Source: Calothrix sp. PCC 6303 | GTDB lineage: Bacteria; Cyanobacteriota; Cyanobacteriia; Cyanobacteriales; Nostocaceae | NCBI RefSeq assembly: GCF_000317435.1 | Contig: NC_019751.1 | Location: 1,054,001-1,118,000 of the forward strand | Direction: 5' to 3' | DNA: 64,000 bases | Notes under the pieces: model-generated | Databases searched by the model: none | Seen by the model: only the letters and a program-made list of their open reading frames with translations | What the model was told of the DNA's origin: nothing | In this document: piece after piece, positions 1-64,000 of the stretch | Layout: each line of letters opens with the position of its first letter | Numbering within the stretch: position 1 is the first letter of the stretch | Position numbers and translations under genes: made by a program

Positions 1-1697
1 GCAACATTATTGTTAATGCCAGTCGGAGTGCCAAACTTGATGGCAATAGCATTATTCTTTCCCCTGTGAATGCAGGTAGTACAGGTAATGGCGGTTACAT
101 CGCAATTAATACTGATTCTGATGGTAGCGTTGCCTTTACTAACGCTGGAACCATCGCCAATAGTAGTGGAGAGGGAAATGCAGGGAATATATCTATCTCC
201 ACAGGTAAATTTTCAGCAACAAATAACTCTTTTTTTATCGCCGAAACATTTGGGAGTGGCACCGCAGGTACTATTAGTATTAACGCCAAGCAAGATTTAA
301 CTTTCAACAATAGTAATATTTTTAATAGCATCAAACCAGGTAGTACAGGAGATGCTGGTGGTATTCGCATTGATACGAAAGACTTTCTTTTGACTAACAA
401 ATCCGGTTTTTTCACCAGTACAGATGGTAAAGGTAATGCTGGCAACGTCATCATTAATGCTAGTCGTAGCGCTAAATTTGACGATTTGAGTACGATTTTT
501 GCGACTGTAAATACTGGTAGCACAGGTAAGGGTGGTTTCGTAACGATTGATACTGATCCGGATGGCATTGTCTCCTTCACCAACACTGGTAGAATTATTG
601 CTGCAACTAGTGAAGGAACAGATGGCTCATCTGGCTACATTAAAATTAATACAGGTACTTTATCTCTAACAGAAGGCTCATTTTTGAGTGTAGCAACTGA
701 CGGCAAGGGAGATGCTGGTAACATCACTGTTAATGCCAACCGTCTTGTTTTCTTAGATGGACAAAGAGCAGATGGGAATGGCACTAGTATCGGTAGTAAC
801 GTCATTAAAAATGGTACTGGCAGCGGCGGGAGGATTGATATTAACACTCCAATATTATCCCTAAGTAATGGTGCGACATTATTTGCCACCGCCGAAGGTA
901 AAGGGCAAGGAGGTAATGTTTACGTTGATGCTAATTCTATCCGCCTAGATAGATTTTCCAGTATTCAAGCAAATACTCAGGGTGCTGCCATAGATCCCAC
1001 TAAGCAACAAGCAACCATCAATTTGCGATCTCAAAGTTTAATTCTGCGTCGTGGCAGTAATATTACCACAAATGGCGATGGCGATCGCGTAAGCGGTGGA
1101 AGCATTAATATTAATAGCGATGTCATTGCAGGTTTTGAAAACAGCGATATCAGCGCTAATTCTAGCGGCTTTCGCGGTGGAGATATTAAAATTACTACTC
1201 AAGCGCTTTTTGGCATCAGACCCAGTTCCACTTTAACTGATGAAAGCGACATTACTACCAAGGGTGCAACCCCAGATTTAGATGGGAAAACCGAGATTGA
1301 CACACCTGATACTGATCCTAGTAAAGGTTTAATACAATTATCCCGTAATGTCCTTGATGCCAGTAATCAAATAGATCAAACTTGTCCCAGAGATATATAT
1401 TCTAAACCTTTAGGTAAATTTATCATCACTGGACCTGGAGTTTTACCATCTAACCCCCTAGAATTTCTTACAGGGACACTGGAAGATAATCAACTAGCAA
1501 CCTTAGAAGAACAAAGAACAAATCAAACGGTTGCACCATCAATTATTAACACCCAAACTTCTCACCCTCCAAATACAATTGTCGAAGCCCAAGGATGGAT
1601 CAAATCTCCCGATGGTACAATATTCTTGGTTGCTAACGTCCCCCAAACTATTCCCTATTCCCAACCTGCTGCATCCTCATGTTTAAGCTTAGATTAG
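1..1697 (+). CDS. C-terminal part of filamentous-haemagglutinin-like (two-partner secretion) adhesin, 5' partial
   Basis: The frame is already open at base 3, so this is the 3' part of a longer gene cut by the window edge. The first in-frame GTG (position 66) is not a real start. The protein is Gly/Asn/Ser/Thr-rich with imperfect repeats of about 85-110 residues, each carrying phrases like GNAGNVIINA, GSTGNGG and TDSDG. This is typical of the right-handed beta-helix of cyanobacterial haemagglutinin/S-layer-like exoproteins. The tail, from about residue 400 of the visible part, leaves the repeats: it has a conserved-looking CPRD segment and ends in a Cys-containing stretch. Such proteins are exported by a TpsB partner; none is visible here. 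The next gene begins within 20 bp of the stop or overlaps it. Family call is firm; ligand or host role unknown. Confidence 0.85.
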   Translation, partial: NIIVNASRSAKLDGNSIILSPVNAGSTGNGGYIAINTDSDGSVAFTNAGTIANSSGEGNAGNISISTGKFSATNNSFFIAETFGSGTAGTISINAKQDLTFNNSNIFNSIKPGSTGDAGGIRIDTKDFLLTNKSGFFTSTDGKGNAGNVIINASRSAKFDDLSTIFATVNTGSTGKGGFVTIDTDPDGIVSFTNTGRIIAATSEGTDGSSGYIKINTGTLSLTEGSFLSVATDGKGDAGNITVNANRLVFLDGQRADGNGTSIGSNVIKNGTGSGGRIDINTPILSLSNGATLFATAEGKGQGGNVYVDANSIRLDRFSSIQANTQGAAIDPTKQQATINLRSQSLILRRGSNITTNGDGDRVSGGSININSDVIAGFENSDISANSSGFRGGDIKITTQALFGIRPSSTLTDESDITTKGATPDLDGKTEIDTPDTDPSKGLIQLSRNVLDASNQIDQTCPRDIYSKPLGKFIITGPGVLPSNPLEFLTGTLEDNQLATLEEQRTNQTVAPSIINTQTSHPPNTIVEAQGWIKSPDGTIFLVANVPQTIPYSQPAASSCLSLD

Positions 1698-1714
1698 CAA
1701 ATGAATTTAGCAGC

Positions 1715-2968
1715 ATGAAAGTCAAGATTCTGATTACCATCGCCCTGAGTATACCAACATTTTTATTCGCGCTGTTGGCTGGAAGTCAACCCTTGGGAAA
1801 ACCATCCCTAACTACAGCAGATTGCCAATTAAAAAAGTGGTATTTACCTTTTAAAGGCAATTCACCTGTATTGCGATCGCGTTCTGGAATAAGCTGTTGT
1901 CAAAAGGATGTTTCTTGTCTTGATGAGCAACTTTGGGGAGAAAAAGGCGATAAAAAAGCATTAATCACCTCTATCAATCGCAGTCTCCAATATTTACAAA
2001 CCCAAAGGGCAGTCAAAGACTATCAAGATTATTCAGTCCCCGAATTTACACGCGATCGCGTCGTCGCTAGTTTACTACGTTTCCGTCAACTAGTCCAAAA
2101 TACCCAATCACCTATCGAACTCCACAACGCAATTACCCAAGAATTCGATATTTACCAATCCATCGGCAGTGATAAAAAAGGTGGAGTGCTATATACTTCC
2201 TACTACGAACCCATATATACAGCCAGTCGCGTCCCCACAGCCGAATTCCGTTACCCAATTTACCGTATTCCCCCGGATATCAAACAGTGGCAAAGACCAC
2301 ACCCCACCCGCTTAGAATTGGAAGGTGCAGACGGACTCCAAGCAGAAAAAACTAAATTGAAAGGATTAGCATTCTTTTGGTTGCGCGATCGCTTAGAGCC
2401 GTATATGATGCAAATCCAAGGTTCTGCTCAACTCCAACTTACAGATGGGAGTCGCACCAGCGTTGGTTATGCTGGTAACTCTGCACACGACTACAGCAGC
2501 ATCGGTAAAGCATTAGCTGATGATGGAAAGGTACCCTTAGTGGGTATGACAATGCCCAAAATATTAGAGTATTTTCATAAATACCCACTAGAACTGAATA
2601 CGTATATACCCAGAGACAAAAGCTTTGTGTTCTTCCAAGAAAATAAAGGTTCTCCGGCAACAGGTTCCATTCAAGTAGGACTCACTCCAGACCGTTCTAT
2701 AGCCACCGACAAGTCATTAATGCCACCCGGTGCATTAGCATTAATTCGTTCCTACCTGCCCTTTCCAGACCCCTCTGGAGCCATGCAACATCGCGTCGTT
2801 AGTCGTTATGTTCTTGATCAAGATACGGGAGGTGCAATTAAAGGTGCAGGACGTGTAGATTACTTTACTGGTTCCGGAAAAGTTGCTGGAGAACGGGCAG
2901 GTGTCACCGTCGGACATGGACAACTTTTCTATTTACTGCTCAAACCTCAAAAATCAGTCAATAGATAA
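1715..2968 (+). CDS. mltA: MltA-type membrane-bound lytic murein transglycosylase
   Basis: Lytic transglycosylase that cleaves the MurNAc-GlcNAc bond of peptidoglycan to a 1,6-anhydro product. The N-terminus (MKVKILITIALSIPTFLFALL) is a signal peptide or membrane anchor. The MltA barrel spans roughly residues 120-300 and the C-terminal 3D domain roughly 320-400. The 3D part holds DTGGAIKG followed by GRVDYFTG, matching the catalytic Asp region of the family. I chose the ATG at 1715 because the signal peptide starts there; an ATG at 1679 adds 12 residues and overlaps the upstream adhesin gene. Neither start has a clear Shine-Dalgarno. Closeness to the adhesin gene may mean co-transcription, but a wall-opening role in adhesin export is only a guess. 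Confidence 0.9.
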   Translation: MKVKILITIALSIPTFLFALLAGSQPLGKPSLTTADCQLKKWYLPFKGNSPVLRSRSGISCCQKDVSCLDEQLWGEKGDKKALITSINRSLQYLQTQRAVKDYQDYSVPEFTRDRVVASLLRFRQLVQNTQSPIELHNAITQEFDIYQSIGSDKKGGVLYTSYYEPIYTASRVPTAEFRYPIYRIPPDIKQWQRPHPTRLELEGADGLQAEKTKLKGLAFFWLRDRLEPYMMQIQGSAQLQLTDGSRTSVGYAGNSAHDYSSIGKALADDGKVPLVGMTMPKILEYFHKYPLELNTYIPRDKSFVFFQENKGSPATGSIQVGLTPDRSIATDKSLMPPGALALIRSYLPFPDPSGAMQHRVVSRYVLDQDTGGAIKGAGRVDYFTGSGKVAGERAGVTVGHGQLFYLLLKPQKSVNR

Positions 2969-3489
2969 ATATCAATAGATTTGAAAAAGGAAATTTATTT
3001 TAAATCCTCTCTTCTGACCTTATGTCAACACTATGAAAAAAAACTTAACTTAAAAAACTCAAAATCTCAAATCAGAAATATTACTATCTCAATCTGTATA
3101 TCAAGAATATTCCCACATCTACTCTTCTACACAAATTATGAAACTTATCAAAAAATTCTCCGTCACTCCTTTGTACTCTCTACTCTTTTTCCGTTCGTTT
3201 TTAGAGTACTGATAGTAACCACGGAGTATCTAGCAGCACTCTTTATTTGGTGTGATAGCTTTTGGAAAAATTTCCAGGAGAATAAGGGTAAAGTTAGTTT
3301 ATCAAAGTCAGCAACTCTACCAATTTTCCATAATTAAATTTAAGTATTTCTCAGTTAAAAAAGTTCTAAATTGATCGCAACATAGAAAGTTCCTTTGGGT
3401 TAAACTCCGTCCCACTCAACTTACTAGTATTTTGCGATTATTTTCCCTTGCCCAAATTAGATTAATTTAGATAATCTTAGGAGTTAAAA
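2969..3489. other. intergenic, AT-rich, no supported gene
   Basis: An open frame of 118 codons (2981-3337) starts with TTG and has no recognisable domain, an odd Phe/Ser/Lys/Ile-rich composition and no ribosome-binding site. I see no antitoxin-like ORF ahead of the PIN gene and no strong hairpin. Confidence 0.5.
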
Positions 3490-3972
3490 GTGATTGGAAT
3501 CCTAGTTGATGCAGACTTAATTTTAGATGCCTTAATGAATCGTAACCGATTTATGGGGAATGTCGATATCTTATTCGATCGCATTCATCCTTTAATTAAA
3601 ATGTACATTACAGATATTGGGTGGCAAAAAATCTATACCTATGCTAGTAAATTTCAAAATGTTAAAACGGCACAAGCAATTATAGATTGGTTGAAAGAAA
3701 AAATTCAAGTTTGTCAAGTCCATCAAAGTACACTTCAAGAAGCGCGTTTATTACCCATTCAAGACTTTGAATCGGCTGTAGAACTAGCCTGTGCCAGTAG
3801 TCATAATTTGGATGCGATTGTCACTCACAAAGATTATGATTTTGCCGCAGCAGCAGATAATTTCTGGATTTGGTCAGTAACTGATTTAAAAATCAGAATT
3901 AACTTAGAAAATCAACTCCAAAAATCTCAAATACAGAACTCAGAAGAAAATTTCACCTGCCAAGATTTTTAG
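3490..3972 (+). CDS. PIN-domain protein (VapC-like nuclease), solitary
   Basis: The 160-residue protein opens with a PIN-type strand and acidic motif (VDADLILDAL). It ends the domain with ELACASSHNLDAIVTHKDYDF, where the distal acidic residues that bind Mg2+ in PIN ribonucleases are expected. The family cleaves RNA, often tRNA or mRNA, as the toxin of VapBC pairs. The GTG start at 3490 is preceded by TAGGAG. No antitoxin ORF of usual size lies directly upstream or downstream, so it is either an orphan or one of the cyanobacterial stand-alone PIN proteins. The last 20 or so residues after the domain are polar and probably disordered. It converges on ureG, with only 22 bp between them. Confidence 0.75.
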   Translation: MIGILVDADLILDALMNRNRFMGNVDILFDRIHPLIKMYITDIGWQKIYTYASKFQNVKTAQAIIDWLKEKIQVCQVHQSTLQEARLLPIQDFESAVELACASSHNLDAIVTHKDYDFAAAADNFWIWSVTDLKIRINLENQLQKSQIQNSEENFTCQDF

Positions 3973-3994
3973 TGCTAAATTTTGCCTTCAATAA

Positions 3995-4600
3995 TTATTT
4001 ATCAAGGGGACTGTGTAAAGCAATAAATTCGATTACATTTATTAAACCAGCTTGAGTCTTTAGATTAGTAAAGACAAAAGGCTTTTCTCGACGCATCTTT
4101 TTAGTATCCCGTTCCATGACACCCAAATCGGCACCCACATAGGGCGCTAAATCAGTTTTATTAATTACCAATAAATCAGATTTAGTAATACCGGGACCAC
4201 CTTTACGAGGTATTTTATCACCAGCAGCCACATCTATGACATAGATAGTTAAATCTACTAATTCCGGACTAAAAGTAGCTGCTAAATTATCGCCACCACT
4301 TTCAATAAATACCAAATCTAAATGGTCAAAACTGGCTTCTAGCTGTTCAACCGCAGCCAAATTCATCGAAGCATCTTCCCGAATTGCCGTATGGGGACAT
4401 CCACCAGTCTCCACCCCCAGAATACGCTCCTTTGGCAACGCTTGCGATCGCACTAAATACTCAGCGTCCTCCTGGGTGTAGATATCATTAGTCACCACTG
4501 CCAAATTATAGCGATCGCGCATTCCCTTACACAAGCCATCCACCAAAGCAGTTTTTCCCGAACCCACAGGACCCGCGACCCCGACACGAAATGCGTTCAT
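3995..4600 (-). CDS. ureG: urease accessory GTPase UreG
   Basis: SIMIBI-class GTPase that, with UreE, UreF and UreD, delivers nickel to apo-urease in the cytoplasm. The P-loop GPVGSGKT is at residues 10-17. ESGGDN, the metal-binding CPH in [15 protein letters not shown], and the base-specificity motif NKTDL are all present. The length of 201 residues is normal for the family. It is downstream of ureE-ureF on the same strand but separated from them by a 2.2-kb PhoX-family gene, whereas many cyanobacteria keep ureE, F and G together. Two perfect hairpins lie between the PhoX gene and this one, so ureG may have its own promoter in the 157-bp gap. Structural urease genes and ureD are not in the window. 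Confidence 0.97.
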
Positions 4601-4660
4601 ATTAGTTAGTTATCAGCTACAACTCAGGCTGAGATTTAAATTCTCCACCTCACTATATAA

Positions 4661-4716
4661 CTGTAGCGTGCAGACTGCACGCTACAGACTAGTAGAGACG
4701 TAGCACTGCTACGTCT
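4661..4716. repeat. two adjacent perfect hairpins (terminator-like / palindromic repeat)
   Basis: The first is a 12-bp perfect stem (4661-4672 with 4676-4687, loop GAC). The second is a 9-bp stem (4696-4704 with 4708-4716) of the AGACGTAGC palindrome family that recurs at 7652, 12536, 24543, 36574, 39899 and 44135. They lie just after the PhoX-family gene in its direction of transcription and may end that transcript or separate it from ureG. Confidence 0.7.
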
Positions 4717-4757
4717 GTTCATCATTTTTCACAGATATCTATTGTGTTAAAAAACAC

Positions 4758-6911
4758 CTACTTCCCACCAATTACGCCACCATCTTGACGTGTAATTACG
4801 ACGGTTGCAGAACGGGGACGACCTGGTAAGCCGTATCCCTGACTATGGGGCCAGTTACTATACTGAGTTGGGTTTGATGCTACTGCATCATCTCCAGGAT
4901 GCTGAATATTAATAAACATTGTTTTGCCATCAGGTGTAGTAATAACACCTGTCACCTCACAATTGGTAGGACTAGTGAGGAAGCGACGAACTTGCTTAGT
5001 ATTGGGATCAGCACACATCATCACGTTTCCACCGATGTTTTTCCAATCACCTAAAGCATCCCCAGCTTGGTCAGTTTGAATCCACAGACGACCGAAATCA
5101 TCAAACCATAAACCATCTGCTGCGCCAAAGTCATCACCATTGATATTACCTTTGTGATTGGGATCAGGGTCAAGTTTGTCACCAGCTTCCACAAAGATAT
5201 CCCAGGAAAAAGTAGCAGCTGTCACCGAACGTCCAGCCTCCCGCCAGCGGATAATATGACCATAACGGTTATCTGGACGGGGGTTAGCAGGATCCACAGG
5301 AGGACGCGCACTACCTGCGGCAGTGGTACCATCTACTTTATTCGAGGAAGGTGGTGTACCACCACGACGACTGTTATTTGTCAAAGTACAGTAAACTTCA
5401 ATCTCGTCAAAACCTTTGATGCGGGGTCTGACAGCAGTCCATTCTGGACGATCCATCATGGTGGCACCTAGACGATCTGCTGCTTGGCGAGTTTTTACCA
5501 ATACTTCTGCTTGACTTCTAAAACCGTTTTCAGCAGTTAAACCGTTTTGTCCATGAACTAAAGGCAGCCATTTACCTGTACCATCATCATTAAATTTGGC
5601 AACGTACAGAATACCATCATCCATTAAATCTCGGTTAGCAGAGCGTTTATTAGGATTGAGTCGGTTGGTACAAACAAATTTGTAGATGTACTCGTTACGC
5701 TCATCATCACCCATGTAGAAGGCAACACGATTCTGATCATCCACAACAACTTGGGCGCTTTCATGCTTAAATCTTCCCAGAGCAGTACGTTTAACTGGTT
5801 TGCTTTGGGGTGCAAAGGGGTCAATTTCCACTACCCAACCAAATAAATGAGGTTCTAAGGGGTTAGTGCTGGCATCAAAACGAGGATCAACCTCATTCCA
5901 ACGATAACCACTAGTTTTAGGGATACCATAACGAAGTTGCCCTGGTACAATATCAGATGCTTGTAAACCAGGTGGTACAACTACATCTGTGGGTGCCGCA
6001 AAGTTACCATTCCAATTTTCTTCGCAGGTAAGATAGGTACCCCAAGGTGTGTAACCGTGGGCGCAATTATTGATAGTTCCATAAGCAGTAAAACCATCAT
6101 TCAAGACATAGCTATCCACAGAACCTGTGGGAGTGATAAAAAATTTCTTGGATTTGAGTAATGTGTCTCCAGCAGCCGGACCAGAAACACGCATCTCTGT
6201 ATTCGCTGTGATTCGACGACCATAAGCAGAACGCCGATCAACTTTCCACTTATCCTGTTTATTTTTAAATATCTCTACAACGGATACACCATGTGCAGCT
6301 TGGGATTTGCGAACTTTCTCAATGGTGACTTTGGAACCAGGTAAACCTAATTGAGGTGCGGTTGCAGTTGCCGGAGTAAAACTCAATCCATCTGGGTGCA
6401 GGAGTTCTTCATGGGTATATTCATGATTGACACAAAGAATACCTCTTTCCGATGAACGTCTACCAGATTTTTGTATGGGGAAATAGTGCATTCCATCAGC
6501 GTGCATCCCAAACTGGGTTTCCTGAATGGCAGAACCTTGGGAAGCATTGGGTAGCCAATCGGGGGCACCGGGCATAATTGGATCGCCCCAAGCTACTAAA
6601 ACCTCGGCATTGTATCCCGTGGGAACTGAGACTAAATCCTTTTCTAGGAGTCCAGTGGCTGGGTTATTCAGGTTTGGTGGGATACTTTCAAAACCAATAC
6701 CTTGAAAACCCTTGCTGGGAGGGATAGGTGATGCTTGGACTGTTTGTAAGAAACCGCCAATGGAAACTTGACCTAGTATGGTTGCCGCAGATGCACCAGC
6801 AGCCGTAAAAATGAATTTACGGCGACTCATACGTGCAATAACATCCTGGATTGACTCGTTACCAGATGGGTTAAGAGTCACATTATTTTTTGGGTGTTGG
6901 GAGCCTTTCAT
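4758..6911 (-). CDS. PhoX-family (DUF839) Tat-exported alkaline phosphatase-like protein
   Basis: Large periplasmic/extracellular phosphatase-family protein of 717 residues. A twin-arginine signal (MSRRKFIF followed by a hydrophobic Ala/Gly stretch ending near QASP) sits at about residues 28-60. The DUF839 beta-propeller body holds GTYLTCEENWNGNF (its Cys is a metal ligand in characterised PhoX), GRFKHESAQVVVD, YMGDDERNEYIYKFV and DGLWFDDFGRLWIQTDQ. Characterised PhoX enzymes are Ca2+/Fe3+ phosphomonoesterases induced by phosphate starvation. The ATG at 6911 has a good GGAGAAG ribosome-binding site. I did not find a convincing Pho-box direct repeat upstream, so regulation by phosphate is not shown. 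The gene sits between ureF and ureG and looks like an intruder in the urease accessory cluster. Confidence 0.88.
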   Translation of the reverse strand: MKGSQHPKNNVTLNPSGNESIQDVIARMSRRKFIFTAAGASAATILGQVSIGGFLQTVQASPIPPSKGFQGIGFESIPPNLNNPATGLLEKDLVSVPTGYNAEVLVAWGDPIMPGAPDWLPNASQGSAIQETQFGMHADGMHYFPIQKSGRRSSERGILCVNHEYTHEELLHPDGLSFTPATATAPQLGLPGSKVTIEKVRKSQAAHGVSVVEIFKNKQDKWKVDRRSAYGRRITANTEMRVSGPAAGDTLLKSKKFFITPTGSVDSYVLNDGFTAYGTINNCAHGYTPWGTYLTCEENWNGNFAAPTDVVVPPGLQASDIVPGQLRYGIPKTSGYRWNEVDPRFDASTNPLEPHLFGWVVEIDPFAPQSKPVKRTALGRFKHESAQVVVDDQNRVAFYMGDDERNEYIYKFVCTNRLNPNKRSANRDLMDDGILYVAKFNDDGTGKWLPLVHGQNGLTAENGFRSQAEVLVKTRQAADRLGATMMDRPEWTAVRPRIKGFDEIEVYCTLTNNSRRGGTPPSSNKVDGTTAAGSARPPVDPANPRPDNRYGHIIRWREAGRSVTAATFSWDIFVEAGDKLDPDPNHKGNINGDDFGAADGLWFDDFGRLWIQTDQAGDALGDWKNIGGNVMMCADPNTKQVRRFLTSPTNCEVTGVITTPDGKTMFINIQHPGDDAVASNPTQYSNWPHSQGYGLPGRPRSATVVITRQDGGVIGGK

Positions 6912-7599
6912 TTTGTGTCTTCTCCAATAAAGATCAGAATCAGTTTTTGCTTGAGATGAAATAAAGATCGAGTTGAAAGAGTTAGGGATTTAAACCCACA
7001 ACCTGAAACCGCCAAACCTGAGATTTTAGCGGGGGAATTAAAACAATTCGCAATACTCGCAGAGCGAGAAGTAAGCTACGCAAGTAAGTTTTGTGACGGG
7101 GTAAAATCCCCTACACAACAGGGACTACCCTCGTTGATTGCTGGGAACTTCAACCCCCAAAGTTCGTTAAAACCGAAGGATAGCTTGGATACGGGATGTA
7201 TCTGGGTAAAAGGGCTTTGTTTTCGATTAAAAAATTTCCCCCTAGCTCCTACCTTTTTCCTTTCCCGAAACAATTAATTGCTGCTACTTGAAAAATAAAT
7301 CAGCGAATTAGCTTGTATGAATTCATACTTTAACTAAATTTAACGAATACTGTCATTAGACTACTCATTCAGGAATGCTTTAGTTTTGCTATTGTGTCAA
7401 ATTTATCCGTATTGCTAAATGATTCCGCGAAATTATTTAGACGTTGCTGAAGTTATAACTACCGAAAATATACGGCTTTAAGGATAAGGAGTAGTGATTA
7501 ATTGGTTAACTTCTGTCTAAATGTTGGTAATTTAGGAATCTCTTGGATTCTTTTTCCAAGTTCGTATTCGACCTCATCTAGTTTGAGAAATATCAAGGG
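6912..7599. other. intergenic region upstream of PhoX-family gene and downstream of ureF
   Basis: No coding region supported. It contains the repeat-like segment 7076-7180 (listed separately) and an AT-rich stretch. A single GGTTAAC at about 7505 is not a repeated Pho box. The promoter of the PhoX-family gene must lie in the first few hundred bases, but I cannot place it confidently. Confidence 0.5.
7076..7180 (+). repeat. dispersed repeat, copy A (related to 9536-9640)
   Basis: This segment shares GTAAGTTTTGTRACGGGG at its left end with 9538-9555. Its right end (GTTGATTGCTGGGAACTTCAACCCCCAAA) is a diverged version of the right end of the later copy. The middle parts differ. Both copies are on the plus strand, 2.4 kb apart, on either side of ureFE. 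It may be a relic of a mobile element end or a structured RNA. Confidence 0.45.
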
Positions 7600-7708
7600 T
7601 AGTAGTCTGTCAATTTTATTTTGACGGTTATATACACATCCACAATCCTGTAGAGACGTAGCACTGCTACGTCTCTACAACCATCATTTTTATCTTGACA
7701 GACTAGTA
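7600..7708. mobile_element. 109-bp MITE, TIR GTAGTCTGTCAA, flanked by TA
   Basis: Non-coding element with terminal inverted repeats TAGTAGTCTGTCAA / TTGACAGACTAGTA (13 of 14 pairs) and a perfect internal palindrome AGACGTAGC/GCTACGTCT. A second copy of exactly the same length, in reverse orientation, is at 44104-44212. The TA at each edge fits the TA target duplication of IS630/Tc1-mariner transposases. No transposase with these ends is in the window. It ends 19 bp from the stop of ureF. Confidence 0.85.
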
Positions 7709-7726
7709 AATGTTGTACTATTTATC

Positions 7727-8416
7727 TCAACTTCTAAATAATCTTGTGTATAAAGTTTCGTGTTGCATACTTGCTAAAGCTAAACCCCAACTGCAACAAC
7801 CTAAATCATCATCTGATACTGCCATTGCTTGCTCTACAGTCTTAATCAATAGTCCCTGTAAGTCTTTGAGGAGAATTTGCCCAGTAGTTTGTCCTAGGGG
7901 AATTAGCTTAATACCGGCGGTAACTAAATTAACTAACCAGCTATGTAAATATCCCAATAAAGTTGCCTGTAGATTGATACCAAAAAAAGTGGCTGCAACT
8001 GTGAATGCGATCGCATAATTAATCCCACAGTTACAATTATCCCCGATTTGCTCAAAAATCTCTTTCATTTTGGGTTCCAACTCTATCAATAAACGCACCA
8101 AAGCCCGTCCCATTTGCTGACTAGAGTTTCGCAATTCTTCGGTTTCTCGCGCTGCTGACAACCATTGATTCCAATACTTCAGGGTTTCTAAATCATTAGT
8201 TTCTGCGGCTTTGTACACACGCACCATCACCGCAGCTTCCATCCCAATTGCCCCGTAACGCAATTCTGATTCTAACCATTGCTGTAACGAACTAGAGCAT
8301 CTGATCTTCCCATAATCCACCAAGGTTTCTAAGCCTTCGGAATAACTATATGCTCCCACAGGTAAGCTAGAACTACATAACTGCAATAAAAATAAAAGCT
8401 GACTATCAGTGTGCAT
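7727..8416 (-). CDS. ureF: urease accessory protein UreF
   Basis: UreF binds UreD and UreG and acts as the GTPase-gating part of the nickel-insertion complex. The N-terminal motif [22 protein letters not shown] is the family signature and the rest is all-helical. I place the start at the ATG at 8416 (MHTDSQLL); the longer frame from 8449 only reads the antisense-phase codons of the ureE His tail. The start overlaps the ureE stop by about 10 bp, so ureE and ureF are translationally coupled. The C-terminus (TLYTRLFRS) is typical of the family. A MITE lies immediately after the stop. Confidence 0.95.
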
Positions 8417-8864
8417 GGGTGTGTGCATGTGAATGCTGTCCATAAGCACCTGCTTCTGGTTGAAATGGTAAAATTTCCGCTTTTACTTCCAATCCCAAAT
8501 GCTCAATCATCGACTTCAAAACAGGATCAGGAGACAAACGTAAATAACTGGCAGTAATCTCCACTGCAACATGACGATTCCCCAAATGGTATGCAACCCG
8601 AAGCAATTCTAAGGTATCCGCAGCAGTCACAGTTAAAACTGGCTCAAATTTAGCCACAACCCGCACCAGATAATTACCAGATTCATCTAATAAAATATCT
8701 CCATTTTGTAAAACGGTACCCCTTGGTAAGCGCAAAAAAACCACCTCTCCAGCTTGAGTTTCCCAGCGATGACGACTGCGGGTTCGTTCTTCTGCCGTAA
8801 GTTCCAAAGTGAGAGTTACCGCTGCATTTGCGTTTGGAGGTTGGCGTTGTGTAAGAGTTAGCAT
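8406..8864 (-). CDS. ureE: urease accessory nickel chaperone UreE
   Basis: Nickel metallochaperone that hands Ni2+ to UreG. It has the N-terminal substrate-like domain (residues about 1-75, with [14 protein letters not shown]) and the metal-binding domain with [12 protein letters not shown], where the conserved interface His is seen. It ends in a His-rich tail (HSHAHTHAH) that can bind extra nickel. I prefer the ATG at 8864 (MLTLTQRQ); an upstream ATG at 8897 adds [11 protein letters not shown], which has no counterpart in the family. First gene of the ureE-ureF unit, with ureF overlapping its stop. No NtcA site (GTA-N8-TAC) was found in the short upstream gap. Confidence 0.95.
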
Positions 8865-9159
8865 CAAGATAACTGTGATTGAACATCCTGATAACAAACT
8901 ATAACGTTTATGCGTGCATTCCCATTAATTATTTAGACAAAAAAGTTATGAGAAATGATTGGGAACCAAATCTCATAACTAACCATAAAGTGGCTATAGC
9001 GTGAATTGACACTTATTAGATTAAGCAAGATATGCCGCTATCTCTTCGGTCTGAAGATACAGATTAATTTCTATCAAAAGTCGTACCTCATCTGGGGGAT
9101 AGCTGATTATCTAAAAAACGCTACCGTAAAGGTGACAAACTCAGGTTACTTAAAAAATA

Positions 9160-9525
9160 GTGAAAAAAACAAAAAAAGAGGATAGTGTTCATTTGCCCCA
9201 AGAAATCACACAGTCCTACGGTACAGGTGTTAAACAAATGCCGAACTATGACATGAATGGAAAAATAATAAACGATGACGACGCTGAATACACCCAAACC
9301 AGTCCCATACTTACAGGTGGTGACGTTGACGCACAGTGGCAAGATGCGGATGCAGTCGGTGATGAAGCAGTTGGTGGTAGTTCACCAACTCCCGACCAAA
9401 GTGTAACAGAGGAAATAGCTGCTGCTGTGGGTGTGGAAATTGACGATGCCACACCTCTGGGTACTTACGATATGTTAGAACAACGCGATGAGCAACGGTG
9501 GGAATTAGACCCCAGGTCTAATTAA
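9160..9525 (+). CDS. small acidic conserved cyanobacterial protein (DUF6335-like)
   Basis: Protein of 121 residues, strongly acidic, with LPQEITQSYGTGV near the N-terminus, a Gly/Asp-rich middle (TGGDVDAQWQDADAVGDEAVGG) and a C-terminal TPLGTYDMLEQRDEQRWELD. I recognise this layout from small cyanobacterial proteins filed as DUF6335; function unknown. The GTG start at 9160 is uncertain: a TTG at 9193 sits after AGAGGATAG and would give a protein starting at the conserved PQEIT. No membrane segment. It converges on sbcD, with a strong hairpin between them. Confidence 0.7.
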   Translation: MKKTKKEDSVHLPQEITQSYGTGVKQMPNYDMNGKIINDDDAEYTQTSPILTGGDVDAQWQDADAVGDEAVGGSSPTPDQSVTEEIAAAVGVEIDDATPLGTYDMLEQRDEQRWELDPRSN

Positions 9526-9535
9526 AAAGTAAGTA

Positions 9536-9640
9536 ATGAGTAAGTTTTGTAACGGGGATTTTACAAGGCAGCTTTGCGGCGGAAGTTTCCTCCACAAAGC
9601 TACCGTTGTTAAGCAGGAGACTTAAACCTCCAAACGTGGT
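9536..9640 (+). repeat. dispersed repeat, copy B, containing a strong hairpin / bidirectional terminator
   Basis: Shares its two ends with 7076-7180. The middle (about 9569-9603) forms a long imperfect hairpin, AGCTTTGCGG against CCACAAAGCT, between the convergent DUF6335-like gene and sbcD, where it can serve as a two-way terminator. The right end reads GCAGGAGACTTAAACCTCC, reminiscent of the RNA end of TnpB-type elements; that link is a guess. Confidence 0.5.
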
Positions 9641-9648
9641 TAATATTT

Positions 9649-10947
9649 TTAAATTAACTTTAACTGCGTATCCTGAGACTGTGTTGTTAATAACTGCTTA
9701 TCGTTATTAACTTCCGTCCAAATTTCTTCATCTTTGGATAATAGTTGGTCAGCAATTTCCAGCATTGATGCAGCAATATCTTTTAAATCTTCCCGATTAC
9801 TTAAATAGGTTTTTAATGCTTCCATTGGGTCAATACTGCTAGATGAATTAAGTTCGGGAATCCGGGGACGAGCTAATTGACTCAATAATTCTGGTTGAAT
9901 TGTATAGGTGTGTGCCGCAGTCAAAGCAGTATGTAAAGCACTACTTTCAATCAAGTCTAACTGCTCCGAACGTAACTTATAAATTAACCGCACTACGGCA
10001 TCTTGAATATTATGCTTAGATATTGCCTTCATAATTAATGCTTGCGGATCCTCAGCTTTGGATACATCCACATCAATTGTGCGGAAGGGACGCGCAGGTA
10101 AGACACAAAATTCCCAATCTGCGTTACCTTTTTCCAATTCAATCATCACGTAACCCTTATCTTCCTTCTCTTCACTAAAATCCACCCTTTCAATACTCCC
10201 TGGGTAAATTACTGGGGGATTGTTGGTTTTATTCAGATTTTGGTGACGATGCACATGTCCCAAGGCAACATAATCGAAACAGGGACGTGTCATCAAAGAA
10301 AGGGGTAATGTAAAGCCTTTGCCTACAGCTAAATAGCGTTCAGCCCCTAGTGTAGCGTTATCTGCCATGAGGTGAGCTAGGAGAACAGTTGGCACATCTG
10401 GATTTAAGCGGCGAATCTCTGCCTCAATTACAACGCTTAAGCGATCGCTTAATAATTGGTTAATTTCTGGAACTGATAACCCATCAGTCTCTTGACGTGT
10501 CATTAATGCCGAACGTGTCAACCAAGGCAAAGTAATAATTTGAATTGAACCACTACGGGTTTCAATAAAATGAGTTTTGACTGTATCTCCAACTACAAAG
10601 CCAGGAACACCCAATGTGCGGTAAATACATAGACTAGCACCCCCTAAGCCCTGAGAATGTTGATCGTGATTACCCACCAACAAAACAGTGGGAATATTGG
10701 CATCCACCAAACGTCGAAACTGTGATGCGAAAGCTTCTTGTACATATGGTGCAGGTGTTGCATCCGGAAACGCATCACCTCCAAATATCACAATATCCAC
10801 AGGTTCGCTGAGGGCGCGGTCGATACACAATGAAAGTGTGTTGACAAAATCTTCTAAACGTGTGTTTAAACCTGTTTCCGAGTTAATTCGTCCGTGGGAA
10901 AATCCACTTCCCATATGAATATCGGATAAATGAAGGATTTTAATCAT
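9649..10947 (-). CDS. sbcD: SbcD-family DNA repair exonuclease (metallophosphoesterase)
   Basis: Mre11/SbcD-type nuclease subunit that, with the SMC-like SbcC, opens hairpins and degrades DNA ends. All metallophosphoesterase motifs are visible: LSDIHMG (residues 7-13), GGDAF (56-60), GNHDQH (92-97), a His near LLAHLM at about 190, and GHVHRH at about 228-236. Length 432 is normal. The C-terminal 100 residues form the capping and partner-binding region. sbcC is not adjacent, which is common in cyanobacteria. The start ATG at 10947 begins directly with the first catalytic strand, as in homologues. Confidence 0.9.
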   Translation of the reverse strand: MIKILHLSDIHMGSGFSHGRINSETGLNTRLEDFVNTLSLCIDRALSEPVDIVIFGGDAFPDATPAPYVQEAFASQFRRLVDANIPTVLLVGNHDQHSQGLGGASLCIYRTLGVPGFVVGDTVKTHFIETRSGSIQIITLPWLTRSALMTRQETDGLSVPEINQLLSDRLSVVIEAEIRRLNPDVPTVLLAHLMADNATLGAERYLAVGKGFTLPLSLMTRPCFDYVALGHVHRHQNLNKTNNPPVIYPGSIERVDFSEEKEDKGYVMIELEKGNADWEFCVLPARPFRTIDVDVSKAEDPQALIMKAISKHNIQDAVVRLIYKLRSEQLDLIESSALHTALTAAHTYTIQPELLSQLARPRIPELNSSSSIDPMEALKTYLSNREDLKDIAASMLEIADQLLSKDEEIWTEVNNDKQLLTTQSQDTQLKLI

Positions 10948-11182
10948 GATTGTGAAGGGTTAAGGTAAGAATATGAAAATTATGAAAATAAACCTTTAAT
11001 TATGAATACAAGTACATGCATTGTTACATACTTGACATTCTAATTTGAAAAAATATCAGCAGATACGGTCATTTATACTAAGTTAAGTAAAGGTTATTAA
11101 ATATTTAAGTATTTTCTAAAAATAAGTATAAGTATCTTGATATTGTTGACACCATCCTTAATAAATATATGGCGCTTATCAA
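10948..11182. other. AT-rich intergenic with possible promoter for the small ORF
   Basis: Upstream of sbcD on one side and of a 34-codon ORF on the other. TTGACA at about 11147 followed by AT-rich DNA (TAAATA/TATATG) could be a promoter reading rightwards. No gene supported. Confidence 0.35.
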
Positions 11183-11287
11183 ATGAATACTTCAAAAACT
11201 CCTAATTCAGTGGGTGTCTCAATTGCTATGGGCATTATAGTGATTATGACAAGTATTTGCATTATTGCCATCATGAACAACTTTTAG
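11183..11287 (+). CDS. 34-residue single-pass membrane peptide (novel small ORF)
   Basis: The ATG at 11183 opens a 34-codon frame: a short polar start (MNTSKTPNSVG), then an unbroken hydrophobic stretch of about 20 residues rich in Ile/Met, ending NNF. It resembles in size the small single-helix proteins of photosynthetic and respiratory complexes, but it does not match PetN, PetG, PsbM, PsaM or others that I know. Support comes from a promoter-like TTGACA about 35 bp upstream and a strong intrinsic terminator 73 bp downstream on the same strand. No clear Shine-Dalgarno. Could also be a toxin-like peptide or chance. Confidence 0.45.
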   Translation: MNTSKTPNSVGVSIAMGIIVIMTSICIIAIMNNF

Positions 11288-11359
11288 ATAGTTTTATACC
11301 CATTTCAAAAGTCACTGCAAGACCTGTAACTAATTGCAAGTTCTTTGCTTAAACAAGTA

Positions 11360-11404
11360 AACCTCATCAACTCCTGCTGTATTAATAGCAGTTGATGAGG
11401 TTTT
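11360..11404 (+). terminator. intrinsic terminator
   Basis: A 13-bp perfect stem (AACCTCATCAACT with AGTTGATGAGGTT) is extended by an inner TGCT/AGCA pairing and followed by T's. It points to a transcript coming from the left on the plus strand, which can only be the 34-codon ORF or a small RNA. Confidence 0.85.
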
Positions 11405-11439
11405 AATTGAATATAGGACTACTATTTGATTTCTGAAAA

Positions 11440-11610
11440 GACACGTAGGGTATGTTAGCGACAGCGTAACGCACCATTTATAAGGGTTTGGTGCGTTACG
11501 ACGTTCCGTCTTTTATTGGATGCCGTCAGGCTATACGCACCCTACAGTACCTAATTTTGTAAGTGCAAAGCACAGGCTACGCCAACAAAAATCAAACCGG
11601 ATTCCTATAT
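11440..11610. repeat. MITE-like dispersed repeat, copy 1 (partner at 59480-59690)
   Basis: Contains inverted GTAGGGTRTGTTA / GGTGCGTTACG segments and ends with AAGTGCAAAGCACAGGCTACGCC and CGGATTCCTATA, which recur nearly base for base at 59637-59686. Non-coding. Confidence 0.7.
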
Positions 11611-11726
11611 ATAAAAAACCTTCAAATTAAAATGGGATAGGCAGTAAGCCCATCCCGATTTAATTAATTGTATTTGAGAAATAAACATTTATTTGGTAGA
11701 TGACGTATTTTTGTTTGTGCTAATGC

Positions 11727-12395
11727 TTATGCTGTCTTTTGTTTTTTACTCTTAGCTACTACCATACCGCCAACAGCTAGTAATCCTAAGATTGCCCCAG
11801 GTTCGGGAACAGCCTGAGTCACTCCTCTAACTGCGATCGCATTCACGTCAAAACCATCTCTCCCATCAGCCACTTGAGATTTATCTACCACTCTGACGTA
11901 CTTGTATGTGTCATTATTGCCAATCTGAAGTGTCGCACCTTCTTTTTCTTTGTAAGCGCCATCAGCAATATTTTTAATCGTACCAATTGATAACCAATTC
12001 TTTAAATCGTTACCAACGAATATTTGTATCCGTTCATCGTGATATGACTGCTTTTCATTAGCAGAACCCCAAGTTGTTTCCCATACAGTAACTTCCTTAG
12101 TAAATTTCTTGCCGAACTCAAAGATTGCTTCTCCACCTAAACCTAAACTCAGAAAATTCTGGTTTTTAGTGTGAAAGAATTTTTCCACATCAGCTTCTTC
12201 ACCTTTATATCCTTTATCATAACTACCTAATGCATTATCTGTTATCCTTCTCCAACTAGTTTGAATTCCCTGACCTTCTTTATATTCAAGAACATTAGTC
12301 GCAAAATCTAATGTTCCTGCAAATACGGGAGTTGTACTTAAAGCAGTTGCTGCAATGGAAAATGGAAGTAAAGTAGAAAAAACTTTCTTAAACAT
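11727..12395 (-). CDS. PEP-CTERM sorting-domain exported protein (copy 1)
   Basis: Secreted protein of 222 residues with an N-terminal signal peptide (MFKKVFSTLLPFSIAATALS...VFAG) and a C-terminal PEP-CTERM tripartite signal. The tail has VPEPGAILGLLAVGGMVV, then a basic tail KSKKQKTA, and is recognised by an exosortase. The middle (about residues 28-190) looks like a beta-sandwich of the discoidin/lectin type (VTVWETTWGS, ERIQIFVGNDLKNW, YKYVRVVDKS), which would suit binding of a surface glycan. The last 28 codons, the downstream sequence and the leader are shared with the next gene. Ligand unknown; the lectin-like reading is from pattern only. Confidence 0.85.
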   Translation of the reverse strand: MFKKVFSTLLPFSIAATALSTTPVFAGTLDFATNVLEYKEGQGIQTSWRRITDNALGSYDKGYKGEEADVEKFFHTKNQNFLSLGLGGEAIFEFGKKFTKEVTVWETTWGSANEKQSYHDERIQIFVGNDLKNWLSIGTIKNIADGAYKEKEGATLQIGNNDTYKYVRVVDKSQVADGRDGFDVNAIAVRGVTQAVPEPGAILGLLAVGGMVVAKSKKQKTA

Positions 12396-12480
12396 GGATT
12401 TTATTCTCTTTCGTTTTGATGTGTCTATTGCTTGCTAACCAATTAAGCTTAATCGGCAGAATCATGAGTGCTTTTTCTAT
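12384..12480 (-). promoter_or_regulatory. 5' leader shared with the second PEP-CTERM gene
   Basis: The leader carries CGTTTTGATGTGTCTATTG, then AAGCTT and a CTTTTT...TGTTTGTTTGC block in the same order as at 13390-13500. Conservation of non-coding DNA in both leaders suggests shared regulation or recent duplication. I do not assign exact -10 or -35 boxes. Confidence 0.5.
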
Positions 12481-12535
12481 TGTTTGTTTGCAAAACTTAT
12501 GGGAATTACAACAATGATTCCAGTACATTCAAAGT

Positions 12536-12562
12536 TAGAGACTTAGCATTGCTAGGTCTCTA
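12536..12562. repeat. short palindromic repeat (hairpin)
   Basis: TAGAGACTTAGCA facing GCTAGGTCTCTA, an imperfect member of the AGACGTAGC family, between the two PEP-CTERM genes. It may end transcription of copy 2. Confidence 0.65.
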
Positions 12563-12660
12563 TAAATATCTATCTGTGGCGTTTTTTTTAAAATTGATAT
12601 TAATTGGATTTCAGAAAAGTATTTATTTGGTAGATGACTTACTGTTGCTTTTGCTAATGC

Positions 12661-13395
12661 TTATGCTGTCTTTTGTTTTTTGCTCTTAGCTACTACCATA
12701 CCGCCAACAGCTAGTAATCCTAAGATTGCCCCAGGCTCAGGTACACTTGCCGGATCGACGCGGAATGTGTGGTTATCGGTTTCAAAACCACCACCAGTAG
12801 TTTGGGAAAGAACAACTCTATTGAAGTTTTCAGTTTTGTTTCGAGCAAAGATTTCAAAGAAAGCGTTCTTTTCCCCACCGTGTTGAGAAGCGGAAACAGA
12901 TGCGAGATTATTCATCTCGTCATAATCCATTGATTTGACAAGGGTGTCACCATTAAAGAATTTGATTGTGTTACCGACGCTCAAAGCACCTGCATCAAAA
13001 CCAAAGTAGTTAAAGGTACCTTTTACAGCTTCAATAATTGTGTCTTTCCCTTGGAAAACTGCTAAATATTTAGAAGTATTCACTTCAGCATTCACGCCAG
13101 ATGGTGCCCATTGATCGGCATAAATGCCTGTTTGCCCAGAATAAGCTGTAGTGGAGTAACTACCATCTCCAGAAAATGAGTATTTAACTTTATCATTACC
13201 AGGAACCCCACCGTTATTAAAATCGAGGGTTGTATAGTTAGGATTATTAACTTGATTTGAGAAAGCACCTTCATTGGTGGCAGCATCACGATATGAACCA
13301 CTGCTGTATGTTAATCCCAAAGCTTGAGCAGAACCAGCTTGAGCCACAGATACGATAGCAGATAAAGCAGCAATTGAAAGAAGTTTCTTAAACAT
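12661..13395 (-). CDS. PEP-CTERM sorting-domain exported protein (copy 2)
   Basis: Protein of 244 residues with a signal peptide (MFKKLLSIAALSAIVSVAQA, cleavage near AQALG) and a C-terminal PEP-CTERM signal identical to copy 1 from VPEPGAILGLLAVGG to the end. The middle differs from copy 1. It has the pattern of other PEP-CTERM surface proteins: Gly/Asn-rich strands, TTLDFNNGGVPGNDKVKY, a GTFNYFGFDAGALSVGN stretch and an FEIFARNKTENFNRVVLSQ strand, probably a beta-sandwich. Exported by Sec, processed by an exosortase not in this window and probably attached to the outer surface or sheath. No function beyond that is supported. Confidence 0.85.
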   Translation of the reverse strand: MFKKLLSIAALSAIVSVAQAGSAQALGLTYSSGSYRDAATNEGAFSNQVNNPNYTTLDFNNGGVPGNDKVKYSFSGDGSYSTTAYSGQTGIYADQWAPSGVNAEVNTSKYLAVFQGKDTIIEAVKGTFNYFGFDAGALSVGNTIKFFNGDTLVKSMDYDEMNNLASVSASQHGGEKNAFFEIFARNKTENFNRVVLSQTTGGGFETDNHTFRVDPASVPEPGAILGLLAVGGMVVAKSKKQKTA

Positions 13396-13721
13396 TTGTC
13401 GTAGCCTTTTTCTCGTTTTGATGTGTCTATTGTGTGCGATCTAATCAAGCTTTAGCAGCAGAGTTATTACTGCTTTTTGTATTTTTTGTTTGCGAAATGA
13501 ACATGTTTTTAAGTTAACTCATGATTCCTTTTATCTACTGATCCTGATGACCCTGATGTGAAGATACAGTCTGTGAAACTATTGTTAAATATGAGGAGTT
13601 CATAAAGTGTTCAGTAATTTCAAATATCTGAACATCTGTGGTTAAAAATCTTGGATATTACTTTACTATTAGTTTGTTTTGTGTGTAATTCTGAAAAAGT
13701 AAATCAAACAAAAAAACAGCG
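13396..13721. other. intergenic, divergent promoters for PEP-CTERM copy 2 and DUF938 gene
   Basis: The first 110 bases repeat the leader of copy 1. The rest is AT-rich. A small number of promoter-like hexamers are present but none is convincing. No gene seen. Confidence 0.5.
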
Positions 13722-14369
13722 ATGACTAACGACGCAAAGCAATACGCACCAGCGACACAGCGTAATCGTGAGGTGATTTTAGAGGTTTTGTTGGAAGTTT
13801 TACCAAAAACAGGGACTATTTTGGAAATTGCCAGCGGGACAGGTGAACATGCTGTGTTCTTTGCCCCGCGTCTCAAACCCCGTAGATGGTTGCCTTCAGA
13901 TCCAAATCCTTCGTCTCGTGCTAGTGTTGCGGCATGGATGGAAGATACTGGGTGTGATAATTTGGATTCACCAATTCAAATTGATGCATCTATGCCAAAT
14001 TGGGTAGTGGAAACCACTGCAAAACCCCAAACTCCCGTCACAGCAATGGTGAATATTAACATGATTCATATTTCACCCTGGTTGGCATGTTTAGGATTAA
14101 TGGCAGGTGCCAACAGAATTTTGAGTGCTGGTGGTATCTTATATATGTATGGTCCCTATAAAATAGATGGACAACATACTGCCCCCAGTAACGAAGCCTT
14201 TGATGCGTCATTGCGATCTTCAAATCCAGAATGGGGTATTCGTGACTTGCATCAAGTAATTGCTGCTGCTAAAGCTGAAAATTTGAATTTCCTCAAAACT
14301 GTCCAAATGCCTGCAAATAACCTTTCAGTAATATTTGAGAAGGTAGAGGGCTTTTCTGAAAAGGTATAA
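13722..14369 (+). CDS. DUF938 family SAM-dependent methyltransferase-like protein
   Basis: Protein of 215 residues matching the DUF938 family. It has an N-terminal YAPATQRNREVIL, a SAM-binding motif I (TILEIASGTGEHAVFFA), an acidic strand after LPSDPNP, then MVNINMIHISPWLA, GGILYMYGPYKIDG and a C-terminal LSVIFEKV. The family is widespread in proteobacteria and cyanobacteria and also in animals; substrate unknown. It stands alone, with its own promoter region, and faces the SDR gene. An 11-bp inverted repeat (14440-14450 with 14535-14545) lies between the two convergent genes. Confidence 0.88.
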   Translation: MTNDAKQYAPATQRNREVILEVLLEVLPKTGTILEIASGTGEHAVFFAPRLKPRRWLPSDPNPSSRASVAAWMEDTGCDNLDSPIQIDASMPNWVVETTAKPQTPVTAMVNINMIHISPWLACLGLMAGANRILSAGGILYMYGPYKIDGQHTAPSNEAFDASLRSSNPEWGIRDLHQVIAAAKAENLNFLKTVQMPANNLSVIFEKVEGFSEKV

Positions 14370-14439
14370 ATTAGCTGACGCAATGTCGCAATATTGCTTT
14401 GTGTGGGAGTATAGTCAAAATTATTAAAAATATGTAGGG

Positions 14440-14545
14440 GTAGGGGTAAGTAGCTGGGTAGAAATAAACAGAACTATGTAACAAAATGTAAATTTACCTC
14501 ATAACAGGAGGCACAGCCACCCCAAATGTTTGCGCTTACCCCTAC
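14440..14545. terminator. inverted repeat between convergent genes
   Basis: GTAGGGGTAAG at 14440-14450 pairs with CTTACCCCTAC at 14535-14545 across an 84-base loop. Both arms are in GGGGTA-type low-complexity sequence. May act in termination, but the loop is long. Confidence 0.35.
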
Positions 14546-14603
14546 TCACTACTCCCTGACTACAACAATAATTTTTTCCCGCTCACCTAGTTAACACATG
14601 GGA

Positions 14604-15464
14604 TTATATATCCTTAACTGCTGCACCCTTAACTACATCTCTCTCCACTAACTGCGTTTCCTGAGAACTGCGGACATATTTTGTCACAAGAGTGCGAGGT
14701 ACAAACCTAACTATTGTTGCTAAAAGCTGATTTTTCCAACCGGGAATCACTACAGTTTTATTTGCCATCAAACCGTGATATCCGATTTTTGCCACGGTTG
14801 CTGCATCCATCATTTTAGTTCCTTGGGCAACTTGAATTTCAGCCATCCCAGTTCTTTGATGGAAAGCTGAATGTGTGGGTCCAGGACAAAGTACAGTTAT
14901 AGAGACACCAGTACCTTCTAGCTCGTTAGCGATCGCTTCGGAGAACGAAAGGATGTATGATTTAGTGGCAAAGTAAACTGCCATCAATGGACCTGGTTGA
15001 AAAGCAGCAGTGGAAGAAACATTTAATATCTTACCTTCACCGCGTTTCACCATATCCTGAAGAAAGAGTTTGGTTAAATGGGTTAAACAAACCAAATTTA
15101 CCTGTAACATTTCCAGATCAGATGTCACATTACTATCGGTGAAAAAACCCAATTTCCCAAATCCGGCATTATTGACTAAAACATCAATTTTGATTGACGC
15201 TTCCTGCATCTGATTATAAATTTCTAAAGGAGATGTTGGTAGGGATAAATCTTTAGTTACACCTGTAACTAAAACGTTAAATTTATCTTTAAATTCAGCA
15301 ACAACTTCAGCTAATTTTTGCTCATTTTTATCTACTAATACCAGGCTATAACCGTCACTGGCAAAAAGTTGAGCAAATTCGTAGCCAATGCCGTTTGCGG
15401 CACCTGTAATTAGGGCAGTTTTGGGAATTTTATCCCGATCAATGGGGTTCATAATTGATATCAA
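14604..15464 (-). CDS. short-chain dehydrogenase/reductase
   Basis: Classical SDR of 286 residues. The cofactor motif TGAANGIGYEFA is near residues 20-31, NNAGFG at about 98, a catalytic Ser in ILNVSSTAAF, and the YxxxK pair as YFATKSY. The family reduces or oxidises alcohols and ketones with NAD(P)H. The closest pattern is the DltE/YqjQ-like group of SDRs, but the substrate cannot be told from sequence. The C-terminal part with VVIPGWKNQLLATIVRFVPR is amphipathic and may touch membranes. The ATG at 15464 gives MISIMNPIDRDK; the fifth codon (15452) is an equally likely start. Confidence 0.88.
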   Translation of the reverse strand: MISIMNPIDRDKIPKTALITGAANGIGYEFAQLFASDGYSLVLVDKNEQKLAEVVAEFKDKFNVLVTGVTKDLSLPTSPLEIYNQMQEASIKIDVLVNNAGFGKLGFFTDSNVTSDLEMLQVNLVCLTHLTKLFLQDMVKRGEGKILNVSSTAAFQPGPLMAVYFATKSYILSFSEAIANELEGTGVSITVLCPGPTHSAFHQRTGMAEIQVAQGTKMMDAATVAKIGYHGLMANKTVVIPGWKNQLLATIVRFVPRTLVTKYVRSSQETQLVERDVVKGAAVKDI

Positions 15465-15825
15465 CTAAAGTTTTGAGAACTGGAAAAATCAATCGCAGAG
15501 TAAATATCAAAGTCATCATGGAAAGCTTTTTCCTATAACTTTCGATGATTATCAAGGAATTCAGTCATTAAAGCTAACACACACAAAGCATGAATGACTA
15601 TTTGGGGAATCCAGCCCCGATGGCTATTATCATCAATATTTCTCTATCATAGCGACTCAAAGTAATTATATTTGCCTATTTAGCACTATTACTAATTACT
15701 GGATTTTAGATGTTATTAAAGCTACAAAATTCTCTATAAATAAAGTAATAAAAAGACTTTTATGGTAATTTAATTGTGAAATTTAAAAGGCTTTCTAGTC
15801 CAGTTCAATCTCAAGTGCGAAATTT
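15465..15825. other. intergenic, AT-rich
   Basis: Divergent promoter region for the SDR and the HTH-GrpE gene. No ORF, repeat or clear hairpin stands out beyond a weak GGGGAATCCAGCCCC inverted repeat at about 15604. Confidence 0.45.
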
Positions 15826-16497
15826 ATGTCTGATGTTAACTACACCCAACAATTGCAAGGGTTGATGCGAAATGCAGAAATTACCAGTTTCAATGCATTA
15901 TGTCAGGTTGCATGTGTTTCTCGGCGACAACTATTGAAGCTACGCAGAGGAGAAGTTGAACAAGTTAAAATTGAGACATTAATTAAACTTTCACAAGCTT
16001 TGAATATTTCTTTAGATGCTCTAATAAATGGGCTTTTACCTTTGGATGTCAAATGTTCTTTTAGTAATATTACTGAAACTGATACAAAAAATGTAACTTC
16101 TGTTCTTGAAAAGCAGGAAACGTTAAAGCTAGGAGAAAATTTTACAGAGGAGCAAAAGCAGGTAGTTTTGGAAGGATTCCAGCAATCTTGCTTAGAAATT
16201 CTCGAATCGTTGTTGTTGCAACTGCCAACAGTAGCACATAAAGCGAGGGAAAATCCTCAGTTACCTGCTGTGAATATTCTACCACTGCTAGAAAAGCCAT
16301 TAGAACGATTATTACAGGCTTGGGGAATAGAAGCGATCGCACAAGTTGGAGAAGAGGTTTTTTACAATCCTCAACTACACCAACCGATGGAAGGAAATAT
16401 CTTACCAAGTCAAATAGTCAAAGTTAGGTATGTTGGATATCAGCAGCGGGGAAAGCTGCTATATCGTGCTAAAGTTAGCCCAATTCTTAACAAATAA
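15826..16497 (+). CDS. HTH (Xre-like) protein fused to a GrpE-like head domain
   Basis: Protein of 223 residues in two parts. Residues about 5-70 form an Xre-type helix-turn-helix (FNALCQVACVSRRQLLKLRRGEVEQVKIETLIKL...LNISLDALI). The last 60 residues match the beta-wing head of GrpE, the DnaK nucleotide-exchange factor: WGIEAIAQVGEEVFYNPQLH, then VKVRYVGYQQRGKLLYRAKV. These mirror FGVEVIAETNVPLDPNVHQ and GYTLNGRTIRAAMV of E. coli GrpE. A helical linker joins them, but the long GrpE coiled-coil stalk is missing. This suggests a DNA-binding factor that senses or recruits DnaK. It is followed 157 bp later by a STAS-domain gene on the same strand. Domain reading is by eye. Confidence 0.75.
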   Translation: MSDVNYTQQLQGLMRNAEITSFNALCQVACVSRRQLLKLRRGEVEQVKIETLIKLSQALNISLDALINGLLPLDVKCSFSNITETDTKNVTSVLEKQETLKLGENFTEEQKQVVLEGFQQSCLEILESLLLQLPTVAHKARENPQLPAVNILPLLEKPLERLLQAWGIEAIAQVGEEVFYNPQLHQPMEGNILPSQIVKVRYVGYQQRGKLLYRAKVSPILNK

Positions 16498-16654
16498 CTA
16501 ATTTCACCAACGAATTACATATCACATTCGATTATTCTTTAACAAAAATTAACTATGCTCTCATAATATGTATTAACTGGCAACAATTCTTAAAATGAAC
16601 TATGATGGACGCATAAAACAGCAATCTACACATTCTTGCGATAAATACTGAAAT

Positions 16655-16984
16655 ATGCAAACCGAACAAGTGAAAGTTTTTCAACCCATTGGAAATTTTG
16701 ATGCAACGAAGTCACAGGAGTTTCGTCACTTACTTTCTCAATTAACACAATGTAGTACAAAAGTTGTGTTAGTGGATTTAAAAGATGTAACTTTCATGGA
16801 TAGTTCTGGACTTGGTGTTCTAGTTTTGGCATTTAAAAATTTGAGAGCAGCCAATGCTAAACTAGTTATCTGTTCAATTAATGAACAAGTCAGAATTTTG
16901 TTTGAATTAACTGGAATGGATAAGGTCTTTGAAATTTTTGCAAATCAACAAGAATTCGAGAAATCGATGCTATCTAGAGCCTAA
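16655..16984 (+). CDS. STAS-domain anti-sigma-factor antagonist-like protein
   Basis: Single STAS domain of 109 residues. The signature FMDSSGLGVLVLAFKNLR has the Ser pair at residues 50-51 where SpoIIAA-type antagonists are phosphorylated by a partner kinase. The strand FQPIGNFDATKSQEF and the C-terminal LTGMDKVFEIF are typical. It would act in a partner-switch with an anti-sigma kinase or serve as an adaptor for a PP2C phosphatase; neither is adjacent. A terminator follows 57 bp after the stop. Confidence 0.9.
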   Translation: MQTEQVKVFQPIGNFDATKSQEFRHLLSQLTQCSTKVVLVDLKDVTFMDSSGLGVLVLAFKNLRAANAKLVICSINEQVRILFELTGMDKVFEIFANQQEFEKSMLSRA

Positions 16985-17040
16985 GTAATTTATTATCAAC
17001 AATTGTTGTTACATTTAATCTATCAAATAAGTCAAAATTT

Positions 17041-17082
17041 AACCCCTTTAGTTTCCGAAAATCGGGAAACTAGAGGGGTTTG
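17041..17082 (+). terminator. intrinsic terminator (works in both directions)
   Basis: Long stem AACCCCTTTAGTTTCC / GGGAAACTAGAGGGGTT with one mismatch, flanked by A's on the left and TTTG on the right. It ends the STAS transcript and lies 106 bp beyond the stop of the transglutaminase gene on the other strand. Confidence 0.85.
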
Positions 17083-17187
17083 TCGAATCAACAGTTATCA
17101 GGGACAATTTTTAGTTTGCAAACAGTAAAAAGCGATAATTTTACTTGAGTTTCAATACAGAACAAAGTCACAATAACTAATAACTGT

Positions 17188-18864
17188 TTACTGATTTAAA
17201 GGTGGTAATTCTTCAATAATTTTGAAGCGAATATGGTTAATTGCTAACTCACCAATAGAAATATCTTCTTTTTTGAGTCTTTCACCTTTACTCATTAAAG
17301 TTTCAAAAGAAATACCTTTACCAATCTCAATATGATACCAGGATAAGCCCATAAAAAAGCGGGTGGGATGGGCACTTTGATAACCCAAATCATCTGGGTT
17401 TGATTCCATCGGCAACCAGCCGATACTGGGAATATAGAATTCTAGCCAAACATGGTTAAAATCAGGTTCTAGGGGAATGCCTTGGTGATCGGCATAGGGT
17501 GGACATTTATACCTACCTACGGTGCGGCAAGCGATACCATTGAGGCGGCATAATGCTAGTAAAACTCCTACATACTCACCACAGGAGCCAGTACCACGCT
17601 CTAAGACAACATCGGGGGCATCTATGTGAGGTTTGATACTATATGAAAGTTGATCATAAACATAATTACGGATACTATACATTTTCCGTAACAAATTAGT
17701 TTCACTACCTACAGCAACTTTGGCGGCATCCTGAACAATTGTATTATCCATTGCTAACTCATCATCATCAACGAGATAGCGAGTTTGAAATTCCTCAGAC
17801 AGTTCTGGGATATTTTCCACATCACGGGGAGTTAGACGATATTTGACACCACGAACTTCGAGAATTGCTTTCCAACCAAAAAGGTGACGTTCTCCTGGAA
17901 CAAGGGTTTCAAACTTAAAAACAGCTACCTTTTGTCCGTCGATAATTTCTTCGCTGAAGGGTAAACCAACAGCTTCAACACTCACTACCCTTTGGCGATC
18001 AGTATTACTAGGTAAAGCAATCCGCCATTCGACTTCTGGTAAGTATACCTCTTCGAGGGGAGCAATTTCCTCGATGTAAGACATTTCGATGCGGTACCCG
18101 TTAGAAAGACAGCAACGAGTTTGGGGATCGTAATGATAACTCAGGGGATGAATGAAAGTGCGATCGCGGTAAGCTAATTCTTGGCTAGGATCGGCATTTG
18201 GGTTATCTCGAATAAAAGCCTCTTCCGAAGCATAAGCCACATAGATCGTTTCCTTTCCAGATTCGCTATTGCTATGTACAGCTAGACCTGTGGGACATTC
18301 AAATGGTGTTAGAATGCTAAACCGAATATCTCCGGTAGCCCTATCAAGGGCAAAAATCGTTTGTTCAACTTTATCAGCAACCCAAAGAGTTTCTTCACAA
18401 ACCGCTAAATTAGCAATTCCTACACCAGGAGCATAAAATTGGGTAATTTTGCGTCGGGTTTCACAATCATAAATCAAGATTGCTCCCATTTTTTGGCAAC
18501 TGACATAAACAGTTGATCCCCAAACAGCAATTCCATCAGCTTGGTAGGGCAAAGTGATAAAATGTTCCAATCCCCAAGAGTTAAACTTACATAAATAGAT
18601 ACTCTTACCCCTTGTTACCCAGAGCGTATCTTCCCACAAACTTATACCAGTGATATCCATGAATTCACTGGTATGGTGCGGGTTGAGAATCTTGGTATTG
18701 TCTGTAACTGGGTCAACTTGCAGGAGATAACCGCGATTTGAGTCAATGGCAATTAGCGTATTCTTGATAAAAGCGATGCCACCAAGGGCAGCAGCACAAA
18801 GAGGTCGAATTGTTCTTTGCCCAAACATTTGGCTATTCGGAAAACTAGTAAGTGCAGAACCCAT
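17188..18864 (-). CDS. beta-propeller / transglutaminase-like fusion protein
   Basis: Protein of 558 residues. The first 230 or so form a beta-propeller of the SMP-30/NHL type, with blades such as GIAFIKNTLIAIDSNRGYLL, GISLWEDTLWVTRG and NLAVCEETLWVADK. The C-terminal half is a transglutaminase-like domain: RGTGSCGEYVGVLLALCR with the catalytic Cys at about residue 427, FNHVWLEFY with the His at about 470, and a following ESNPDD for the Asp. No signal peptide is evident, so the protein seems cytoplasmic. Members of the family act as proteases or peptide cross-linkers; the propeller could hold the substrate. It has its own promoter region and no operon partner. Substrate unknown. Confidence 0.82.
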   Translation of the reverse strand: MGSALTSFPNSQMFGQRTIRPLCAAALGGIAFIKNTLIAIDSNRGYLLQVDPVTDNTKILNPHHTSEFMDITGISLWEDTLWVTRGKSIYLCKFNSWGLEHFITLPYQADGIAVWGSTVYVSCQKMGAILIYDCETRRKITQFYAPGVGIANLAVCEETLWVADKVEQTIFALDRATGDIRFSILTPFECPTGLAVHSNSESGKETIYVAYASEEAFIRDNPNADPSQELAYRDRTFIHPLSYHYDPQTRCCLSNGYRIEMSYIEEIAPLEEVYLPEVEWRIALPSNTDRQRVVSVEAVGLPFSEEIIDGQKVAVFKFETLVPGERHLFGWKAILEVRGVKYRLTPRDVENIPELSEEFQTRYLVDDDELAMDNTIVQDAAKVAVGSETNLLRKMYSIRNYVYDQLSYSIKPHIDAPDVVLERGTGSCGEYVGVLLALCRLNGIACRTVGRYKCPPYADHQGIPLEPDFNHVWLEFYIPSIGWLPMESNPDDLGYQSAHPTRFFMGLSWYHIEIGKGISFETLMSKGERLKKEDISIGELAINHIRFKIIEELPPLNQ

Positions 18865-19224
18865 AGTAAACTTGTTTATTTAACGGTTAAATCAATCTCG
18901 AAGTCAGTGAAGAGCCAGAAATAATAGGGGCAGGAAGCCGGGGAAATGACCCCTTGCTTCCTCCTCTACTGACTGAGGCTTTCTAGTATCGACTATTCTA
19001 GGAACGAGAAACTTATGTGTAGCAAAATACTTCTTGGTTGGTTTTAACCAATCATCTGGCAGGAAGTAATTTTGAGGTGTTAGTGATGACACTCACATCA
19101 TACCTATTATGAATATGAATAGGTATCAACGATAAACCTAATGTAACTTTAGTTGATGGCTTTCTTAGCATCAATAAACTAGGATTAGGATCGAAATTTA
19201 AAACCATTTCCAGTAACCTATACG

Positions 19225-22110
19225 ATGTCTGCTCATTCTCTACCCGATTTAGCCGCCAATTGGCACAATGTCGAAACCAGTAAAGCTATCGAAATGCTCT
19301 CTACAGATGCAGATAATGGCATTACTTCCCAAGAAGTTGAACAACGTTTGCTCAAATATGGGACAAATGAATTAGAAGAAACTGGTGGTCGCAGTGCTTG
19401 GGAGATTTTAGTCGATCAGTTCAAAAATATCATGTTGTTGATGCTGATCGCTGTAGCTTTCATTTCCGGGGCTTTAGATTTATTAGCTTGGCAACAAGGA
19501 ACTTTAAAACCCGGTGAAATTCCCTTTAAAGATAGTATTGCGATTTTAGCAATTGTGATTTTGAACGGTATCCTAGGGTATGTACAGGAAAGCCGTGCAG
19601 AGCAAGCCTTGGCAGCTTTGAAAAAAATGTCTTCCCCCAATGTCCGGGTAATACGCGATCGCAAAGTTGTAGAAATCGCCGGAAAAGATCTAGTTCCTGG
19701 GGATGTAATGCTGTTGGAGGCTGGGGTACAGGTAGCAGCCGACGGGAGGTTAATTGAACAGTCGAATTTGCAAATCCGGGAATCAGCACTTACTGGGGAA
19801 GCAGAAGCCGTAAGTAAACGCTCAGAAATTCAATTGCCAGAAGATACATCTTTAGGCGATCGCATTAATTTAGTATTCCAAGGTACCGAGGTTGTCCAAG
19901 GACGCGGTAAAGTCGTGGTGACACGTACAGGAATGCGAACGGAACTAGGGAAAATCGCCGAATTGTTACAATCGGTGGAAAGTGAACCAACCCCCCTACA
20001 ACAAAGAATGACCCAACTGGGTAACGTGTTGGTGGCTGGCTCCCTAATTTTAGTAGCCATCGTCATCATTGGTGGGATGATTCACGCTTATTTCATTGCT
20101 GGGGCAAGGGAAAATGACCTTTTCAACAGACTCCAGGAACTGGTGGAAGTGTCCCTAAGTATGGCAGTGGCAGTGGTTCCCGAAGGCTTACCAGCGGTAA
20201 TTACTGTGACATTGGCACTGGGCACCCAAAGAATGGTAAAACGCCATGCCCTAATTCGCAAACTACCAGCAGTAGAAACCTTGGGTTCTGTAACTACGAT
20301 TTGTTCTGATAAAACCGGGACGTTGACTCAGAATAAAATGGTAGTGCAAAGTATCTACGCCAAGAATTACGAATTTAAAATTACTGGAGATGGTTACGCA
20401 CCCCAAGGAGATTTTGCCCTCAATCAAAGAACGGTTTCCTTGGAGGAACATCCGGAAGTTTCTTCCCTCTTAGTTGCTTGTGCAGTTTGTAATGATTCAT
20501 TCTTACAACAGGAAAATGGAACTTGGGGAATTATTGGCGACCCCACCGAAGGGGCATTATTAACCTTGGCTGCAAAGGGTGGCATCGAAAAAGATCAGTG
20601 GAGTAGTAAGTTACCTCGTGTGGGGGAAATTCCCTTTTCTTCCGAAAGAAAGCGGATGAGCGTGATTTGCGAAGTACAAACAGTTACCAATGGTTTCTCA
20701 CCTGTGGTAGATGTTGATCCAACCATCCGCGAAATTGCCAACGAAAAATATTTGATGTTCACCAAAGGCTCACCAGAGTTGATTCTGGAAAGATGCGATC
20801 GCATTGACGCGGGAACCAAGTCCTACGCCATCACATCGGAACAACGGCAGATTATTTTGGCAGAAAATGACAAAATGGCAAGCAATGGGTTACGGGTGCT
20901 AGGTTTCGCCTACAGACCCCTCCCAGAAGTTCCCCCCGATGGTGAGGGAGAAGCCACCGAGCAACATCTAGTTTGGTTGGGGTTAGTGGGGATGTTGGAT
21001 GCCCCTCGCCCAGAAGTCCGTGATGCCGTCAAAGAATGCCGTGCAGCCGGAATTCGCCCAATTATGATCACCGGAGATCATCAATTGACAGCCCGTGCGA
21101 TCGCTAAAGATTTGGGCATTGCTGAAAATAGCAACGATCGAGTTTTGGTCGGGCAAGAATTGCAGAAAATGAGTGATCAAGAACTGGAGCAACAAGTTGA
21201 CTTGGTAAGTATTTATGCCAGGGTTGCCCCAGAACATAAATTACGCATCGTCCAAGCACTACAGCGACGTGGGCGATTTGTGGCAATGACAGGGGATGGG
21301 GTCAATGATGCTCCCGCCCTCAAACAAGCAGATATTGGTATCGCCATGGGCATCACAGGTACCGATGTGAGTAAGGAAGCCAGCGATATGATTCTCCTGG
21401 ATGATAATTTTGCCACCATCGTTGCTGCCACCAAAGAAGGTCGCGTAGTTTACACTAACATTCGCCGATTTATTAAGTACATCTTGGGTAGTAACATCGG
21501 GGAAGTACTTACCGTTGCCGCCGCACCACTTTTAGGTTTGGGTGGCGTACCCCTATCACCGTTACAAATTTTGTGGATGAACCTAGTCACCGACGGTTTA
21601 CCAGCCTTAGCCCTGGCAGTGGAACCCCCAGAGCCAGATGTGATGAAACGCGCCCCCTTTAGTCCTCGTGAAAGCATCTTTGATCGTGGTTTAGGCTCAT
21701 ACATGATTCGCATCGGGATTGTATTTGCCATTATTACCATCGCAATGATGGTTTGGGCATATCAACATTCCCACGCACCAGGTTACACAGGTGATCCAGA
21801 TACCTGGAAAACCATGGTGTTTACTACCCTCTGTATCGCCCAAATGGGACATGCTTTAGCAATTCGCTCCAACAACCAACTCACAATCCAAATGAACCCA
21901 TTCTCTAACTTATTTGTGTTGGGGGCTGTGGTGTTCACCACGATTTTACAATTGATGTTGGTTTATGTCGCACCACTACGGAATTTCTTTGGTACCCATG
22001 TATTAACAGGTCAGGAATTACTGATTTGTATTGGCTTTAGCGCCTTAATGTTTGTGTGGATTGAAGGAGAAAAGATTTTCTTCCGTCTCATTGGCAAGAA
22101 AACAATTTAG
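19225..22110 (+). CDS. P-type Ca2+-transporting ATPase (PacL/SERCA-like, type IIA)
   Basis: Membrane pump of 961 residues exporting Ca2+ with ATP. The cation-ATPase N domain comes first, then TGEAEAV in the actuator domain. The M4 motif VVPEGLPA and the phosphorylation site SDKTGTLTQ (Asp at residue 362) follow. [13 protein letters not shown] is near residue 690. The Ca2+ site residues in M5 (LGSNIGEV) and M6 ([12 protein letters not shown]) match SERCA site II. About ten membrane helices are expected. ATG at 19225; no strong Shine-Dalgarno. Downstream are two copies of a GAAACCGGGTTTC palindrome (22171 and 22224) and then the C-rich tract before recF. Specificity for Ca2+ over Mn2+ is likely, not certain. 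Confidence 0.92.
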
Positions 22111-22149
22111 GAACGAACGTGGATTAAATAAAGTACAAAAGTACGGTGC

Positions 22150-22240
22150 TTCAAAACTTTTCGTGAAGCCGAGAAACCGGGTTTCCTTCGACTGAATACA
22201 AAAATCTTTCGTATTCCAACTGAAGAAACCGGGTTTCGTT
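22150..22240. repeat. two GAAACCGGGTTTC palindromes
   Basis: The same short palindrome occurs at about 22171 and 22224, each with AAGA/GAGA and TTCG flanks, separated by an inverted-repeat spacer (GAATAC...GTATTC). May terminate the ATPase transcript. Confidence 0.55.
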
Positions 22241-22261
22241 CGTTAGTGCCTAGAAAGAAAC

Positions 22262-22456
22262 AAGAGAGCAGCCCCCTACCTCCCCTGCTCCCCCTGCTCC
22301 CCTACCTCCCCTGCTCCCCTACCTCCCCTGCTCCCCTACTCCCCTACCTCCCCTGCTCCCCTACTCCCCTACCTCCCCTGCCCCCCCTCGCTCCCCTACC
22401 TCCCCCTGCCCCCCCCCTGCTCCCCTACCTCCCCTTCTCCCTGCCCCCTGCTTCTT
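22262..22456 (+). repeat. C-rich minisatellite (CTCCCCTACCTCCCCTG units) abutting recF start
   Basis: About 190 bases of almost pure pyrimidine made of CTCCCCTAC and CTCCCCTG blocks in irregular tandem. The minus strand carries many G4 runs and could fold into quadruplexes. It reaches to within 6 bases of the recF ATG. A proline-rich open frame across it is a by-product. G-rich relatives occur at about 41500-41535 and 51815-51860. Confidence 0.9.
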
Positions 22457-23578
22457 ATGTTCCTCCAATCCCTCCACCTCCGATATTTCCGCAATTACAA
22501 AGAGCAGTTTGTAGAATTTACTGCACCCAAAACAATCTTGGTAGGTAACAATGCTCAGGGAAAATCAAATATGCTGGAAGCTGTGGAGTTACTAGCGACA
22601 TTACGTAGTCATCGGTTAGCACGCGATCGTGATCTGGTTCAAGATGGACAAGCGATCGCACAAATCAAAGCGACCCTAAAACGGGATACTGGAAATCATG
22701 ACCTAACTTTAACTTTACGCCGCAATGGTCGCCGCACTGTTGCCCGCAATAGTGAGGTTGTGCGCCGGCAAATGGATTTTTTAGGGATTTTAAATGCTGT
22801 GGAGTTCTCCAGTTTGGACTTGGAACTGGTGCGTGGGGGTCCAGATTTGCGCCGTCATTGGCTAGACACTTTACTCCTTCAGCTAGAGCCAATTTATACC
22901 CATATTTTGCAGCAATACAACCAAGTTTTGCGGCAACGAAACGCCTTCTTGAAGCAGCATGTAGAAACAACCCCAGATCCTGAGCAGCTAGCCCTTTGGG
23001 ATGCCCAATTAGTCGCCACAGGAATCAAAGTAATTAGAAGACGCGATCGCGCTATTCAAAGACTGGCACCCATAGCAGCTATGTGGCACGCCAATATTAG
23101 TAAAAGTACTGAAGTTCTCGAAATCAAATACTCCCCCAGCATCCCCTTTGAGGAAAGTCAGCCAGAACAAGTTCAAGAATCCTTTTTCGACAGAATTCAA
23201 CAACGTACAATAGCCGAGACTCACCAAGGTACAACCCTTGTTGGTCCCCACCGCGACGAAATCGAACTAGTAATTAATCAAACACCTGCTCGTCAGTATG
23301 GTTCCCAAGGACAACAACGCACTTTGGTACTGGCTTTAAAACTGGCAGAATTACAACTAATTGAAGAAGTAGTTGGCGAACCCCCACTATTATTACTTGA
23401 TGATGTCCTCGCAGAACTTGACCCCTCACGCCAAAACCAACTTCTGGACACCATCCAAGATCGTTTTCAAACCATCATCACCACCACACATCTAGGTTCG
23501 TTTGATGCACAGTGGTTAAAATCATCACAGATTCTCACAATTAATTCTGGTCAGATTCTCAGCCAAGCTATTTTTTAA
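22457..23578 (+). CDS. recF: DNA replication/repair protein RecF
   Basis: SMC-like ATPase that loads RecA at gaps with RecO and RecR. The Walker A GNNAQGKSN is at residues 30-38. The ABC-type signature GSQGQQRTLVLALKLAE is near 281. The Walker B PPLLLLDDVLAELD is near 310 and is followed by TTTHL. Length 373 is normal. ATG at 22457 begins the usual MFLQSLHLRYFRNY. The ribosome-binding region is the C-rich repeat itself and holds no Shine-Dalgarno. It is not linked to dnaA, dnaN or gyrB as in many other bacteria. Confidence 0.96.
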   Translation: MFLQSLHLRYFRNYKEQFVEFTAPKTILVGNNAQGKSNMLEAVELLATLRSHRLARDRDLVQDGQAIAQIKATLKRDTGNHDLTLTLRRNGRRTVARNSEVVRRQMDFLGILNAVEFSSLDLELVRGGPDLRRHWLDTLLLQLEPIYTHILQQYNQVLRQRNAFLKQHVETTPDPEQLALWDAQLVATGIKVIRRRDRAIQRLAPIAAMWHANISKSTEVLEIKYSPSIPFEESQPEQVQESFFDRIQQRTIAETHQGTTLVGPHRDEIELVINQTPARQYGSQGQQRTLVLALKLAELQLIEEVVGEPPLLLLDDVLAELDPSRQNQLLDTIQDRFQTIITTTHLGSFDAQWLKSSQILTINSGQILSQAIF

Positions 23579-23599
23579 TCCTTTCGAGACAACCATTCC

Positions 23600-23690
23600 C
23601 TAGTACGTCAAGGCAGTCGGGGAAAGCAGTTTATTACTGGGCTTTTCATGGTTAAATAATGGTGTGGTTATTTACGCCGTACTGTACTAG
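23600..23690. mobile_element. 91-bp MITE-like element, ends CTAGTAC
   Basis: Starts CTAGTACGTCAAGG and ends in the inverse CCGTACTGTACTAG. The ends resemble those at 34059-34199 and 44408 (CTAGTAC, an optional A, then GAT-like and CGGC-like bases). Non-coding; directly follows recF. Confidence 0.5.
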
Positions 23691-23869
23691 TTCAATAGAT
23701 CAAATTTCAGAACCAAGTTCAAAGAAAAATTAGTATTTATCCTGAGTACTCAAGCTGTATCAAATGAGTATAGTTGTTTAGAATATATATTATCTACTAT
23801 TGTTTTTACACCAATAATAATTAAATTGGGAATAAATAATTAAACAGCCGTTAGGCAGATGGCAAATAA

Positions 23870-24037
23870 TTTGAATCTAAATATCAACTTTTTTCGTCTT
23901 TAAGAAAGGTTGACACCACTAATAATATCTTGACTTGGGCTACTGATTATTCCCAGCATATTACTATGCTCATTTTCTATCCGCCCCAACAAGATACCAT
24001 CGAAGCTAAATTAGCCTCGGTTATAAATGATAATTAA
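23870..24037 (+). pseudogene. possible gene remnant, 55 codons without a good start
   Basis: The frame is open from a stop at 23867 to TAA at 24035 and its second half reads like protein (TWATDYSQHITMLIFYPPQQ, then DTIEAKLASVINDN). It has no ATG or GTG near its beginning and ends 13 bp before the next gene. It may be the decayed tail of a former gene. Weak evidence. Confidence 0.3.
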
Positions 24038-24050
24038 TTAATAACTGATT

Positions 24051-24476
24051 ATGAATCAATTAATTGAACGCAACGAAATTATTACTTTAGGAAAATCCTT
24101 ACGAGAAATTCAACCTCAACTACTGAAACAGAATTATCAAGAAGGCGCAAAACGTATGTGGTTTCAAGGTGAAGAGCCTTATTTTGACGTTTTTTTTGAA
24201 ACCCAAAATCATCAAATAACTTGGTTCCAATTTACTTTGCGAGGTAAAACTCTTTCTTGGGATAACTCTAAACCAGGATGGCAGACAGGTATTAGTAATG
24301 AGTTGAAAATCAATGATGTGAGTTTCTACGCTGCAAGTAAATTAATTGAAAATGATCCGGAAATTGACTGGGAATTTATTAAGTTGGTAAAATCTATTTT
24401 AGAAATTCAAACTCATGAAGAGATGTTTGTGAAAGCATTGGAACTTTTTGATGAGAAAACATTTCCTTCTACCTAA
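24051..24476 (+). CDS. hypothetical protein, 141 aa
   Basis: I do not recognise a family. The protein is soluble and mixed alpha/beta: a helical N-terminus, then a strand-rich part (YFDVFFETQNHQITWFQFTLRG, KTLSWDNSKPGWQTGI), and a helical acidic C-terminus (FIKLVKSILEIQTHEEMFVKAL). The codon pattern and compact domain look real. It starts with ATG 13 bp after a remnant-like ORF. No neighbours indicate a job. Confidence 0.6.
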   Translation: MNQLIERNEIITLGKSLREIQPQLLKQNYQEGAKRMWFQGEEPYFDVFFETQNHQITWFQFTLRGKTLSWDNSKPGWQTGISNELKINDVSFYAASKLIENDPEIDWEFIKLVKSILEIQTHEEMFVKALELFDEKTFPST

Positions 24477-24542
24477 TTCCAAAGATGGCATTGCTCATTT
24501 GATGTATGAAAAGGATTTTGCGTAATCAAAGAAATCCTTGGA

Positions 24543-24562
24543 AGACGCAATGTATTGCGTCT
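24543..24562. repeat. short palindromic repeat (hairpin)
   Basis: AGACGCAA and TTGCGTCT around a TGTA loop, followed by CTACATTTT. It sits between the convergent 141-aa hypothetical gene and mgtC-like gene and can terminate both. Confidence 0.7.
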
Positions 24563-24612
24563 CTACATTTTAAATTCATACCGTAATTCAGCAACGTCCC
24601 AAGGATAATTAT

Positions 24613-25083
24613 TTACTTCAAGCTAGATTTTTCAAATCGTTTAAATACATACAACACCAAAAAGGTGAAAACTCCACCAATCAACCCTAATTCCCACAAA
24701 CCACACCCAGCAGCTATTCCCAAAGACGCGGAAACCCAAATAGCAGCAGCAGAAGTTAATCCATGAACTTCCGGACGTTGGGAAGTTTGGGAAGATGCCC
24801 GTAATATTTCACCAGCACCGAGAAACCCGACTCCAGCAGCGATTCCTTGAATGATTCGGCTGAGGTTATTTGTATCCAAATTTGATCCTCCGCCAGTAAG
24901 TTCCCAGGGTATAAGTGTGAATATTGCCGAAGCTAAACTAACCAGCATGTGAGTTCGCAAACCTGCTGGTTTATGTTTGAGTTCACGTTCTAAACCGATG
25001 ATGGCACCAAGAATTAGGGCAAATGATAATCTCAGAGTTATTTGTAGCCAGTTGTTGGATAGAATTTGGTGAATGCTGAACAA
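24613..25083 (-). CDS. MgtC/SapB family membrane protein
   Basis: Protein of 156 residues with about four membrane helices. It carries the family signature GAIIGLERELKHKPAGLRTHMLV close to the N-terminus, then GVGFLGAGEIL and a C-terminal GGVFTFLVLYVFKRFEK. MgtC proteins help bacteria cope with low Mg2+ and in pathogens inhibit the F-ATPase; in cyanobacteria the role is unclear. The C-terminal ACT-like cytosolic domain of longer MgtC proteins is absent. Alone on the minus strand, divergent from the PEP-synthase-like gene (87 bp between starts). Confidence 0.88.
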   Translation of the reverse strand: MFSIHQILSNNWLQITLRLSFALILGAIIGLERELKHKPAGLRTHMLVSLASAIFTLIPWELTGGGSNLDTNNLSRIIQGIAAGVGFLGAGEILRASSQTSQRPEVHGLTSAAAIWVSASLGIAAGCGLWELGLIGGVFTFLVLYVFKRFEKSSLK

Positions 25084-25170
25084 GAAATCTAGCAGTTTAA
25101 TTTGATAGGTCTAATTTTAACTGCTATCATACCGCTATGAGTAGATTTGGTACTGAAAAATAAAACTTGA

Positions 25171-27486
25171 GTGGATAAACTCTACTGGCTAGAAGAAATT
25201 GAATTACAAGACTACGCGAAAGTAGGAGATAAAGCTTTAAATTTGAGTAAGGCTATCCAACGTGGTTATCCGGTGATTCCCGGTTTTGTCGTGGGGGTTG
25301 GTGTTTTACGAGAATTTTTAGAAACCTTAAGTAGTTCAGAAGCATTAGTAGCTGATTTACCTCATTCTTCACTACGTTTAGATGTAGGAAATTGGCGACA
25401 ATTACAACAGGTAGCTAGGAGTTTGCGTCAAGAAATTATTGCTGCCACAATACCGCAAAATTGGTTAGATCAGATTTTAGCAGCAGTAGAAGATTGGGAT
25501 AGTAAACATTTGATTTTTCGTCCAACATTTGTACTACCAACGAAAATCAATTTTGGTAAAAATATTTCTGGATTGTTAGAGTCTCAGGTTTGTTTACGCG
25601 ATCGCACTTTGATTGAAACTACCCTAAAACAGGTATGGAGTCAATTATTTCGCGCCCGCAGTCTGCTATATTGGCAAAGATTAGGTATCGATATGAGCCA
25701 AATCAACTTGGCTGTATTAGTACAACCGATTGAAAATGCCATCGCTAGTGGTTCCTTGGTGGCTAATTCGGAAATCTGCGAAATCCATGGAACTTTTGGT
25801 TTAGGTTTTCCCCTCAATTATGGCGAAATTATTCCCGATTACTACAAGGTTAGTTGTCGTGATGGAATTATTCTGGAACGTCAACTTGGTAAAAAAATTC
25901 TCGGATATCAGCTAGATTATAATTCTCTAAGTCCTTATTTGATAAATCAAGAACTTAATCATCAGTTTTCTTTAAGTAATGATGATTGTCAGCAATTAGT
26001 CAGCCTCACAAAAAAAATACCAATTCCAGATCATACTAATTTCAGATTTGACTGGACAATTTTACAGCATCGAGGAAAAGATATTGTATACTTAACCCAA
26101 GCTTTATTCCCCCAAACTGCTGCAAATCTTCACCTTATATGTCAAGGACTAGGAGTTGCCAGAGGTGTTGTGACTGCACCAGTTCATGTTATTACTCGTC
26201 ATCAAGAAACTATTTCTGAACTAACCCCAGGTGTAATCTTAGTTGCTACAGTTATTGTTCCTGAATGGCTGCCTTTATTACATAGTTGCTCAGGTATTAT
26301 CACTGAACGAGGAGGATTTACTAGTCATGCTGCAATCTTGGCAAGAGAGTTAGGAATTCCCGCAGTAGTCAATGTCTCAGGTGCGACAAATATCATCCAC
26401 AGTGGGGATAGACTACTCATAAACGGTGACAGTGGAGAGATATTTAGTATCAAAAAAGGTAGTCATGGGGAACCATCAATGGAAAGATTGGAACCAGGAG
26501 TTCATAGTATTTCTGAATTAGATGTTGCAGATTTAGCTAGAGATAATTCTGTAGTTCCCTTGGGGAATGTGTATCCAACTATTGCTACGAAATTATTTGT
26601 AAATTTAAGCCAACCTAGTAGTTTAAAGACAATTGAAAATCTACCTATTGATGGAGTCGGATTACTGCGTTCGGAATTAATGACGGTTGGGTTACTTGAA
26701 GGGAAAAGTCCCCAGAGTTGGTTAGATGAAGGTAGAGAAAGGGAGTTAATAGAACGTTGGTATCAGCAGTTATTATTATTTGTGAAAGCTTTTGCACCTC
26801 GACCAATATTTTACCGCTCTTTAGATTTGCAAAGCAATGGAATTCAGTTGACGCGATCGCATGATGAATCCCAGCATAGCAACCAAGGGATATTAGGGGA
26901 ACGGGGAACCTTGGGATATTTGCAGAATTCGGCAGTTTTTGAGGTGGAATTGGCAGCTTTAGGGAAATTACAGCAAAATGGATATCATAATATTAATTTG
27001 ATTTTGCCATTTGTTCGTAGCGTGGAAGAATTTAGATTCTGTCGTCGTCGCATCGAACAAGCAGGATTGATGGATGTATCCCAATTTCAGTTGTGGATTA
27101 TGGCAGAAGTTCCCAGCGTTTTATTTTTGCTGAGTGAATATGTCAAAGCTGGAGTTCAAGGAATTGCAATTGGTTCTAATGATCTGACACAATTATTGTT
27201 GGGAATAGATCGGGAAAAAAGTAAACCAACCCGAACCTTAGATGAACGTCACCCCGCAGTCATGAATGCGATCGCACAATTGATCCAAATGGCGCAAAAT
27301 GAAAATATACCCTGTTCTATTTGTGGACAAGCACCCAGTTTATATCCAGAAATCATTGATTCTTTGGTACGTTGGGGTATCACTTCTATCTCAGTGGAAC
27401 CAAATTCCATACCTCAAACCTATCATGCGATCGCTCGTGCCGAACAACGGATTATTTTGAATGCTGCGCGTCGGCAAATGATGTGA
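25171..27486 (+). CDS. PEP-synthase-like protein with degenerate ATP-binding domain
   Basis: Protein of 771 residues with the three-part layout of phosphoenolpyruvate synthase. The swivelling phosphohistidine domain is intact (GGFTSHAAILARELGIPAVV). The C-terminal PEP/pyruvate barrel keeps DGVGLLRSEL, MAEVPSV, IGSNDLTQLLLGIDRE and the catalytic Cys region SICGQAPS. The N-terminal nucleotide-binding domain is altered: where PpsA has RSSATAEDLPDASFAGQ this protein has RPTFVLPTKINFGKN. It may therefore lack normal ATP-dependent activity and act as a paralogue with another phosphoryl donor or a regulatory role. Start is GTG at 25171. The call of the family is firm, the loss of function inferred by eye. 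Confidence 0.8.
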   Translation: MDKLYWLEEIELQDYAKVGDKALNLSKAIQRGYPVIPGFVVGVGVLREFLETLSSSEALVADLPHSSLRLDVGNWRQLQQVARSLRQEIIAATIPQNWLDQILAAVEDWDSKHLIFRPTFVLPTKINFGKNISGLLESQVCLRDRTLIETTLKQVWSQLFRARSLLYWQRLGIDMSQINLAVLVQPIENAIASGSLVANSEICEIHGTFGLGFPLNYGEIIPDYYKVSCRDGIILERQLGKKILGYQLDYNSLSPYLINQELNHQFSLSNDDCQQLVSLTKKIPIPDHTNFRFDWTILQHRGKDIVYLTQALFPQTAANLHLICQGLGVARGVVTAPVHVITRHQETISELTPGVILVATVIVPEWLPLLHSCSGIITERGGFTSHAAILARELGIPAVVNVSGATNIIHSGDRLLINGDSGEIFSIKKGSHGEPSMERLEPGVHSISELDVADLARDNSVVPLGNVYPTIATKLFVNLSQPSSLKTIENLPIDGVGLLRSELMTVGLLEGKSPQSWLDEGRERELIERWYQQLLLFVKAFAPRPIFYRSLDLQSNGIQLTRSHDESQHSNQGILGERGTLGYLQNSAVFEVELAALGKLQQNGYHNINLILPFVRSVEEFRFCRRRIEQAGLMDVSQFQLWIMAEVPSVLFLLSEYVKAGVQGIAIGSNDLTQLLLGIDREKSKPTRTLDERHPAVMNAIAQLIQMAQNENIPCSICGQAPSLYPEIIDSLVRWGITSISVEPNSIPQTYHAIARAEQRIILNAARRQMM

Positions 27487-27663
27487 TGATTTGGGAATAT
27501 AGCTTGTGCTCGGCTTTGCCGTTGCTACTAGACTAGGTAGAGTTTTTCCTTGTAGCGATACCCTTCTAGAGTCTTGGATAAAAACTGAGATGCATATAGC
27601 TTGCTCAATTCGCTACGCGATCGCTTAAAATTTAGAAGTTAATATTTTTATTTTCCCAAGAGC

Positions 27664-29010
27664 ATGTCTCAGTCAAGTTTTCAACGTGCAAATACTCTGA
27701 AAGCGGCTTTTTTGGCTTGTAATGTTGAGCCACTTGAACCAGCCGAAATGGAACGGTATTATGTCGATTTATCGTCAGTACGAAAAACTTCGGCTATTGA
27801 TAATGTCAGTACAATTTTAGATTTTCAAGAAGCAGGTGATTTTACAACAATTCTATTTACTGGACATCGCGGTTGCGGTAAAAGTACCGAGTTAAAGAGA
27901 ATTCAAAGTCTTTGGGAAAACAATTATCATGTTATTTATTTGGAAGCAAATGAAGAAACAGATATTAATGATGCTCGGTATACAGATTTATATTTAATTG
28001 TCATTAAACAAGTTGAATTTGAATTACGAAAATTAGGTTTAACTTTTGACGACAAGCTATTAAAAAGTTTTGAATCGTGGTTTAAAGACATTACTCAAGA
28101 AAACGAGCAAAGTGTCGAGAAATCAGTCAACGTTGATGCAGAGGCTACTCTCAGCCCCACAGCACCGTTTCTTGCTAAATTAATGGTGAAATTGCTGGCA
28201 CAAATTAAAGGTTCAGACAAGCAAAAAACAACCATTCGCCAAACTCTAGAAAAAGATTTATCTCGCCTCAAATCTGATACTAATTTGTTACTGAGTGATG
28301 CCTATGTTAAATTGCGTCAGAAGTTTCCTGAATGTAAAGGCTTATTAATTATCTTTGACAATTTGGATCGAGTTCCTCCTGTAGTTGCCGAACATTTGTT
28401 TTTTGATTATGCGGCTCAGATGCAGGAATTAAATTGTACAATCATTTATACAGTGCCAATTTCGATTCTTTGCTCACCCAAAAATCCCCTGAATCAATTT
28501 GATGGCAATCCCCACATTGTGCCGATGATTAATATCTATGAGTTTGAACGGCATAAATGTGAATTGAATTACGATCAAAAAGGTTTAGATATCATAGCCA
28601 GTGTCATTGAAAAACGAGTTGATGTTGATGCCATTTTCGAGAGTCGCAATCAACTACTAGAACTAGCCAAAGCCAGCGGAGGACATGTACGTCAGTTAAT
28701 GCAAATGATGCGCTCTGCATGTCAAACAGCTAGCACCCGTAAACACGCCAAAATCATGTCCGAAGATATAGATTATGCAGTTAAACAGCAACAATTTACT
28801 TTTGAGCGGTTTATTCCAGAAGAACATTATGCTCATTTGGCTCAGGTTTGTTTAACCAAAGATGTCAGCAAAGATGAAGTCGGGCAATTAATGTTATTTA
28901 ATACTTCCGTGTTGGAATATAACGGCGATAAAAGATGGAATTATCCAAATCCGGTGGTGAAGCAAAATGAGTTCTTCCAACAAGCCCTCAAAGCAGCCCA
29001 GCAACCATAA
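27664..29010 (+). CDS. P-loop AAA/STAND-type ATPase, first gene of a two-gene module
   Basis: Protein of 448 residues. Walker A GHRGCGKST is at residues 67-75 and Walker B LLIIFDNLDRV at about 228-238. A sensor-like TIIYTVPISILCS follows, and then a helical winged-helix-like C-terminal part with GGHVRQLMQMMRSA. This is the Orc/Cdc6-STAND style of NTPase found in bacterial signalling and conflict proteins. No nuclease, TIR or membrane effector is fused. The next gene overlaps it by 44 bp in another frame and encodes a TPR protein, so the two are very likely translated together and act as partners. Role unknown. Confidence 0.78.
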   Translation: MSQSSFQRANTLKAAFLACNVEPLEPAEMERYYVDLSSVRKTSAIDNVSTILDFQEAGDFTTILFTGHRGCGKSTELKRIQSLWENNYHVIYLEANEETDINDARYTDLYLIVIKQVEFELRKLGLTFDDKLLKSFESWFKDITQENEQSVEKSVNVDAEATLSPTAPFLAKLMVKLLAQIKGSDKQKTTIRQTLEKDLSRLKSDTNLLLSDAYVKLRQKFPECKGLLIIFDNLDRVPPVVAEHLFFDYAAQMQELNCTIIYTVPISILCSPKNPLNQFDGNPHIVPMINIYEFERHKCELNYDQKGLDIIASVIEKRVDVDAIFESRNQLLELAKASGGHVRQLMQMMRSACQTASTRKHAKIMSEDIDYAVKQQQFTFERFIPEEHYAHLAQVCLTKDVSKDEVGQLMLFNTSVLEYNGDKRWNYPNPVVKQNEFFQQALKAAQQP

Positions 29011-30673
29011 TAGTAGTGAAAATCAAGCGGAAATTGGCAAGTTTATCGCCACAAATCAGGATGAATTTGCAGAATTAGTGACATTTATTGATTTTGCTGA
29101 AAAATTTACACTAGGTTTTATCGAAATTAACTTTCCTCCAGATATCAACCTCTTAATTGCCGGATTACAGCAGAATTCCCAATGTCAAGAAATCCAATTT
29201 GTAATTTTAGACTTTCCTGAGAAAAATTTGCGATTTCTGCGAGATGAATTAGTAAGGCAATTAGCTGAAATTACCAAAGAAAGCAATAAAAAACTTGTTT
29301 TATTAATTCGGAATTTAGAAAAATCCATCGGTGTCTTTGGAGATTACCCACCAATTTTACAGGATTTAAACTTTGTCCGCGATTCCTATCGTCAAACCGT
29401 ACCCCATCCACTTTTATTTATCTTGCCAGATTATGCGATTTCCCGGTTAGCAAAATTTGCTCCAGATTTTTGGGCTTGGAAATCAGGTTTATTCCGGTTT
29501 AAAACTACAGAATTGACAAGAGATAGGGCAATCGCTAGCACTTTGGATGCAGATACAAATATAGCCCGCTTACCAACACCAGAACAACAAGAACGTATCG
29601 ATTTATTACATAGCTTGTTGATGGAATATAAACCAACTGGAGAAATACCAAATCAAGAAAATCTCCGGAATTGCGGAAATATTTTAAATGAATTGGGAAC
29701 AGCATATTTAAGTCAGCATAAACCAAGCCAAGCTAGAGAATATTTAAAGGAAGCTTGGAAAATTACTCAGGAATTTTCTGATTATTCTTTGGAAATTCGA
29801 GTGATTAATCAGTTGGGTGGAAGCTATTCTCAACAACGACAGTTTGCAACAGCTCGCAGCTACCATCAACAAGCTTTAAATATTGCCAAAAAGCAGGAAA
29901 GTAATCATGCTGTTGCTAATTGCTTATTTAATTTAGGTAATGTTTCTCTAGATACGCGACAGTTTCAGCAAGCAAGAGATTATTATCAACAAGCCCTGGA
30001 AATTAAAATCGAACTTGGCGCGAGGTTTGAATCTGCTCGCACTTACCACCAGTTGGGAAGGGTTGCCCAACAATTGCGGGAATATGAGCAAGCAAGGGAT
30101 TATTATCAACAAGCCCTGGAAATTAAAATCGAATTTGGTGCGAGGTATGATTCTGCTAGCACTTACCACGGCTTGGGAATACTTGCCCGAAAGTTGCGGG
30201 AATATGAACAAGCAAGGGTTTACTCTCAACAAGCCCTGGAAATTAAAATCGAATTTGGCGCGAGGTTTGAATCTGCTGGCACTTACCACAACTTGGGAAT
30301 AGTTGCCCAACAGTTGCGAGAATATGAACAAGCACGGGTTTATTATCAACAAGCCCTGGAAATTAAAATCGAATTTGGCGCGAGATTTGAATCTGCTAGC
30401 ACTTACGGGCAATTAGGATTACTTGCCCAAGATTTGCGAGAATACCCTCAAGCAAGGGATTATTATCAACAAGCTCTAGAAATATATATCGAATATGGCG
30501 ATCGCTATTCCCAAGCCCTCACACTTTATTGTTTAGGGACACTTGCCAAAGCTGAGGAGAACTACGCAGAAGCTAGGGCTAATTTGCAGACAGCTTTGGA
30601 GATATATGTTGAGTACCAAGACGAATATATGGCTACGATGATGCAGGAGTGTTTAGAGGATTTACCGGAGTGA
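28967..30673 (+). CDS. TPR protein with an N-terminal inactive-STAND-like domain, partner of the ATPase
   Basis: Protein of 568 residues. Residues about 25-190 resemble a P-loop fold without Walker A (EIQFVILDFPEKNLRFLRDEL, KLVLLIRNLEKS, HPLLFILPDYAISRLAKFAPDFWAWKSGLFRF). This pattern recurs in cyanobacterial TPR proteins and fits inactive STAND modules. From about 215 onward come some nine tetratricopeptide repeats. Five of them are on a 40-residue period with ARDYYQQALEIKIEFGARF, nearly identical at DNA level. The gene overlaps the ATPase gene by 44 bp. TPRs usually bind peptides or partner proteins, so this is the likely sensor or scaffold arm. The stop codon is the first base of a 94-bp inverted repeat. 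Confidence 0.78.
   Translation: MSSSNKPSKQPSNHNSSENQAEIGKFIATNQDEFAELVTFIDFAEKFTLGFIEINFPPDINLLIAGLQQNSQCQEIQFVILDFPEKNLRFLRDELVRQLAEITKESNKKLVLLIRNLEKSIGVFGDYPPILQDLNFVRDSYRQTVPHPLLFILPDYAISRLAKFAPDFWAWKSGLFRFKTTELTRDRAIASTLDADTNIARLPTPEQQERIDLLHSLLMEYKPTGEIPNQENLRNCGNILNELGTAYLSQHKPSQAREYLKEAWKITQEFSDYSLEIRVINQLGGSYSQQRQFATARSYHQQALNIAKKQESNHAVANCLFNLGNVSLDTRQFQQARDYYQQALEIKIELGARFESARTYHQLGRVAQQLREYEQARDYYQQALEIKIEFGARYDSASTYHGLGILARKLREYEQARVYSQQALEIKIEFGARFESAGTYHNLGIVAQQLREYEQARVYYQQALEIKIEFGARFESASTYGQLGLLAQDLREYPQARDYYQQALEIYIEYGDRYSQALTLYCLGTLAKAEENYAEARANLQTALEIYVEYQDEYMATMMQECLEDLPE
29958..30480 (+). repeat. 120-bp direct tandem repeats within the TPR gene
   Basis: The phrase CAAGCCCTGGAAATTAAAAT recurs at about 29991, 30111, 30231 and 30351, with a diverged unit at 30471. 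The period is exactly 120 bp (40 codons). Units differ at only a few positions, including third codon bases, which indicates recent duplication or gene conversion. Confidence 0.9.
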
Positions 30674-30764
30674 CCTCTCCCTGGTTTGCGCTTACGCTTA
30701 AACCTGTCCCTCTCCGAGTCGGAGAGGGAAGACTTGAACGCCAGTTCAAGGCAGGGAGAGGTCA
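30671..30764 (+). terminator. 94-bp inverted repeat (cloverleaf-like), likely terminator
   Basis: TGACCTCTCCCTG (30671-30683) pairs with CAGGGAGAGGTCA (30752-30764). Inside are two more perfect hairpins, TCCCTCTCCGA/TCGGAGAGGGA and CTTGAAC/GTTCAAG. TTTT follows. The first base is the TGA stop of the TPR gene. Confidence 0.8.
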
Positions 30765-30838
30765 TTTTAGGGCTTTGTTGGGAAGTGCGATCGCATTTTG
30801 GGTTTGTGGATTTGTAGGGAAGTGCGATGTTTTAACGA

Positions 30839-31129
30839 TTATTCTATACCTGATGTAATTTCCTGTGCCCCATGTATAACAGCAAGCACATCAATTTGTT
30901 CGGGTTTGATGTAATAGATAATTCGATATGAACCTTCAATCACTTCCCGAATTTGCTCAGTTTCAAACTCTGGTACAATTCGACCAGATAGAGGGAAATT
31001 CACAATTTGCTGAGAACGTCTGGTTATGCGGTCGATAATCCTAGTGGCATACTGAGGTGAATTTTGAGAAATATAATTATAAATTGCTGAGAGATTTTCT
31101 ACGGCTGTTTCTGTCCAAAAAACTTTCAC
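30839..31129 (-). CDS. ParE/RelE-superfamily toxin
   Basis: Toxin of 96 residues in the ParE group: WTETAVENLSAIYNYISQNSPQYA at the N-terminus, FPLSGRIVPEF in the middle and IREVIEGSYRIIYYIKPEQIDVLAVIHGAQE at the end. ParE toxins inhibit gyrase, and RelE relatives cut mRNA on the ribosome. The antitoxin gene is directly upstream and overlaps by 4 bp (ATGA). It is the second gene of a minus-strand TA operon, with a second TA pair 0.4 kb upstream. Confidence 0.88.
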   Translation of the reverse strand: MKVFWTETAVENLSAIYNYISQNSPQYATRIIDRITRRSQQIVNFPLSGRIVPEFETEQIREVIEGSYRIIYYIKPEQIDVLAVIHGAQEITSGIE

Positions 31130-31314
31130 TCTGGTAGTCCAAATTTTGCCCTAACTTCCTGTACAGAAGTTACATTACCAGCCTGACTATCAACAAGTCC
31201 AGCTTCCACAACTTGCCTAACATAAATCTCATACATAAGGTCATCCCATGTTGAGTTATCAGGTAATTTATCAATGAGCTTTCGAGCTTCTTCTTTAATA
31301 TTGAGCTTTTCCAT
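31126..31314 (-). CDS. antitoxin of the ParE-like pair
   Basis: Protein of 62 residues (MEKLNIKEEARKLIDKLPDN..., ending VREVRAKFGLPE-like). The region TWDDLMYEIYVRQVVEAGL is typical of short antitoxins paired with ParE toxins in cyanobacteria (helix pair with a D-x-hydrophobic pattern). It overlaps the toxin start by 4 bp, the usual translational coupling. DNA binding by its N-terminal part is inferred from the family. Confidence 0.82.
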   Translation of the reverse strand: MEKLNIKEEARKLIDKLPDNSTWDDLMYEIYVRQVVEAGLVDSQAGNVTSVQEVRAKFGLPE

Positions 31315-31560
31315 AGAGATTACAAATAAATTACTTTCCTTTTTCTATTGTAGGCTCGATTTGCAAGTCGGAATAGTGCTTGCTTCGTCAGGCTTGCAGC
31401 AGAAATCGCATTTGGGTTTTAATGGGTTTTGTGGGGTTATGCGAAGCTTGCGCGACGTAGCTTGTCCGACGCAAGTCGTAAGTCGTTCGCTTTGTGGATT
31501 ATTAATGGGTTTGTGGGGTTATGCGATCGCGTTTGTCAATTTTCATCAAGATGGAGTACC
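31315..31560. repeat. intergenic, degenerate TTTGTGGGGTTATGCGA repeats
   Basis: TGGGTTTTGTGGGGTTATGCGA at about 31421 and TGGGTTTGTGGGGTTATGCGA at about 31505 are near-identical, about 84 bp apart. A weaker relative is at 30790. No gene here. Confidence 0.5.
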
Positions 31561-31827
31561 TTAGCTTTCGTCTTTATAAATCTTCCCGCGATGTCCAACT
31601 TCGACAACACTTACCACTAGATTATCATCGAAAATATCATATATAACGCGATAGTCGCTGACTCTAATTCGATAAGTGTTTTCTTTGCCTTTGAGCTTTT
31701 TCACTCCATTTGGACGGGGTTCTATGGCTAAATCATCAATTTTAACTTGTATACGCTCTTGAAGTTCTGATGGTAATTTTTTAAGTTGTTTCAACGCACC
31801 CTTTAATATTTCAACTTTGTAACTCAC
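31561..31827 (-). CDS. RelE-family mRNA interferase toxin
   Basis: Toxin of 88 residues with the full RelE outline: VEILKGALKQLKKLPSELQERI at the start, PRPNGVKKLKGKENTYRIRVSDYRVIYDI in the centre (the Arg/Tyr-rich catalytic segment) and VVEVGHRGKIYKDES at the end. RelE toxins cleave mRNA in the ribosomal A site during stress. It follows its antitoxin gene with a 4-bp overlap. Confidence 0.92.
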   Translation of the reverse strand: MSYKVEILKGALKQLKKLPSELQERIQVKIDDLAIEPRPNGVKKLKGKENTYRIRVSDYRVIYDIFDDNLVVSVVEVGHRGKIYKDES

Positions 31828-32063
31828 GCAACTTCCTTTTTAATTTCTGTTCGCAGCTCCTTTTTAGCTTCTTCCCATGACATTGAATCATCAATTTTAG
31901 ATGCTTCTCTAGCTTTGTTATAGGCTTTTAAATCTTCTTCTTCTTCTTCTGCTTCTATTTTTTGAAGTAGTGCATAAATATCATCTAAAGTGCTGTCATA
32001 AGATTGGTGCAACAGTATATTAATTTCTTTTATTAATTGTTCGCGTTCTTGTTCACTTTTCAT
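31824..32063 (-). CDS. antitoxin of the RelE pair
   Basis: Protein of 79 residues, highly charged (AEEEEEDLKAYNKAREASKIDDS, then MSWEEAKKELRTEIKKEVA). The N-terminal helix (ERE QLIKEINILL) and C-terminal toxin-binding helix fit small antitoxins linked to RelE. It overlaps the toxin start by 4 bp and is itself only 20 bp after the stop of the UBA-like membrane protein gene, so all three may share a transcript. Confidence 0.82.
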   Translation of the reverse strand: MKSEQEREQLIKEINILLHQSYDSTLDDIYALLQKIEAEEEEEDLKAYNKAREASKIDDSMSWEEAKKELRTEIKKEVA

Positions 32064-32083
32064 TTTAAGACCTCAGTTGAGAT

Positions 32084-32521
32084 TTAGTTGCTTGGTGGTA
32101 AATTTTTCCCATCACTTGGTTCAGTATATTGACAATAGACATTTAAGCCAATTTTGAGAATATAAAGCACAATAATAGTTGCAATTGAAGGATCAAGAGG
32201 AATTGCGGTTAAAGCCATCAAAGATGTAATTGTAGCCGTTAATAACACAGCATTTTCTGGGCTTTTGGTATAGTCGCTCAAACGTGCGCGAAATCCTTCA
32301 TCACCACAAAGTTCATCTCGCACCACATCTAAGGTAGTTTGCCAGATGTTTTTGCTTCCCATTGTCGGTTTGCCGTTTTTCTCAATCCACAGTTCCTCAA
32401 AGGAAGTATCCAGGTTGCCGTTATGATGTTCTAATGTAGCGATCGCTTTGTTGGCTGGTTGATATTCTTTGAGTAAGTCGCGTACTGAATTGATTTCATC
32501 TGCGGTGAGTTGTGCGTTCAT
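32084..32521 (-). CDS. small membrane protein with UBA-like N-terminus (paralogue 1)
   Basis: Unknown family, 145 residues. The N-terminus (LTADEINSVRDLLKEYQPAN, then AIATLEHHNGNLDTSFEELW) has the three-helix G-N-L-x-x-(A/S)-hydrophobic pattern of UBA/CUE folds. The C-terminus has one or two hydrophobic segments (AVLLTATITSLMALTAI and SIATIIVLYILKIGLNVYCQY). It is clearly related to the protein at 34620-34982 in both halves. It lies 20 bp upstream of a RelE-type TA pair and just downstream of the P450 gene on the same strand. A membrane adaptor is one reading; function not known. Confidence 0.72.
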   Translation of the reverse strand: MNAQLTADEINSVRDLLKEYQPANKAIATLEHHNGNLDTSFEELWIEKNGKPTMGSKNIWQTTLDVVRDELCGDEGFRARLSDYTKSPENAVLLTATITSLMALTAIPLDPSIATIIVLYILKIGLNVYCQYTEPSDGKNLPPSN

Positions 32522-32555
32522 ATTTTTTCAGATTTCCTGGAAAACTGCTGTAATT

Positions 32556-33881
32556 CTATTTAGATAAACACCCAAACCTAACTTGCAGATTATCACGAGG
32601 ACGAGGTGTTGGCACCATCGCCATTTCTGGTTTATCCCCATTGACTAGTTCCCATTGATACTTTCTTATTAGTAATGCTGCAAATATTTTCATTTCTAAC
32701 TTAGCAAATTCTTTACCCAAACATTCCCGTACTCCGCCACCAAATGTCATATAGCTAAAGGGTTTAGTTTTATCTTCAGCCCGATCAGGATTAAATCTCT
32801 CCGGCTCAAAGCTATCTGGCTCAGTATATATACTTTCATCTCGATGTGTCCTATTTACCTGATATAAAACTGCCCAACCTTGAGGAATTTGATAACCATT
32901 GAATTCGCAAGTTTGAATAACTTCTCGGAAACCACCACCAACTGGAGGAATCACTCGCATTACCTCTTTGAGAACTTGTTCTAGATAAGTCATTTCTTTG
33001 AGACTTTCCAGAGTCAGAGGTTGACTAAAGTCAAAATTTTGTTGTTCAGTACGCACCTTAGCCATAACATCGGGATGCTGTGCTAAGAGTAAACAGAAAG
33101 AAGCGATCGCAGATGTTAATGTTTCATGTCCAGCAAACAGTAATAACAATACCTGATCTTTCAGTTCTTTGATGCTCAACTTACTACCATCTTCATCTGT
33201 CGCTTGGAGTAACAACCCCAAAGCGTCTTGGCTAGAAGCGGTTTGTTGTTGACTCTGAAGAATAATCTGCTCTATCTTCATCAACAGTTGTTCTCGTGCA
33301 TGTAAAGCTTTACCAAATTTAGTCCAAGGTAAATTTATCGGGAGACTAAATAACCCTTCAGAGAACTCTTCAAAGAATTGTCCAATTTCGTCATCACTTG
33401 CTGTATCTGTACCAATCAATAACTTGCAAGCGACATCAAAAGTATATTTCTTTAATTCTGGATACCAAGTTAAATCCCCAATTTTTTCCCATTTTTGCAA
33501 ATAACCATGGGTAATTGCCTCCATCCCACCAACATAACCTGACAAAGCCCTAGGTTGAAAAGCTTGAGATAGTAACTTTCGTCGTTGTAGGTGTTCACCA
33601 CCTTTTTGTATAGCTAAAGAGGCTGCACCTAGTAACTCCTTAGTCGTTTTAGGAAAACTACTGGTAAAATAGGTATTTTCATTGGTGAGTAAAAAACGAT
33701 TAGCATCTGCACCAATGACAACTATAGTTGGACGACCAAATAAATGGGTTTTGTAGAGATTTCCATACCAATTTTGGCGCTTTTGTGAGAAACTGCGATC
33801 GCGTAAAAAGTCAATCGTCTCACCAAGCAACGGTAAACCTAACTTGCCAGGAGGTAAAGGTAAATTTTTAGTAGATGACAT
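32556..33881 (-). CDS. cytochrome P450, CYP120-like
   Basis: Haem monooxygenase of about 441 residues. The Pro-rich start (LPLPPGKLGLPLLGE), I-helix motif FAGHETLTS, ExxR as KEVMR, and haem-binding FGGGVRECLGKEFA with the Cys at about residue 387 are all present. The overall pattern (IGADANRFLLTNEN, YFTSSFPKTTKELLG) is that of CYP120A1, a retinoic-acid-binding cyanobacterial P450; substrate here is unproven. The ATG at 33881 has GAGGCAGG upstream and is preferred over a TTG at 33896. The UBA-like gene follows 34 bp downstream on the same strand. No redox partner gene adjoins. Confidence 0.92.
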   Translation of the reverse strand: MSSTKNLPLPPGKLGLPLLGETIDFLRDRSFSQKRQNWYGNLYKTHLFGRPTIVVIGADANRFLLTNENTYFTSSFPKTTKELLGAASLAIQKGGEHLQRRKLLSQAFQPRALSGYVGGMEAITHGYLQKWEKIGDLTWYPELKKYTFDVACKLLIGTDTASDDEIGQFFEEFSEGLFSLPINLPWTKFGKALHAREQLLMKIEQIILQSQQQTASSQDALGLLLQATDEDGSKLSIKELKDQVLLLLFAGHETLTSAIASFCLLLAQHPDVMAKVRTEQQNFDFSQPLTLESLKEMTYLEQVLKEVMRVIPPVGGGFREVIQTCEFNGYQIPQGWAVLYQVNRTHRDESIYTEPDSFEPERFNPDRAEDKTKPFSYMTFGGGVRECLGKEFAKLEMKIFAALLIRKYQWELVNGDKPEMAMVPTPRPRDNLQVRFGCLSK

Positions 33882-34058
33882 AACCGCCTGCCTCAAAACA
33901 AATTAATCTTTAACTTTAATAATCTATCACCTACGGTAATTGGCTTTGCCATCAAGTTATTTAACGTATTTAGAAGGATGTAGCTTTAGACCAAAATTTT
34001 CGGTATAAAAACTTCAGGGACAATCAAACATACAATAGACTTGTCTACAAATTCAACT

Positions 34059-34199
34059 CTAGTACGATTCGGGGCAAATAAAGCTACCATACTCTACGAG
34101 AAGCCGCTACCCTAGCGGGAACGCTAAGGGCGAACGCGTCTATGAAATGGCTAAAAAGCTTATAGAAATGTCTTTATTCCTTCTGCCGATCTGTACTAG
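34059..34199. mobile_element. 141-bp MITE-like element, ends CTAGTAC
   Basis: Begins CTAGTACGATTCGGGGCAAATAAAG and ends in an inverse of CTAGTACAGATCGGCAGAAG. The interior AAAAAGCTT and TTTATTCCTTCTGCC blocks recur in the element at 44213-44408. Non-coding; between the P450 gene and the PepSY-like gene. Confidence 0.65.
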
Positions 34200-34232
34200 T
34201 CAAATCCTTAATCCTTGATTGTCCAAAAAGTT

Positions 34233-34511
34233 ATGAATCGAGCTTTTCGCAAATATCACCGTACTATTGCTATGATCGTTTCTCTACCCTTAGCGATTAC
34301 CGTTTTAACAGGTATGGCTACCACCATGGTACAACAATGGTCATTCAGCTTTGGGATTTCCAGATCTATAATTTTGCAGATTCATACAGGTAAAATCTTC
34401 CATTTGGAAGGTATTTACCCGATTTTGAATGGATTAGGGCTAATTGGACTACTTGTTACTGGTTTGACTATGACAGGTTTATTTCGTGGAAAAGCGAAAA
34501 AACCAAGTTAG
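34233..34511 (+). CDS. small PepSY-associated TM-like membrane protein
   Basis: Protein of 92 residues starting MNRAFRKYHRTIAMIVSLPL, a classical opening of PepSY-TM helix proteins. Two membrane helices are visible (about 12-32 and 66-84) joined by a short loop with ILQIHTGKIFHLEGIYP. The H-T-G-K region matches the LHTG motif of PepSY-TM iron or reductase-related proteins. Length is far less than full PepSY-TM proteins. I start at the ATG at 34233; a TTG at 34215 would add six residues. Confidence 0.75.
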   Translation: MNRAFRKYHRTIAMIVSLPLAITVLTGMATTMVQQWSFSFGISRSIILQIHTGKIFHLEGIYPILNGLGLIGLLVTGLTMTGLFRGKAKKPS

Positions 34512-34619
34512 TGGACAAAGGCTACAAAAAAATATGCCAGTTGCGGAGGTGCTAAGGGTATCGAATTTACATAGATGTGTGTTAATAATTACATCTATAA
34601 TTTGATCTAAAAGCATCGC

Positions 34620-34982
34620 ATGAATTCAATTACCGCTCAAGAACTCAAAGAATACAGATTACTTCTATCTGATTATCCAGATAATACTGCTTTAGACGGA
34701 CTTAATGCCGTGGAACAATGCCAGGGTAATCTAGAAGATGCTTTGGCGTTACTTGTAAATCAAAGTGGGACTAGACAGTTACTGCAAATCGAACTGGATA
34801 ATCTCGCGCAGATGTGCCGTAATGCAGTTTGTAGTCAACCCACCGAAGACTTTATCGGTTTACTTAATATTGTGTCGGGATTTTTACCACCTCCGGCATC
34901 TTTGGCGGTTCCAGTGGCGTTGTATATTATCAAACTTGGTGTTCGTAACTATTGCCAAATCTCAAATCCCGGCAGCAAATAA
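34620..34982 (+). CDS. small membrane protein with UBA-like N-terminus (paralogue 2)
   Basis: Protein of 120 residues, homologous to 32084-32521. The N-terminus ITAQELKEYRLLLSDYPDN...GLNAVEQCQGNLEDALALL matches the other's UBA-like pattern. The C-terminus PPPASLAVPVALYIIKLGVRNYCQ matches its membrane segment, ending NYCQ in both. It lacks about 25 residues in the middle. Unlike paralogue 1 it is on the plus strand and stands alone. Function not known; the two together show that the family has been duplicated or kept locally. Confidence 0.7.
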   Translation: MNSITAQELKEYRLLLSDYPDNTALDGLNAVEQCQGNLEDALALLVNQSGTRQLLQIELDNLAQMCRNAVCSQPTEDFIGLLNIVSGFLPPPASLAVPVALYIIKLGVRNYCQISNPGSK

Positions 34983-35339
34983 CTATAATTAGGCATAGCT
35001 CTTTGAACAAGAAAAAAGCTTGTTTGGAGAGCTTTTAAAGTGATTTAACATCGGTTTTATTTAGATGTGTGCAAAAGTTATTCCACGATTAGGAAAAAAT
35101 TTTCATACTTTAGATAGATGATGCGATCGCATCTGCTCACAAGGGCTAGCTATGAGCCAAAAACTCACAAAATAGAGCTTAAGAGTGATTTGGGAAGTTT
35201 AGTTTTTAATCGTTTTTACCATAAGCAACTCAAACTACCAACATTTATCGGTATCTACTATTTCCAGTTGGTAATTAGGCAAAAAAAATCAGTACACTAA
35301 AATGAGTTGCTTACTCCTACTCGTGGCACAATTACATCA
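34983..35339. other. intergenic upstream of ndbB
   Basis: AT-rich with AAAAAAGCTTGTTTGGAGAGCTTTT (weak hairpin, possible terminator) at about 35012-35038. A 60-codon open frame at 35118-35300 has no domain support. The ndbB promoter is not clear. Confidence 0.45.
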
Positions 35340-36557
35340 ATGTCTCAACAATCTGCAAAAATCTGTATTCTCGGCGGGGGTTTTGGTGGACTCTACACCG
35401 CGTTGCGCCTGAGTAAACTTCCCTGGGAAGGCGACAAAAAGCCGGAAATTGTCTTGGTAGATCAAAGCGATCGCTTTTTATTTTCGCCCCTACTTTATGA
35501 ACTACTTACAAGAGAGTTAGAAACCTGGGAAATTGCCCCTCCCTTTGTGGAGTTGTTGGCAAATACAGGTGTACGTTTTTGTCAAGGTACTGTTGCCAAA
35601 GTAAATATAGAGCAGCGTCTTGTTCACCTTCAAGATGGTAGTGATATTAGTTACGATCGTTTGGTTTTGGCATTGGGTGGAGAAACACCGATGGATTTGG
35701 TACCGGGAGCCGAAGCCCATGCTTATCCTTTCCGTAACGTTAACGATGCCTACCGTCTCGAAGAACGCCTGCGAATTTTAGAAGAATCCGAAACGGATAA
35801 AATCCGCATAGCAATTGTTGGGGCTGGTTATAGTGGCGTAGAATTGGCTTGTAAGTTAGCGGATCGATTAGGCGATAAATCTCCGGATCGCTCACGCGAT
35901 CGCGCTCGGCTACGATTGGTAGAATTAAGCGATAAGATCCTTGGTACTTCACCGAAATTTAACCGCGAAGCTGCAACTAAGGCTTTAGAAGCAAAGGGTG
36001 TATTTATTGATTTGGAAACCAAGGTAGAATCTATCAGCCAAGATAGTATGTCTTTGGAATATAAAGAGCAAGTTGACACAATTCCTGTTGAATTGGTAAT
36101 TTGGACGGTGGGAACCCGTGTGAGTCCGGTAGTGCAAAGTTTACCATTTCAGGTAAATCAACGTGGACAAATTCAGGTTACATCCACCATGCAAGTTTTG
36201 GAACATCCAGAAATCTTTGCTTTGGGAGATTTAGTAGATTGTCAAGATGCTGAAGGACAAAAAATTCCCGCAACTGCACAAGCTGCTTTCCAGCAAGCTG
36301 ATTATACTGGTTGGAATATTTGGGCAAGTTTAACAAATCGTCCTTTATTGCCTTTTAGATACCAATATTTGGGAGAAATGATTACATTAGGTGTAGATAA
36401 TACCACCCTTGCGGGTTTGGGAGTTACTCTTGATGGTCCTTTTGCCAATATTGCCCGTAGACTGGCATATTTATATAGGATGCCAACTTTGGAACATCAA
36501 TTAAAAGTTGGTTTTAATTGGTTAACTCGTCCTGTTATTGATCTGCTTTCAAGCTAG
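35340..36557 (+). CDS. ndbB: NDH-2-like NAD(P)H dehydrogenase, NdbB type
   Basis: FAD-dependent type-II dehydrogenase of 405 residues. Two Rossmann motifs are visible: ICILGGGFGGLY near the start (FAD) and IAIVGAGYSGVELA near residue 165 (NAD(P)H). FALGDLVD closes the FAD site. NdbB in Synechocystis reduces demethylphylloquinone in vitamin K1 synthesis; assignment here rests on overall resemblance and the C-terminal TLEHQLKVGFNWLTRP. The ATG at 35340 (MSQQSAK) is preferred; an upstream in-frame TTG at 35307 adds 11 residues. Single gene followed by a short palindrome. Confidence 0.85.
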   Translation: MSQQSAKICILGGGFGGLYTALRLSKLPWEGDKKPEIVLVDQSDRFLFSPLLYELLTRELETWEIAPPFVELLANTGVRFCQGTVAKVNIEQRLVHLQDGSDISYDRLVLALGGETPMDLVPGAEAHAYPFRNVNDAYRLEERLRILEESETDKIRIAIVGAGYSGVELACKLADRLGDKSPDRSRDRARLRLVELSDKILGTSPKFNREAATKALEAKGVFIDLETKVESISQDSMSLEYKEQVDTIPVELVIWTVGTRVSPVVQSLPFQVNQRGQIQVTSTMQVLEHPEIFALGDLVDCQDAEGQKIPATAQAAFQQADYTGWNIWASLTNRPLLPFRYQYLGEMITLGVDNTTLAGLGVTLDGPFANIARRLAYLYRMPTLEHQLKVGFNWLTRPVIDLLSS

Positions 36558-36573
36558 TGGTGAAATACAAAGA

Positions 36574-36595
36574 GAGACGCGACATCTCGCGTCTC
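36574..36595. repeat. short palindromic repeat (hairpin)
   Basis: GAGACGCGA/TCGCGTCTC with loop CATC. It lies between the convergent ndbB and GPH transporter genes and probably ends both. Confidence 0.75.
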
Positions 36596-36611
36596 TACGA
36601 GATTACAGGTA

Positions 36612-38048
36612 TTATTTGTGGTTTTTCTGCTTTTCTAACTCCAACAAAATCTCCTGGTGTGCTTCTCGCGTGATGGGATAAAAGTAAGTTAGTATGAGTC
36701 CGATGAATAATGCGATCGCAGGTAGCGGAGAAATGAAGAAACGAATGACTTGCAACACTGAATCTGGTTGAATTGGTACTAAAATATCTTTGGTTGGTTT
36801 AATATATCCTGCCCAACCCAAACTTTTTAGCATGATATCAATGGCAAAACCCAAGGAAATTTTTTGGATGAACACAGCAAAGCTGTAAAAAACCCCTTCT
36901 CTGCGTTGTCCTGTTCTCAGTTCGTCCAATTCAATTACATCTGGTAACATGGAAGCAGGAATCAGGTAAGCAGTGGAAACCCCAATACCAGCTATTACAC
37001 ATAATCCATACAAAAATCCAACTTCACCAGGTTGTAAAAAATATAATCCGATTTGGGCAATTAACCAAGCGATTGTTCCCATCATATAAACAGCTTTTTT
37101 CCCAATCCGACGACTGATGTAACTCCACACAAATAACATCACCATTGCCGTACCTTGAATGGCTAAAAAAACAAGACTCACATGCAGTTGGGGTAAGCGC
37201 ATCCAACTGACAATAAAATAAGGAACAATTCCAGCAGTAAGTTGAAAAGATAGCCCAGAACACAAATAGATTCCAATTACGTAGAGAAAAGGAATATTTG
37301 TCAAGGTAATTCGTAACTGCTGTAAAAATGGTAAAGAAATAGATGCTTCCGTTTCGGGGTTGCGACTCTTCATATATTGAGAGCGTTTTCTAGTTCCCCA
37401 TACACACCAATAGATTGGTAAGATAGAAATCGTAGCGCATACAGCCCCAATAGTTAAAGCTTGTAAAACTCGATCTTCACGGAACATCGCCGTAATCGTC
37501 AGAGTAATAGCGATCGCTAAAACACTACCAGCTATTGAAAATACATATCGAAAACCATTTAGACGAGTGCGCTCATCATAGTCCCTGGTGAGTTCGGCTG
37601 TTAGAGTGGTGTAAGGTAAGTTAACAACAGTATAGAAGGTATTAAATAAGATCGAAGCTGCCGTATAGTAGCAAAATAGACCAGCTTGACTAAAATTTTG
37701 CGGAACAATCCACTGAATAAAAAAGAAGAAACCGAAAGGAACAGCACCCCAAATCATCCAAGGGTAACGTCGTCCCCATTTATTTTGAGGATGATTTTTA
37801 TCACTTAATACTCCAACTAACGGATCATTAACGGCATCCCAGATTTTACCCAAAGATTGGGTACTCCCCGCCAAACTGGGACTTAAACCTGCTACATCGG
37901 TGAGGAACATTGATGAATAGGATATCCCAATCATTGCAGTAATTGCTGTCCCCATGTCCCCAGCCCCAAAAGCCAGTTTTGTACTAAGATTTAATTTGCT
38001 TTCTGGAGGATTGCGATCGCTCAATCTATCTGATGTAGAATCACCCAT
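36612..38048 (-). CDS. GPH-family (MelB-like) sugar:cation symporter, MFS
   Basis: Transporter of 478 residues with about 12 membrane helices. The family signature AVNDPLVGVLSDKNHPQNKWGRRYPWMIWGA holds the Asp and basic residues of the cation site. The middle loop (RKRSQYMKSRNPE) separates two six-helix bundles. GPH symporters take up glycosides, uronides or similar solutes with H+, Na+ or Li+. The substrate is unknown. No sugar-metabolism genes adjoin. The N-terminal 20 residues are polar, with a HIP1 site inside the coding region. Confidence 0.88.
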   Translation of the reverse strand: MGDSTSDRLSDRNPPESKLNLSTKLAFGAGDMGTAITAMIGISYSSMFLTDVAGLSPSLAGSTQSLGKIWDAVNDPLVGVLSDKNHPQNKWGRRYPWMIWGAVPFGFFFFIQWIVPQNFSQAGLFCYYTAASILFNTFYTVVNLPYTTLTAELTRDYDERTRLNGFRYVFSIAGSVLAIAITLTITAMFREDRVLQALTIGAVCATISILPIYWCVWGTRKRSQYMKSRNPETEASISLPFLQQLRITLTNIPFLYVIGIYLCSGLSFQLTAGIVPYFIVSWMRLPQLHVSLVFLAIQGTAMVMLFVWSYISRRIGKKAVYMMGTIAWLIAQIGLYFLQPGEVGFLYGLCVIAGIGVSTAYLIPASMLPDVIELDELRTGQRREGVFYSFAVFIQKISLGFAIDIMLKSLGWAGYIKPTKDILVPIQPDSVLQVIRFFISPLPAIALFIGLILTYFYPITREAHQEILLELEKQKNHK

Positions 38049-38183
38049 AACCTTTTTATTCTATGATAGAGAGCTTGCCATCCAATATTGCTGATTTCTG
38101 GCAGTATTAGCTACATTATCATACAGCGATTAGTATATATGAATCATAAATCAGAAGATAGAATTTGTTATGGATGAGCACTT

Positions 38184-39140
38184 TTAATTCAAATTTTCAT
38201 CCGAGTTCAACCAAATTTCTAAATCTGTGATTGCCGTAAAATCTAGTAAAGCTTCACCTAAATCCTCCAATTTCGGAGTCGGTAATTGTTGAATACGCTC
38301 TTGTAACTGAGGATTTAAAGCACCTACACGACGATTTAGTAAACGCAGAACCATTGCAGATGCTTCCTGTTGTTTGCCCTGTTCGCGTCCCTGTTCGCGT
38401 CCTTGTTCACGTCCCTGTTCGATTCCCCTACGTTCCCAACTTGTTAAAATTTCCATAACTTCTTCCTCCTGTCTTGGTTCAATGGTAGCAAGTTGTGATT
38501 TGAAGTTAGCTTCTTCCTCTATGTTCAATTCTAAATAAACATCAATAAATTTGGAAATTAACTCGATTTGTGCTGGGTTCAGCCCTAATGTTACAAGTAA
38601 CTGTAGTGATGATAGTTTTACGGTAGGACGTTCTTGTTTGTCCATCCGCATTTTTGACATCAACGCACTAGCGACTGGATTTGGCTGGTTCACAAAATCA
38701 TGCCAGTTGAGTTGATTAAGTTGAATCACCTTGTAGTTAAATTCTAGAGCTTTCCAACCAGGGAATTCAATGGTGTAATTGTTAGGTTCGCTGTCCCTGG
38801 GTGAATCATGGGAATAGAGGACTATGGGGTAAATGGGAAGCGAAAATTTTTCATGTAGACGTGCATAGTAGGTGAACATCCGCACGTTAAAATCGGCTTG
38901 ACTAGATGATTGATGTTCGAGGTGGATGATAAATAACGAATCTTGATTTCGGAAAGATACGCGCACCACTAAATCAACGATTTTCTTCTCCCCCGCAGTG
39001 ATATCTGTAAATACCTCTTGGGGTAGAAATTCGATTGTGTCGCGTTCCCAGTAGTTGGTAATATCGGGAAAAAATAGCTCAATAAATTCAGGAAAGAAGT
39101 TTTCTAAGAGCTTTTTAAATAGTTGGTCATGATCAATCAT
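38184..39140 (-). CDS. Rpn/PDDEXK-family putative nuclease with DUF4351-like tail
   Basis: Protein of 318 residues. The N-terminal domain follows the PD-(D/E)XK transposase/Rpn fold: MIDHDQLFKKLLENFFPEFIELFFP, then a D-hydrophobic-x-V motif (KIVDLVVRVSF) and FIIHLEHQ (the E-x-Q catalytic segment). The C-terminus (LNRRVGALNPQLQERIQQLPTPKLEDLGEALLDF) matches the DUF4351 module common in cyanobacteria. Between them is an EQGR repeat with four units, encoded by a 12-bp tandem DNA repeat. Such proteins come in many copies per genome and may promote recombination. Role not shown here. Confidence 0.85.
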   Translation of the reverse strand: MIDHDQLFKKLLENFFPEFIELFFPDITNYWERDTIEFLPQEVFTDITAGEKKIVDLVVRVSFRNQDSLFIIHLEHQSSSQADFNVRMFTYYARLHEKFSLPIYPIVLYSHDSPRDSEPNNYTIEFPGWKALEFNYKVIQLNQLNWHDFVNQPNPVASALMSKMRMDKQERPTVKLSSLQLLVTLGLNPAQIELISKFIDVYLELNIEEEANFKSQLATIEPRQEEEVMEILTSWERRGIEQGREQGREQGREQGKQQEASAMVLRLLNRRVGALNPQLQERIQQLPTPKLEDLGEALLDFTAITDLEIWLNSDENLN

Positions 39141-39228
39141 GAAACGATATGACTATTCTTGTTGGTAATACGAAATTAAGTATATGGTGTATGGGGCAAA
39201 GCCATTACACCAATTGGAAAACCAGCGG

Positions 39229-39822
39229 TTATTTTACGACTTGAAATCTTCCCAAATGTTCTTCACCTTGTCGTGAAGGTACAGAATTTAAAACAGGTTT
39301 TAAGGAGAGAATTTCAAAATCAGGTTGAAAGTATTCTCGAATTTCCGCTGGATTTGTACCAAAAGGGGGACCATCAGGTCTACTATGGGTAAAAAATAAA
39401 CCAATTAGTTGTCCTTGGGGTTTGAGAATAGATTTGACGAGTTGTACATAATCTAGGCGAAGCGATCGCGCGATCGCACAAAAGCAGGTATGCTCAATTA
39501 CGTAATCAAATTCACCTGCAAATTCTCCAGGTAAGTCGAAGATATCTCGCTGTAAAAATTCTGCGCTGATGTTTTCAGATTTTGCTAAAGTTGTAGCATC
39601 CCGAATCGCGGCAACCGTAAAGTCGAAACCAACTACTTCAAAGCCGTATTTAGCAAATAATATCGCATCATAACCACGACCACATCCCAACACAGCTACA
39701 CGTCCTGGTGATGGTGGATTTTCAGATTTTAGCAGACTTAAAAAAGGCGGTGCAGCTGTTCCTAGATCCCAGCGTGTATTTCCTTCTTGGTAGCACTGTT
39801 CCCAATATTCTTGATTTGGCAT
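39229..39822 (-). CDS. TPMT-like SAM-dependent methyltransferase
   Basis: Protein of about 197 residues. MPNQEYWEQCYQEGNTRWDLG at the start and PGRVAVLGCGRGYDAILFAK (motif I) are the marks of the thiopurine methyltransferase group, which methylates thiols, selenols or halides. The later FDYVIEHTCFCAIA and LIGLFFTHSRPDGPPFGT support it. I start at the ATG at 39822; an ATG at 39858 would add MQVLKFTDYEKP, less typical. It lies between a MITE-type hairpin and the Rpn-like gene. Confidence 0.85.
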   Translation of the reverse strand: MPNQEYWEQCYQEGNTRWDLGTAAPPFLSLLKSENPPSPGRVAVLGCGRGYDAILFAKYGFEVVGFDFTVAAIRDATTLAKSENISAEFLQRDIFDLPGEFAGEFDYVIEHTCFCAIARSLRLDYVQLVKSILKPQGQLIGLFFTHSRPDGPPFGTNPAEIREYFQPDFEILSLKPVLNSVPSRQGEEHLGRFQVVK

Positions 39823-39898
39823 AGGTTTTTCATAATCGGTGAATTTCAGAACTTGCACATTGACACAAAATATGAATATCGAGAAAAAGACATTTTTC

Positions 39899-39927
39899 GT
39901 AGGGGTTTAGCAATGCTAAACCCCTAC
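39899..39927. repeat. perfect 14-bp hairpin
   Basis: GTAGGGGTTTAGCA and TGCTAAACCCCTAC around a single base. A common cyanobacterial palindrome and a likely terminator for the acyltransferase gene. About 40 bp downstream toward 40101 no gene is visible. Confidence 0.75.
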
Positions 39928-40101
39928 TACAGCCTAGCTTTATGTACGATCTAAGAATGATTTATCAAAGCCTGAAATCCACTATTATCGTGAATCCATA
40001 TCATGGTTAATTTGTACAGTGTGTAAATCCTAAATTTGTCCAAAAAAACACATAAATTAAAACTCCCCTCTCTCCAACATCGTTTCCTGTTCCCTTCCCA
40101 A

Positions 40102-41487
40102 TTAAATCAATCCTTCCAAACTAATTTGCAAATCCTTCGTTAAATCCGCAACCGCTTGTCTGGCATTTTGACGACTACCCTTATAAACCTCATATCTATC
40201 AGACACAGATATGGGTTCACCAATGATGATTTTAGCCTTTTGCTTGCCCAAATCTGGACGTTTAGATGTGTTTTCCCCGGTGATTCGAGTCACCATTTGC
40301 CACAAAATTAATAGAGTTTCGGCAAAACGTTCAGCGCTGGGTTTTTCGCGGATATAACTACCTGTCACGGCAACAAAACTCTCCACCAAACGCATGTGCC
40401 ACATTCGCATATTAGCTTCTTCGGCAATTCTATCTGCTAAACCTTTTTCCACAGCGGAAAGATTTTTGATATCTTTGAAATCTTCCCTAAATATACAGTT
40501 CCACCCAGCCTGTTCAACTTTGCGACATCTATCGCTGAGGGTTCCTTTAGGTTGGATATCAAAATAAGCTTCAGCAACTTGTAAAATTACATTTAATAGA
40601 GCTTTTAGTCTTAATGATAGAGCTTCATTGCGATCGCTTGGTAGTTCTTCGTAGTTAATTTCTGGTTTACAGCGATAGAATTTAGCATAGAAGTTTTCCA
40701 CTATCGCCAGTAAGTGTTCTGCAAAACCGATTAAACGTCCATATAAATAGGAAATTTCTTCCCCTTTTTCGTATGGTGGTTTGACATAAACAGGTTGTGG
40801 ACTCATCCCGCTTGTTACTCTCAGTTGTTCCAGCAAAGATGCGATCGCATTCCACGGTTCTTCTACATAATTATATTGAATCCCAACTGGTAAGATTATA
40901 ACCTGTTCGGGTCTTCCAGCTTTTTGTAAGTCCTCAGCACACCAAAAACCCATTTGGGAAATACCAGGTTCCAATGGACTCATAATTTCCGAAAGTCCAT
41001 TTGTCGCACCTTCGGGTGCAGCCGCCATCGGGAAAATACCATTGGCAAATAAGTCTCTGGCGCTTTTTAACCCAGTCCAATCAGCTTTTCCCCGTTGAAT
41101 GGGGGTTCCCCCCAAATGCTGTGCCATCCAACCAATATGGGCACCTGCCCACAGGGGAATTCCCCGATCGTAGATAAAATGGGCATGGATGGGTGAAGTA
41201 AATTTGATGCCTTTCTGCTTGGCAACCTGTGGTACCAGTCGAGAAAATAAATATCCCAAGGCAATCGGATCATCCGTTTTCGGATGGCGAAATGCTAACA
41301 TAAAGCGGATTTTCCCACATTGGAACTGGCGATACAAATCAGCCAAAACTTCTACATTCTCAGCTTCGACTTGGGTGAGTGTAGTTTGTGTCCTCATCCA
41401 CAAAGGCAACAGCAAATTAGTTACTTGCAAAAACCAGGGACTATATTGCGGCGGAAGAAATTCTAAGGGTGGTTGTGCTTGATACAT
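40102..41487 (-). CDS. PlsC-type 1-acylglycerol-3-phosphate acyltransferase-like protein
   Basis: Protein of 461 residues, larger than classic PlsC. The HxxxxD motif is AFRHPKTDDP (residues about 63-72) and the glycerol-phosphate-binding motif is PEGATNGLSE (about 158). Middle and C-terminal regions are helical with no clear second domain. The family adds a fatty acyl chain to a lysolipid at the membrane. Upstream is a purine-rich GGGGGCAGGGGGAAG tract. Its product may be a phospholipid or a glycolipid; specificity unknown. Divergent from proS. Confidence 0.82.
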   Translation of the reverse strand: MYQAQPPLEFLPPQYSPWFLQVTNLLLPLWMRTQTTLTQVEAENVEVLADLYRQFQCGKIRFMLAFRHPKTDDPIALGYLFSRLVPQVAKQKGIKFTSPIHAHFIYDRGIPLWAGAHIGWMAQHLGGTPIQRGKADWTGLKSARDLFANGIFPMAAAPEGATNGLSEIMSPLEPGISQMGFWCAEDLQKAGRPEQVIILPVGIQYNYVEEPWNAIASLLEQLRVTSGMSPQPVYVKPPYEKGEEISYLYGRLIGFAEHLLAIVENFYAKFYRCKPEINYEELPSDRNEALSLRLKALLNVILQVAEAYFDIQPKGTLSDRCRKVEQAGWNCIFREDFKDIKNLSAVEKGLADRIAEEANMRMWHMRLVESFVAVTGSYIREKPSAERFAETLLILWQMVTRITGENTSKRPDLGKQKAKIIIGEPISVSDRYEVYKGSRQNARQAVADLTKDLQISLEGLI

Positions 41488-41841
41488 ATATTTGGGAAAA
41501 GGTGCAAAGAGCAGGGAGCAAAGGGGGCAGGGGGAAGCGACTATCCAGACACAAGATTTTCGTACCTAGTCGAAACAAACCCCGTTTCTGGGATGATGAG
41601 AGGTTTTGAAAAACCATTCCTTTCTCTGCTTAAGCTAAACCATGTCTAAATTGCATCATCCAAAAATGTTTAACTCTTGTAGTGCAGGCATCTTGCCCGC
41701 GATATGCAAATTAAATGTGAAACAGCTTATCACATTGAAAAGGCTACTCCTTTCTTCTGCCTCCCGATTTCTGACTTCTGCCTTCTTTTAGATTTAAACT
41801 TAACCGAGAACGAGATCAACTTTAACCGAAAGAGGACAACG

Positions 41842-43650
41842 ATGCGACTGTCACAAATGTTATTTGTCACACTGAGAGAGGATCCAGCGGATGCGGAGAT
41901 TCCCAGCCATAAATTATTACTTCGCGCTGGTTATATTCGTCGCATCGGTGCTGGGGTTTATGCGTATCTCCCCCTGATGTGGCGAGTATTGCAAAAGGTA
42001 TCCCAAATTGTCCGCGAGGAAATGAATGCAACGGGTGCTCAGGAAACTTTACTGCCACAATTACAACCTGCGGAACTGTGGAAAGAATCGGGACGTTGGG
42101 ACACCTATACTAAGGCTGAGGGTATCATGTTTGCCTTCACCGATCGCCGAGAACAGGAAGTAGCTTTAGGTCCCACCCACGAAGAGGTAGTTACATATAT
42201 AGCCAGGGACATGATTAAGTCCTATCGGCAATTACCTCAGCACCTCTACCAAATCCAAAGCAAATTTCGGGATGAAATTCGCCCTCGCTTTGGGTTGATG
42301 CGGGGACGGGAATTTATTATGAAGGATGGGTACTCATTCCATGCGGATGAGGAAAGCTTGAAGAAAACCTACAATGATATGTATACGGCATACAGTAATA
42401 TGCTGCGTCGTTCGGGTTTAGCGTTTCGTCCTGTGGAAGCTGATTCTGGGGCGATTGGTGGTTCCGGTTCTACAGAATTTATGGTGTTGGCGGATGCTGG
42501 TGAAGATGAGGTTCTGTACACCGAAGATGGGAAGTATGCAGCGAATGTGGAAAAAGCTGTATCCTTGCCTGGGGATGCTGTTGCTTCGACTTTTTCCAGT
42601 TATGAAAAACGGGAAACACCTGGTACAGATACAATCGAAAAACTTTGTAAAAATTTACAATGTTCACCTACCCAAGTTGTCAAAAATGTGCTTTATCAAG
42701 TGGTTTATGACAATGGAATGACAGTATTAGTATTAGTAAGTATTCGTGGTGATCAGGAAGTTAATGAAGTCAAATTAATTAATGAATTAACCAAAGCAGC
42801 AGCCAACTACAACGCCAAAACAATCCTCAGTTTAACTGTACCCGATGCTGAGGCACAATCGAAATGGGCAGCCAAAGCTTTACCTTTAGGTTATATTGCC
42901 CCAGATATCAGCGATGATGTGATTAAGTCTGATAAAGATATTGCACCAAAATTCCTCCGCTTGGTGGATGCAACCGCAGTTGAATTAAAGAACTTTGTCA
43001 CAGGTGCCAATGAATCTGGTTATCATGTCGTTGGTGCTAACTGGAATCAGCAAATTAAGTTACCTGAATCAATCGTAGATGTACGCAAAGCCAAACCCGG
43101 AGATATGGCAGTACATGATCCCCAGCAAACCATCAAAAGCGCCCGTGGTATCGAAGTTGGGCATATTTTCCAACTAGGTACCAAATATTCCGAAGCAATG
43201 GGTGCAACCTTCACCAACGAACAAGGTGAAGAAAAACCACTAGTAATGGGTTGTTATGGTGTGGGAGTATCCCGACTGGCACAGTCGGCAGTGGAGCAAT
43301 CATACGATAAAGATGGGATTATTTTCCCAGTAGCGATCGCACCTTACCACGCGATTATATCTATTCCCAATATTAATGATGCAAACCAAGTAGAAGTTGC
43401 TGAAAAACTCTACCAAGAATTAAATCAAGCAGGTGTGGAAACCTTACTTGATGATCGCAACGAACGGGCTGGTGTTAAGTTTAAAGATGCTGATTTAATT
43501 GGGATTCCTTTCCGAATTGTGACGGGTAAAGCGTTAGCAAATGGAAAAGTTGAAGTGGTAAAACGCAAAACCAAGGAATCGCAGGAAATCCCTATTGAGG
43601 AAGTTGTAACAACTTTGTTTTCTTGGGTGGAGAAGGAAATAAAAGGTTGA
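41842..43650 (+). CDS. proS: prolyl-tRNA synthetase
   Basis: Class II synthetase of 602 residues that charges tRNA-Pro. Motif 2 region ([31 protein letters not shown]) and LGPTHEE are present. A YbaK-like editing insertion lies at about 230-390 (with [12 protein letters not shown] and [18 protein letters not shown]). The anticodon domain follows with [21 protein letters not shown] use the ATG at 41842 ([14 protein letters not shown]), with AGAGGA just upstream. The open frame extends back to 41704, but those codons do not match the family. No T-box leader is seen. Confidence 0.97.
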
Positions 43651-43938
43651 TATCCAACTCAAGCTTGTAGGAACGTGGATTTATTAACTTACCAAGTTCT
43701 CAACATCATTATGCTACGATGTGTTTACCCAACATCCAAAGAAATGTATCTTAGAGGATGTTTGAAAAGTCCTATTGTCGGGAGCAAAATGCTCTAGATC
43801 ATTCTAAATCACCCGATAAATTGGGTGACTTTGATTCCAGCTACCCCCTTTTCAAGCGGGATTTAGGGGGATCTATGAAGATTTTGATTTTGTACAGAGA
43901 TATATGTACACCATAGCCTTTTCAAGGGGGGCTAGTAG
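43651..43938. other. intergenic, proS downstream region
   Basis: Contains CCCCTTTTCAAGCGGGATTTAGGGGG and a second AGGGGG block at about 43926. These look like dispersed repeat pieces. No gene. Confidence 0.4.
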
Positions 43939-44100
43939 TAGGCTGTTGACTTTGTTGAAAATTGGGCGATTTTTGGTACTTTTGTTCGTGACGTTTAATA
44001 TCTCGTTAAAACCCTATCAAAATCAAGCTTTCAGCCATCGTGACTATCCACGTTTTTTGCATGAATGAAATCCCGAAAAAGTCACAGAGTCAACAGCCTA
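43939..44100. mobile_element. 162-bp MITE, TIR GGCTGTTGAC, flanked by TA
   Basis: TAGGCTGTTGACTTTGT at the left matches the inverse of the right end ACAGAGTCAACAGCCTA, with TA on both edges. Interior non-coding. It ends 4 bp before the next MITE. Confidence 0.8.
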
Positions 44101-44103
44101 GGC

Positions 44104-44212
44104 TAGTAGTCTGTCAAAATAAAAATGACGCTTGTAGAGACGTAGCAATGCTACGTCTCTACGGAATTGTGGATTTGTACACAACCGTCAAAATAAAATT
44201 GACAGACTACTA
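44104..44212. mobile_element. 109-bp MITE, second copy of 7600-7708 in reverse
   Basis: TAGTAGTCTGTCAA/TTGACAGACTACTA perfect ends and the same internal AGACGTAGC palindrome. Its interior is the reverse complement of the copy at 7600 with small changes, same length. TA at each edge. Confidence 0.88.
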
Positions 44213-44408
44213 CTACAGCACGGCGGAAATAAACCTACCATCGTAACCAGACAAAAAGCTTGTTTTATCGGCTTTATTCCTTCTGCCTCTCCGCAGTCGC
44301 TACAACGGGGCGGCAGCTTTGCGGGATCATCCGACTCCGCAAAGCTCCCTTCGGAACCCCCGCAACGCGCTGCTCTCTGCCTACTTACTTCTGACGAATT
44401 GTACTAGG
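44213..44408. mobile_element. third MITE-like element, related to 34059-34199 and nested with a hairpin-rich insert
   Basis: Shares GAAATAAAcCTACCAT, AAAAAGCTT and TTTATTCCTTCTGCC with 34059-34199 and ends in TGTACTAG. A GC-richer stretch of about 105 bp (44294-44398, with TTTGCGGGATC/GACTCCGCAAAG) interrupts it and looks like a separate repeat inserted in it. Confidence 0.55.
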
Positions 44409-44476
44409 GGGATATCTAAGTGCCTAAAATTACCGCTAAAAACTTTTAAAACAACTTATTCATAAATTCTCGTTTT

Positions 44477-46384
44477 TCAAGCTTGATTTCCCAACATTTG
44501 AAGATTGTGCAACGTAGCATAAAGTCCACCACTTCTGAGTAATTCTTCATGGCTACCCTGTTCGATTAACTCTCCCCGTTTGAGGACAAAAATCCGGTTG
44601 ACATTGCGAATAGTGGATAGACGGTGAGCGATAATAATCGCGGTGCGTTCTTGTAGTAACTCATGTAAAGAATCTTGAATTAGGGCTTCAGTGCCCACAT
44701 CTAAGCTAGCGGTGGCTTCATCAAGTACCAAAATTTGGGGGTTGCGAATTGCTGCCCGTGCAAACCCAAGTAGTTGTTTTTGTCCACTGGAAATGTTGGT
44801 TCCACGTTCTCGTAATTGGGTATGGTAGCCTTGGGGAAGTTGTTCAATAAATTGGGCGACGTTGGTGTCTTCTGCCGCTTGTTGGACTTCTTCCAAGGTG
44901 TAACCATCACCCAGAGTAATATTGCTTTTAACATCCCCTGCAAATAGAAATCCATCTTGAAGAATTACCGCCATGTAACGATGTAATTCGCCTTGAGGAA
45001 CATCCCGAATGTCAATACCATCTATCAGAATTCGTCCACGACTGGGTTCGTAGAGACGACATAGTAATCTAATAATAGAACTTTTACCTGCACCTGTTGG
45101 ACCGACTAGGGCAATTTTTTCACCGGGATGAATGGTAAAGTCTAAGTCTTTGATGACGTAATCATTATCTTTGTAAGCAAACCAAACATGATCGAAACGA
45201 ATTTCTCCCTTGGGAATTGAAGGATTGCTTTGGGAGTTGAGGTTCTCAACAATTTCATCAATATAACCAAACTCTATTTCCGAATTTCTAGGCGTGGAGT
45301 GAATATGCTTAGTGTCTTTCTCTGAAGAAATATCTCGAATTTCAATAGGTTCATCCAGAATATCGCTAACTCTTTCGATGGCGGTAAAACCAGCTTGGAT
45401 AACTGTGAATTTTTCCGCGAATTGCTGTAATGGTTCAAAGAGTTTTTGGGCGTAAAATATGAATGAGGCAAGTACGCCAAATGTCAATTGTTTTTCCAGT
45501 AATAACCAACCTCCAACCCAAAGTACGGAAGCGGTGGCAACTAGGGCAATCCATTCTAGGGTAGCGGAAACAGAAGAATCAAAAAAGATGGTTGTATCGA
45601 CTTCATCTATATATTTTTGGTTCTTGGTGCGAAACAGTTGGCTATTAAATTTTTCCCTACGGAACAGTTGAACAACGTTAATCCCGACAATATTTTCTTG
45701 GAGTTGGGAATTGAGGACTGAGAGTTCTTCCCTAGCTTTGTAGTTGGCTTGACGGTAACGATACTGAAAATAAACAATTAAACCGGAGATGGGCAGCAGC
45801 ATCAATAGTAGTAAACACGATAGTTTCCACTCGATGGAGAACATAAATCCAGCAATTACCAACATGGAAAATAAATCGGCGATAATGCCAATTGCCCCGG
45901 TGGAGAAAACATCACCCAAAACTTCTACGTCACTGGTTAAGCGTGTGATTAGTTTACCAACAGGGGTGCGATCGAAAAAACGTACCGCTAAGGATGTGAC
46001 ATGTCCAAATAAATCTTGGCGGATTGCGGCGGTGATTTGTTGTCCAACTTTTTGAACTAAATAGCCTTGATAACCTGTGATGGAGAGACGAATGATTACA
46101 GTCAACAGTAATAAAGCCTCAATTATATGTAATCCTTGCCACATTGTACCCTGGCGAAAAATGCTGTAGGTGGTGGGTTCATTGCGAATTAGGGATATTG
46201 CTTGTCCAATTAATAATGGTTGTACAGCATTTGCGATCGCAACAGGAACAAGCAGCAACATTCCTAAGGCAAGGGTACGTCCATGACGACGAGCATAGGG
46301 TACTAAGCGTAAAAATAACCGCCAGTCAGTTTCACGACGACGGTTCCCTGTATATGGTTGTTTCACGGATTTGGTAGCGCTCAT
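44477..46384 (-). CDS. ABC exporter, fused permease and ATPase
   Basis: Half-transporter of 635 residues. The N-terminal six-helix ABC membrane domain (about 30-340) carries GKLITRLTSDVEVLGDVF. The C-terminal ATPase has Walker A GPTGAGKSS near 428, Q-loop VILQDGFLF, signature ISSGQKQLLGFARA (Ser-Ser-Gly form of LSGGQ) and Walker B LVLDEATASLD. An acidic linker of about 40 residues precedes the ATPase. It exports drugs, lipids or peptides as a dimer; substrate unknown. The start is 12 bp after the stop of rrf2, so the two form an operon, and the Rrf2 protein probably controls it. Confidence 0.92.
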   Translation of the reverse strand: MSATKSVKQPYTGNRRRETDWRLFLRLVPYARRHGRTLALGMLLLVPVAIANAVQPLLIGQAISLIRNEPTTYSIFRQGTMWQGLHIIEALLLLTVIIRLSITGYQGYLVQKVGQQITAAIRQDLFGHVTSLAVRFFDRTPVGKLITRLTSDVEVLGDVFSTGAIGIIADLFSMLVIAGFMFSIEWKLSCLLLLMLLPISGLIVYFQYRYRQANYKAREELSVLNSQLQENIVGINVVQLFRREKFNSQLFRTKNQKYIDEVDTTIFFDSSVSATLEWIALVATASVLWVGGWLLLEKQLTFGVLASFIFYAQKLFEPLQQFAEKFTVIQAGFTAIERVSDILDEPIEIRDISSEKDTKHIHSTPRNSEIEFGYIDEIVENLNSQSNPSIPKGEIRFDHVWFAYKDNDYVIKDLDFTIHPGEKIALVGPTGAGKSSIIRLLCRLYEPSRGRILIDGIDIRDVPQGELHRYMAVILQDGFLFAGDVKSNITLGDGYTLEEVQQAAEDTNVAQFIEQLPQGYHTQLRERGTNISSGQKQLLGFARAAIRNPQILVLDEATASLDVGTEALIQDSLHELLQERTAIIIAHRLSTIRNVNRIFVLKRGELIEQGSHEELLRSGGLYATLHNLQMLGNQA

Positions 46385-46396
46385 ATTATCAGTATT

Positions 46397-46840
46397 TTAG
46401 ATCACAAAACTCGCTTCTTCTCCTAATGAAGCTTGCCAACTGCGAGCATCGTAATACAAGTCAGCTAGGGTAATACTGTATAGGGCTTCTTGGAGTTTGC
46501 GGTTTAATCTTTTCCAGAGACTAATTGTCACCCAATCTTCAGCCTGAGTTGGGGTGAGTGAATCTTGGGGGAGATGGGTAATTTTTTCCCCGACTGCTGC
46601 GAGGATTTCCCCGATGGAGATTTTTGTTGGTGGTTTAGCTAGCAAATAACCGCCTATGCTTCCCCGAACTGATGTTACTAATCCAGCGCGACGCATTTCA
46701 ATTAGTAGCTTTTCCAGATAGGGTGCAGGGATGTCTTGACGGGATGCGATCGCTTTAACTGAGACTGGGCTATTTCCTTTCTGCAAACTCAGATCCAGTA
46801 ATGCTTTAACGCTATAGTGTCCCCTTGTCGTCAGTTTCAT
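46397..46840 (-). CDS. Rrf2-family transcriptional regulator
   Basis: Protein of 147 residues with the Rrf2 winged helix: MKLTTRGHYSVKALLDLS, then SRQDIPAPYLEKLLIEMRRAGLVTSVRGSIGGYLLAKPP. The cysteines that bind the Fe-S cluster in IscR and NsrR are missing in the loop after GEKITHLPQDS, so it is not a usual Fe-S sensor. A perfect 14-bp palindrome lies 37 bp upstream of its ATG, a good autoregulatory operator. The ABC exporter follows 12 bp downstream. A similar single Rrf2 protein is known in other cyanobacteria. Confidence 0.9.
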   Translation of the reverse strand: MKLTTRGHYSVKALLDLSLQKGNSPVSVKAIASRQDIPAPYLEKLLIEMRRAGLVTSVRGSIGGYLLAKPPTKISIGEILAAVGEKITHLPQDSLTPTQAEDWVTISLWKRLNRKLQEALYSITLADLYYDARSWQASLGEEASFVI

Positions 46841-47307
46841 AAATAATAGTACAGTTTTAGATCCAGTTGCAATTCTATTGAGATCTCAATTTTCGGGAAT
46901 TTTTAAGTCAAAATCAGCCTTATTTACTGATTTATCCAAGTTATCTATTTGCTAAACCTGAGGTTTACGGCTCAGATGCAAAGACAGCAAAACCCTAGCC
47001 ACAGAATACTGAATTTTAATTACTGTATCCCGAATTCTATTTGCATAAAGCTGCAAGGGTAATGATTTGTTTTAGATTTTAGTTGTGTCTGTAACTAGTT
47101 TATTCTATTGTCATTGTATATGCCATTATCAAAATTAGGAAGTAAATAACCTTTTGAGGGTCAGTTTCTGAATTTTACCAGAGGGTACTGCATTTGCCGC
47201 TGACAAAATATAGATATAGTCATCAGCATTCACAGCGTTCTCAAAAATAAAATGTTTCAATAATATTAGAATGATTGCAACATTTACTCCTACTTATGTA
47301 ATATACT
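46841..47307. other. intergenic between rrf2 and the IS
   Basis: Apart from the operator palindrome near rrf2, AT-rich without ORF or strong hairpin. Its right edge is the IS target site. Confidence 0.5.
46877..46890 (-). promoter_or_regulatory. 14-bp palindrome, candidate Rrf2 operator
   Basis: ATTGAGATCTCAAT is perfectly symmetric and lies 37 bp ahead of the rrf2 start. Regulators of this family usually bind such inverted repeats over their own promoters. Confidence 0.55.
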
Positions 47308-48463
47308 AGGACTTACGCATTGACGGGATGGTAAAATAATGCATTGGAAAACGGTGTCGTCTACTTTCAAGGTATCGGACAATTAGAGAAATCAGCAAAC
47401 CCTCGACAGCACAATGTAATTTGGAACATTACACCCTGTTCTTGCTATCGGAGCCAAAGCATGGAGGGTGCAGTCGATTGGCAGAAATCTTGGGAGATGT
47501 TTCACATGATAGTGTGAATAGGTTTTTGCTGAGAGAAAGATACGAGCCAAAAGATTTATTTGACATAGTAAAAGAGATAATCAATATAGAAGGAGGGATT
47601 TTAAGTGTTGATGATACAGTAATAGAAAAGCTGTACAGCAACCCAAAATACGCAGAATTAATTGGATATTTTTGGTCTGGTAAATATCATAAAACGATTA
47701 AAGGTTTAAATTTAATAACACTTTATTACAGCGATATTCGAGGCAATTGTGTTCCCATAAATTACAGGATATACGATAAGAAGGAGGGAAAAACCAAAAA
47801 TGATTATTTCCAAGAGATGCTAATAGAAGTGACTGATTGGGGATTAAAGCCGCGAATAGTCACAGGGGATAGTTGGTACTCAGGAGTAGAAAATCTGAAA
47901 TTTTTGAGAAACCAGAAATTAGGTTTTTTATTCGGAGTTGAAAAAAATAGAACAGTATCAAATGAGCCTGGAAAGTACTGTCAGGTAAGTACTTTAGAGA
48001 TTTACGATGAAGGTTTGATAACTCATTTAAGAGAATTTGGATTTGTAAAGTTGTTTAGGAAAGTGTTTAAGAAAGAAGACTCTAGACACTACATATTTTA
48101 TCAGCCTGATGACGAGAATCAGAAAGAAGTCTTACAACAAATAACTAGAACTGAATTTATCACTATTCATGACACACATTGGGGTATTGAAAGTTTCCAT
48201 AGAGCAGTAAAACAGCTATGTGGCATTTGTAGGTTTATGGTTAGAGATAGCCACGCAATCAAAACACATATATTCTGCTCACTTCAAGCATTTGTTCGTT
48301 TAGAGAAAATGCGTTCTGAAAACATCATTGACAATTGGTATGAAGTACAAAGGAATCTATTCACAAAAGTTATTCGTGAATATGTTTTGGATAACTTGAA
48401 TGCTAGTTGTGCCGCTTGAATACATAAACTAGCTTTCCTGTCAATGCGTAAGTCCTATATACT
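47301..48463 (+). mobile_element. insertion sequence of 1149 bp (47308-48456) with 7-bp target duplication ATATACT
   Basis: The ends AGGACTTACGCATTGACGGG and the inverse of CCTGTCAATGCGTAAGTCCT match at 19 of 20 bases. ATATACT is repeated directly outside both ends (47301-47307 and 48457-48463). One DDE transposase gene fills the element. The intact duplication and ends suggest a recent insertion. Confidence 0.95.
47421..48419 (+). CDS. IS4/IS701-like DDE transposase
   Basis: Transposase of at least 332 residues. The DDE triad is visible in LSVDDTVIEKLY, PRIVTGDSWYSGVENL and HWGIESFHRAVKQLCG (Y-x-E-x-F-like, the Y-R-E type motif of IS4-superfamily enzymes). The TTG at 47421 is the first usable start. 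However, the frame is open back to 47340 and reads protein-like (CRLLSRYRTIREISKPSTAQ), so the real start may lie upstream, use a rare codon, or need a frameshift from the ATG at 47339. The exact IS family is my best guess. Confidence 0.85.
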   Translation: MEHYTLFLLSEPKHGGCSRLAEILGDVSHDSVNRFLLRERYEPKDLFDIVKEIINIEGGILSVDDTVIEKLYSNPKYAELIGYFWSGKYHKTIKGLNLITLYYSDIRGNCVPINYRIYDKKEGKTKNDYFQEMLIEVTDWGLKPRIVTGDSWYSGVENLKFLRNQKLGFLFGVEKNRTVSNEPGKYCQVSTLEIYDEGLITHLREFGFVKLFRKVFKKEDSRHYIFYQPDDENQKEVLQQITRTEFITIHDTHWGIESFHRAVKQLCGICRFMVRDSHAIKTHIFCSLQAFVRLEKMRSENIIDNWYEVQRNLFTKVIREYVLDNLNASCAA

Positions 48464-48571
48464 TGGCAAGGCTGATCTAAAAACTAAAAGGTTATCTGCT
48501 CTTTCTTGTAAATTGTCAGCTAAAATAAAATCGATTCGACCACTTCGACCATTCATTTTCACTCTAAGTTG

Positions 48572-48985
48572 ATGGCTAAACAGAAAAAAATTGAACCACT
48601 CCTCGGCGAAGACTTGCTCAAGAAAGTCAAGGAGCTAGAGAATCTCAGCAAGGAAGATAAAGCTAAAAAGTGTGGCTACTATACCGTTACTAAAAACGGT
48701 ATCGAGCGCGTCAATATGATGAAATTTCTAAATGCTCTAATTGACGCTGAAGGTATTCAGTTGGATACCTCATCAGGAGCAAATGGACGGGGTGGACGCA
48801 GTGCCAGTTATCGCATTAGTGTTCAGTCCAATGGCAACTTACTAATCGGTTCAGCCTACACTAAGCAGATGAATCTCAAGCCTGGAGATGAATTTGTGAT
48901 TACTTTAGGTAAAAAACATATTCGTCTGAGACAGTTAGAATCAGACGAAAAAGAAGAAAGTGATGCGTTGGAAGCAACTGCTTAA
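48572..48985 (+). CDS. cyAbrB-type transcriptional regulator
   Basis: Cyanobacterial AbrB-like protein of 137 residues. The N-terminus LLGEDLLKKVKELENLSKEDKAKKCGYYTVTKNG and the C-terminal AbrB-type DNA-binding domain (NGNLLIGSAYTKQMNLKPGDEFVITLGKKHIRLRQL) match CalA/cyAbrB1 and cyAbrB2. It most resembles CalA of Anabaena. These regulators govern carbon/nitrogen balance and heterocyst genes such as hetR. Starts at ATG 48572 just after a TTG. The IS lies only 115 bp upstream, so the promoter has been shifted or cut by the insertion. Confidence 0.88.
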   Translation: MAKQKKIEPLLGEDLLKKVKELENLSKEDKAKKCGYYTVTKNGIERVNMMKFLNALIDAEGIQLDTSSGANGRGGRSASYRISVQSNGNLLIGSAYTKQMNLKPGDEFVITLGKKHIRLRQLESDEKEESDALEATA

Positions 48986-49000
48986 ATTAGTGATTCTTCA

Positions 49001-50959
49001 CTAGTCATTAGTTTTGATTACAGGAATTATTGACTGGTGACTACTAACTGTAGGAACTGGCTTCATAAGTCTATCTGTTTGATCTGGTACAGACAAATGA
49101 TGGCGTAAAGCTTTCCGTGTCACAGCCAAATCGCAAGTCAGAGCTATCTGTTCTCGTTCTAGTAAACCAAGAATACATTCATGGTTTCCTTTCGCTACCA
49201 CTGGTAATTGATGTAAGCCGCGCACTGCCATTCGGTCTAAAGCTTCACACAAAGGTTCATCGTTATAAGCATAGAGAATATCAGTAGTAGAAATTTCAAT
49301 TATGGTTTGATGGCTCAAATCTTGCTGAATTTCAGTAGTTGAATTTGGGTATTGTTGCCAATAAGAAAGGGCACGATTGATATCTTCCAGTGAAATAATA
49401 CCGATAAGTTGCTCTGCTGCATCAATTACCAATGCACTGCGAGTGCGATCGCACCACATTTCTAATGCTGCCTCCAACACATTCATGGTTGCTGGCAGTT
49501 TTTTAGGTTTTAGATGCATCGCATCTTCAACTAAGATTTGTTGCAGTATTTCAATTTGTTCATCTTTTAATGATGAAAGTCCAATTTGCTGAAGATTAGA
49601 GTTGGAATTAGTATTGGGTTTCATTCTTTCAACTAACCAGAAACTTAAACCCACAGCTGCCATCAATGGTAAAACAATTCGGTAGTCACGCGTTAATTCA
49701 AATAGTAATAATATTGATGTCAATGGTGCCCGCACACTAGCGGCTAAAACTGCTGCCATTCCCACCATGGCATAAGCCGGTGGTGCTGCCATATGCTCGG
49801 CAATACCTGGCACCACTAACGCCAAAATCTTGGCATAAGCTTCACCAAAGGTTGCCCCTAAAAACATCGCTGGGGCAAATACACCACCAACTAATCCACT
49901 CCCGGCACTAATTGCCGTCATTGCTAATTTAACTACAAGCAATGACAACAGTAACTGCATCGATAATTCCACATCTTGCAGCATTGCTTGGATTGTCCCA
50001 TAGCCGATGCCCAAAATTTGCGGAAATTTTAACGCCACAATTCCTACTAATGCCCCACCAATAATAGGATGAGTTGATTTAGGAATCTTTCCCAACCATT
50101 TTAAATAGGGAACCGTTCCTGCAAAACAAGCTTTGGCAAACCTTCTAGCTTGGGTATAAACAAGAGATATTAGACTGGCACCCAAACCTAAACCCAGGTA
50201 CATGGGCAACTCCAGGGGACTACGTACATCGTATGCAGGTAGAGCAAAAGCAGGCTGTGCCCCTAAACCAATTTGAGCCACCAATCCAGCCAACACTGCT
50301 GCCAGTAGGACTACACTGACAGCCGATGTTGCGAATGATGTTGCCCCTAATACTACTTCCAGAGCGAAAAATACTCCAGCGATGGGAGCATTAAACCCAG
50401 CAGCTAGTCCTGCTGCTGCCCCTGCTCCCAGCAGCAGCCGTTGTCGTTCTTGGGATACCTGTAATATTTGCGATAGTAACATGCCAAAATTGGCACCAAT
50501 TTCGACACTAGGTCCTTCGGGTCCTAAGGATGCGCCGCTTCCTAGGGAAACCGCTGCTGCGATCATTTTTGTCACCGGACGCAATTGCCGCTTGACATCG
50601 CCTGTTTCGGAAGCCGCAATTAAAGAATCGAGACTAGGACCAAAATCTTGGGTGCGCCAACGCATTAAACCAACTATTAATCCTCCAAGGGTTGGTACGC
50701 AGGCAAGAGTCCAAGCACCCCACCCACCGATGACACTCATAAGATCTTCCAACATGAGATGGTGGACTAGTTCAATGAGATAATGGAAAGTTACAACACC
50801 CATTCCTGTGCCACCACCGATGAGGATGGCAAGGAGTAAGACTATGGTTTCAGGGGATGGTTGGAAACGGTTCAGCAGATGAGTGAGACGATGGGAAGAA
50901 ACAGAGATAGTAGGCTGTTCTGCCACCTTCCTAAATTCAGCCAGAGGCAGGAGTGTCAT
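49001..50959 (-). CDS. ClC-family chloride channel/antiporter with CBS pair
   Basis: Protein of 652 residues. The ClC membrane part (about 25-450) has SLGSGASLGPEGPSVEIG, holding the gating Glu, and GLVGGVFAPAMFLGATFGEA, the GxFxP filter motif. The first GSGIP-type motif near the N-terminus is not clear. Two CBS domains follow at about 475-620 (VEDAMHLKPKKLPATMNVLE and TDILYAYNDEPLCEALDRMAV), which in ClC proteins bind nucleotides. It moves Cl- or other anions, perhaps as an H+ antiporter. Only 15 bp separate it from the convergent abrB stop. Confidence 0.9.
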   Translation of the reverse strand: MTLLPLAEFRKVAEQPTISVSSHRLTHLLNRFQPSPETIVLLLAILIGGGTGMGVVTFHYLIELVHHLMLEDLMSVIGGWGAWTLACVPTLGGLIVGLMRWRTQDFGPSLDSLIAASETGDVKRQLRPVTKMIAAAVSLGSGASLGPEGPSVEIGANFGMLLSQILQVSQERQRLLLGAGAAAGLAAGFNAPIAGVFFALEVVLGATSFATSAVSVVLLAAVLAGLVAQIGLGAQPAFALPAYDVRSPLELPMYLGLGLGASLISLVYTQARRFAKACFAGTVPYLKWLGKIPKSTHPIIGGALVGIVALKFPQILGIGYGTIQAMLQDVELSMQLLLSLLVVKLAMTAISAGSGLVGGVFAPAMFLGATFGEAYAKILALVVPGIAEHMAAPPAYAMVGMAAVLAASVRAPLTSILLLFELTRDYRIVLPLMAAVGLSFWLVERMKPNTNSNSNLQQIGLSSLKDEQIEILQQILVEDAMHLKPKKLPATMNVLEAALEMWCDRTRSALVIDAAEQLIGIISLEDINRALSYWQQYPNSTTEIQQDLSHQTIIEISTTDILYAYNDEPLCEALDRMAVRGLHQLPVVAKGNHECILGLLEREQIALTCDLAVTRKALRHHLSVPDQTDRLMKPVPTVSSHQSIIPVIKTND

Positions 50960-51468
50960 TATGGAGATGAGAAATCTAAATAAAAAATTTAATATTTACG
51001 CGTTACTCTTTATTGTCAGCGATCGCGCTCGTGCCAGACAAGCTATATTTATGCATTTTGCAAAGCTTTCGTAAAAAATTATAGTCAAACAGAATTTTTT
51101 TGAGGAAAATGTTTAAATGGGAGAAAATTTGGAGGTAAAGTCTGTCAGGGGTCGATCCCCGTGGCGATCTTTACGTCAAAGCACTTCCTCGCAGGGTTCT
51201 ATTTTCGGGTCACTTTTGCTTGATTGTGGTTATACTTGTGTTGCAGCCTTAAAATCGTACTGAGCAGAAAAGTAACTGCATGTATATTTTGACTATATCG
51301 AACGAGACTGGAAGATCCCATGTATGATGTTCGGCGATCGGAAATAGCTATTTTAATCAAGTTAGAGCGGCACGAATAGGAGTGTGGATGCCCATACTTG
51401 GAAGCCTCGTTGTTACGCGGCAAGTTCTCTCTAACAAAGCTAATCAGTGGACTAGACGGACTAGGTAA
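50960..51468. other. intergenic, function unknown
   Basis: Contains the hairpin CAGGGGTCGATCCCCGTG near 51147 in a possible stable structure, and TTGACTATA near 51290. I tried to fit a tRNA here and could not. It holds the promoters of the ClC gene and the zinc-ribbon gene. Confidence 0.4.
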
Positions 51469-51822
51469 ATGAATACACCTATATTTGATAACTATTTAAC
51501 CTGCCCGATTTGCCAACGGAATCTCACAGCCAAGCCAGTCAAAACATGTACGGGTTTATTTTCCTGTCCCTATTGTCAGGAGAGGCTAGTTGTTTCCCAA
51601 AGCGGGCATTTTGTTCGTGACCCTTTTATTTTAAGGCAAGTTATTATTTCTTCGGCTCTGCGTCGTCAAAGTCATCCTTTAGCAAGAATCTGCCGCGACT
51701 TTATTCTCTATAAACGTCCTTTAGTGGCGTTAGTTTTGGGCAGCATGATTGTATTCGGAATGCTGGGTGTAATGCAACAAAGCACTAGTGTGGAAAATAA
51801 TCGGATTGAGAAGAGGGAATAG
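51469..51822 (+). CDS. zinc-ribbon plus C-terminal TM hypothetical protein
   Basis: Protein of 117 residues. Two CxxC pairs (CPICQRNL and CPYCQERL) form a zinc ribbon at residues about 12-41. A helix (FILRQVIISSALRRQSHPLARICRDFILY) and a single membrane segment (LVALVLGSMIVFGMLGVM) follow near the C-terminus. No named family is recognised. It may be a small tail-anchored protein with its zinc ribbon in the cytoplasm. The stop is followed by a G-rich low-complexity tract. Confidence 0.65.
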   Translation: MNTPIFDNYLTCPICQRNLTAKPVKTCTGLFSCPYCQERLVVSQSGHFVRDPFILRQVIISSALRRQSHPLARICRDFILYKRPLVALVLGSMIVFGMLGVMQQSTSVENNRIEKRE

Positions 51823-51966
51823 GGAGAAGAGGAAAAGGGGCAGGGAGTAGGGGGGTTAAGATGGAGATTGTAGATTTTATGACCCCCACCTAAACCCTGT
51901 TTATGGGGAACCTTTACCAAATTTAGATAAATTTGGCAAAGGTGTTTTCAAGTTAGTTTTTACTTT

Positions 51967-53592
51967 CTAAGCTTTGTTACCGCTGTTTTTGGTAACTAAT
52001 GTCCAGTCACTGGCTTTACCAATTATTTCAGCTTGAGTTAGCTGAAGTTGCTGAATTTCCGATTCTTTAATTAAAAAATATGGTTTTTGGCTATTTTTCC
52101 ATTTTTCTTTCAACTCATTTGCTGGGGTTGACGCGATAATGCGATCGCTATAAAAGTTTAGCGAAGGACGGTTGTAGCTAAATGAGGTAAATACCTGTGA
52201 ATCACCAAGATTGGCATTACGGATCATTTGGGCTACAGGTTCTACAGGATAAGCTTCGTTTAATTGCCATAGCCAGTAGTTTGATTTCATCAACAATAGT
52301 AATGAAAGATAGCTTCCCCACAATAGAACTTTAATAAATTGATTGTCACCTCTTTCAGCGAGAATCCAAGACAGTGCCATTGTACCCGCTACACAAGCCA
52401 AAATCAGAGGTAAATCAGGTTGTACTGGTTTCGCTTGGCTAAAATAAATACTGCCAGCAATTCCTATTACCGACATCAGCCCTAATCCTCTCATCCATAT
52501 CCGTGGATATACAGAAAACAAAGGTAAATTATCTATTTCTGATAATTGGGCACCCACCATTAAAGCTAAACTGGGATAAATGGGAAACACATACCAAGGT
52601 AATTTAGTCCCCATCAGAGAAATACTAATTAAATAAACACAACTCCAAATTAAAGCTAACTTTGCCCAACTTAGATTTCTATTTTCCCAGGTAAATTTGA
52701 AGCTAGCAGGAAAAAACAATAACCAGGGGGCAGTATACTTAATTATCTCTAAAAGATAAAACCAAGGTGGTTGAGCATGACCTTCAAAGGGTAGCCAAAT
52801 CCGACTTAGAGACTGGTCAACAATTCCCACATCTGTAAATGTACTACCATAGCGCCACCATTGTGCCCAATACCATAATCCAATGGGTGTACAACCAATA
52901 AATATTCCTAGCCACAGATAGCGACTGTAAAGTAAACGGGGTGTATCCCACCACAAAAAAGCAAAGGCGATGGAACCCAGTAAAACACCTAACATTCCCT
53001 TAGTCAGACAAATTAACCCGAAACCCACACCAACGCCAAGACAGTAGCGCAAATCCCGACGCGATCGCAAGACGCATAGAACCATTAACATAAAGAAGCA
53101 AACTACTGCCCCATCCAGCATTGCCATCCTACCATGACGAATTACTGGCAGCATTGTAAGGTATACTAAGGCACTAAAAATTGCAGCTTTACGCTTACGA
53201 AATATCTCCCGTCCAATTCCATACAACAGAGGAACCGAAATCGCTGTTAAAATTGCACCTGGTAAGCGCGTAGTTAAATTACTCACACCAAAAATTGAAT
53301 AATTCACAGCAATTAATATATGCATCAGGGGTGGTTTATTATGATATTCCTCACCCCCAACAGAAGTTGGAAATAACCACCGTAAAGAACCCAGTGGTGC
53401 ACGGCTAATTTCCCTCGCCACCTGTGCTACAGTTCCCTCATCCCAATCATGTAGTGGCAACCCGCCCAAATTTATGGTAAAAACTATTACGGCTGCTATC
53501 AGCAGTAAAATGATCCATACTAAATCGGTACGTTGTGTCAGTACTCGATTTTGTTTGTGTAAACAACCCCAAATAAAGTTTCCTTTTTGCAT
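51967..53592 (-). CDS. glycosyltransferase family 39 (ArnT/PMT-like) membrane protein
   Basis: Integral membrane sugar transferase of 541 residues that uses a polyprenyl-phosphate sugar donor. The first luminal loop has the catalytic Asp/Glu motif HDWDEG (residues 48-53), followed by a HNKPPL loop. About a dozen membrane helices are visible. The substrate may be lipid A-like, a protein or an S-layer glycan. The gene stands alone with a convergent zinc-ribbon gene on one side. ATG at 53592; the first 20 residues are polar and could be cytoplasmic. Confidence 0.85.
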   Translation of the reverse strand: MQKGNFIWGCLHKQNRVLTQRTDLVWIILLLIAAVIVFTINLGGLPLHDWDEGTVAQVAREISRAPLGSLRWLFPTSVGGEEYHNKPPLMHILIAVNYSIFGVSNLTTRLPGAILTAISVPLLYGIGREIFRKRKAAIFSALVYLTMLPVIRHGRMAMLDGAVVCFFMLMVLCVLRSRRDLRYCLGVGVGFGLICLTKGMLGVLLGSIAFAFLWWDTPRLLYSRYLWLGIFIGCTPIGLWYWAQWWRYGSTFTDVGIVDQSLSRIWLPFEGHAQPPWFYLLEIIKYTAPWLLFFPASFKFTWENRNLSWAKLALIWSCVYLISISLMGTKLPWYVFPIYPSLALMVGAQLSEIDNLPLFSVYPRIWMRGLGLMSVIGIAGSIYFSQAKPVQPDLPLILACVAGTMALSWILAERGDNQFIKVLLWGSYLSLLLLMKSNYWLWQLNEAYPVEPVAQMIRNANLGDSQVFTSFSYNRPSLNFYSDRIIASTPANELKEKWKNSQKPYFLIKESEIQQLQLTQAEIIGKASDWTLVTKNSGNKA

Positions 53593-54024
53593 AATTTAGG
53601 ATAACTGTTTTACTCGTGGGTTAACTGAAGTAAAAGACGTGACTGATTAATCAATGTTGCTGTCCTATATAATTACCGATGTTTTATAATCTCAAATTTT
53701 AAAATATCCCAACCTTATCTAGAATATTCCCAGATTTTGACAAAATATCGACTTTCTTGTAAATTTATCCACCTGTAATTGTACCTTTGGTCAGAAAATT
53801 ACAAGTTTTTAGCCCACCTATCATTATTTTACAGACACTATGGTTAAATGATTTTCTGTAAATTAGATCCAGAACCGGATAAATTTACAAATACAATCGT
53901 TTATCGTCATAATTATCTGAAAATTGCCATTTCTATAATTTTATTTTATCTTGTTTGCTTTCTGTCTCCTATCTACTAAATAACTGCACTACCTTTAAAA
54001 CTCTCCAATTGAGAGGAGCATTTT
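53593..54024. other. intergenic, AT-rich
   Basis: Divergent promoters of the GT39 gene and the coiled-coil membrane protein. No gene or repeat seen. GAGAGGAGC at 54010 is the ribosome-binding site of the next gene. Confidence 0.45.
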
Positions 54025-55557
54025 ATGAACATCCCCTTTATTTTAGACGTATCACTAGGACTAATATTTACCTATCTGATTTTGAGTTTATTGGCTTCAG
54101 AAATTCAAGAATTAGTTGCGACTGTATTCCAATGGCGAGCCGAACATCTACGTAGATCAATAGAAATATTTTTATCTGGTGGTGATCCAAGTAACTCTGA
54201 TAATACTAGGGTAATAGAATTAGCAAATCAAATCTATTCCAATCCACTAATTAAAAGTATTAATCAGCAAGCAAAAGGTGTTGTCGCAAATATCCCACGT
54301 CAACTTACCTGGAGAGCATCTGCAATCTATAGATCACTTAAAATTAATAGCACAAACCAAAATAAAGGAATTATCAGCGACACGGTATTTGGTGATGAAA
54401 AGCATAGCGCTCCTTCGTATATTCCTGCTAATCTTTTCGCTACCAGCCTGATGGATACTTTGCAATTTCCTCAGCTAGCTCAAACGCTATCAGAATCGAG
54501 AATTGATTTATTTAAAAAGCAACGTTTAGATGATGTAGAAAATGTCATCCTCCAATTGCAAAATCAATTAGGTGAAAACGAAGAATTCGCTGATTTTTAT
54601 AATTTTATTTATCAGGGATTTGCCGAATTACAAGCAGATTTTGAACAAACTATTTGGAACTTTCAACAAAAGAAAGCTGATTTGGATACTAGTGTGAGTC
54701 GAATGGGTTTGAGTTTGGATAAATATATTGAATCATTTCAATCTAATATGCCTGACTCAGAATTCACCACCAAAGCTGTTGATAGGCTGAAATTTATTAA
54801 AACTAATAATTTATCTGATGTTGAAAAAACTATTGCAATTAGTGGTTTTCGACCAAATATTAATGAAATAGCTAAAGTAATTGAACAAGGAAGTGATGTT
54901 TATCAAGAGGTAGTCACTGTCCTTAAAGATAAAGATAGTGCAGCATATGAAAATCTCCAGAAAATCCTTGACAAGATGCCAAAAAATCTGGCTGCAAATA
55001 TCACCAATTTAGCTCAACAGGCAGAATTTAGAATTAAGACTACCGAAGAAGGTGTAACTCTTTTACGTCAAGGAATAGAAAGTACTTTTGATAGTTCGAT
55101 GGAACGTGCTTCAGGAGTTTATAGACGTAATGCTAAAGGTGTGGCATTATTAATTGGTTTTATTATTGCTGCGGCAACTAATGCCGATGCGTTTCATATG
55201 ATTAACCGATTATCTAAAGATTCAGCATTACGTGATACGATTATTCAAAATGCTGGACAAATTATTATACAAAACCGGAATACTCTGGGATATGTCGATA
55301 TTGAAACCCTCAGAACTCAAACAGATGACGCTTTAACTGATGTTGCTTTACCAATTGGTTGGACAGATTCAAATTTAGAACGTCAACTTAATTGGACTAG
55401 CAAGAAGCAAAAAAGTTTTCCCATTATTCGGATTTTTACTTTAATTCCTGGTTGGATTATTAGCGGTATTGCAATTGGGATGGGTGCGCCATTTTGGTTT
55501 GATTTATTAGGTAAGATTGTGAATGTCAGGAATACTGGAAAAGCACCAGATAAATAG
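54025..55557 (+). CDS. coiled-coil membrane protein of unknown function
   Basis: Protein of 510 residues. It begins with a membrane segment (LDVSLGLIFTYLILSLL). A long helical part with several coiled-coil stretches (about 165-370) follows. Near the C-terminus are two further membrane segments (GVALLIGFIIAAATNAD and IFTLIPGWIISGIAIGMGAPFWFDLL). The ending GAPFWFDLLGKIVNVRN is a recurring motif of a widespread bacterial family without known role. The ATG at 54025 has a strong GAGAGGAG site. Could be a scaffold in the cytoplasmic membrane. Confidence 0.7.
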   Translation: MNIPFILDVSLGLIFTYLILSLLASEIQELVATVFQWRAEHLRRSIEIFLSGGDPSNSDNTRVIELANQIYSNPLIKSINQQAKGVVANIPRQLTWRASAIYRSLKINSTNQNKGIISDTVFGDEKHSAPSYIPANLFATSLMDTLQFPQLAQTLSESRIDLFKKQRLDDVENVILQLQNQLGENEEFADFYNFIYQGFAELQADFEQTIWNFQQKKADLDTSVSRMGLSLDKYIESFQSNMPDSEFTTKAVDRLKFIKTNNLSDVEKTIAISGFRPNINEIAKVIEQGSDVYQEVVTVLKDKDSAAYENLQKILDKMPKNLAANITNLAQQAEFRIKTTEEGVTLLRQGIESTFDSSMERASGVYRRNAKGVALLIGFIIAAATNADAFHMINRLSKDSALRDTIIQNAGQIIIQNRNTLGYVDIETLRTQTDDALTDVALPIGWTDSNLERQLNWTSKKQKSFPIIRIFTLIPGWIISGIAIGMGAPFWFDLLGKIVNVRNTGKAPDK

Positions 55558-55613
55558 TATTTAGGGATATTTATCTTTCAGGTCAAATTTTGGATATGGG
55601 TAAATTTGTTGTT

Positions 55614-56903
55614 TCAAAAAATAAATACGATATCCAATTCCCATGTATCCTTTTGGCGTATTAGTTGAATATTCTGAATAAATTCTCGCAAATAAAAGCG
55701 TCGTTCAGACTCTGATAAATCAAACCAAAATTGAGGAATTGAAACTGCTTGGGCAATTGAGCTTAAATTTGCAGGTGGAAGACTATTTAGTTTTGCAGTC
55801 AGTGTCGAGATTTCAGTATTTAGCTGATAAATCCTAATTTTGGCAGTTTCTTGATCCAAAATGCCTGATTCAAAGAGATTGGGTATCTGCTGGATAATTT
55901 CCTGTTGATGGAGGATTTTTTCACTCAATTGATTTTTGACTGCATCAAGTTGGGGAAAATTTGTACCCGCAACAGCTAAAGGTAACTCCCGACAAACCAC
56001 CTCAATGGTTTTTTCTAAAACTGCATCATAGGAAATTGCTCGACATTTAGGGGTTTTGGGGCAATCTATTGGACGTAGATACAGATATTCTTGCACGCGA
56101 TCGCGTCTTGTCACCAAACCCACTTTCATTGATGATTTACATTCCCCGCAAACTACTAAACCAGCTAAAGAACGCGGAGCGCTGGCTGTACGTTTTGGTA
56201 AACTGCTATTACGACGCAAAATTCTATCAACCTGCGCTCCTTCCTCCCTAGAAATAATTGCAGTATGGGTATCCAAAATAATTTGATGATTTTTGTATGC
56301 AGTATCCCCGCGATACACAGGGTTAATTAACCACCGCTTCCCTGTAGTTACTGATATTTTCTTATTATATTTTTTTGCTAAGTAACGTACTGCACCCCGT
56401 AATGAAGCATACAGCAGAAAATTCTCAAAAAAATCCTTAACCACAGGTGCAGTTGTTTTATCAAGAATGTATTTAGATTTACCTTTTTTATACCCGTAGG
56501 GAGCTTTCCCCGGAGGTGGTGCAATATTCAAACGGTTGCGAGCATGTCCTTGACGGATTCGCCGACTTCGCTGTTGATATTGAAGTTCTTGTAATAATTC
56601 GATCAGTTGAATGTGACTATCACTGAAGCTGTGATTTTCCTCAACTGCAACGATTTTAACTCCCAATCCTTTCAGTTCAGTCACACGGGAATTTATCTCG
56701 GCAACACTATCACCCAATTCCTGTAACTGACGAATCAATAGATATTCTGGGGGTTGAATATGACAATCTTCTAATAACTTTTGTAATTGTGTTCTCCGCT
56801 TTCCTAAATCTTCATACACATGATCCACTTCCCATCCCCAGATATGCTTCGGAGGACTTTCATCTAAAAGCGGGTCTGTATAGCTGTATGCATAGATTTT
56901 CAT
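55614..56903 (-). CDS. large serine-recombinase relative (XisF-like) with altered catalytic motifs
   Basis: Protein of 429 residues. The N-terminus (KIYAYSYTDPLLDESPP) aligns with the resolvase start, but the usual YxRVS is AYSYTD and DRLGRS is QELGDS. The catalytic Ser and one Arg therefore seem replaced. Later parts are normal: APYGYKKGKSKYIL of the recombinase domain, the zinc ribbon LVVCGECKSSMKVG at about 250, a coiled coil, and FYLREFIQNIQL. It resembles cyanobacterial XisF-like proteins that excise DNA elements in heterocysts, and others that are chromosomal and of unknown role. Whether it can recombine DNA is open. Confidence 0.8.
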   Translation of the reverse strand: MKIYAYSYTDPLLDESPPKHIWGWEVDHVYEDLGKRRTQLQKLLEDCHIQPPEYLLIRQLQELGDSVAEINSRVTELKGLGVKIVAVEENHSFSDSHIQLIELLQELQYQQRSRRIRQGHARNRLNIAPPPGKAPYGYKKGKSKYILDKTTAPVVKDFFENFLLYASLRGAVRYLAKKYNKKISVTTGKRWLINPVYRGDTAYKNHQIILDTHTAIISREEGAQVDRILRRNSSLPKRTASAPRSLAGLVVCGECKSSMKVGLVTRRDRVQEYLYLRPIDCPKTPKCRAISYDAVLEKTIEVVCRELPLAVAGTNFPQLDAVKNQLSEKILHQQEIIQQIPNLFESGILDQETAKIRIYQLNTEISTLTAKLNSLPPANLSSIAQAVSIPQFWFDLSESERRFYLREFIQNIQLIRQKDTWELDIVFIF

Positions 56904-57561
56904 GAAAATTGCCCAAAGATCAACTAGCCTTTTTCATGTTCTCGCTTCGCCCAAAATCATGTCAATCAGGGGAGAAGGCGGGTTTTTGGAGGAAACAAGA
57001 AAAGCGAAAGCAAAAACTTTTCTCCTTAAAAGGGGAGGCTTGTACCATGTTGGCTTTGGTGATTGTGTAGACGCGCAGCAGCTTTCCAGACGAAAGCCGA
57101 CATGCAGTACATACAAGTTTCATTAACCATAACAACAAAGCCTGCCACTCAAAGAGAAGCCAGAAAGAATCTAGCCTGCGGAGGCAGGCTTTGCCCATTT
57201 ACCCCCAGACTTTAGGCTGAGGGCTTTTAACCAAGAAATTGGGATTTTTTTGACTTGTGTGTACGCCGTAGCTTGCTACAACAGGGGGAACCCCGCAACG
57301 CAGTGGCTTAACTTTGCACTTGCGACAGTGAAATCCTTGAACGCTTCAGGTAGCTACCAAGGGGTAACTACCTTAGCTTGCAACTATTTCCAGTTAAATA
57401 GACACACTGTAGGGGTTCAGGATGTGCTTTACCCCCACCGCTAGTGTGCTTCAAAAAGCCGAAAACTGTTGTAGTAGCGAACTAAAAGTATTCATCAAAG
57501 GCAAACGCAATGACTCCCACACAGATCATTGAATTAGTAAATACTTTTGTTGATGTACTTA
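56904..57561. other. repeat-rich intergenic region
   Basis: Contains a short terminator-like hairpin AGCCTGC/GCAGGCT at 57173-57190 with a T-rich tail. A common cyanobacterial repeat, GTAGCTTGCTACAACAGGGGGAACCCCGCAACGCAGTGGC, lies at about 57270 and a GTAGACGCGCAGCAGCTTTCC segment at 57065. Open frames here are all over repeats. A 30-codon frame at 57510-57602 (MTPTQIIELVNTFVDVL...) overlaps the DUF4327 stop in antisense and is not supported. Confidence 0.55.
57173..57190 (+). terminator. hairpin, terminator-like
   Basis: Seven-base perfect stem AGCCTGC/GCAGGCT with GGAG loop, followed by TTTG. It does not clearly belong to an adjacent gene. Confidence 0.4.
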
Positions 57562-57780
57562 CTATTCTTCATCCCAGGATTCCACCGAAAGCAAGTCGCT
57601 GAGAGGATCTTGCATGGTAAAACCAAATTCAATTAATTCTTGCTTCCAATACTGCCATTCGTTGCCGAACAGTAGAGCAATTTTCCAAATGTTGTCGGAT
57701 GGCTTCACGATCTGAGAATCGATAAGCGATCGCACATTACGTTGCAACTTCACCATTGGGTGAATAACTTGCTGGGTCAT
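57562..57780 (-). CDS. DUF4327-family small protein
   Basis: Protein of 72 residues: MTQQVIHPMVKLQRNVRSLIDSQIVKPSDNIWKIALLFGNEW, then YWKQELIEFGFTMQDPLSDLL. The KLQR-V-SL and IWK-ALLFG features are those of DUF4327, a conserved small cyanobacterial family of unknown function. No signal or membrane segment. Alone on the minus strand with a long upstream region. Confidence 0.82.
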   Translation of the reverse strand: MTQQVIHPMVKLQRNVRSLIDSQIVKPSDNIWKIALLFGNEWQYWKQELIEFGFTMQDPLSDLLSVESWDEE

Positions 57781-58530
57781 AACCTAGACTGTATTTCGAT
57801 TAGATTTGATAAAAACTTGATAAAAGCTGATTTCCGTTTATTGAAACCGTGCCTGCTCGTGGAGTGTTGTACTTAAAAGGCAATGCATATTTCACTATTT
57901 AGAATATATCACATTTAACATTCGTTTGTTACTCCTGGTATTAGTTTTGTACGGTAATCACCACCCTGAGACGGTGTTTTGCTGACAAAACATCTTCAAT
58001 GCAAATTATCTATGACAATGCCTACCCATAGTGGAAACTGTGTGCAAACTATAAAGGTCCACAAACATTTTCCCAAATCAATAAAACCAAGGTTTTTAAT
58101 TTTAAACCTTGTCCATAATCAAACCCGGAGTTTTTTATTGGTTCAAATGCATCAAGCAGCGACGTAAAGTAGACGCATACGCACCTTAGGGTACTTACAG
58201 AAGTCACTCCGTATCTAACCGTTAGGGTAGCGGCTTGTCGTAGAGTAACAATATCATAATCTCTATGGAAAACTAAGGTTCTCAAGATCGACGAGGTTTA
58301 GTTCAATTGCACCCAACCAAGCTGCCAAGCAGCATATTTCTAATTTAACTACGAAAACTCCAAAAATAACTAACAGAAGATTAAACAAGCTCCAAAGTGA
58401 TTTCTTGCCATTTTGCCGAATTTAAATCAAGAAGTCGCTCACCACAAAAACCTGTGCCATTACTTAGCTTATACCAAGTTGCAATCGAATACAGTAGATA
58501 TCATTACCGAAGTTAGAAAAATATTGTGAT
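57781..58530. other. long intergenic region without supported gene
   Basis: AT-rich; contains a hairpin AAGGTTT/AAACCTT at about 58093-58114 with A/T loop and CTAACCGTTAGG at about 58217. Small open frames on both strands have no domain or ribosome-binding support. An unlisted small RNA is possible. Confidence 0.45.
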
Positions 58531-58920
58531 TTAGTTACTATGCTCATTAACTGGTAAGTAGTATTTAAGTAATGCTTCCAACTTTTCTAAGTCGTATGGT
58601 TTTTCTAGACAATCATTCGCTCCAGCAATTATAAAGAGATTGCATTCCTGTTTTTGATTTGCTGGCAAACTTATAATCACTGGAATTCCTTGGGTATCAG
58701 GATTTTGCTTGAGATGTCCAATTACCTCTATCGCAGGTAAGTCGGAAATTGCCACATCAAGTGTAATTAGATTTGGTCGATGAGTTTGAGCTAAAACTAA
58801 ACCCCTAATTCCTTCCTGGGCTGATATACAAGAGTAGTTTAGGCTGCCTACATAGGTATTAATTAAATTGAGATGATCTAAATCAGCCTCAATTAGTAAA
58901 ACTAAAGGTTTGTTACTCAT
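58531..58920 (-). CDS. CheY-like single-domain response regulator
   Basis: Receiver domain of 129 residues. The acidic pocket is E11/D13, the phospho-acceptor Asp is D55 (LITLDVAISDLPAIEVI) and the conserved Lys is K107 (CLEKPYD). No output domain. It takes a phosphate from an unidentified His kinase and signals by protein contact, as in chemotaxis, phototaxis or phosphorelays. The T/S position after the central strand is Ser in IISLP. No kinase gene adjoins. Confidence 0.92.
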   Translation of the reverse strand: MSNKPLVLLIEADLDHLNLINTYVGSLNYSCISAQEGIRGLVLAQTHRPNLITLDVAISDLPAIEVIGHLKQNPDTQGIPVIISLPANQKQECNLFIIAGANDCLEKPYDLEKLEALLKYYLPVNEHSN

Positions 58921-59909
58921 ACCTTAAAAAGTGCTGAAGCACTAAAATAATCAATCTCGAAGGTCTTATTTAAGACCTAAATACGTTCTGAGTGCATATA
59001 AATGAGATAATGTAACCTTATTTGATTTTTAATTTACAAATATTTATTTATATTAGCTAGATAAACTAACTATGTTAATCAGGATACAATAAATTAGGAA
59101 TATGTAGCTTTGTTGGGATTAAATTATACTCATCTTAGTTAGTTGCCTGCTATAGCCATACTCAAAACCTTAATCCCCGTTTCCTTAGGCTGTTAGTGAG
59201 GCTAGAAAATATGGGAATATCTATCAGACTAATATTTTTTACTCCTGCAAGGTAGCTTTTGTAAGTAATAATATAAATATTAGTTACATACATAGCATCC
59301 TACAATAATTAAATTAAATCAATCAGCAAATTGCACTGATAGAATCTGAAGATGTATTTTTTGCATAATTAGTCGATACAAGGTTTCGATTTACACATTT
59401 CAATGCAAAATACAAACTCTATAATTTTGGAAAATCCCAACACAGATCTTAATATAGGAGTCATATTTGATTTATGCAACATACGTAGGGGAGCCAGCAC
59501 TGTTGGCGGGTTCCCCGACATAAGGTGACTGGCGTTGTGTGATCACGAAGTATAAGGCACCGTCTTACGTATTTTGGTGCGTTAGGCTAAAGCCATAACA
59601 CACCCTACATATACTTAAATTTTTAATTAAATTTTTAAGTACAAAGTACAGGCTACGCCAACAATAATTAAATCGGATTCCTATAGTAGAATTTATAATA
59701 CTTATAACTAAACTTCGTCTATCTTGAGAACTATAGTTTTCCATCAAGACATTGAGTAGGCGTAGCCAGCCCTACGAGCTTATGCTAGTCTGTCAGAAGC
59801 CGATGCAGCATCTAACTTACGTCCCTGTTTGATGCATTTAAATCGCTCAGGAAACTCCGGGTTTTATCATGGATGAGGTTTAAGGTAATATTATTTTGAG
59901 TTTTTAATC
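58921..59909. other. long intergenic region with a dispersed repeat
   Basis: Apart from the element at 59480-59690 it is AT-rich and repeats no gene pattern. The stretch 59755-59870 includes GTAGCCAGCCCTACGAGC and GACGTCC-like pieces of common cyanobacterial repeats. No tRNA seen. Confidence 0.45.
59480..59690. repeat. MITE-like dispersed repeat, copy 2 (partner at 11440-11610)
   Basis: Contains GGAGCCAGCACTGTTGGCGGG, GGTGCGTTAG and ACACACCCTAC. It ends with AAGTACAAAGTACAGGCTACGCC and CGGATTCCTATAG, the same end as copy 1. Non-coding. Confidence 0.7.
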
Positions 59910-60404
59910 ATGACAGTAGCCAAAATAGTAGAGAGATTAGAATCGGAATTAATTACAGCAGAAAACTTTCAAAACTATGGGCAAGTTATTTTTCCAAATC
60001 AAGATGCTAAAGCTTTTGATATACATGATGCACAACTAAAGCTAGATGGGGGAATTCCCCGCTTTTACATTATGCGTTTACATCAGCGGGGAAGGAAATT
60101 TCACACAATTACTCGTCATGTTAAATCTACTCAATGTTTAGGTTCATTAATGGGAAAAGACTGGTTAATTGGGGTTTGTCCAGCAAATAATGAAACTAAT
60201 GAACCTTTATTGAGCGAGATTCGAGCTTTTCGGATTCCTGGTGATTGTTTTATCAATTTAAAAGTGGGAACTTGGCACGCTGGTCCATATTTTGAACATG
60301 ATGTAGTGGACTTTTACAACTTAGAATTGAGTGATACTAATGTTGTGGATCACTTTACGTACAATTTTTTAAAGAGTCAGCAAATTGAGTTTGAGATTGT
60401 TTGA
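59910..60404 (+). CDS. allA: ureidoglycolate lyase-family protein
   Basis: AllA-type protein of 164 residues. It has the cupin fold with YGQVIFPNQD at the start, ERIRRL-like MRLHQRGRKFHTITRHVKSTQCLGSLMG, and LKVGTWHAGPYFE. AllA converts ureidoglycolate into glyoxylate and urea, the last step of purine/allantoin breakdown. In cyanobacteria this would feed urea to urease, whose accessory genes lie in this same window. Start at ATG 59910. No other ureide genes are adjacent, so the substrate assignment is by family. Confidence 0.83.
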   Translation: MTVAKIVERLESELITAENFQNYGQVIFPNQDAKAFDIHDAQLKLDGGIPRFYIMRLHQRGRKFHTITRHVKSTQCLGSLMGKDWLIGVCPANNETNEPLLSEIRAFRIPGDCFINLKVGTWHAGPYFEHDVVDFYNLELSDTNVVDHFTYNFLKSQQIEFEIV

Positions 60405-60451
60405 TTTAGTGATCGGGTTGAATTGAGCGGAGTCGAGATTTTTATTAGATA

Positions 60452-61621
60452 TTATTTATTTTCTGATTTTACAGTCGCATATGCCCAATCTAACCATGGG
60501 AGTAGTGCTTCAATATCAGATGTTTCTACAGTAGCACCACCCCAAATGCGTAAACCTGGAGGTGCAGAGCGGTAAGAAGCGGTATCAAATGCTACTTTTT
60601 GTTTTTCCAATAAGCTGGCTAATTTCTTAGCTACATCGGCTTGTGCTTCTGGGGTGAGGTTAGTAAACCAAGTATCAATTATTTTCAGACAAATAGAAGT
60701 ACAGGAACGGGTTTCTGATTTTTCAGCTAGGAATGCAGCCCAATTACTGTTTTCTACCCATTGTGCGATCGCATTCAAGTTAGACTCACTGCGTTTAATC
60801 AAACCAGCTAATCCGCCAATGCTTTCAGCCCAGTTTAAACCATCTAAGGCATCTTCAACACACAACATTGATGGTGTATTAATCGTGTCACCTTTAAAAA
60901 TACCTTCGATTAGTTTACCTTTTTGCGCCATCCGAAACAGCTTTGGTAAAGGTCTTTCTGGCTGATATGTTTCTAATCTTTCCACTGCGCGGGGAGATAA
61001 AACCACTACTCCGTGTTGTGCTTCTCCACCTAATACCTTCTGCCAAGAATAGGTCAACACGTCAATTTTATGCCAAGGAATATCCATCGCAAAGGCGGCA
61101 GAGGTAGCATCACAAATTGTCAAACCTTGACGGTCATCTTTGATCCAATCACCATTTGGCACCCTGACACCTGAAGTTGTCCCATTCCACAAAAACACAA
61201 CATCGTGGTTAAAATCAACTGTACTCAGGTCAGGTAAACTGCCATAGGCTGCTTTAATTAAGTTGATATCAGCTAGTTTCAATTCATCAACAACATCTTT
61301 GACCCATTCTTGACCAAAGCTTTCCCAGGCTAAAATATCTACTGGTAGTTTTCCCAGAAGCGACCATAGCGCCATTTCCACCGCACCCGTATCAGAAGCT
61401 GGGACAATACCTAAGCGGTAATCAGCCGGTATTCCCAGGATGCGTTTGGAACGTTCTATTACCTCGCCTAATTTAGCACGACCATCTTTAGAACGGTGGG
61501 AACGTCCTACACAAGCATTTTCTAGATTGGTAACTGACCATCCTGGACGTTTAGCACAAGGACCAGAAGAAAAATAAGGAACACTTGGCTTAGTGGTGGG
61601 TAAAGTTAAAGACTCGGACAT
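60452..61621 (-). CDS. serC: phosphoserine aminotransferase
   Basis: PLP enzyme of 389 residues that makes phosphoserine from 3-phosphohydroxypyruvate and glutamate in serine synthesis. [12 protein letters not shown] opens the protein, [13 protein letters not shown] contains the PLP-phosphate region, and the Schiff-base Lys is in [14 protein letters not shown] (about residue 195). The pattern is that of the alphaproteobacterial and archaeal SerC group, which has a shorter form than E. coli SerC. Lone gene, convergent with allA by 47 bp. Confidence 0.9.
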
Positions 61622-61992
61622 AGGGCTTATGGTAGTGGCTGGTAGCTGTTGTCTAACCTATAGGTTTTTTAGCTTACCAGAAACCTGTGCTGTGGTGTAA
61701 GTCTTGAAGTTATTTGTTAATTATGTTTTGTCTTTGAATAATCTTTGCTGTGGGGATCTGCACATAAAATATGGTATGGGCATCGATTGGAAATATCAAA
61801 GAAAGGAGTCTGATGTCTTGAGAGATTTAATTAAAAACCTGAAAACCAATAAAAAGACCTCCTAAAACTGTTCAAAAAAACAAATACAACTCATAGATAG
61901 TGAGCAAATAGCCCAAACAACTACATTCAACAAACACACTAAAGTCGTAGGGCAAGTTATAATTTCTTTGCAGATGAACGTAACAAAAATTT
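61622..61992. other. intergenic between serC and the DUF6825-like gene
   Basis: AT-rich. The only hairpins are weak. No ORF of interest. Confidence 0.45.
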
Positions 61993-62322
61993 ATGACTAA
62001 CCCTCTAGTAGATGCTTTTTTCGTTGGAAGAGCAGTTGCGGAAGTCCTTTCCGAACGATTAGAACACACAGTTACCGATGCTTTGAGTGAGCTTGGCAAG
62101 TTTGATGCAGAAGCACGGGAGCATTTGCGCCATTTTACCGATGAAGTTGTAGAACGGGCAAATCGCGCCGCTGAAGCAGCATCTAATACCCAAACAACTG
62201 GTGGCTTTGGGCAAACAGGTTCTGATTCTGAAGATTTACAAGCGATGGTTGATAACTTACGGGCTGAAATTGCCACTTTACGTACAGAGTTACAACATTA
62301 TCGTAGTAGTTCCGCAAATTAG
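61993..62322 (+). CDS. small cyanobacterial protein, DUF6825-like
   Basis: Protein of 109 residues. The N-terminus (NPLVDAFFVGRAVAEVLSERLEHTVTDALSELGKFDAEAREHLR) is a conserved helix pair. A Gly/Ser/Thr-rich linker and a C-terminal coiled-coil helix (DLQAMVDNLRAEIATLRTELQHY) follow. I recognise it as a cyanobacteria/chloroplast-type family recorded as DUF6825; role unknown. The ABC1 kinase gene begins 165 bp later on the same strand. Confidence 0.75.
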   Translation: MTNPLVDAFFVGRAVAEVLSERLEHTVTDALSELGKFDAEAREHLRHFTDEVVERANRAAEAASNTQTTGGFGQTGSDSEDLQAMVDNLRAEIATLRTELQHYRSSSAN

Positions 62323-62487
62323 CATCAGTTAAAATCAGTGAAAGGTGAACAGATATTTACCTGACATTTGGTAAATTTTCTTCTGACAAGCTTAAAGCAA
62401 GTAACTGATAGCTGATAACTGTTTGAAAAAACAGCTAAAAATCCTTTGAATAATTTAATTAAAACCAGCGGTAAATAAATTAATTGT

Positions 62488-64000
62488 ATGGAAACAGGTT
62501 ATTCGGATAAAGCATACCGCTGGAACCGCGAAAACTATTCAAGTCGGCGGCGGTTTGTAGATATTTGGTCATTTGTTTTGACCTTAATGTTTCGACTGTG
62601 GTTGTACGGTAAATCGTGGAGTTATCCTGGTGGTGTCACCGAAATTAAACAGTCGGCACGTCGTCGTAAGTATGCTGTTTGGATTCGGAATACGATGTTA
62701 GATTTGGGTCCAACGTTTATCAAGGTTGGGCAGTTATTTTCTACCCGCGCAGATATTTTTCCCGCAGAATATGTAGAAGAATTATCTAAATTACAAGACA
62801 GAGTTCCAGCTTTTAGCTATGAAATAGTTGAAGCAATTGTTGAAAAAGAATTAGATAAAAAAATACCTGAATTGTTTCAAGATTTTGAACAAATTCCCCT
62901 AGCCGCAGCCAGTTTGGGACAGGTTCACAAAGCTGTATTACATTCCGGTGAATCTGTTGTTGTCAAAGTCCAACGTCCAGGTTTGAAAAAGCTATTTGAA
63001 ATAGACTTAGAAATTCTCAAAGGTATCGCTCGCTACTTCCAGAATCATCGTAAATGGGGTAAAGGGCGTGATTGGATGGGTATCTACGAGGAATGCTGTA
63101 AAATTCTCTGGCAAGAAATTGATTACTTAGGTGAAGGACGTAACGCCGATACTTTCCGTCGTAATTTCCGTGGTTATAATTGGGTAAAGGTTCCCCGTGT
63201 ATACTGGCGTTATGCCTCATCAAGGGTACTGACACTTGAGTATCTTCCAGGTATTAAAGTGACTCAATATGAAGCCCTAGAAGCCGCTGGTTTAGATCGA
63301 AAAGTTCTGGCACGCCAAAGTGCAGAAGCATATTTACATCAGTTGTTAGATAGTGGTTTTTTCCACGCTGACCCCCACCCTGGGAATATTGCCGTGAGTT
63401 CTGAAGGTGCCTTGATTTTCTACGACTTTGGGATGATGGGGCAAATTAAATCCAATGTGCGGGAAAGTTTGATGGAAACGCTATTTGGGGTTGCTTCCAA
63501 AGATGGCGATCGCGTATTACAATCGATGGTTGATTTAGGTGTGATTGCACCTACTGATGATATGGGACCAGTTCGTCGTTCTGTTCAGTATATGCTGGAC
63601 AACTTTATGGATGGCTCCATCGAAAACAAATCGGTTGCCGCTATTAGTGACGACTTGTACGAAATCGCGTATAATCAACCGTTCAGATTCCCGGCAACTT
63701 TTACCTTTGTCATGCGAGCTTTTTCCACCCTGGAAGGGGTTGGTAGAGGGCTAGATAGTGAGTTTAATTTTATGGAAGTCGCCAAACCCTATGCGATGCA
63801 GCTTATGACCAATATGAATGGTTCAGAAGGTAATAGCATACTCAATGAATTGAGCCGTCAGGCGGTGCAAGTAAGTACAACTGCACTAGGATTGCCACGT
63901 CGGCTAGAAGATGTCATTGAAAAGCTGGAACGTGGTGATGTGCGTCTACGTGTCCGTGCTATTGAAACCGAGCGCCTACTGAGAAAACAAAGTAGTTTGC
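62488..64000 (+). CDS. ABC1/UbiB-family atypical kinase (3' partial)
   Basis: The ATG at 62488 (METGYSDKAYRWNRENY) opens a frame without stop to the window end, at least 504 codons. All ABC1 motifs are present: LGPTFIKVGQLFSTR (the KxGQ motif), AAASLGQVHKA (Ala-rich loop), VVVKVQRPG (ATP-binding Lys), GFFHADPHPGNI (catalytic loop) and IFYDFGMMG (DFG-like). These kinases act in quinone metabolism and plastoglobule control in photosynthetic organisms. Continuation after LRKQSSL is not visible. Confidence 0.93.
   Translation, partial: METGYSDKAYRWNRENYSSRRRFVDIWSFVLTLMFRLWLYGKSWSYPGGVTEIKQSARRRKYAVWIRNTMLDLGPTFIKVGQLFSTRADIFPAEYVEELSKLQDRVPAFSYEIVEAIVEKELDKKIPELFQDFEQIPLAAASLGQVHKAVLHSGESVVVKVQRPGLKKLFEIDLEILKGIARYFQNHRKWGKGRDWMGIYEECCKILWQEIDYLGEGRNADTFRRNFRGYNWVKVPRVYWRYASSRVLTLEYLPGIKVTQYEALEAAGLDRKVLARQSAEAYLHQLLDSGFFHADPHPGNIAVSSEGALIFYDFGMMGQIKSNVRESLMETLFGVASKDGDRVLQSMVDLGVIAPTDDMGPVRRSVQYMLDNFMDGSIENKSVAAISDDLYEIAYNQPFRFPATFTFVMRAFSTLEGVGRGLDSEFNFMEVAKPYAMQLMTNMNGSEGNSILNELSRQAVQVSTTALGLPRRLEDVIEKLERGDVRLRVRAIETERLLRKQSSL

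Follow-up and report, generated by a model that had tools for sequence, protein, structure and literature searches.

Do the two small genes of this locus belong together, and with which neighbouring genes could each of them work? The window, a stretch of 64,000 nucleotides from Calothrix sp. PCC 6303, contains P0001 (32084..32521, minus strand, 145 aa) and P0002 (34620..34982, plus strand, 120 aa), both with an ATG start and an in-frame stop codon. The sequence-only reading had described them as paralogous UBA-like membrane proteins of no named family, grouped around a P450 gene and possibly serving a nearby ATPase/TPR module. The sequence of P0001 contains EHHNGNLDTSFEEL and, further on, GLNVYCQ, and that of P0002 contains EQCQGNLEDALALL and, further on, GVRNYCQ.

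P0001, P0002 and their family

The pairwise identity of P0001 and P0002 is 27% over 117 positions. The comparison of the P0001-type alignment (A2, 14 rows, without P0002) with that of the P0002 side (A9, 24 rows) by hhalign yields a probability of 98.7% and E 2.2e-16 over 126 columns, and the N-termini of the P0002 side (A8) compared with A2 yield 96.8% and E 2.6e-10 over 44 columns. An earlier N-terminal comparison (E 1.5e-14) was set aside, since P0002 was present in both alignments, which therefore were not independent. Judged by these alignments, the two proteins are distant homologues along their entire length, and both the reading frames and the proposed paralogous likeness are confirmed. 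In the tree P0001 and P0002 belong to branches parted by a long, well supported split, and being on opposite sides of the family they are old paralogues. Within the type-B clade P0001 groups with the proteins of loci L079, L083 and L087 (support 100). Hereafter, type B denotes P0001-type proteins, type A the core copies, and type C the second copies on the P0002 side of the tree. The 15 core type-A rows of the tree, which do not include all 18 control loci, are united with support 98.

The family is widespread in cyanobacteria, with profile matches of any type in 148 of the 195 genomes of the order. No named family was found for it in Pfam and NCBIfam, as had been supposed, while among the PADLOC models an unnamed candidate, PDC-M35B, matches P0001. 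The first, P0002-based scan of the genome contigs yielded no relatives, nor did the searched phages and viral contigs, and matches of the whole family to PDB sequences were at the chance level (best 0.038). From the genome contigs 101 type-B loci were collected and 80 kept; before alignment L089 and L152 were removed for an early stop and L146 because it showed no start. Alignment A3 comprises 65 of the 77 intact locus proteins, and A5 the N-termini of 60 of them, each with P0001 and P0002 added and the remainder omitted by hand.

The probably UBA-like head and the hydrophobic hairpin

The AF2 model of full-length P0001 (pLDDT 85.9, pTM 0.80) starts with a compact three-helix domain, residues 1-52 (32366..32521, minus strand), with helices 7-16, 22-32 and 37-49; modelled alone, it has pLDDT 91.9 and pTM 0.69. 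As seen in both the alignment and the model, a G-(N/D) turn joins helices 2 and 3. Among 62 real N-termini the best UBA-type Pfam matches were CUE (0.0018), UBA_8 (0.003) and UBA_4 (0.0049), and 62 shuffled sequences gave no UBA-type match. No member exceeds the curated cut-off of the UBA/CUE profiles (P0001 has 12.7 bits, the cut-off being 21.8), and COG6_N, which is not a UBA family, outscored them in its best N-terminus (0.00091, 8 members). In the scans of 67 full-length members all matches were weak (best value 0.0066), the commonest being DUF7550 (16), UBA_4 (10), Cation_efflux (8) and CUE (5).

Fold searches with the whole P0001 protein found no match, the best values being E 1.5 and Z 4.1, and the head was searched separately because UBA domains were missing from these lists. 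Foldseek then placed an HBS1-like domain and three UBA domains at ranks 1-4 of 19 (E at least 1.7, TM up to 0.52, none significant), and VIA gave Z up to 3.4 with rmsd 4.1 over 47. Profile comparison with the N-terminal (TS-N) domain of EF-Ts is weak on both sides of the family: 20% probability and E 0.0011, in register, for the P0002 side, and 5% for type B. A death-domain reading of P0002 was rejected (PYRIN 0.16, not significant).

The usual ubiquitin-binding loop of UBA domains is M-G-F/Y; it is not visible in the family alignments, where D-Y-x-P-A prevails. The family shares with UBA/CUE domains (UBA_4, CUE, UBA_8 and kin) the three-helix head and the turn between helices 2 and 3, but differs in this loop, in having nothing over the curated cut-offs and in that no ubiquitin partner is known here. 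The Pfam matches as compared with shuffled sequences, the AF2 model and the first four Foldseek ranks give moderate support to the suggestion that the N-terminus is UBA-like.

The C-terminal part of P0001 is modelled as a hydrophobic hairpin, residues 91-131 (32129..32251, minus strand), with helices 91-104, 111-124 and 126-131, the two hydrophobic ones being 14 residues each. Between these two parts of the protein, the confidence of the model is lowest at residues 51-60 (block mean 70). The Kyte-Doolittle mean of the best 19 residues amounts to 1.90 in P0001 and 1.49 in P0002; it is at least 1.6 in all 66 P0001-type proteins and mostly borderline in members from the A/C side. The hairpin of P0001, as modelled, possibly inserts into the membrane, or else might be a soluble helical hairpin, given the 14-residue helices and the low value of P0002. 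Of the membrane segment that both proteins were thought to share, P0001 has the hydropathy, while P0002 falls below the type-B range.

Gene neighbourhoods and exchange of the engine

CHAT/TPR and STAND proteins are abundant in multicellular cyanobacteria, where they are presumed to be immune or cell-death proteins; to our knowledge, little has been established about the components through which they act. A CHAT match lies within 3 kb of the type-B gene at 41 of all 80 loci and at 31 of the 50 with 5 kb on both sides, and any CHAT, NACHT, TPR or TPR-protein match was found near 52 of the 80. The chance expectation, roughly estimated from the 42 CHAT matches in this 6.96 Mb genome, is about 5.7% (binomial 3e-26). 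At 80% identity the 66 type-B proteins form 45 clusters: 28 with CHAT, two with TPR only, five with short flanks, and ten without any CHAT/TPR partner within 3 kb despite 5 kb on both sides. The His and Cys columns are conserved in 41/41 long CHAT domains on the type-B side. The distance from the type-B gene to its partner varies from 10 bp to about 3 kb, so that co-transcription is not general. At L098 and L099 just a short TPR end remains beside the type-B gene; upstream of a plasmid copy there are genes annotated as a TPR protein and a CHAT protein.

In type C, the loci of which were chosen among the matches listed and do not form a full set, the small gene converges on a CHAT or TPR-CHAT gene at 17 of 21 loci (including L055). 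The stop codons of the two genes overlap in 11 of these 17, and 11 type-C loci, the outer genes of which mostly differ, show a constant spacing of two bases. The CHAT domains carry L-S-A-C-E-T-G (17/17) and S-C-H-G (16/17). At L054 and L209 the CHAT-TPR gene is broken into two or three ORFs. For core type A, no convergent CHAT or TPR-CHAT gene was seen at any of 18 loci, two of which, L072 and L073, have a downstream flank under 3 kb; the control locus L069 contains an 88-residue remnant of a CHAT-TPR N-terminus. Loci L053-L078 were assigned to A or C by sequence, though their contexts were already displayed, while L209-L219 were typed before their own contexts were seen. None of the nine P0002-type relatives has a CHAT match nearby (L201 has a TPR match 2.5 kb upstream, also without CHAT), and P0002 is thus a relative outside the CHAT/TPR linkage.

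All 42 CHAT matches of the genome lie outside the window, which has an ATPase and a TPR protein instead. The TPR gene (28967..30673, plus strand) is convergent with P0001, and the N-terminal ~215 residues of its product have no Pfam match. It is overlapped by the gene of a STAND/KAP-like ATPase (27664..29010, plus strand), recognized by P-loop ATPase matches that are all under the Pfam cut-offs. Homologous ATPase and TPR genes adjoin type-B genes at 3 of 80 loci (L111, L124, L129), and hence the suggested link to this module is supported for P0001 but not for P0002, none of whose nine relatives has a CHAT match beside it.

Over 328 aa the TPR array of the window shares 62% identity with the array at the C-terminus of the CHAT-NACHT-TPR protein that adjoins a P0001 relative at L083; for the other arrays of the same genome the best match shows 32%, and the highest identity, over 74 residues, is 41%. 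Moreover, L123 has a CHAT-NACHT-TPR gene and L124 the ATPase/TPR pair, while their type-B proteins are 92% identical. These sequence comparisons show that the engine, here meaning the part that accompanies the TPR array, is exchanged while the small gene and a particular kind of TPR array stay.

Two toxin-antitoxin (TA) pairs separate P0001 from the TPR gene, all on the minus strand. The first consists of an antitoxin-like gene (31824..32063, no significant Pfam match of its own), which starts 20 bp after the P0001 stop, as had been noted, and a ParE/RelE toxin (31561..31827, PF05016, 1.8e-13); the second, also of ParE/RelE type, lies at 30839..31314 (toxin PF05016, 2.6e-17). The first pair is seen again at L083 alone of the 80 type-B loci, homologues of the second toxin occur at two (L128, L155), and relatives of the P450 and of the PepSY-like ORF at none, the P450 having been sought in the available flanks. 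Being near-absent from these loci, all of them were rejected as parts of the module. The arrangement around the P450 is not borne out; given the long supported tree split and the absence of a P450 relative at the 80 loci, the grouping of P0001 with P0002 looks coincidental.

A third family member of this genome, L008 (C3:2742418), precedes by ~100 bp an operon with E1, E2, RING-like, JAB and FtsH-ternary-system genes. The link to ubiquitin-like conjugation was discarded, since L209-L213, which are 72-75% identical to L008, have a convergent CHAT gene and no E1/E2 operon in the available flanks (2.5 kb on that side in L211). Other relatives are joined to antitoxins. Fusions of the family domain with a RelB-like antitoxin occur at L057 and L066, where PF18506 identifies the antitoxin, and at L058, where it is judged by sequence. 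The distant relatives at L223 and L224 carry a Phd/YefM-like tail that scores below the Pfam cut-off; a toxin follows them, and a trypsin-like enzyme is encoded directly upstream (identified by Pfam in L223, by likeness in L224).

Possible roles and related systems

In NLR-like conflict systems, types B and C may be partners dedicated to the TPR array, a reading to which we give about an even chance. The family protein would have two parts, the UBA-like head of three helices and a helical body that bears the hydrophobic hairpin. The large partner would combine a TPR array with an exchangeable engine, which is CHAT-NACHT or CHAT elsewhere and, in the window, an ATPase encoded apart from the TPR protein. 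The small protein would bind the TPR array and, close to the membrane, might serve the engine as adaptor or as trigger. Its role is probably in defence, as suggested by the domain types, R-M-like neighbours at three loci (judged by reading) and the PADLOC candidate model; given the recurrence beside CHAT/TPR proteins, some branches of the family are likely parts of bacterial defence systems.

Rather doubtful, though conceivable, is a role as protease substrate and effector, in which CHAT (or trypsin) would cut the small protein, for instance in the linker at residues ~50-58, and the freed hairpin would damage the membrane in a gasdermin-like way. It would agree with the linkage to two kinds of proteases, CHAT and the trypsin-like enzyme of L223 and L224, with the low-confidence stretch of the model at residues 51-60, and with the presence of the hairpin in all 66 type-B proteins. 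However, the small gene is kept without a CHAT match in the flanks in the window and at L106, L111, L124 and L129 (L106 and L111 being short on one side), and core type-A copies also occur without such a neighbour. The antitoxin fusions, together with the tails and toxins of L223 and L224, would agree with a role of the small protein as inhibitor or antidote. It would keep TPR-CHAT or TPR-ATPase silent, and its loss or degradation would start the response, as with an antitoxin; convergent genes with overlapping stops would fit such mutual control. We consider this unlikely: the ten type-B clusters without partner leave an antidote nothing to hold, and the fusions may be accidents of TA-rich genomes. 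That the family has a housekeeping function without a specific partner, its linkage being a passive result of CHAT/TPR genes being common here, is very improbable. The presence in three quarters of the genomes of the order and the core copies without CHAT neighbours agree with such a function, but in types B and C the linkage far exceeds the background, type A and the P0002 type lack it, and the two-base spacing is constant at 11 type-C loci whose outer genes mostly differ.

The small protein recurring beside CHAT/TPR genes, in some cases with overlapping stop codons, provides a defined second component to test. As a speculative and unlikely extension, a UBA-headed membrane hairpin could be the constant second component of NLR-like cyanobacterial immune receptors in which one kind of TPR array stays and the engine is swapped, including for an ATPase with a protein whose N-terminus is possibly an inactive NTPase, and the antitoxin fusions behind proteases could make protease-gated suicide switches of toxin-antitoxin pairs. 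A real UBA-like head would mean that bacteria use this fold outside ubiquitin signalling, in conflict systems linked to proteases, and if the antitoxin fusions work with the adjoining proteases, two defence principles would be joined.

Among known systems, the two-gene EACC1-caspase system is described by Kaur et al. 2020 (PMC7159879) as prevalent in actinobacteria, with 5'-3' gene order and with a single TM helix in EACC1 that has alpha+beta extensions. By this description, it likewise combines a small constant, possibly membrane-inserted protein with an adjacent caspase-superfamily peptidase gene in multicellular bacteria; our family differs in being all-helical and cyanobacterial, with a UBA-like head, and in that its genes either converge on the CHAT gene or lie downstream of it. 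The Pfam scan gave no EACC1 match, though the copy used may not contain EACC1. Craspase, the TPR-CHAT of type III-E CRISPR, is likewise described as joining a TPR array to a CHAT protease with dedicated partners (PMC9729208), while in Pfam the small protein shows no link to any CRISPR protein.

The PDC-M35B model (PDLC04594) matches P0001 at residues 4-133 (1.5e-7, 29.7 bits) and 11 of 38 family members, but not P0002. The PDC-M35A model used (PDLC04593) has no match in the window and a single one in the genome, far away (C3:6766349), and a literature search for 'PDC-M35' found no paper. Both groups consist of small proteins; core PDC-M35 members, L223 and L224, lie beside a trypsin-like protease gene, whereas the partners of P0001-type genes are CHAT/TPR or ATPase/TPR genes. 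Core members of PDC-M35B score ~143 bits and P0001 ~29.

Two paralogous genes and a probable UBA-like head

P0001 (32084-32521, minus strand, 145 aa) and P0002 (34620-34982, plus strand, 120 aa) are intact open reading frames, and profile scans of both found no Pfam or NCBIfam family for either, in agreement with the sequence-only reading that no named family covers them. Despite pairwise identity of 27% over 117 positions, profiles of the P0001 and P0002 groups align with a probability of 98.7% (E 2.2e-16, 126 aligned columns), and their N-terminal profiles with 96.8% (E 2.6e-10), so the proposed paralogy holds. The 6.96-Mb genome contains four family members, and a profile built on these four has matches in 148 of the 195 genomes of the order. 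In a quick tree of 73 members, based on few columns, a long branch parts type B (29 rows, including P0001) from the other 44 (including P0002), with support of 100 on both sides of the split. The nearest neighbours of P0001 are from loci L079 and L083 (83% identical each) and L087 (77%), and P0002 falls in a small clade; at least nine further copies, 54-57% identical to it, occur among 192 genomes of the family. The 80 type-B relatives fetched from named genomes are cyanobacterial by name. Two cysteines, C72 and C130 in P0001, are invariant in all 38 aligned family members.

The AlphaFold2 model of P0001 (67 aligned sequences, mean pLDDT 85.9, pTM 0.80) consists of three N-terminal helices, a less certain linker and five further helices; residues 1-52 modelled alone reach pLDDT 91.9. 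In a Foldseek search with this domain, ranks 1-4 go to one HBS1-like and three UBA domains, and further UBA or CUE domains lie lower down, all at E of 1.7 or more; a second structure aligner gives Z up to 3.4. A Pfam scan of 62 N-termini (including P0002) yields UBA_4 (13), CUE (9), UBA_8 (4), HYPK (3) and NBR1 UBA (2), all weak (best 0.0018), while shuffled versions of the same N-termini yield no UBA-type match; COG6_N also matches 8 of the 62 (best 0.00091). UBA-type matches are few among 23 N-termini from the other side of the tree (UBA_4 2, UBA 1). Given the blank shuffles, the Foldseek ranks and the model of residues 1-52, the family N-terminus is probably a diverged UBA-like domain; the suggested fold has moderate support, though every match to it is weak. 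The C-terminal membrane segment proposed for both proteins is possible for type B, where the hydrophobic hairpin of all 66 proteins reaches at least 1.6 on the Kyte-Doolittle scale; P0002 (1.49) stays below this threshold.

Type-B partners with an exchangeable engine

A CHAT match lies within 3 kb in 41 of 80 type-B loci, and any CHAT, NACHT, TPR or TPR-protein N-terminal match in 52; among the 50 loci with 5 kb on both sides the counts are 31 and 34 (any CHAT, NACHT, TPR or TPR-protein match). The expected CHAT proximity is about 5.7%, a rough value derived from the 42 CHAT matches of a single genome, with split matches counted apart. When type-B proteins are clustered at 80% identity (45 clusters), 28 have CHAT, 2 TPR only and 10 none, and in 5 the flanks are short. 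In 24 of the 52 loci the partner follows the type-B gene in convergent orientation, in 24 it lies upstream on the same strand, and in 4 it is placed otherwise. By Pfam, the L042 partner combines CHAT, NACHT and TPR, and that of L044 CHAT with TPR. The CHAT His and Cys columns are invariant across 41 long type-B-side domains, so these enzymes, with their dyad intact, look active. P0001-type genes also occur on two plasmid records: one is preceded by genes with TPR-protein and CHAT-protein annotations, and the other, which corresponds to the L087 locus, has a large gene beside it in convergent orientation. A VapBC-like pair, recognised by reading, precedes type-B genes on the same strand at several loci, including L045, L047 and L048; its neighbour clusters c5 and c7 occur at 11 and 10 type-B loci.

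All 42 CHAT matches of the genome lie outside the window. Behind P0001, beyond two toxin-antitoxin pairs, a convergent TPR gene overlaps an ATPase gene, and L111, L124 and L129 have the same pair behind their type-B genes, which supports, for P0001, the suggested link to the nearby ATPase/TPR module. The TPR protein, including its N-terminal region, also lies behind the L106 gene, where the contig ends soon after. The window array is 62% identical to that of the L083 CHAT-NACHT-TPR protein (328 residues, reaching the C-terminus); the arrays of L087, L123 and L128 share 50-58% with it, and that of L079 shares 44% (158 residues); against other arrays of its own genome the best match is 32%, and the maximum 41% over 74 residues. 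L123 carries the CHAT version and L124 the ATPase version, while their type-B proteins are 92% identical. Judged by these sequences, what stays constant is the small protein together with a single kind of TPR array, and the accompanying engine (CHAT-NACHT, CHAT or a separate ATPase) is exchanged. At 29948-30412 the repeats of the window TPR gene are mirrored by a long ORF on the opposite strand; the repeat number of this gene may change easily.

We suggest that the small protein would bind the TPR array, would be membrane-proximal and, with its partner, might act in defence. That it is instead a substrate or effector of the CHAT protease seems less likely. The window, L124 and L129 keep the gene although no CHAT gene lies beside it, as do L106 and L111 within the short stretch covered, which counts against a pure CHAT substrate. 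Slightly less likely still is an antidote of the large TPR protein; loci lacking any partner argue against a strict antidote.

Relatives linked to proteases, antitoxins and known systems

P0001 resembles a protein of the PADLOC candidate system PDC-M35, whose PDC-M35B model matches it at 1.5e-7. Across the phylum this model matches 8 of 194 genomes, two of them strongly (L223 and L224). In both, the relative lies behind a trypsin-like protease, has a Phd/YefM-like tail (under the cut-off) and is followed by a YoeB/ParE-type toxin; protease and toxin were named by Pfam in L223 and by likeness in L224. By gene content, this row of protease, PDC-M35B protein and YoeB-like toxin (L223 1085-2573, L224 833-2330) is a possible protease-gated toxin-antitoxin unit. 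The family domain is also fused to a RelB-like antitoxin in L057 and L066 (PF18506) and in L058 (by sequence), and a ParE-type toxin follows the L066 fusion.

EACC1-caspase pairs are described by Kaur et al. 2020 (PMC7159879), together with FtsH ternary systems, which that paper calls rare in cyanobacteria; Kaur et al. 2021 (PMC8195603) and PMC10907252 deal with related conflict systems. None of the three texts contains the term UBA. FtsH-ternary-system genes lie at L008 8887-17920 (G000:C3, about 2742900-2751900), the locus of a third member in the same genome, with RING-like, E1, EAD8-trypsin, FGE-sulfatase, EAD, Ubl-E2 and JAB genes.

Neighbours on the P0002 side of the tree

Among the matches listed, 21 loci carry second copies, or type C (L053-L058, L066, L074, L078, L209-L219 and L008). 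A convergent CHAT or TPR-CHAT match accompanies 17 of them, 16 directly behind the gene and one in L055, where the large ORF overlaps the small gene by a few bases; the other four are L008 and the antitoxin fusions L057, L058 and L066. Two-base spacing to the large gene makes the stop codons overlap in 11 loci. The outer genes of these 11 are mostly different, with some in common between L209 and L215 and some among L210, L211 and L219. The large CHAT/TPR gene is broken into several ORFs in L054 and L209. Type I restriction-modification-like genes, recognised by reading, adjoin the type-C/CHAT pair in L210, L211 and L219.

No CHAT match was found beside core type-A copies (18 loci) or P0002-type copies (9 loci); an 88-residue remnant of a CHAT-TPR N-terminus lies near the type-A gene of L069. 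A distant plasmid relative is overlapped by a large convergent gene annotated as hypothetical. Upstream of P0002, a small ORF (34215-34508) has a weak PepSY_TM match, and a relative of it lies beside one of the nine P0002-type copies (L204).
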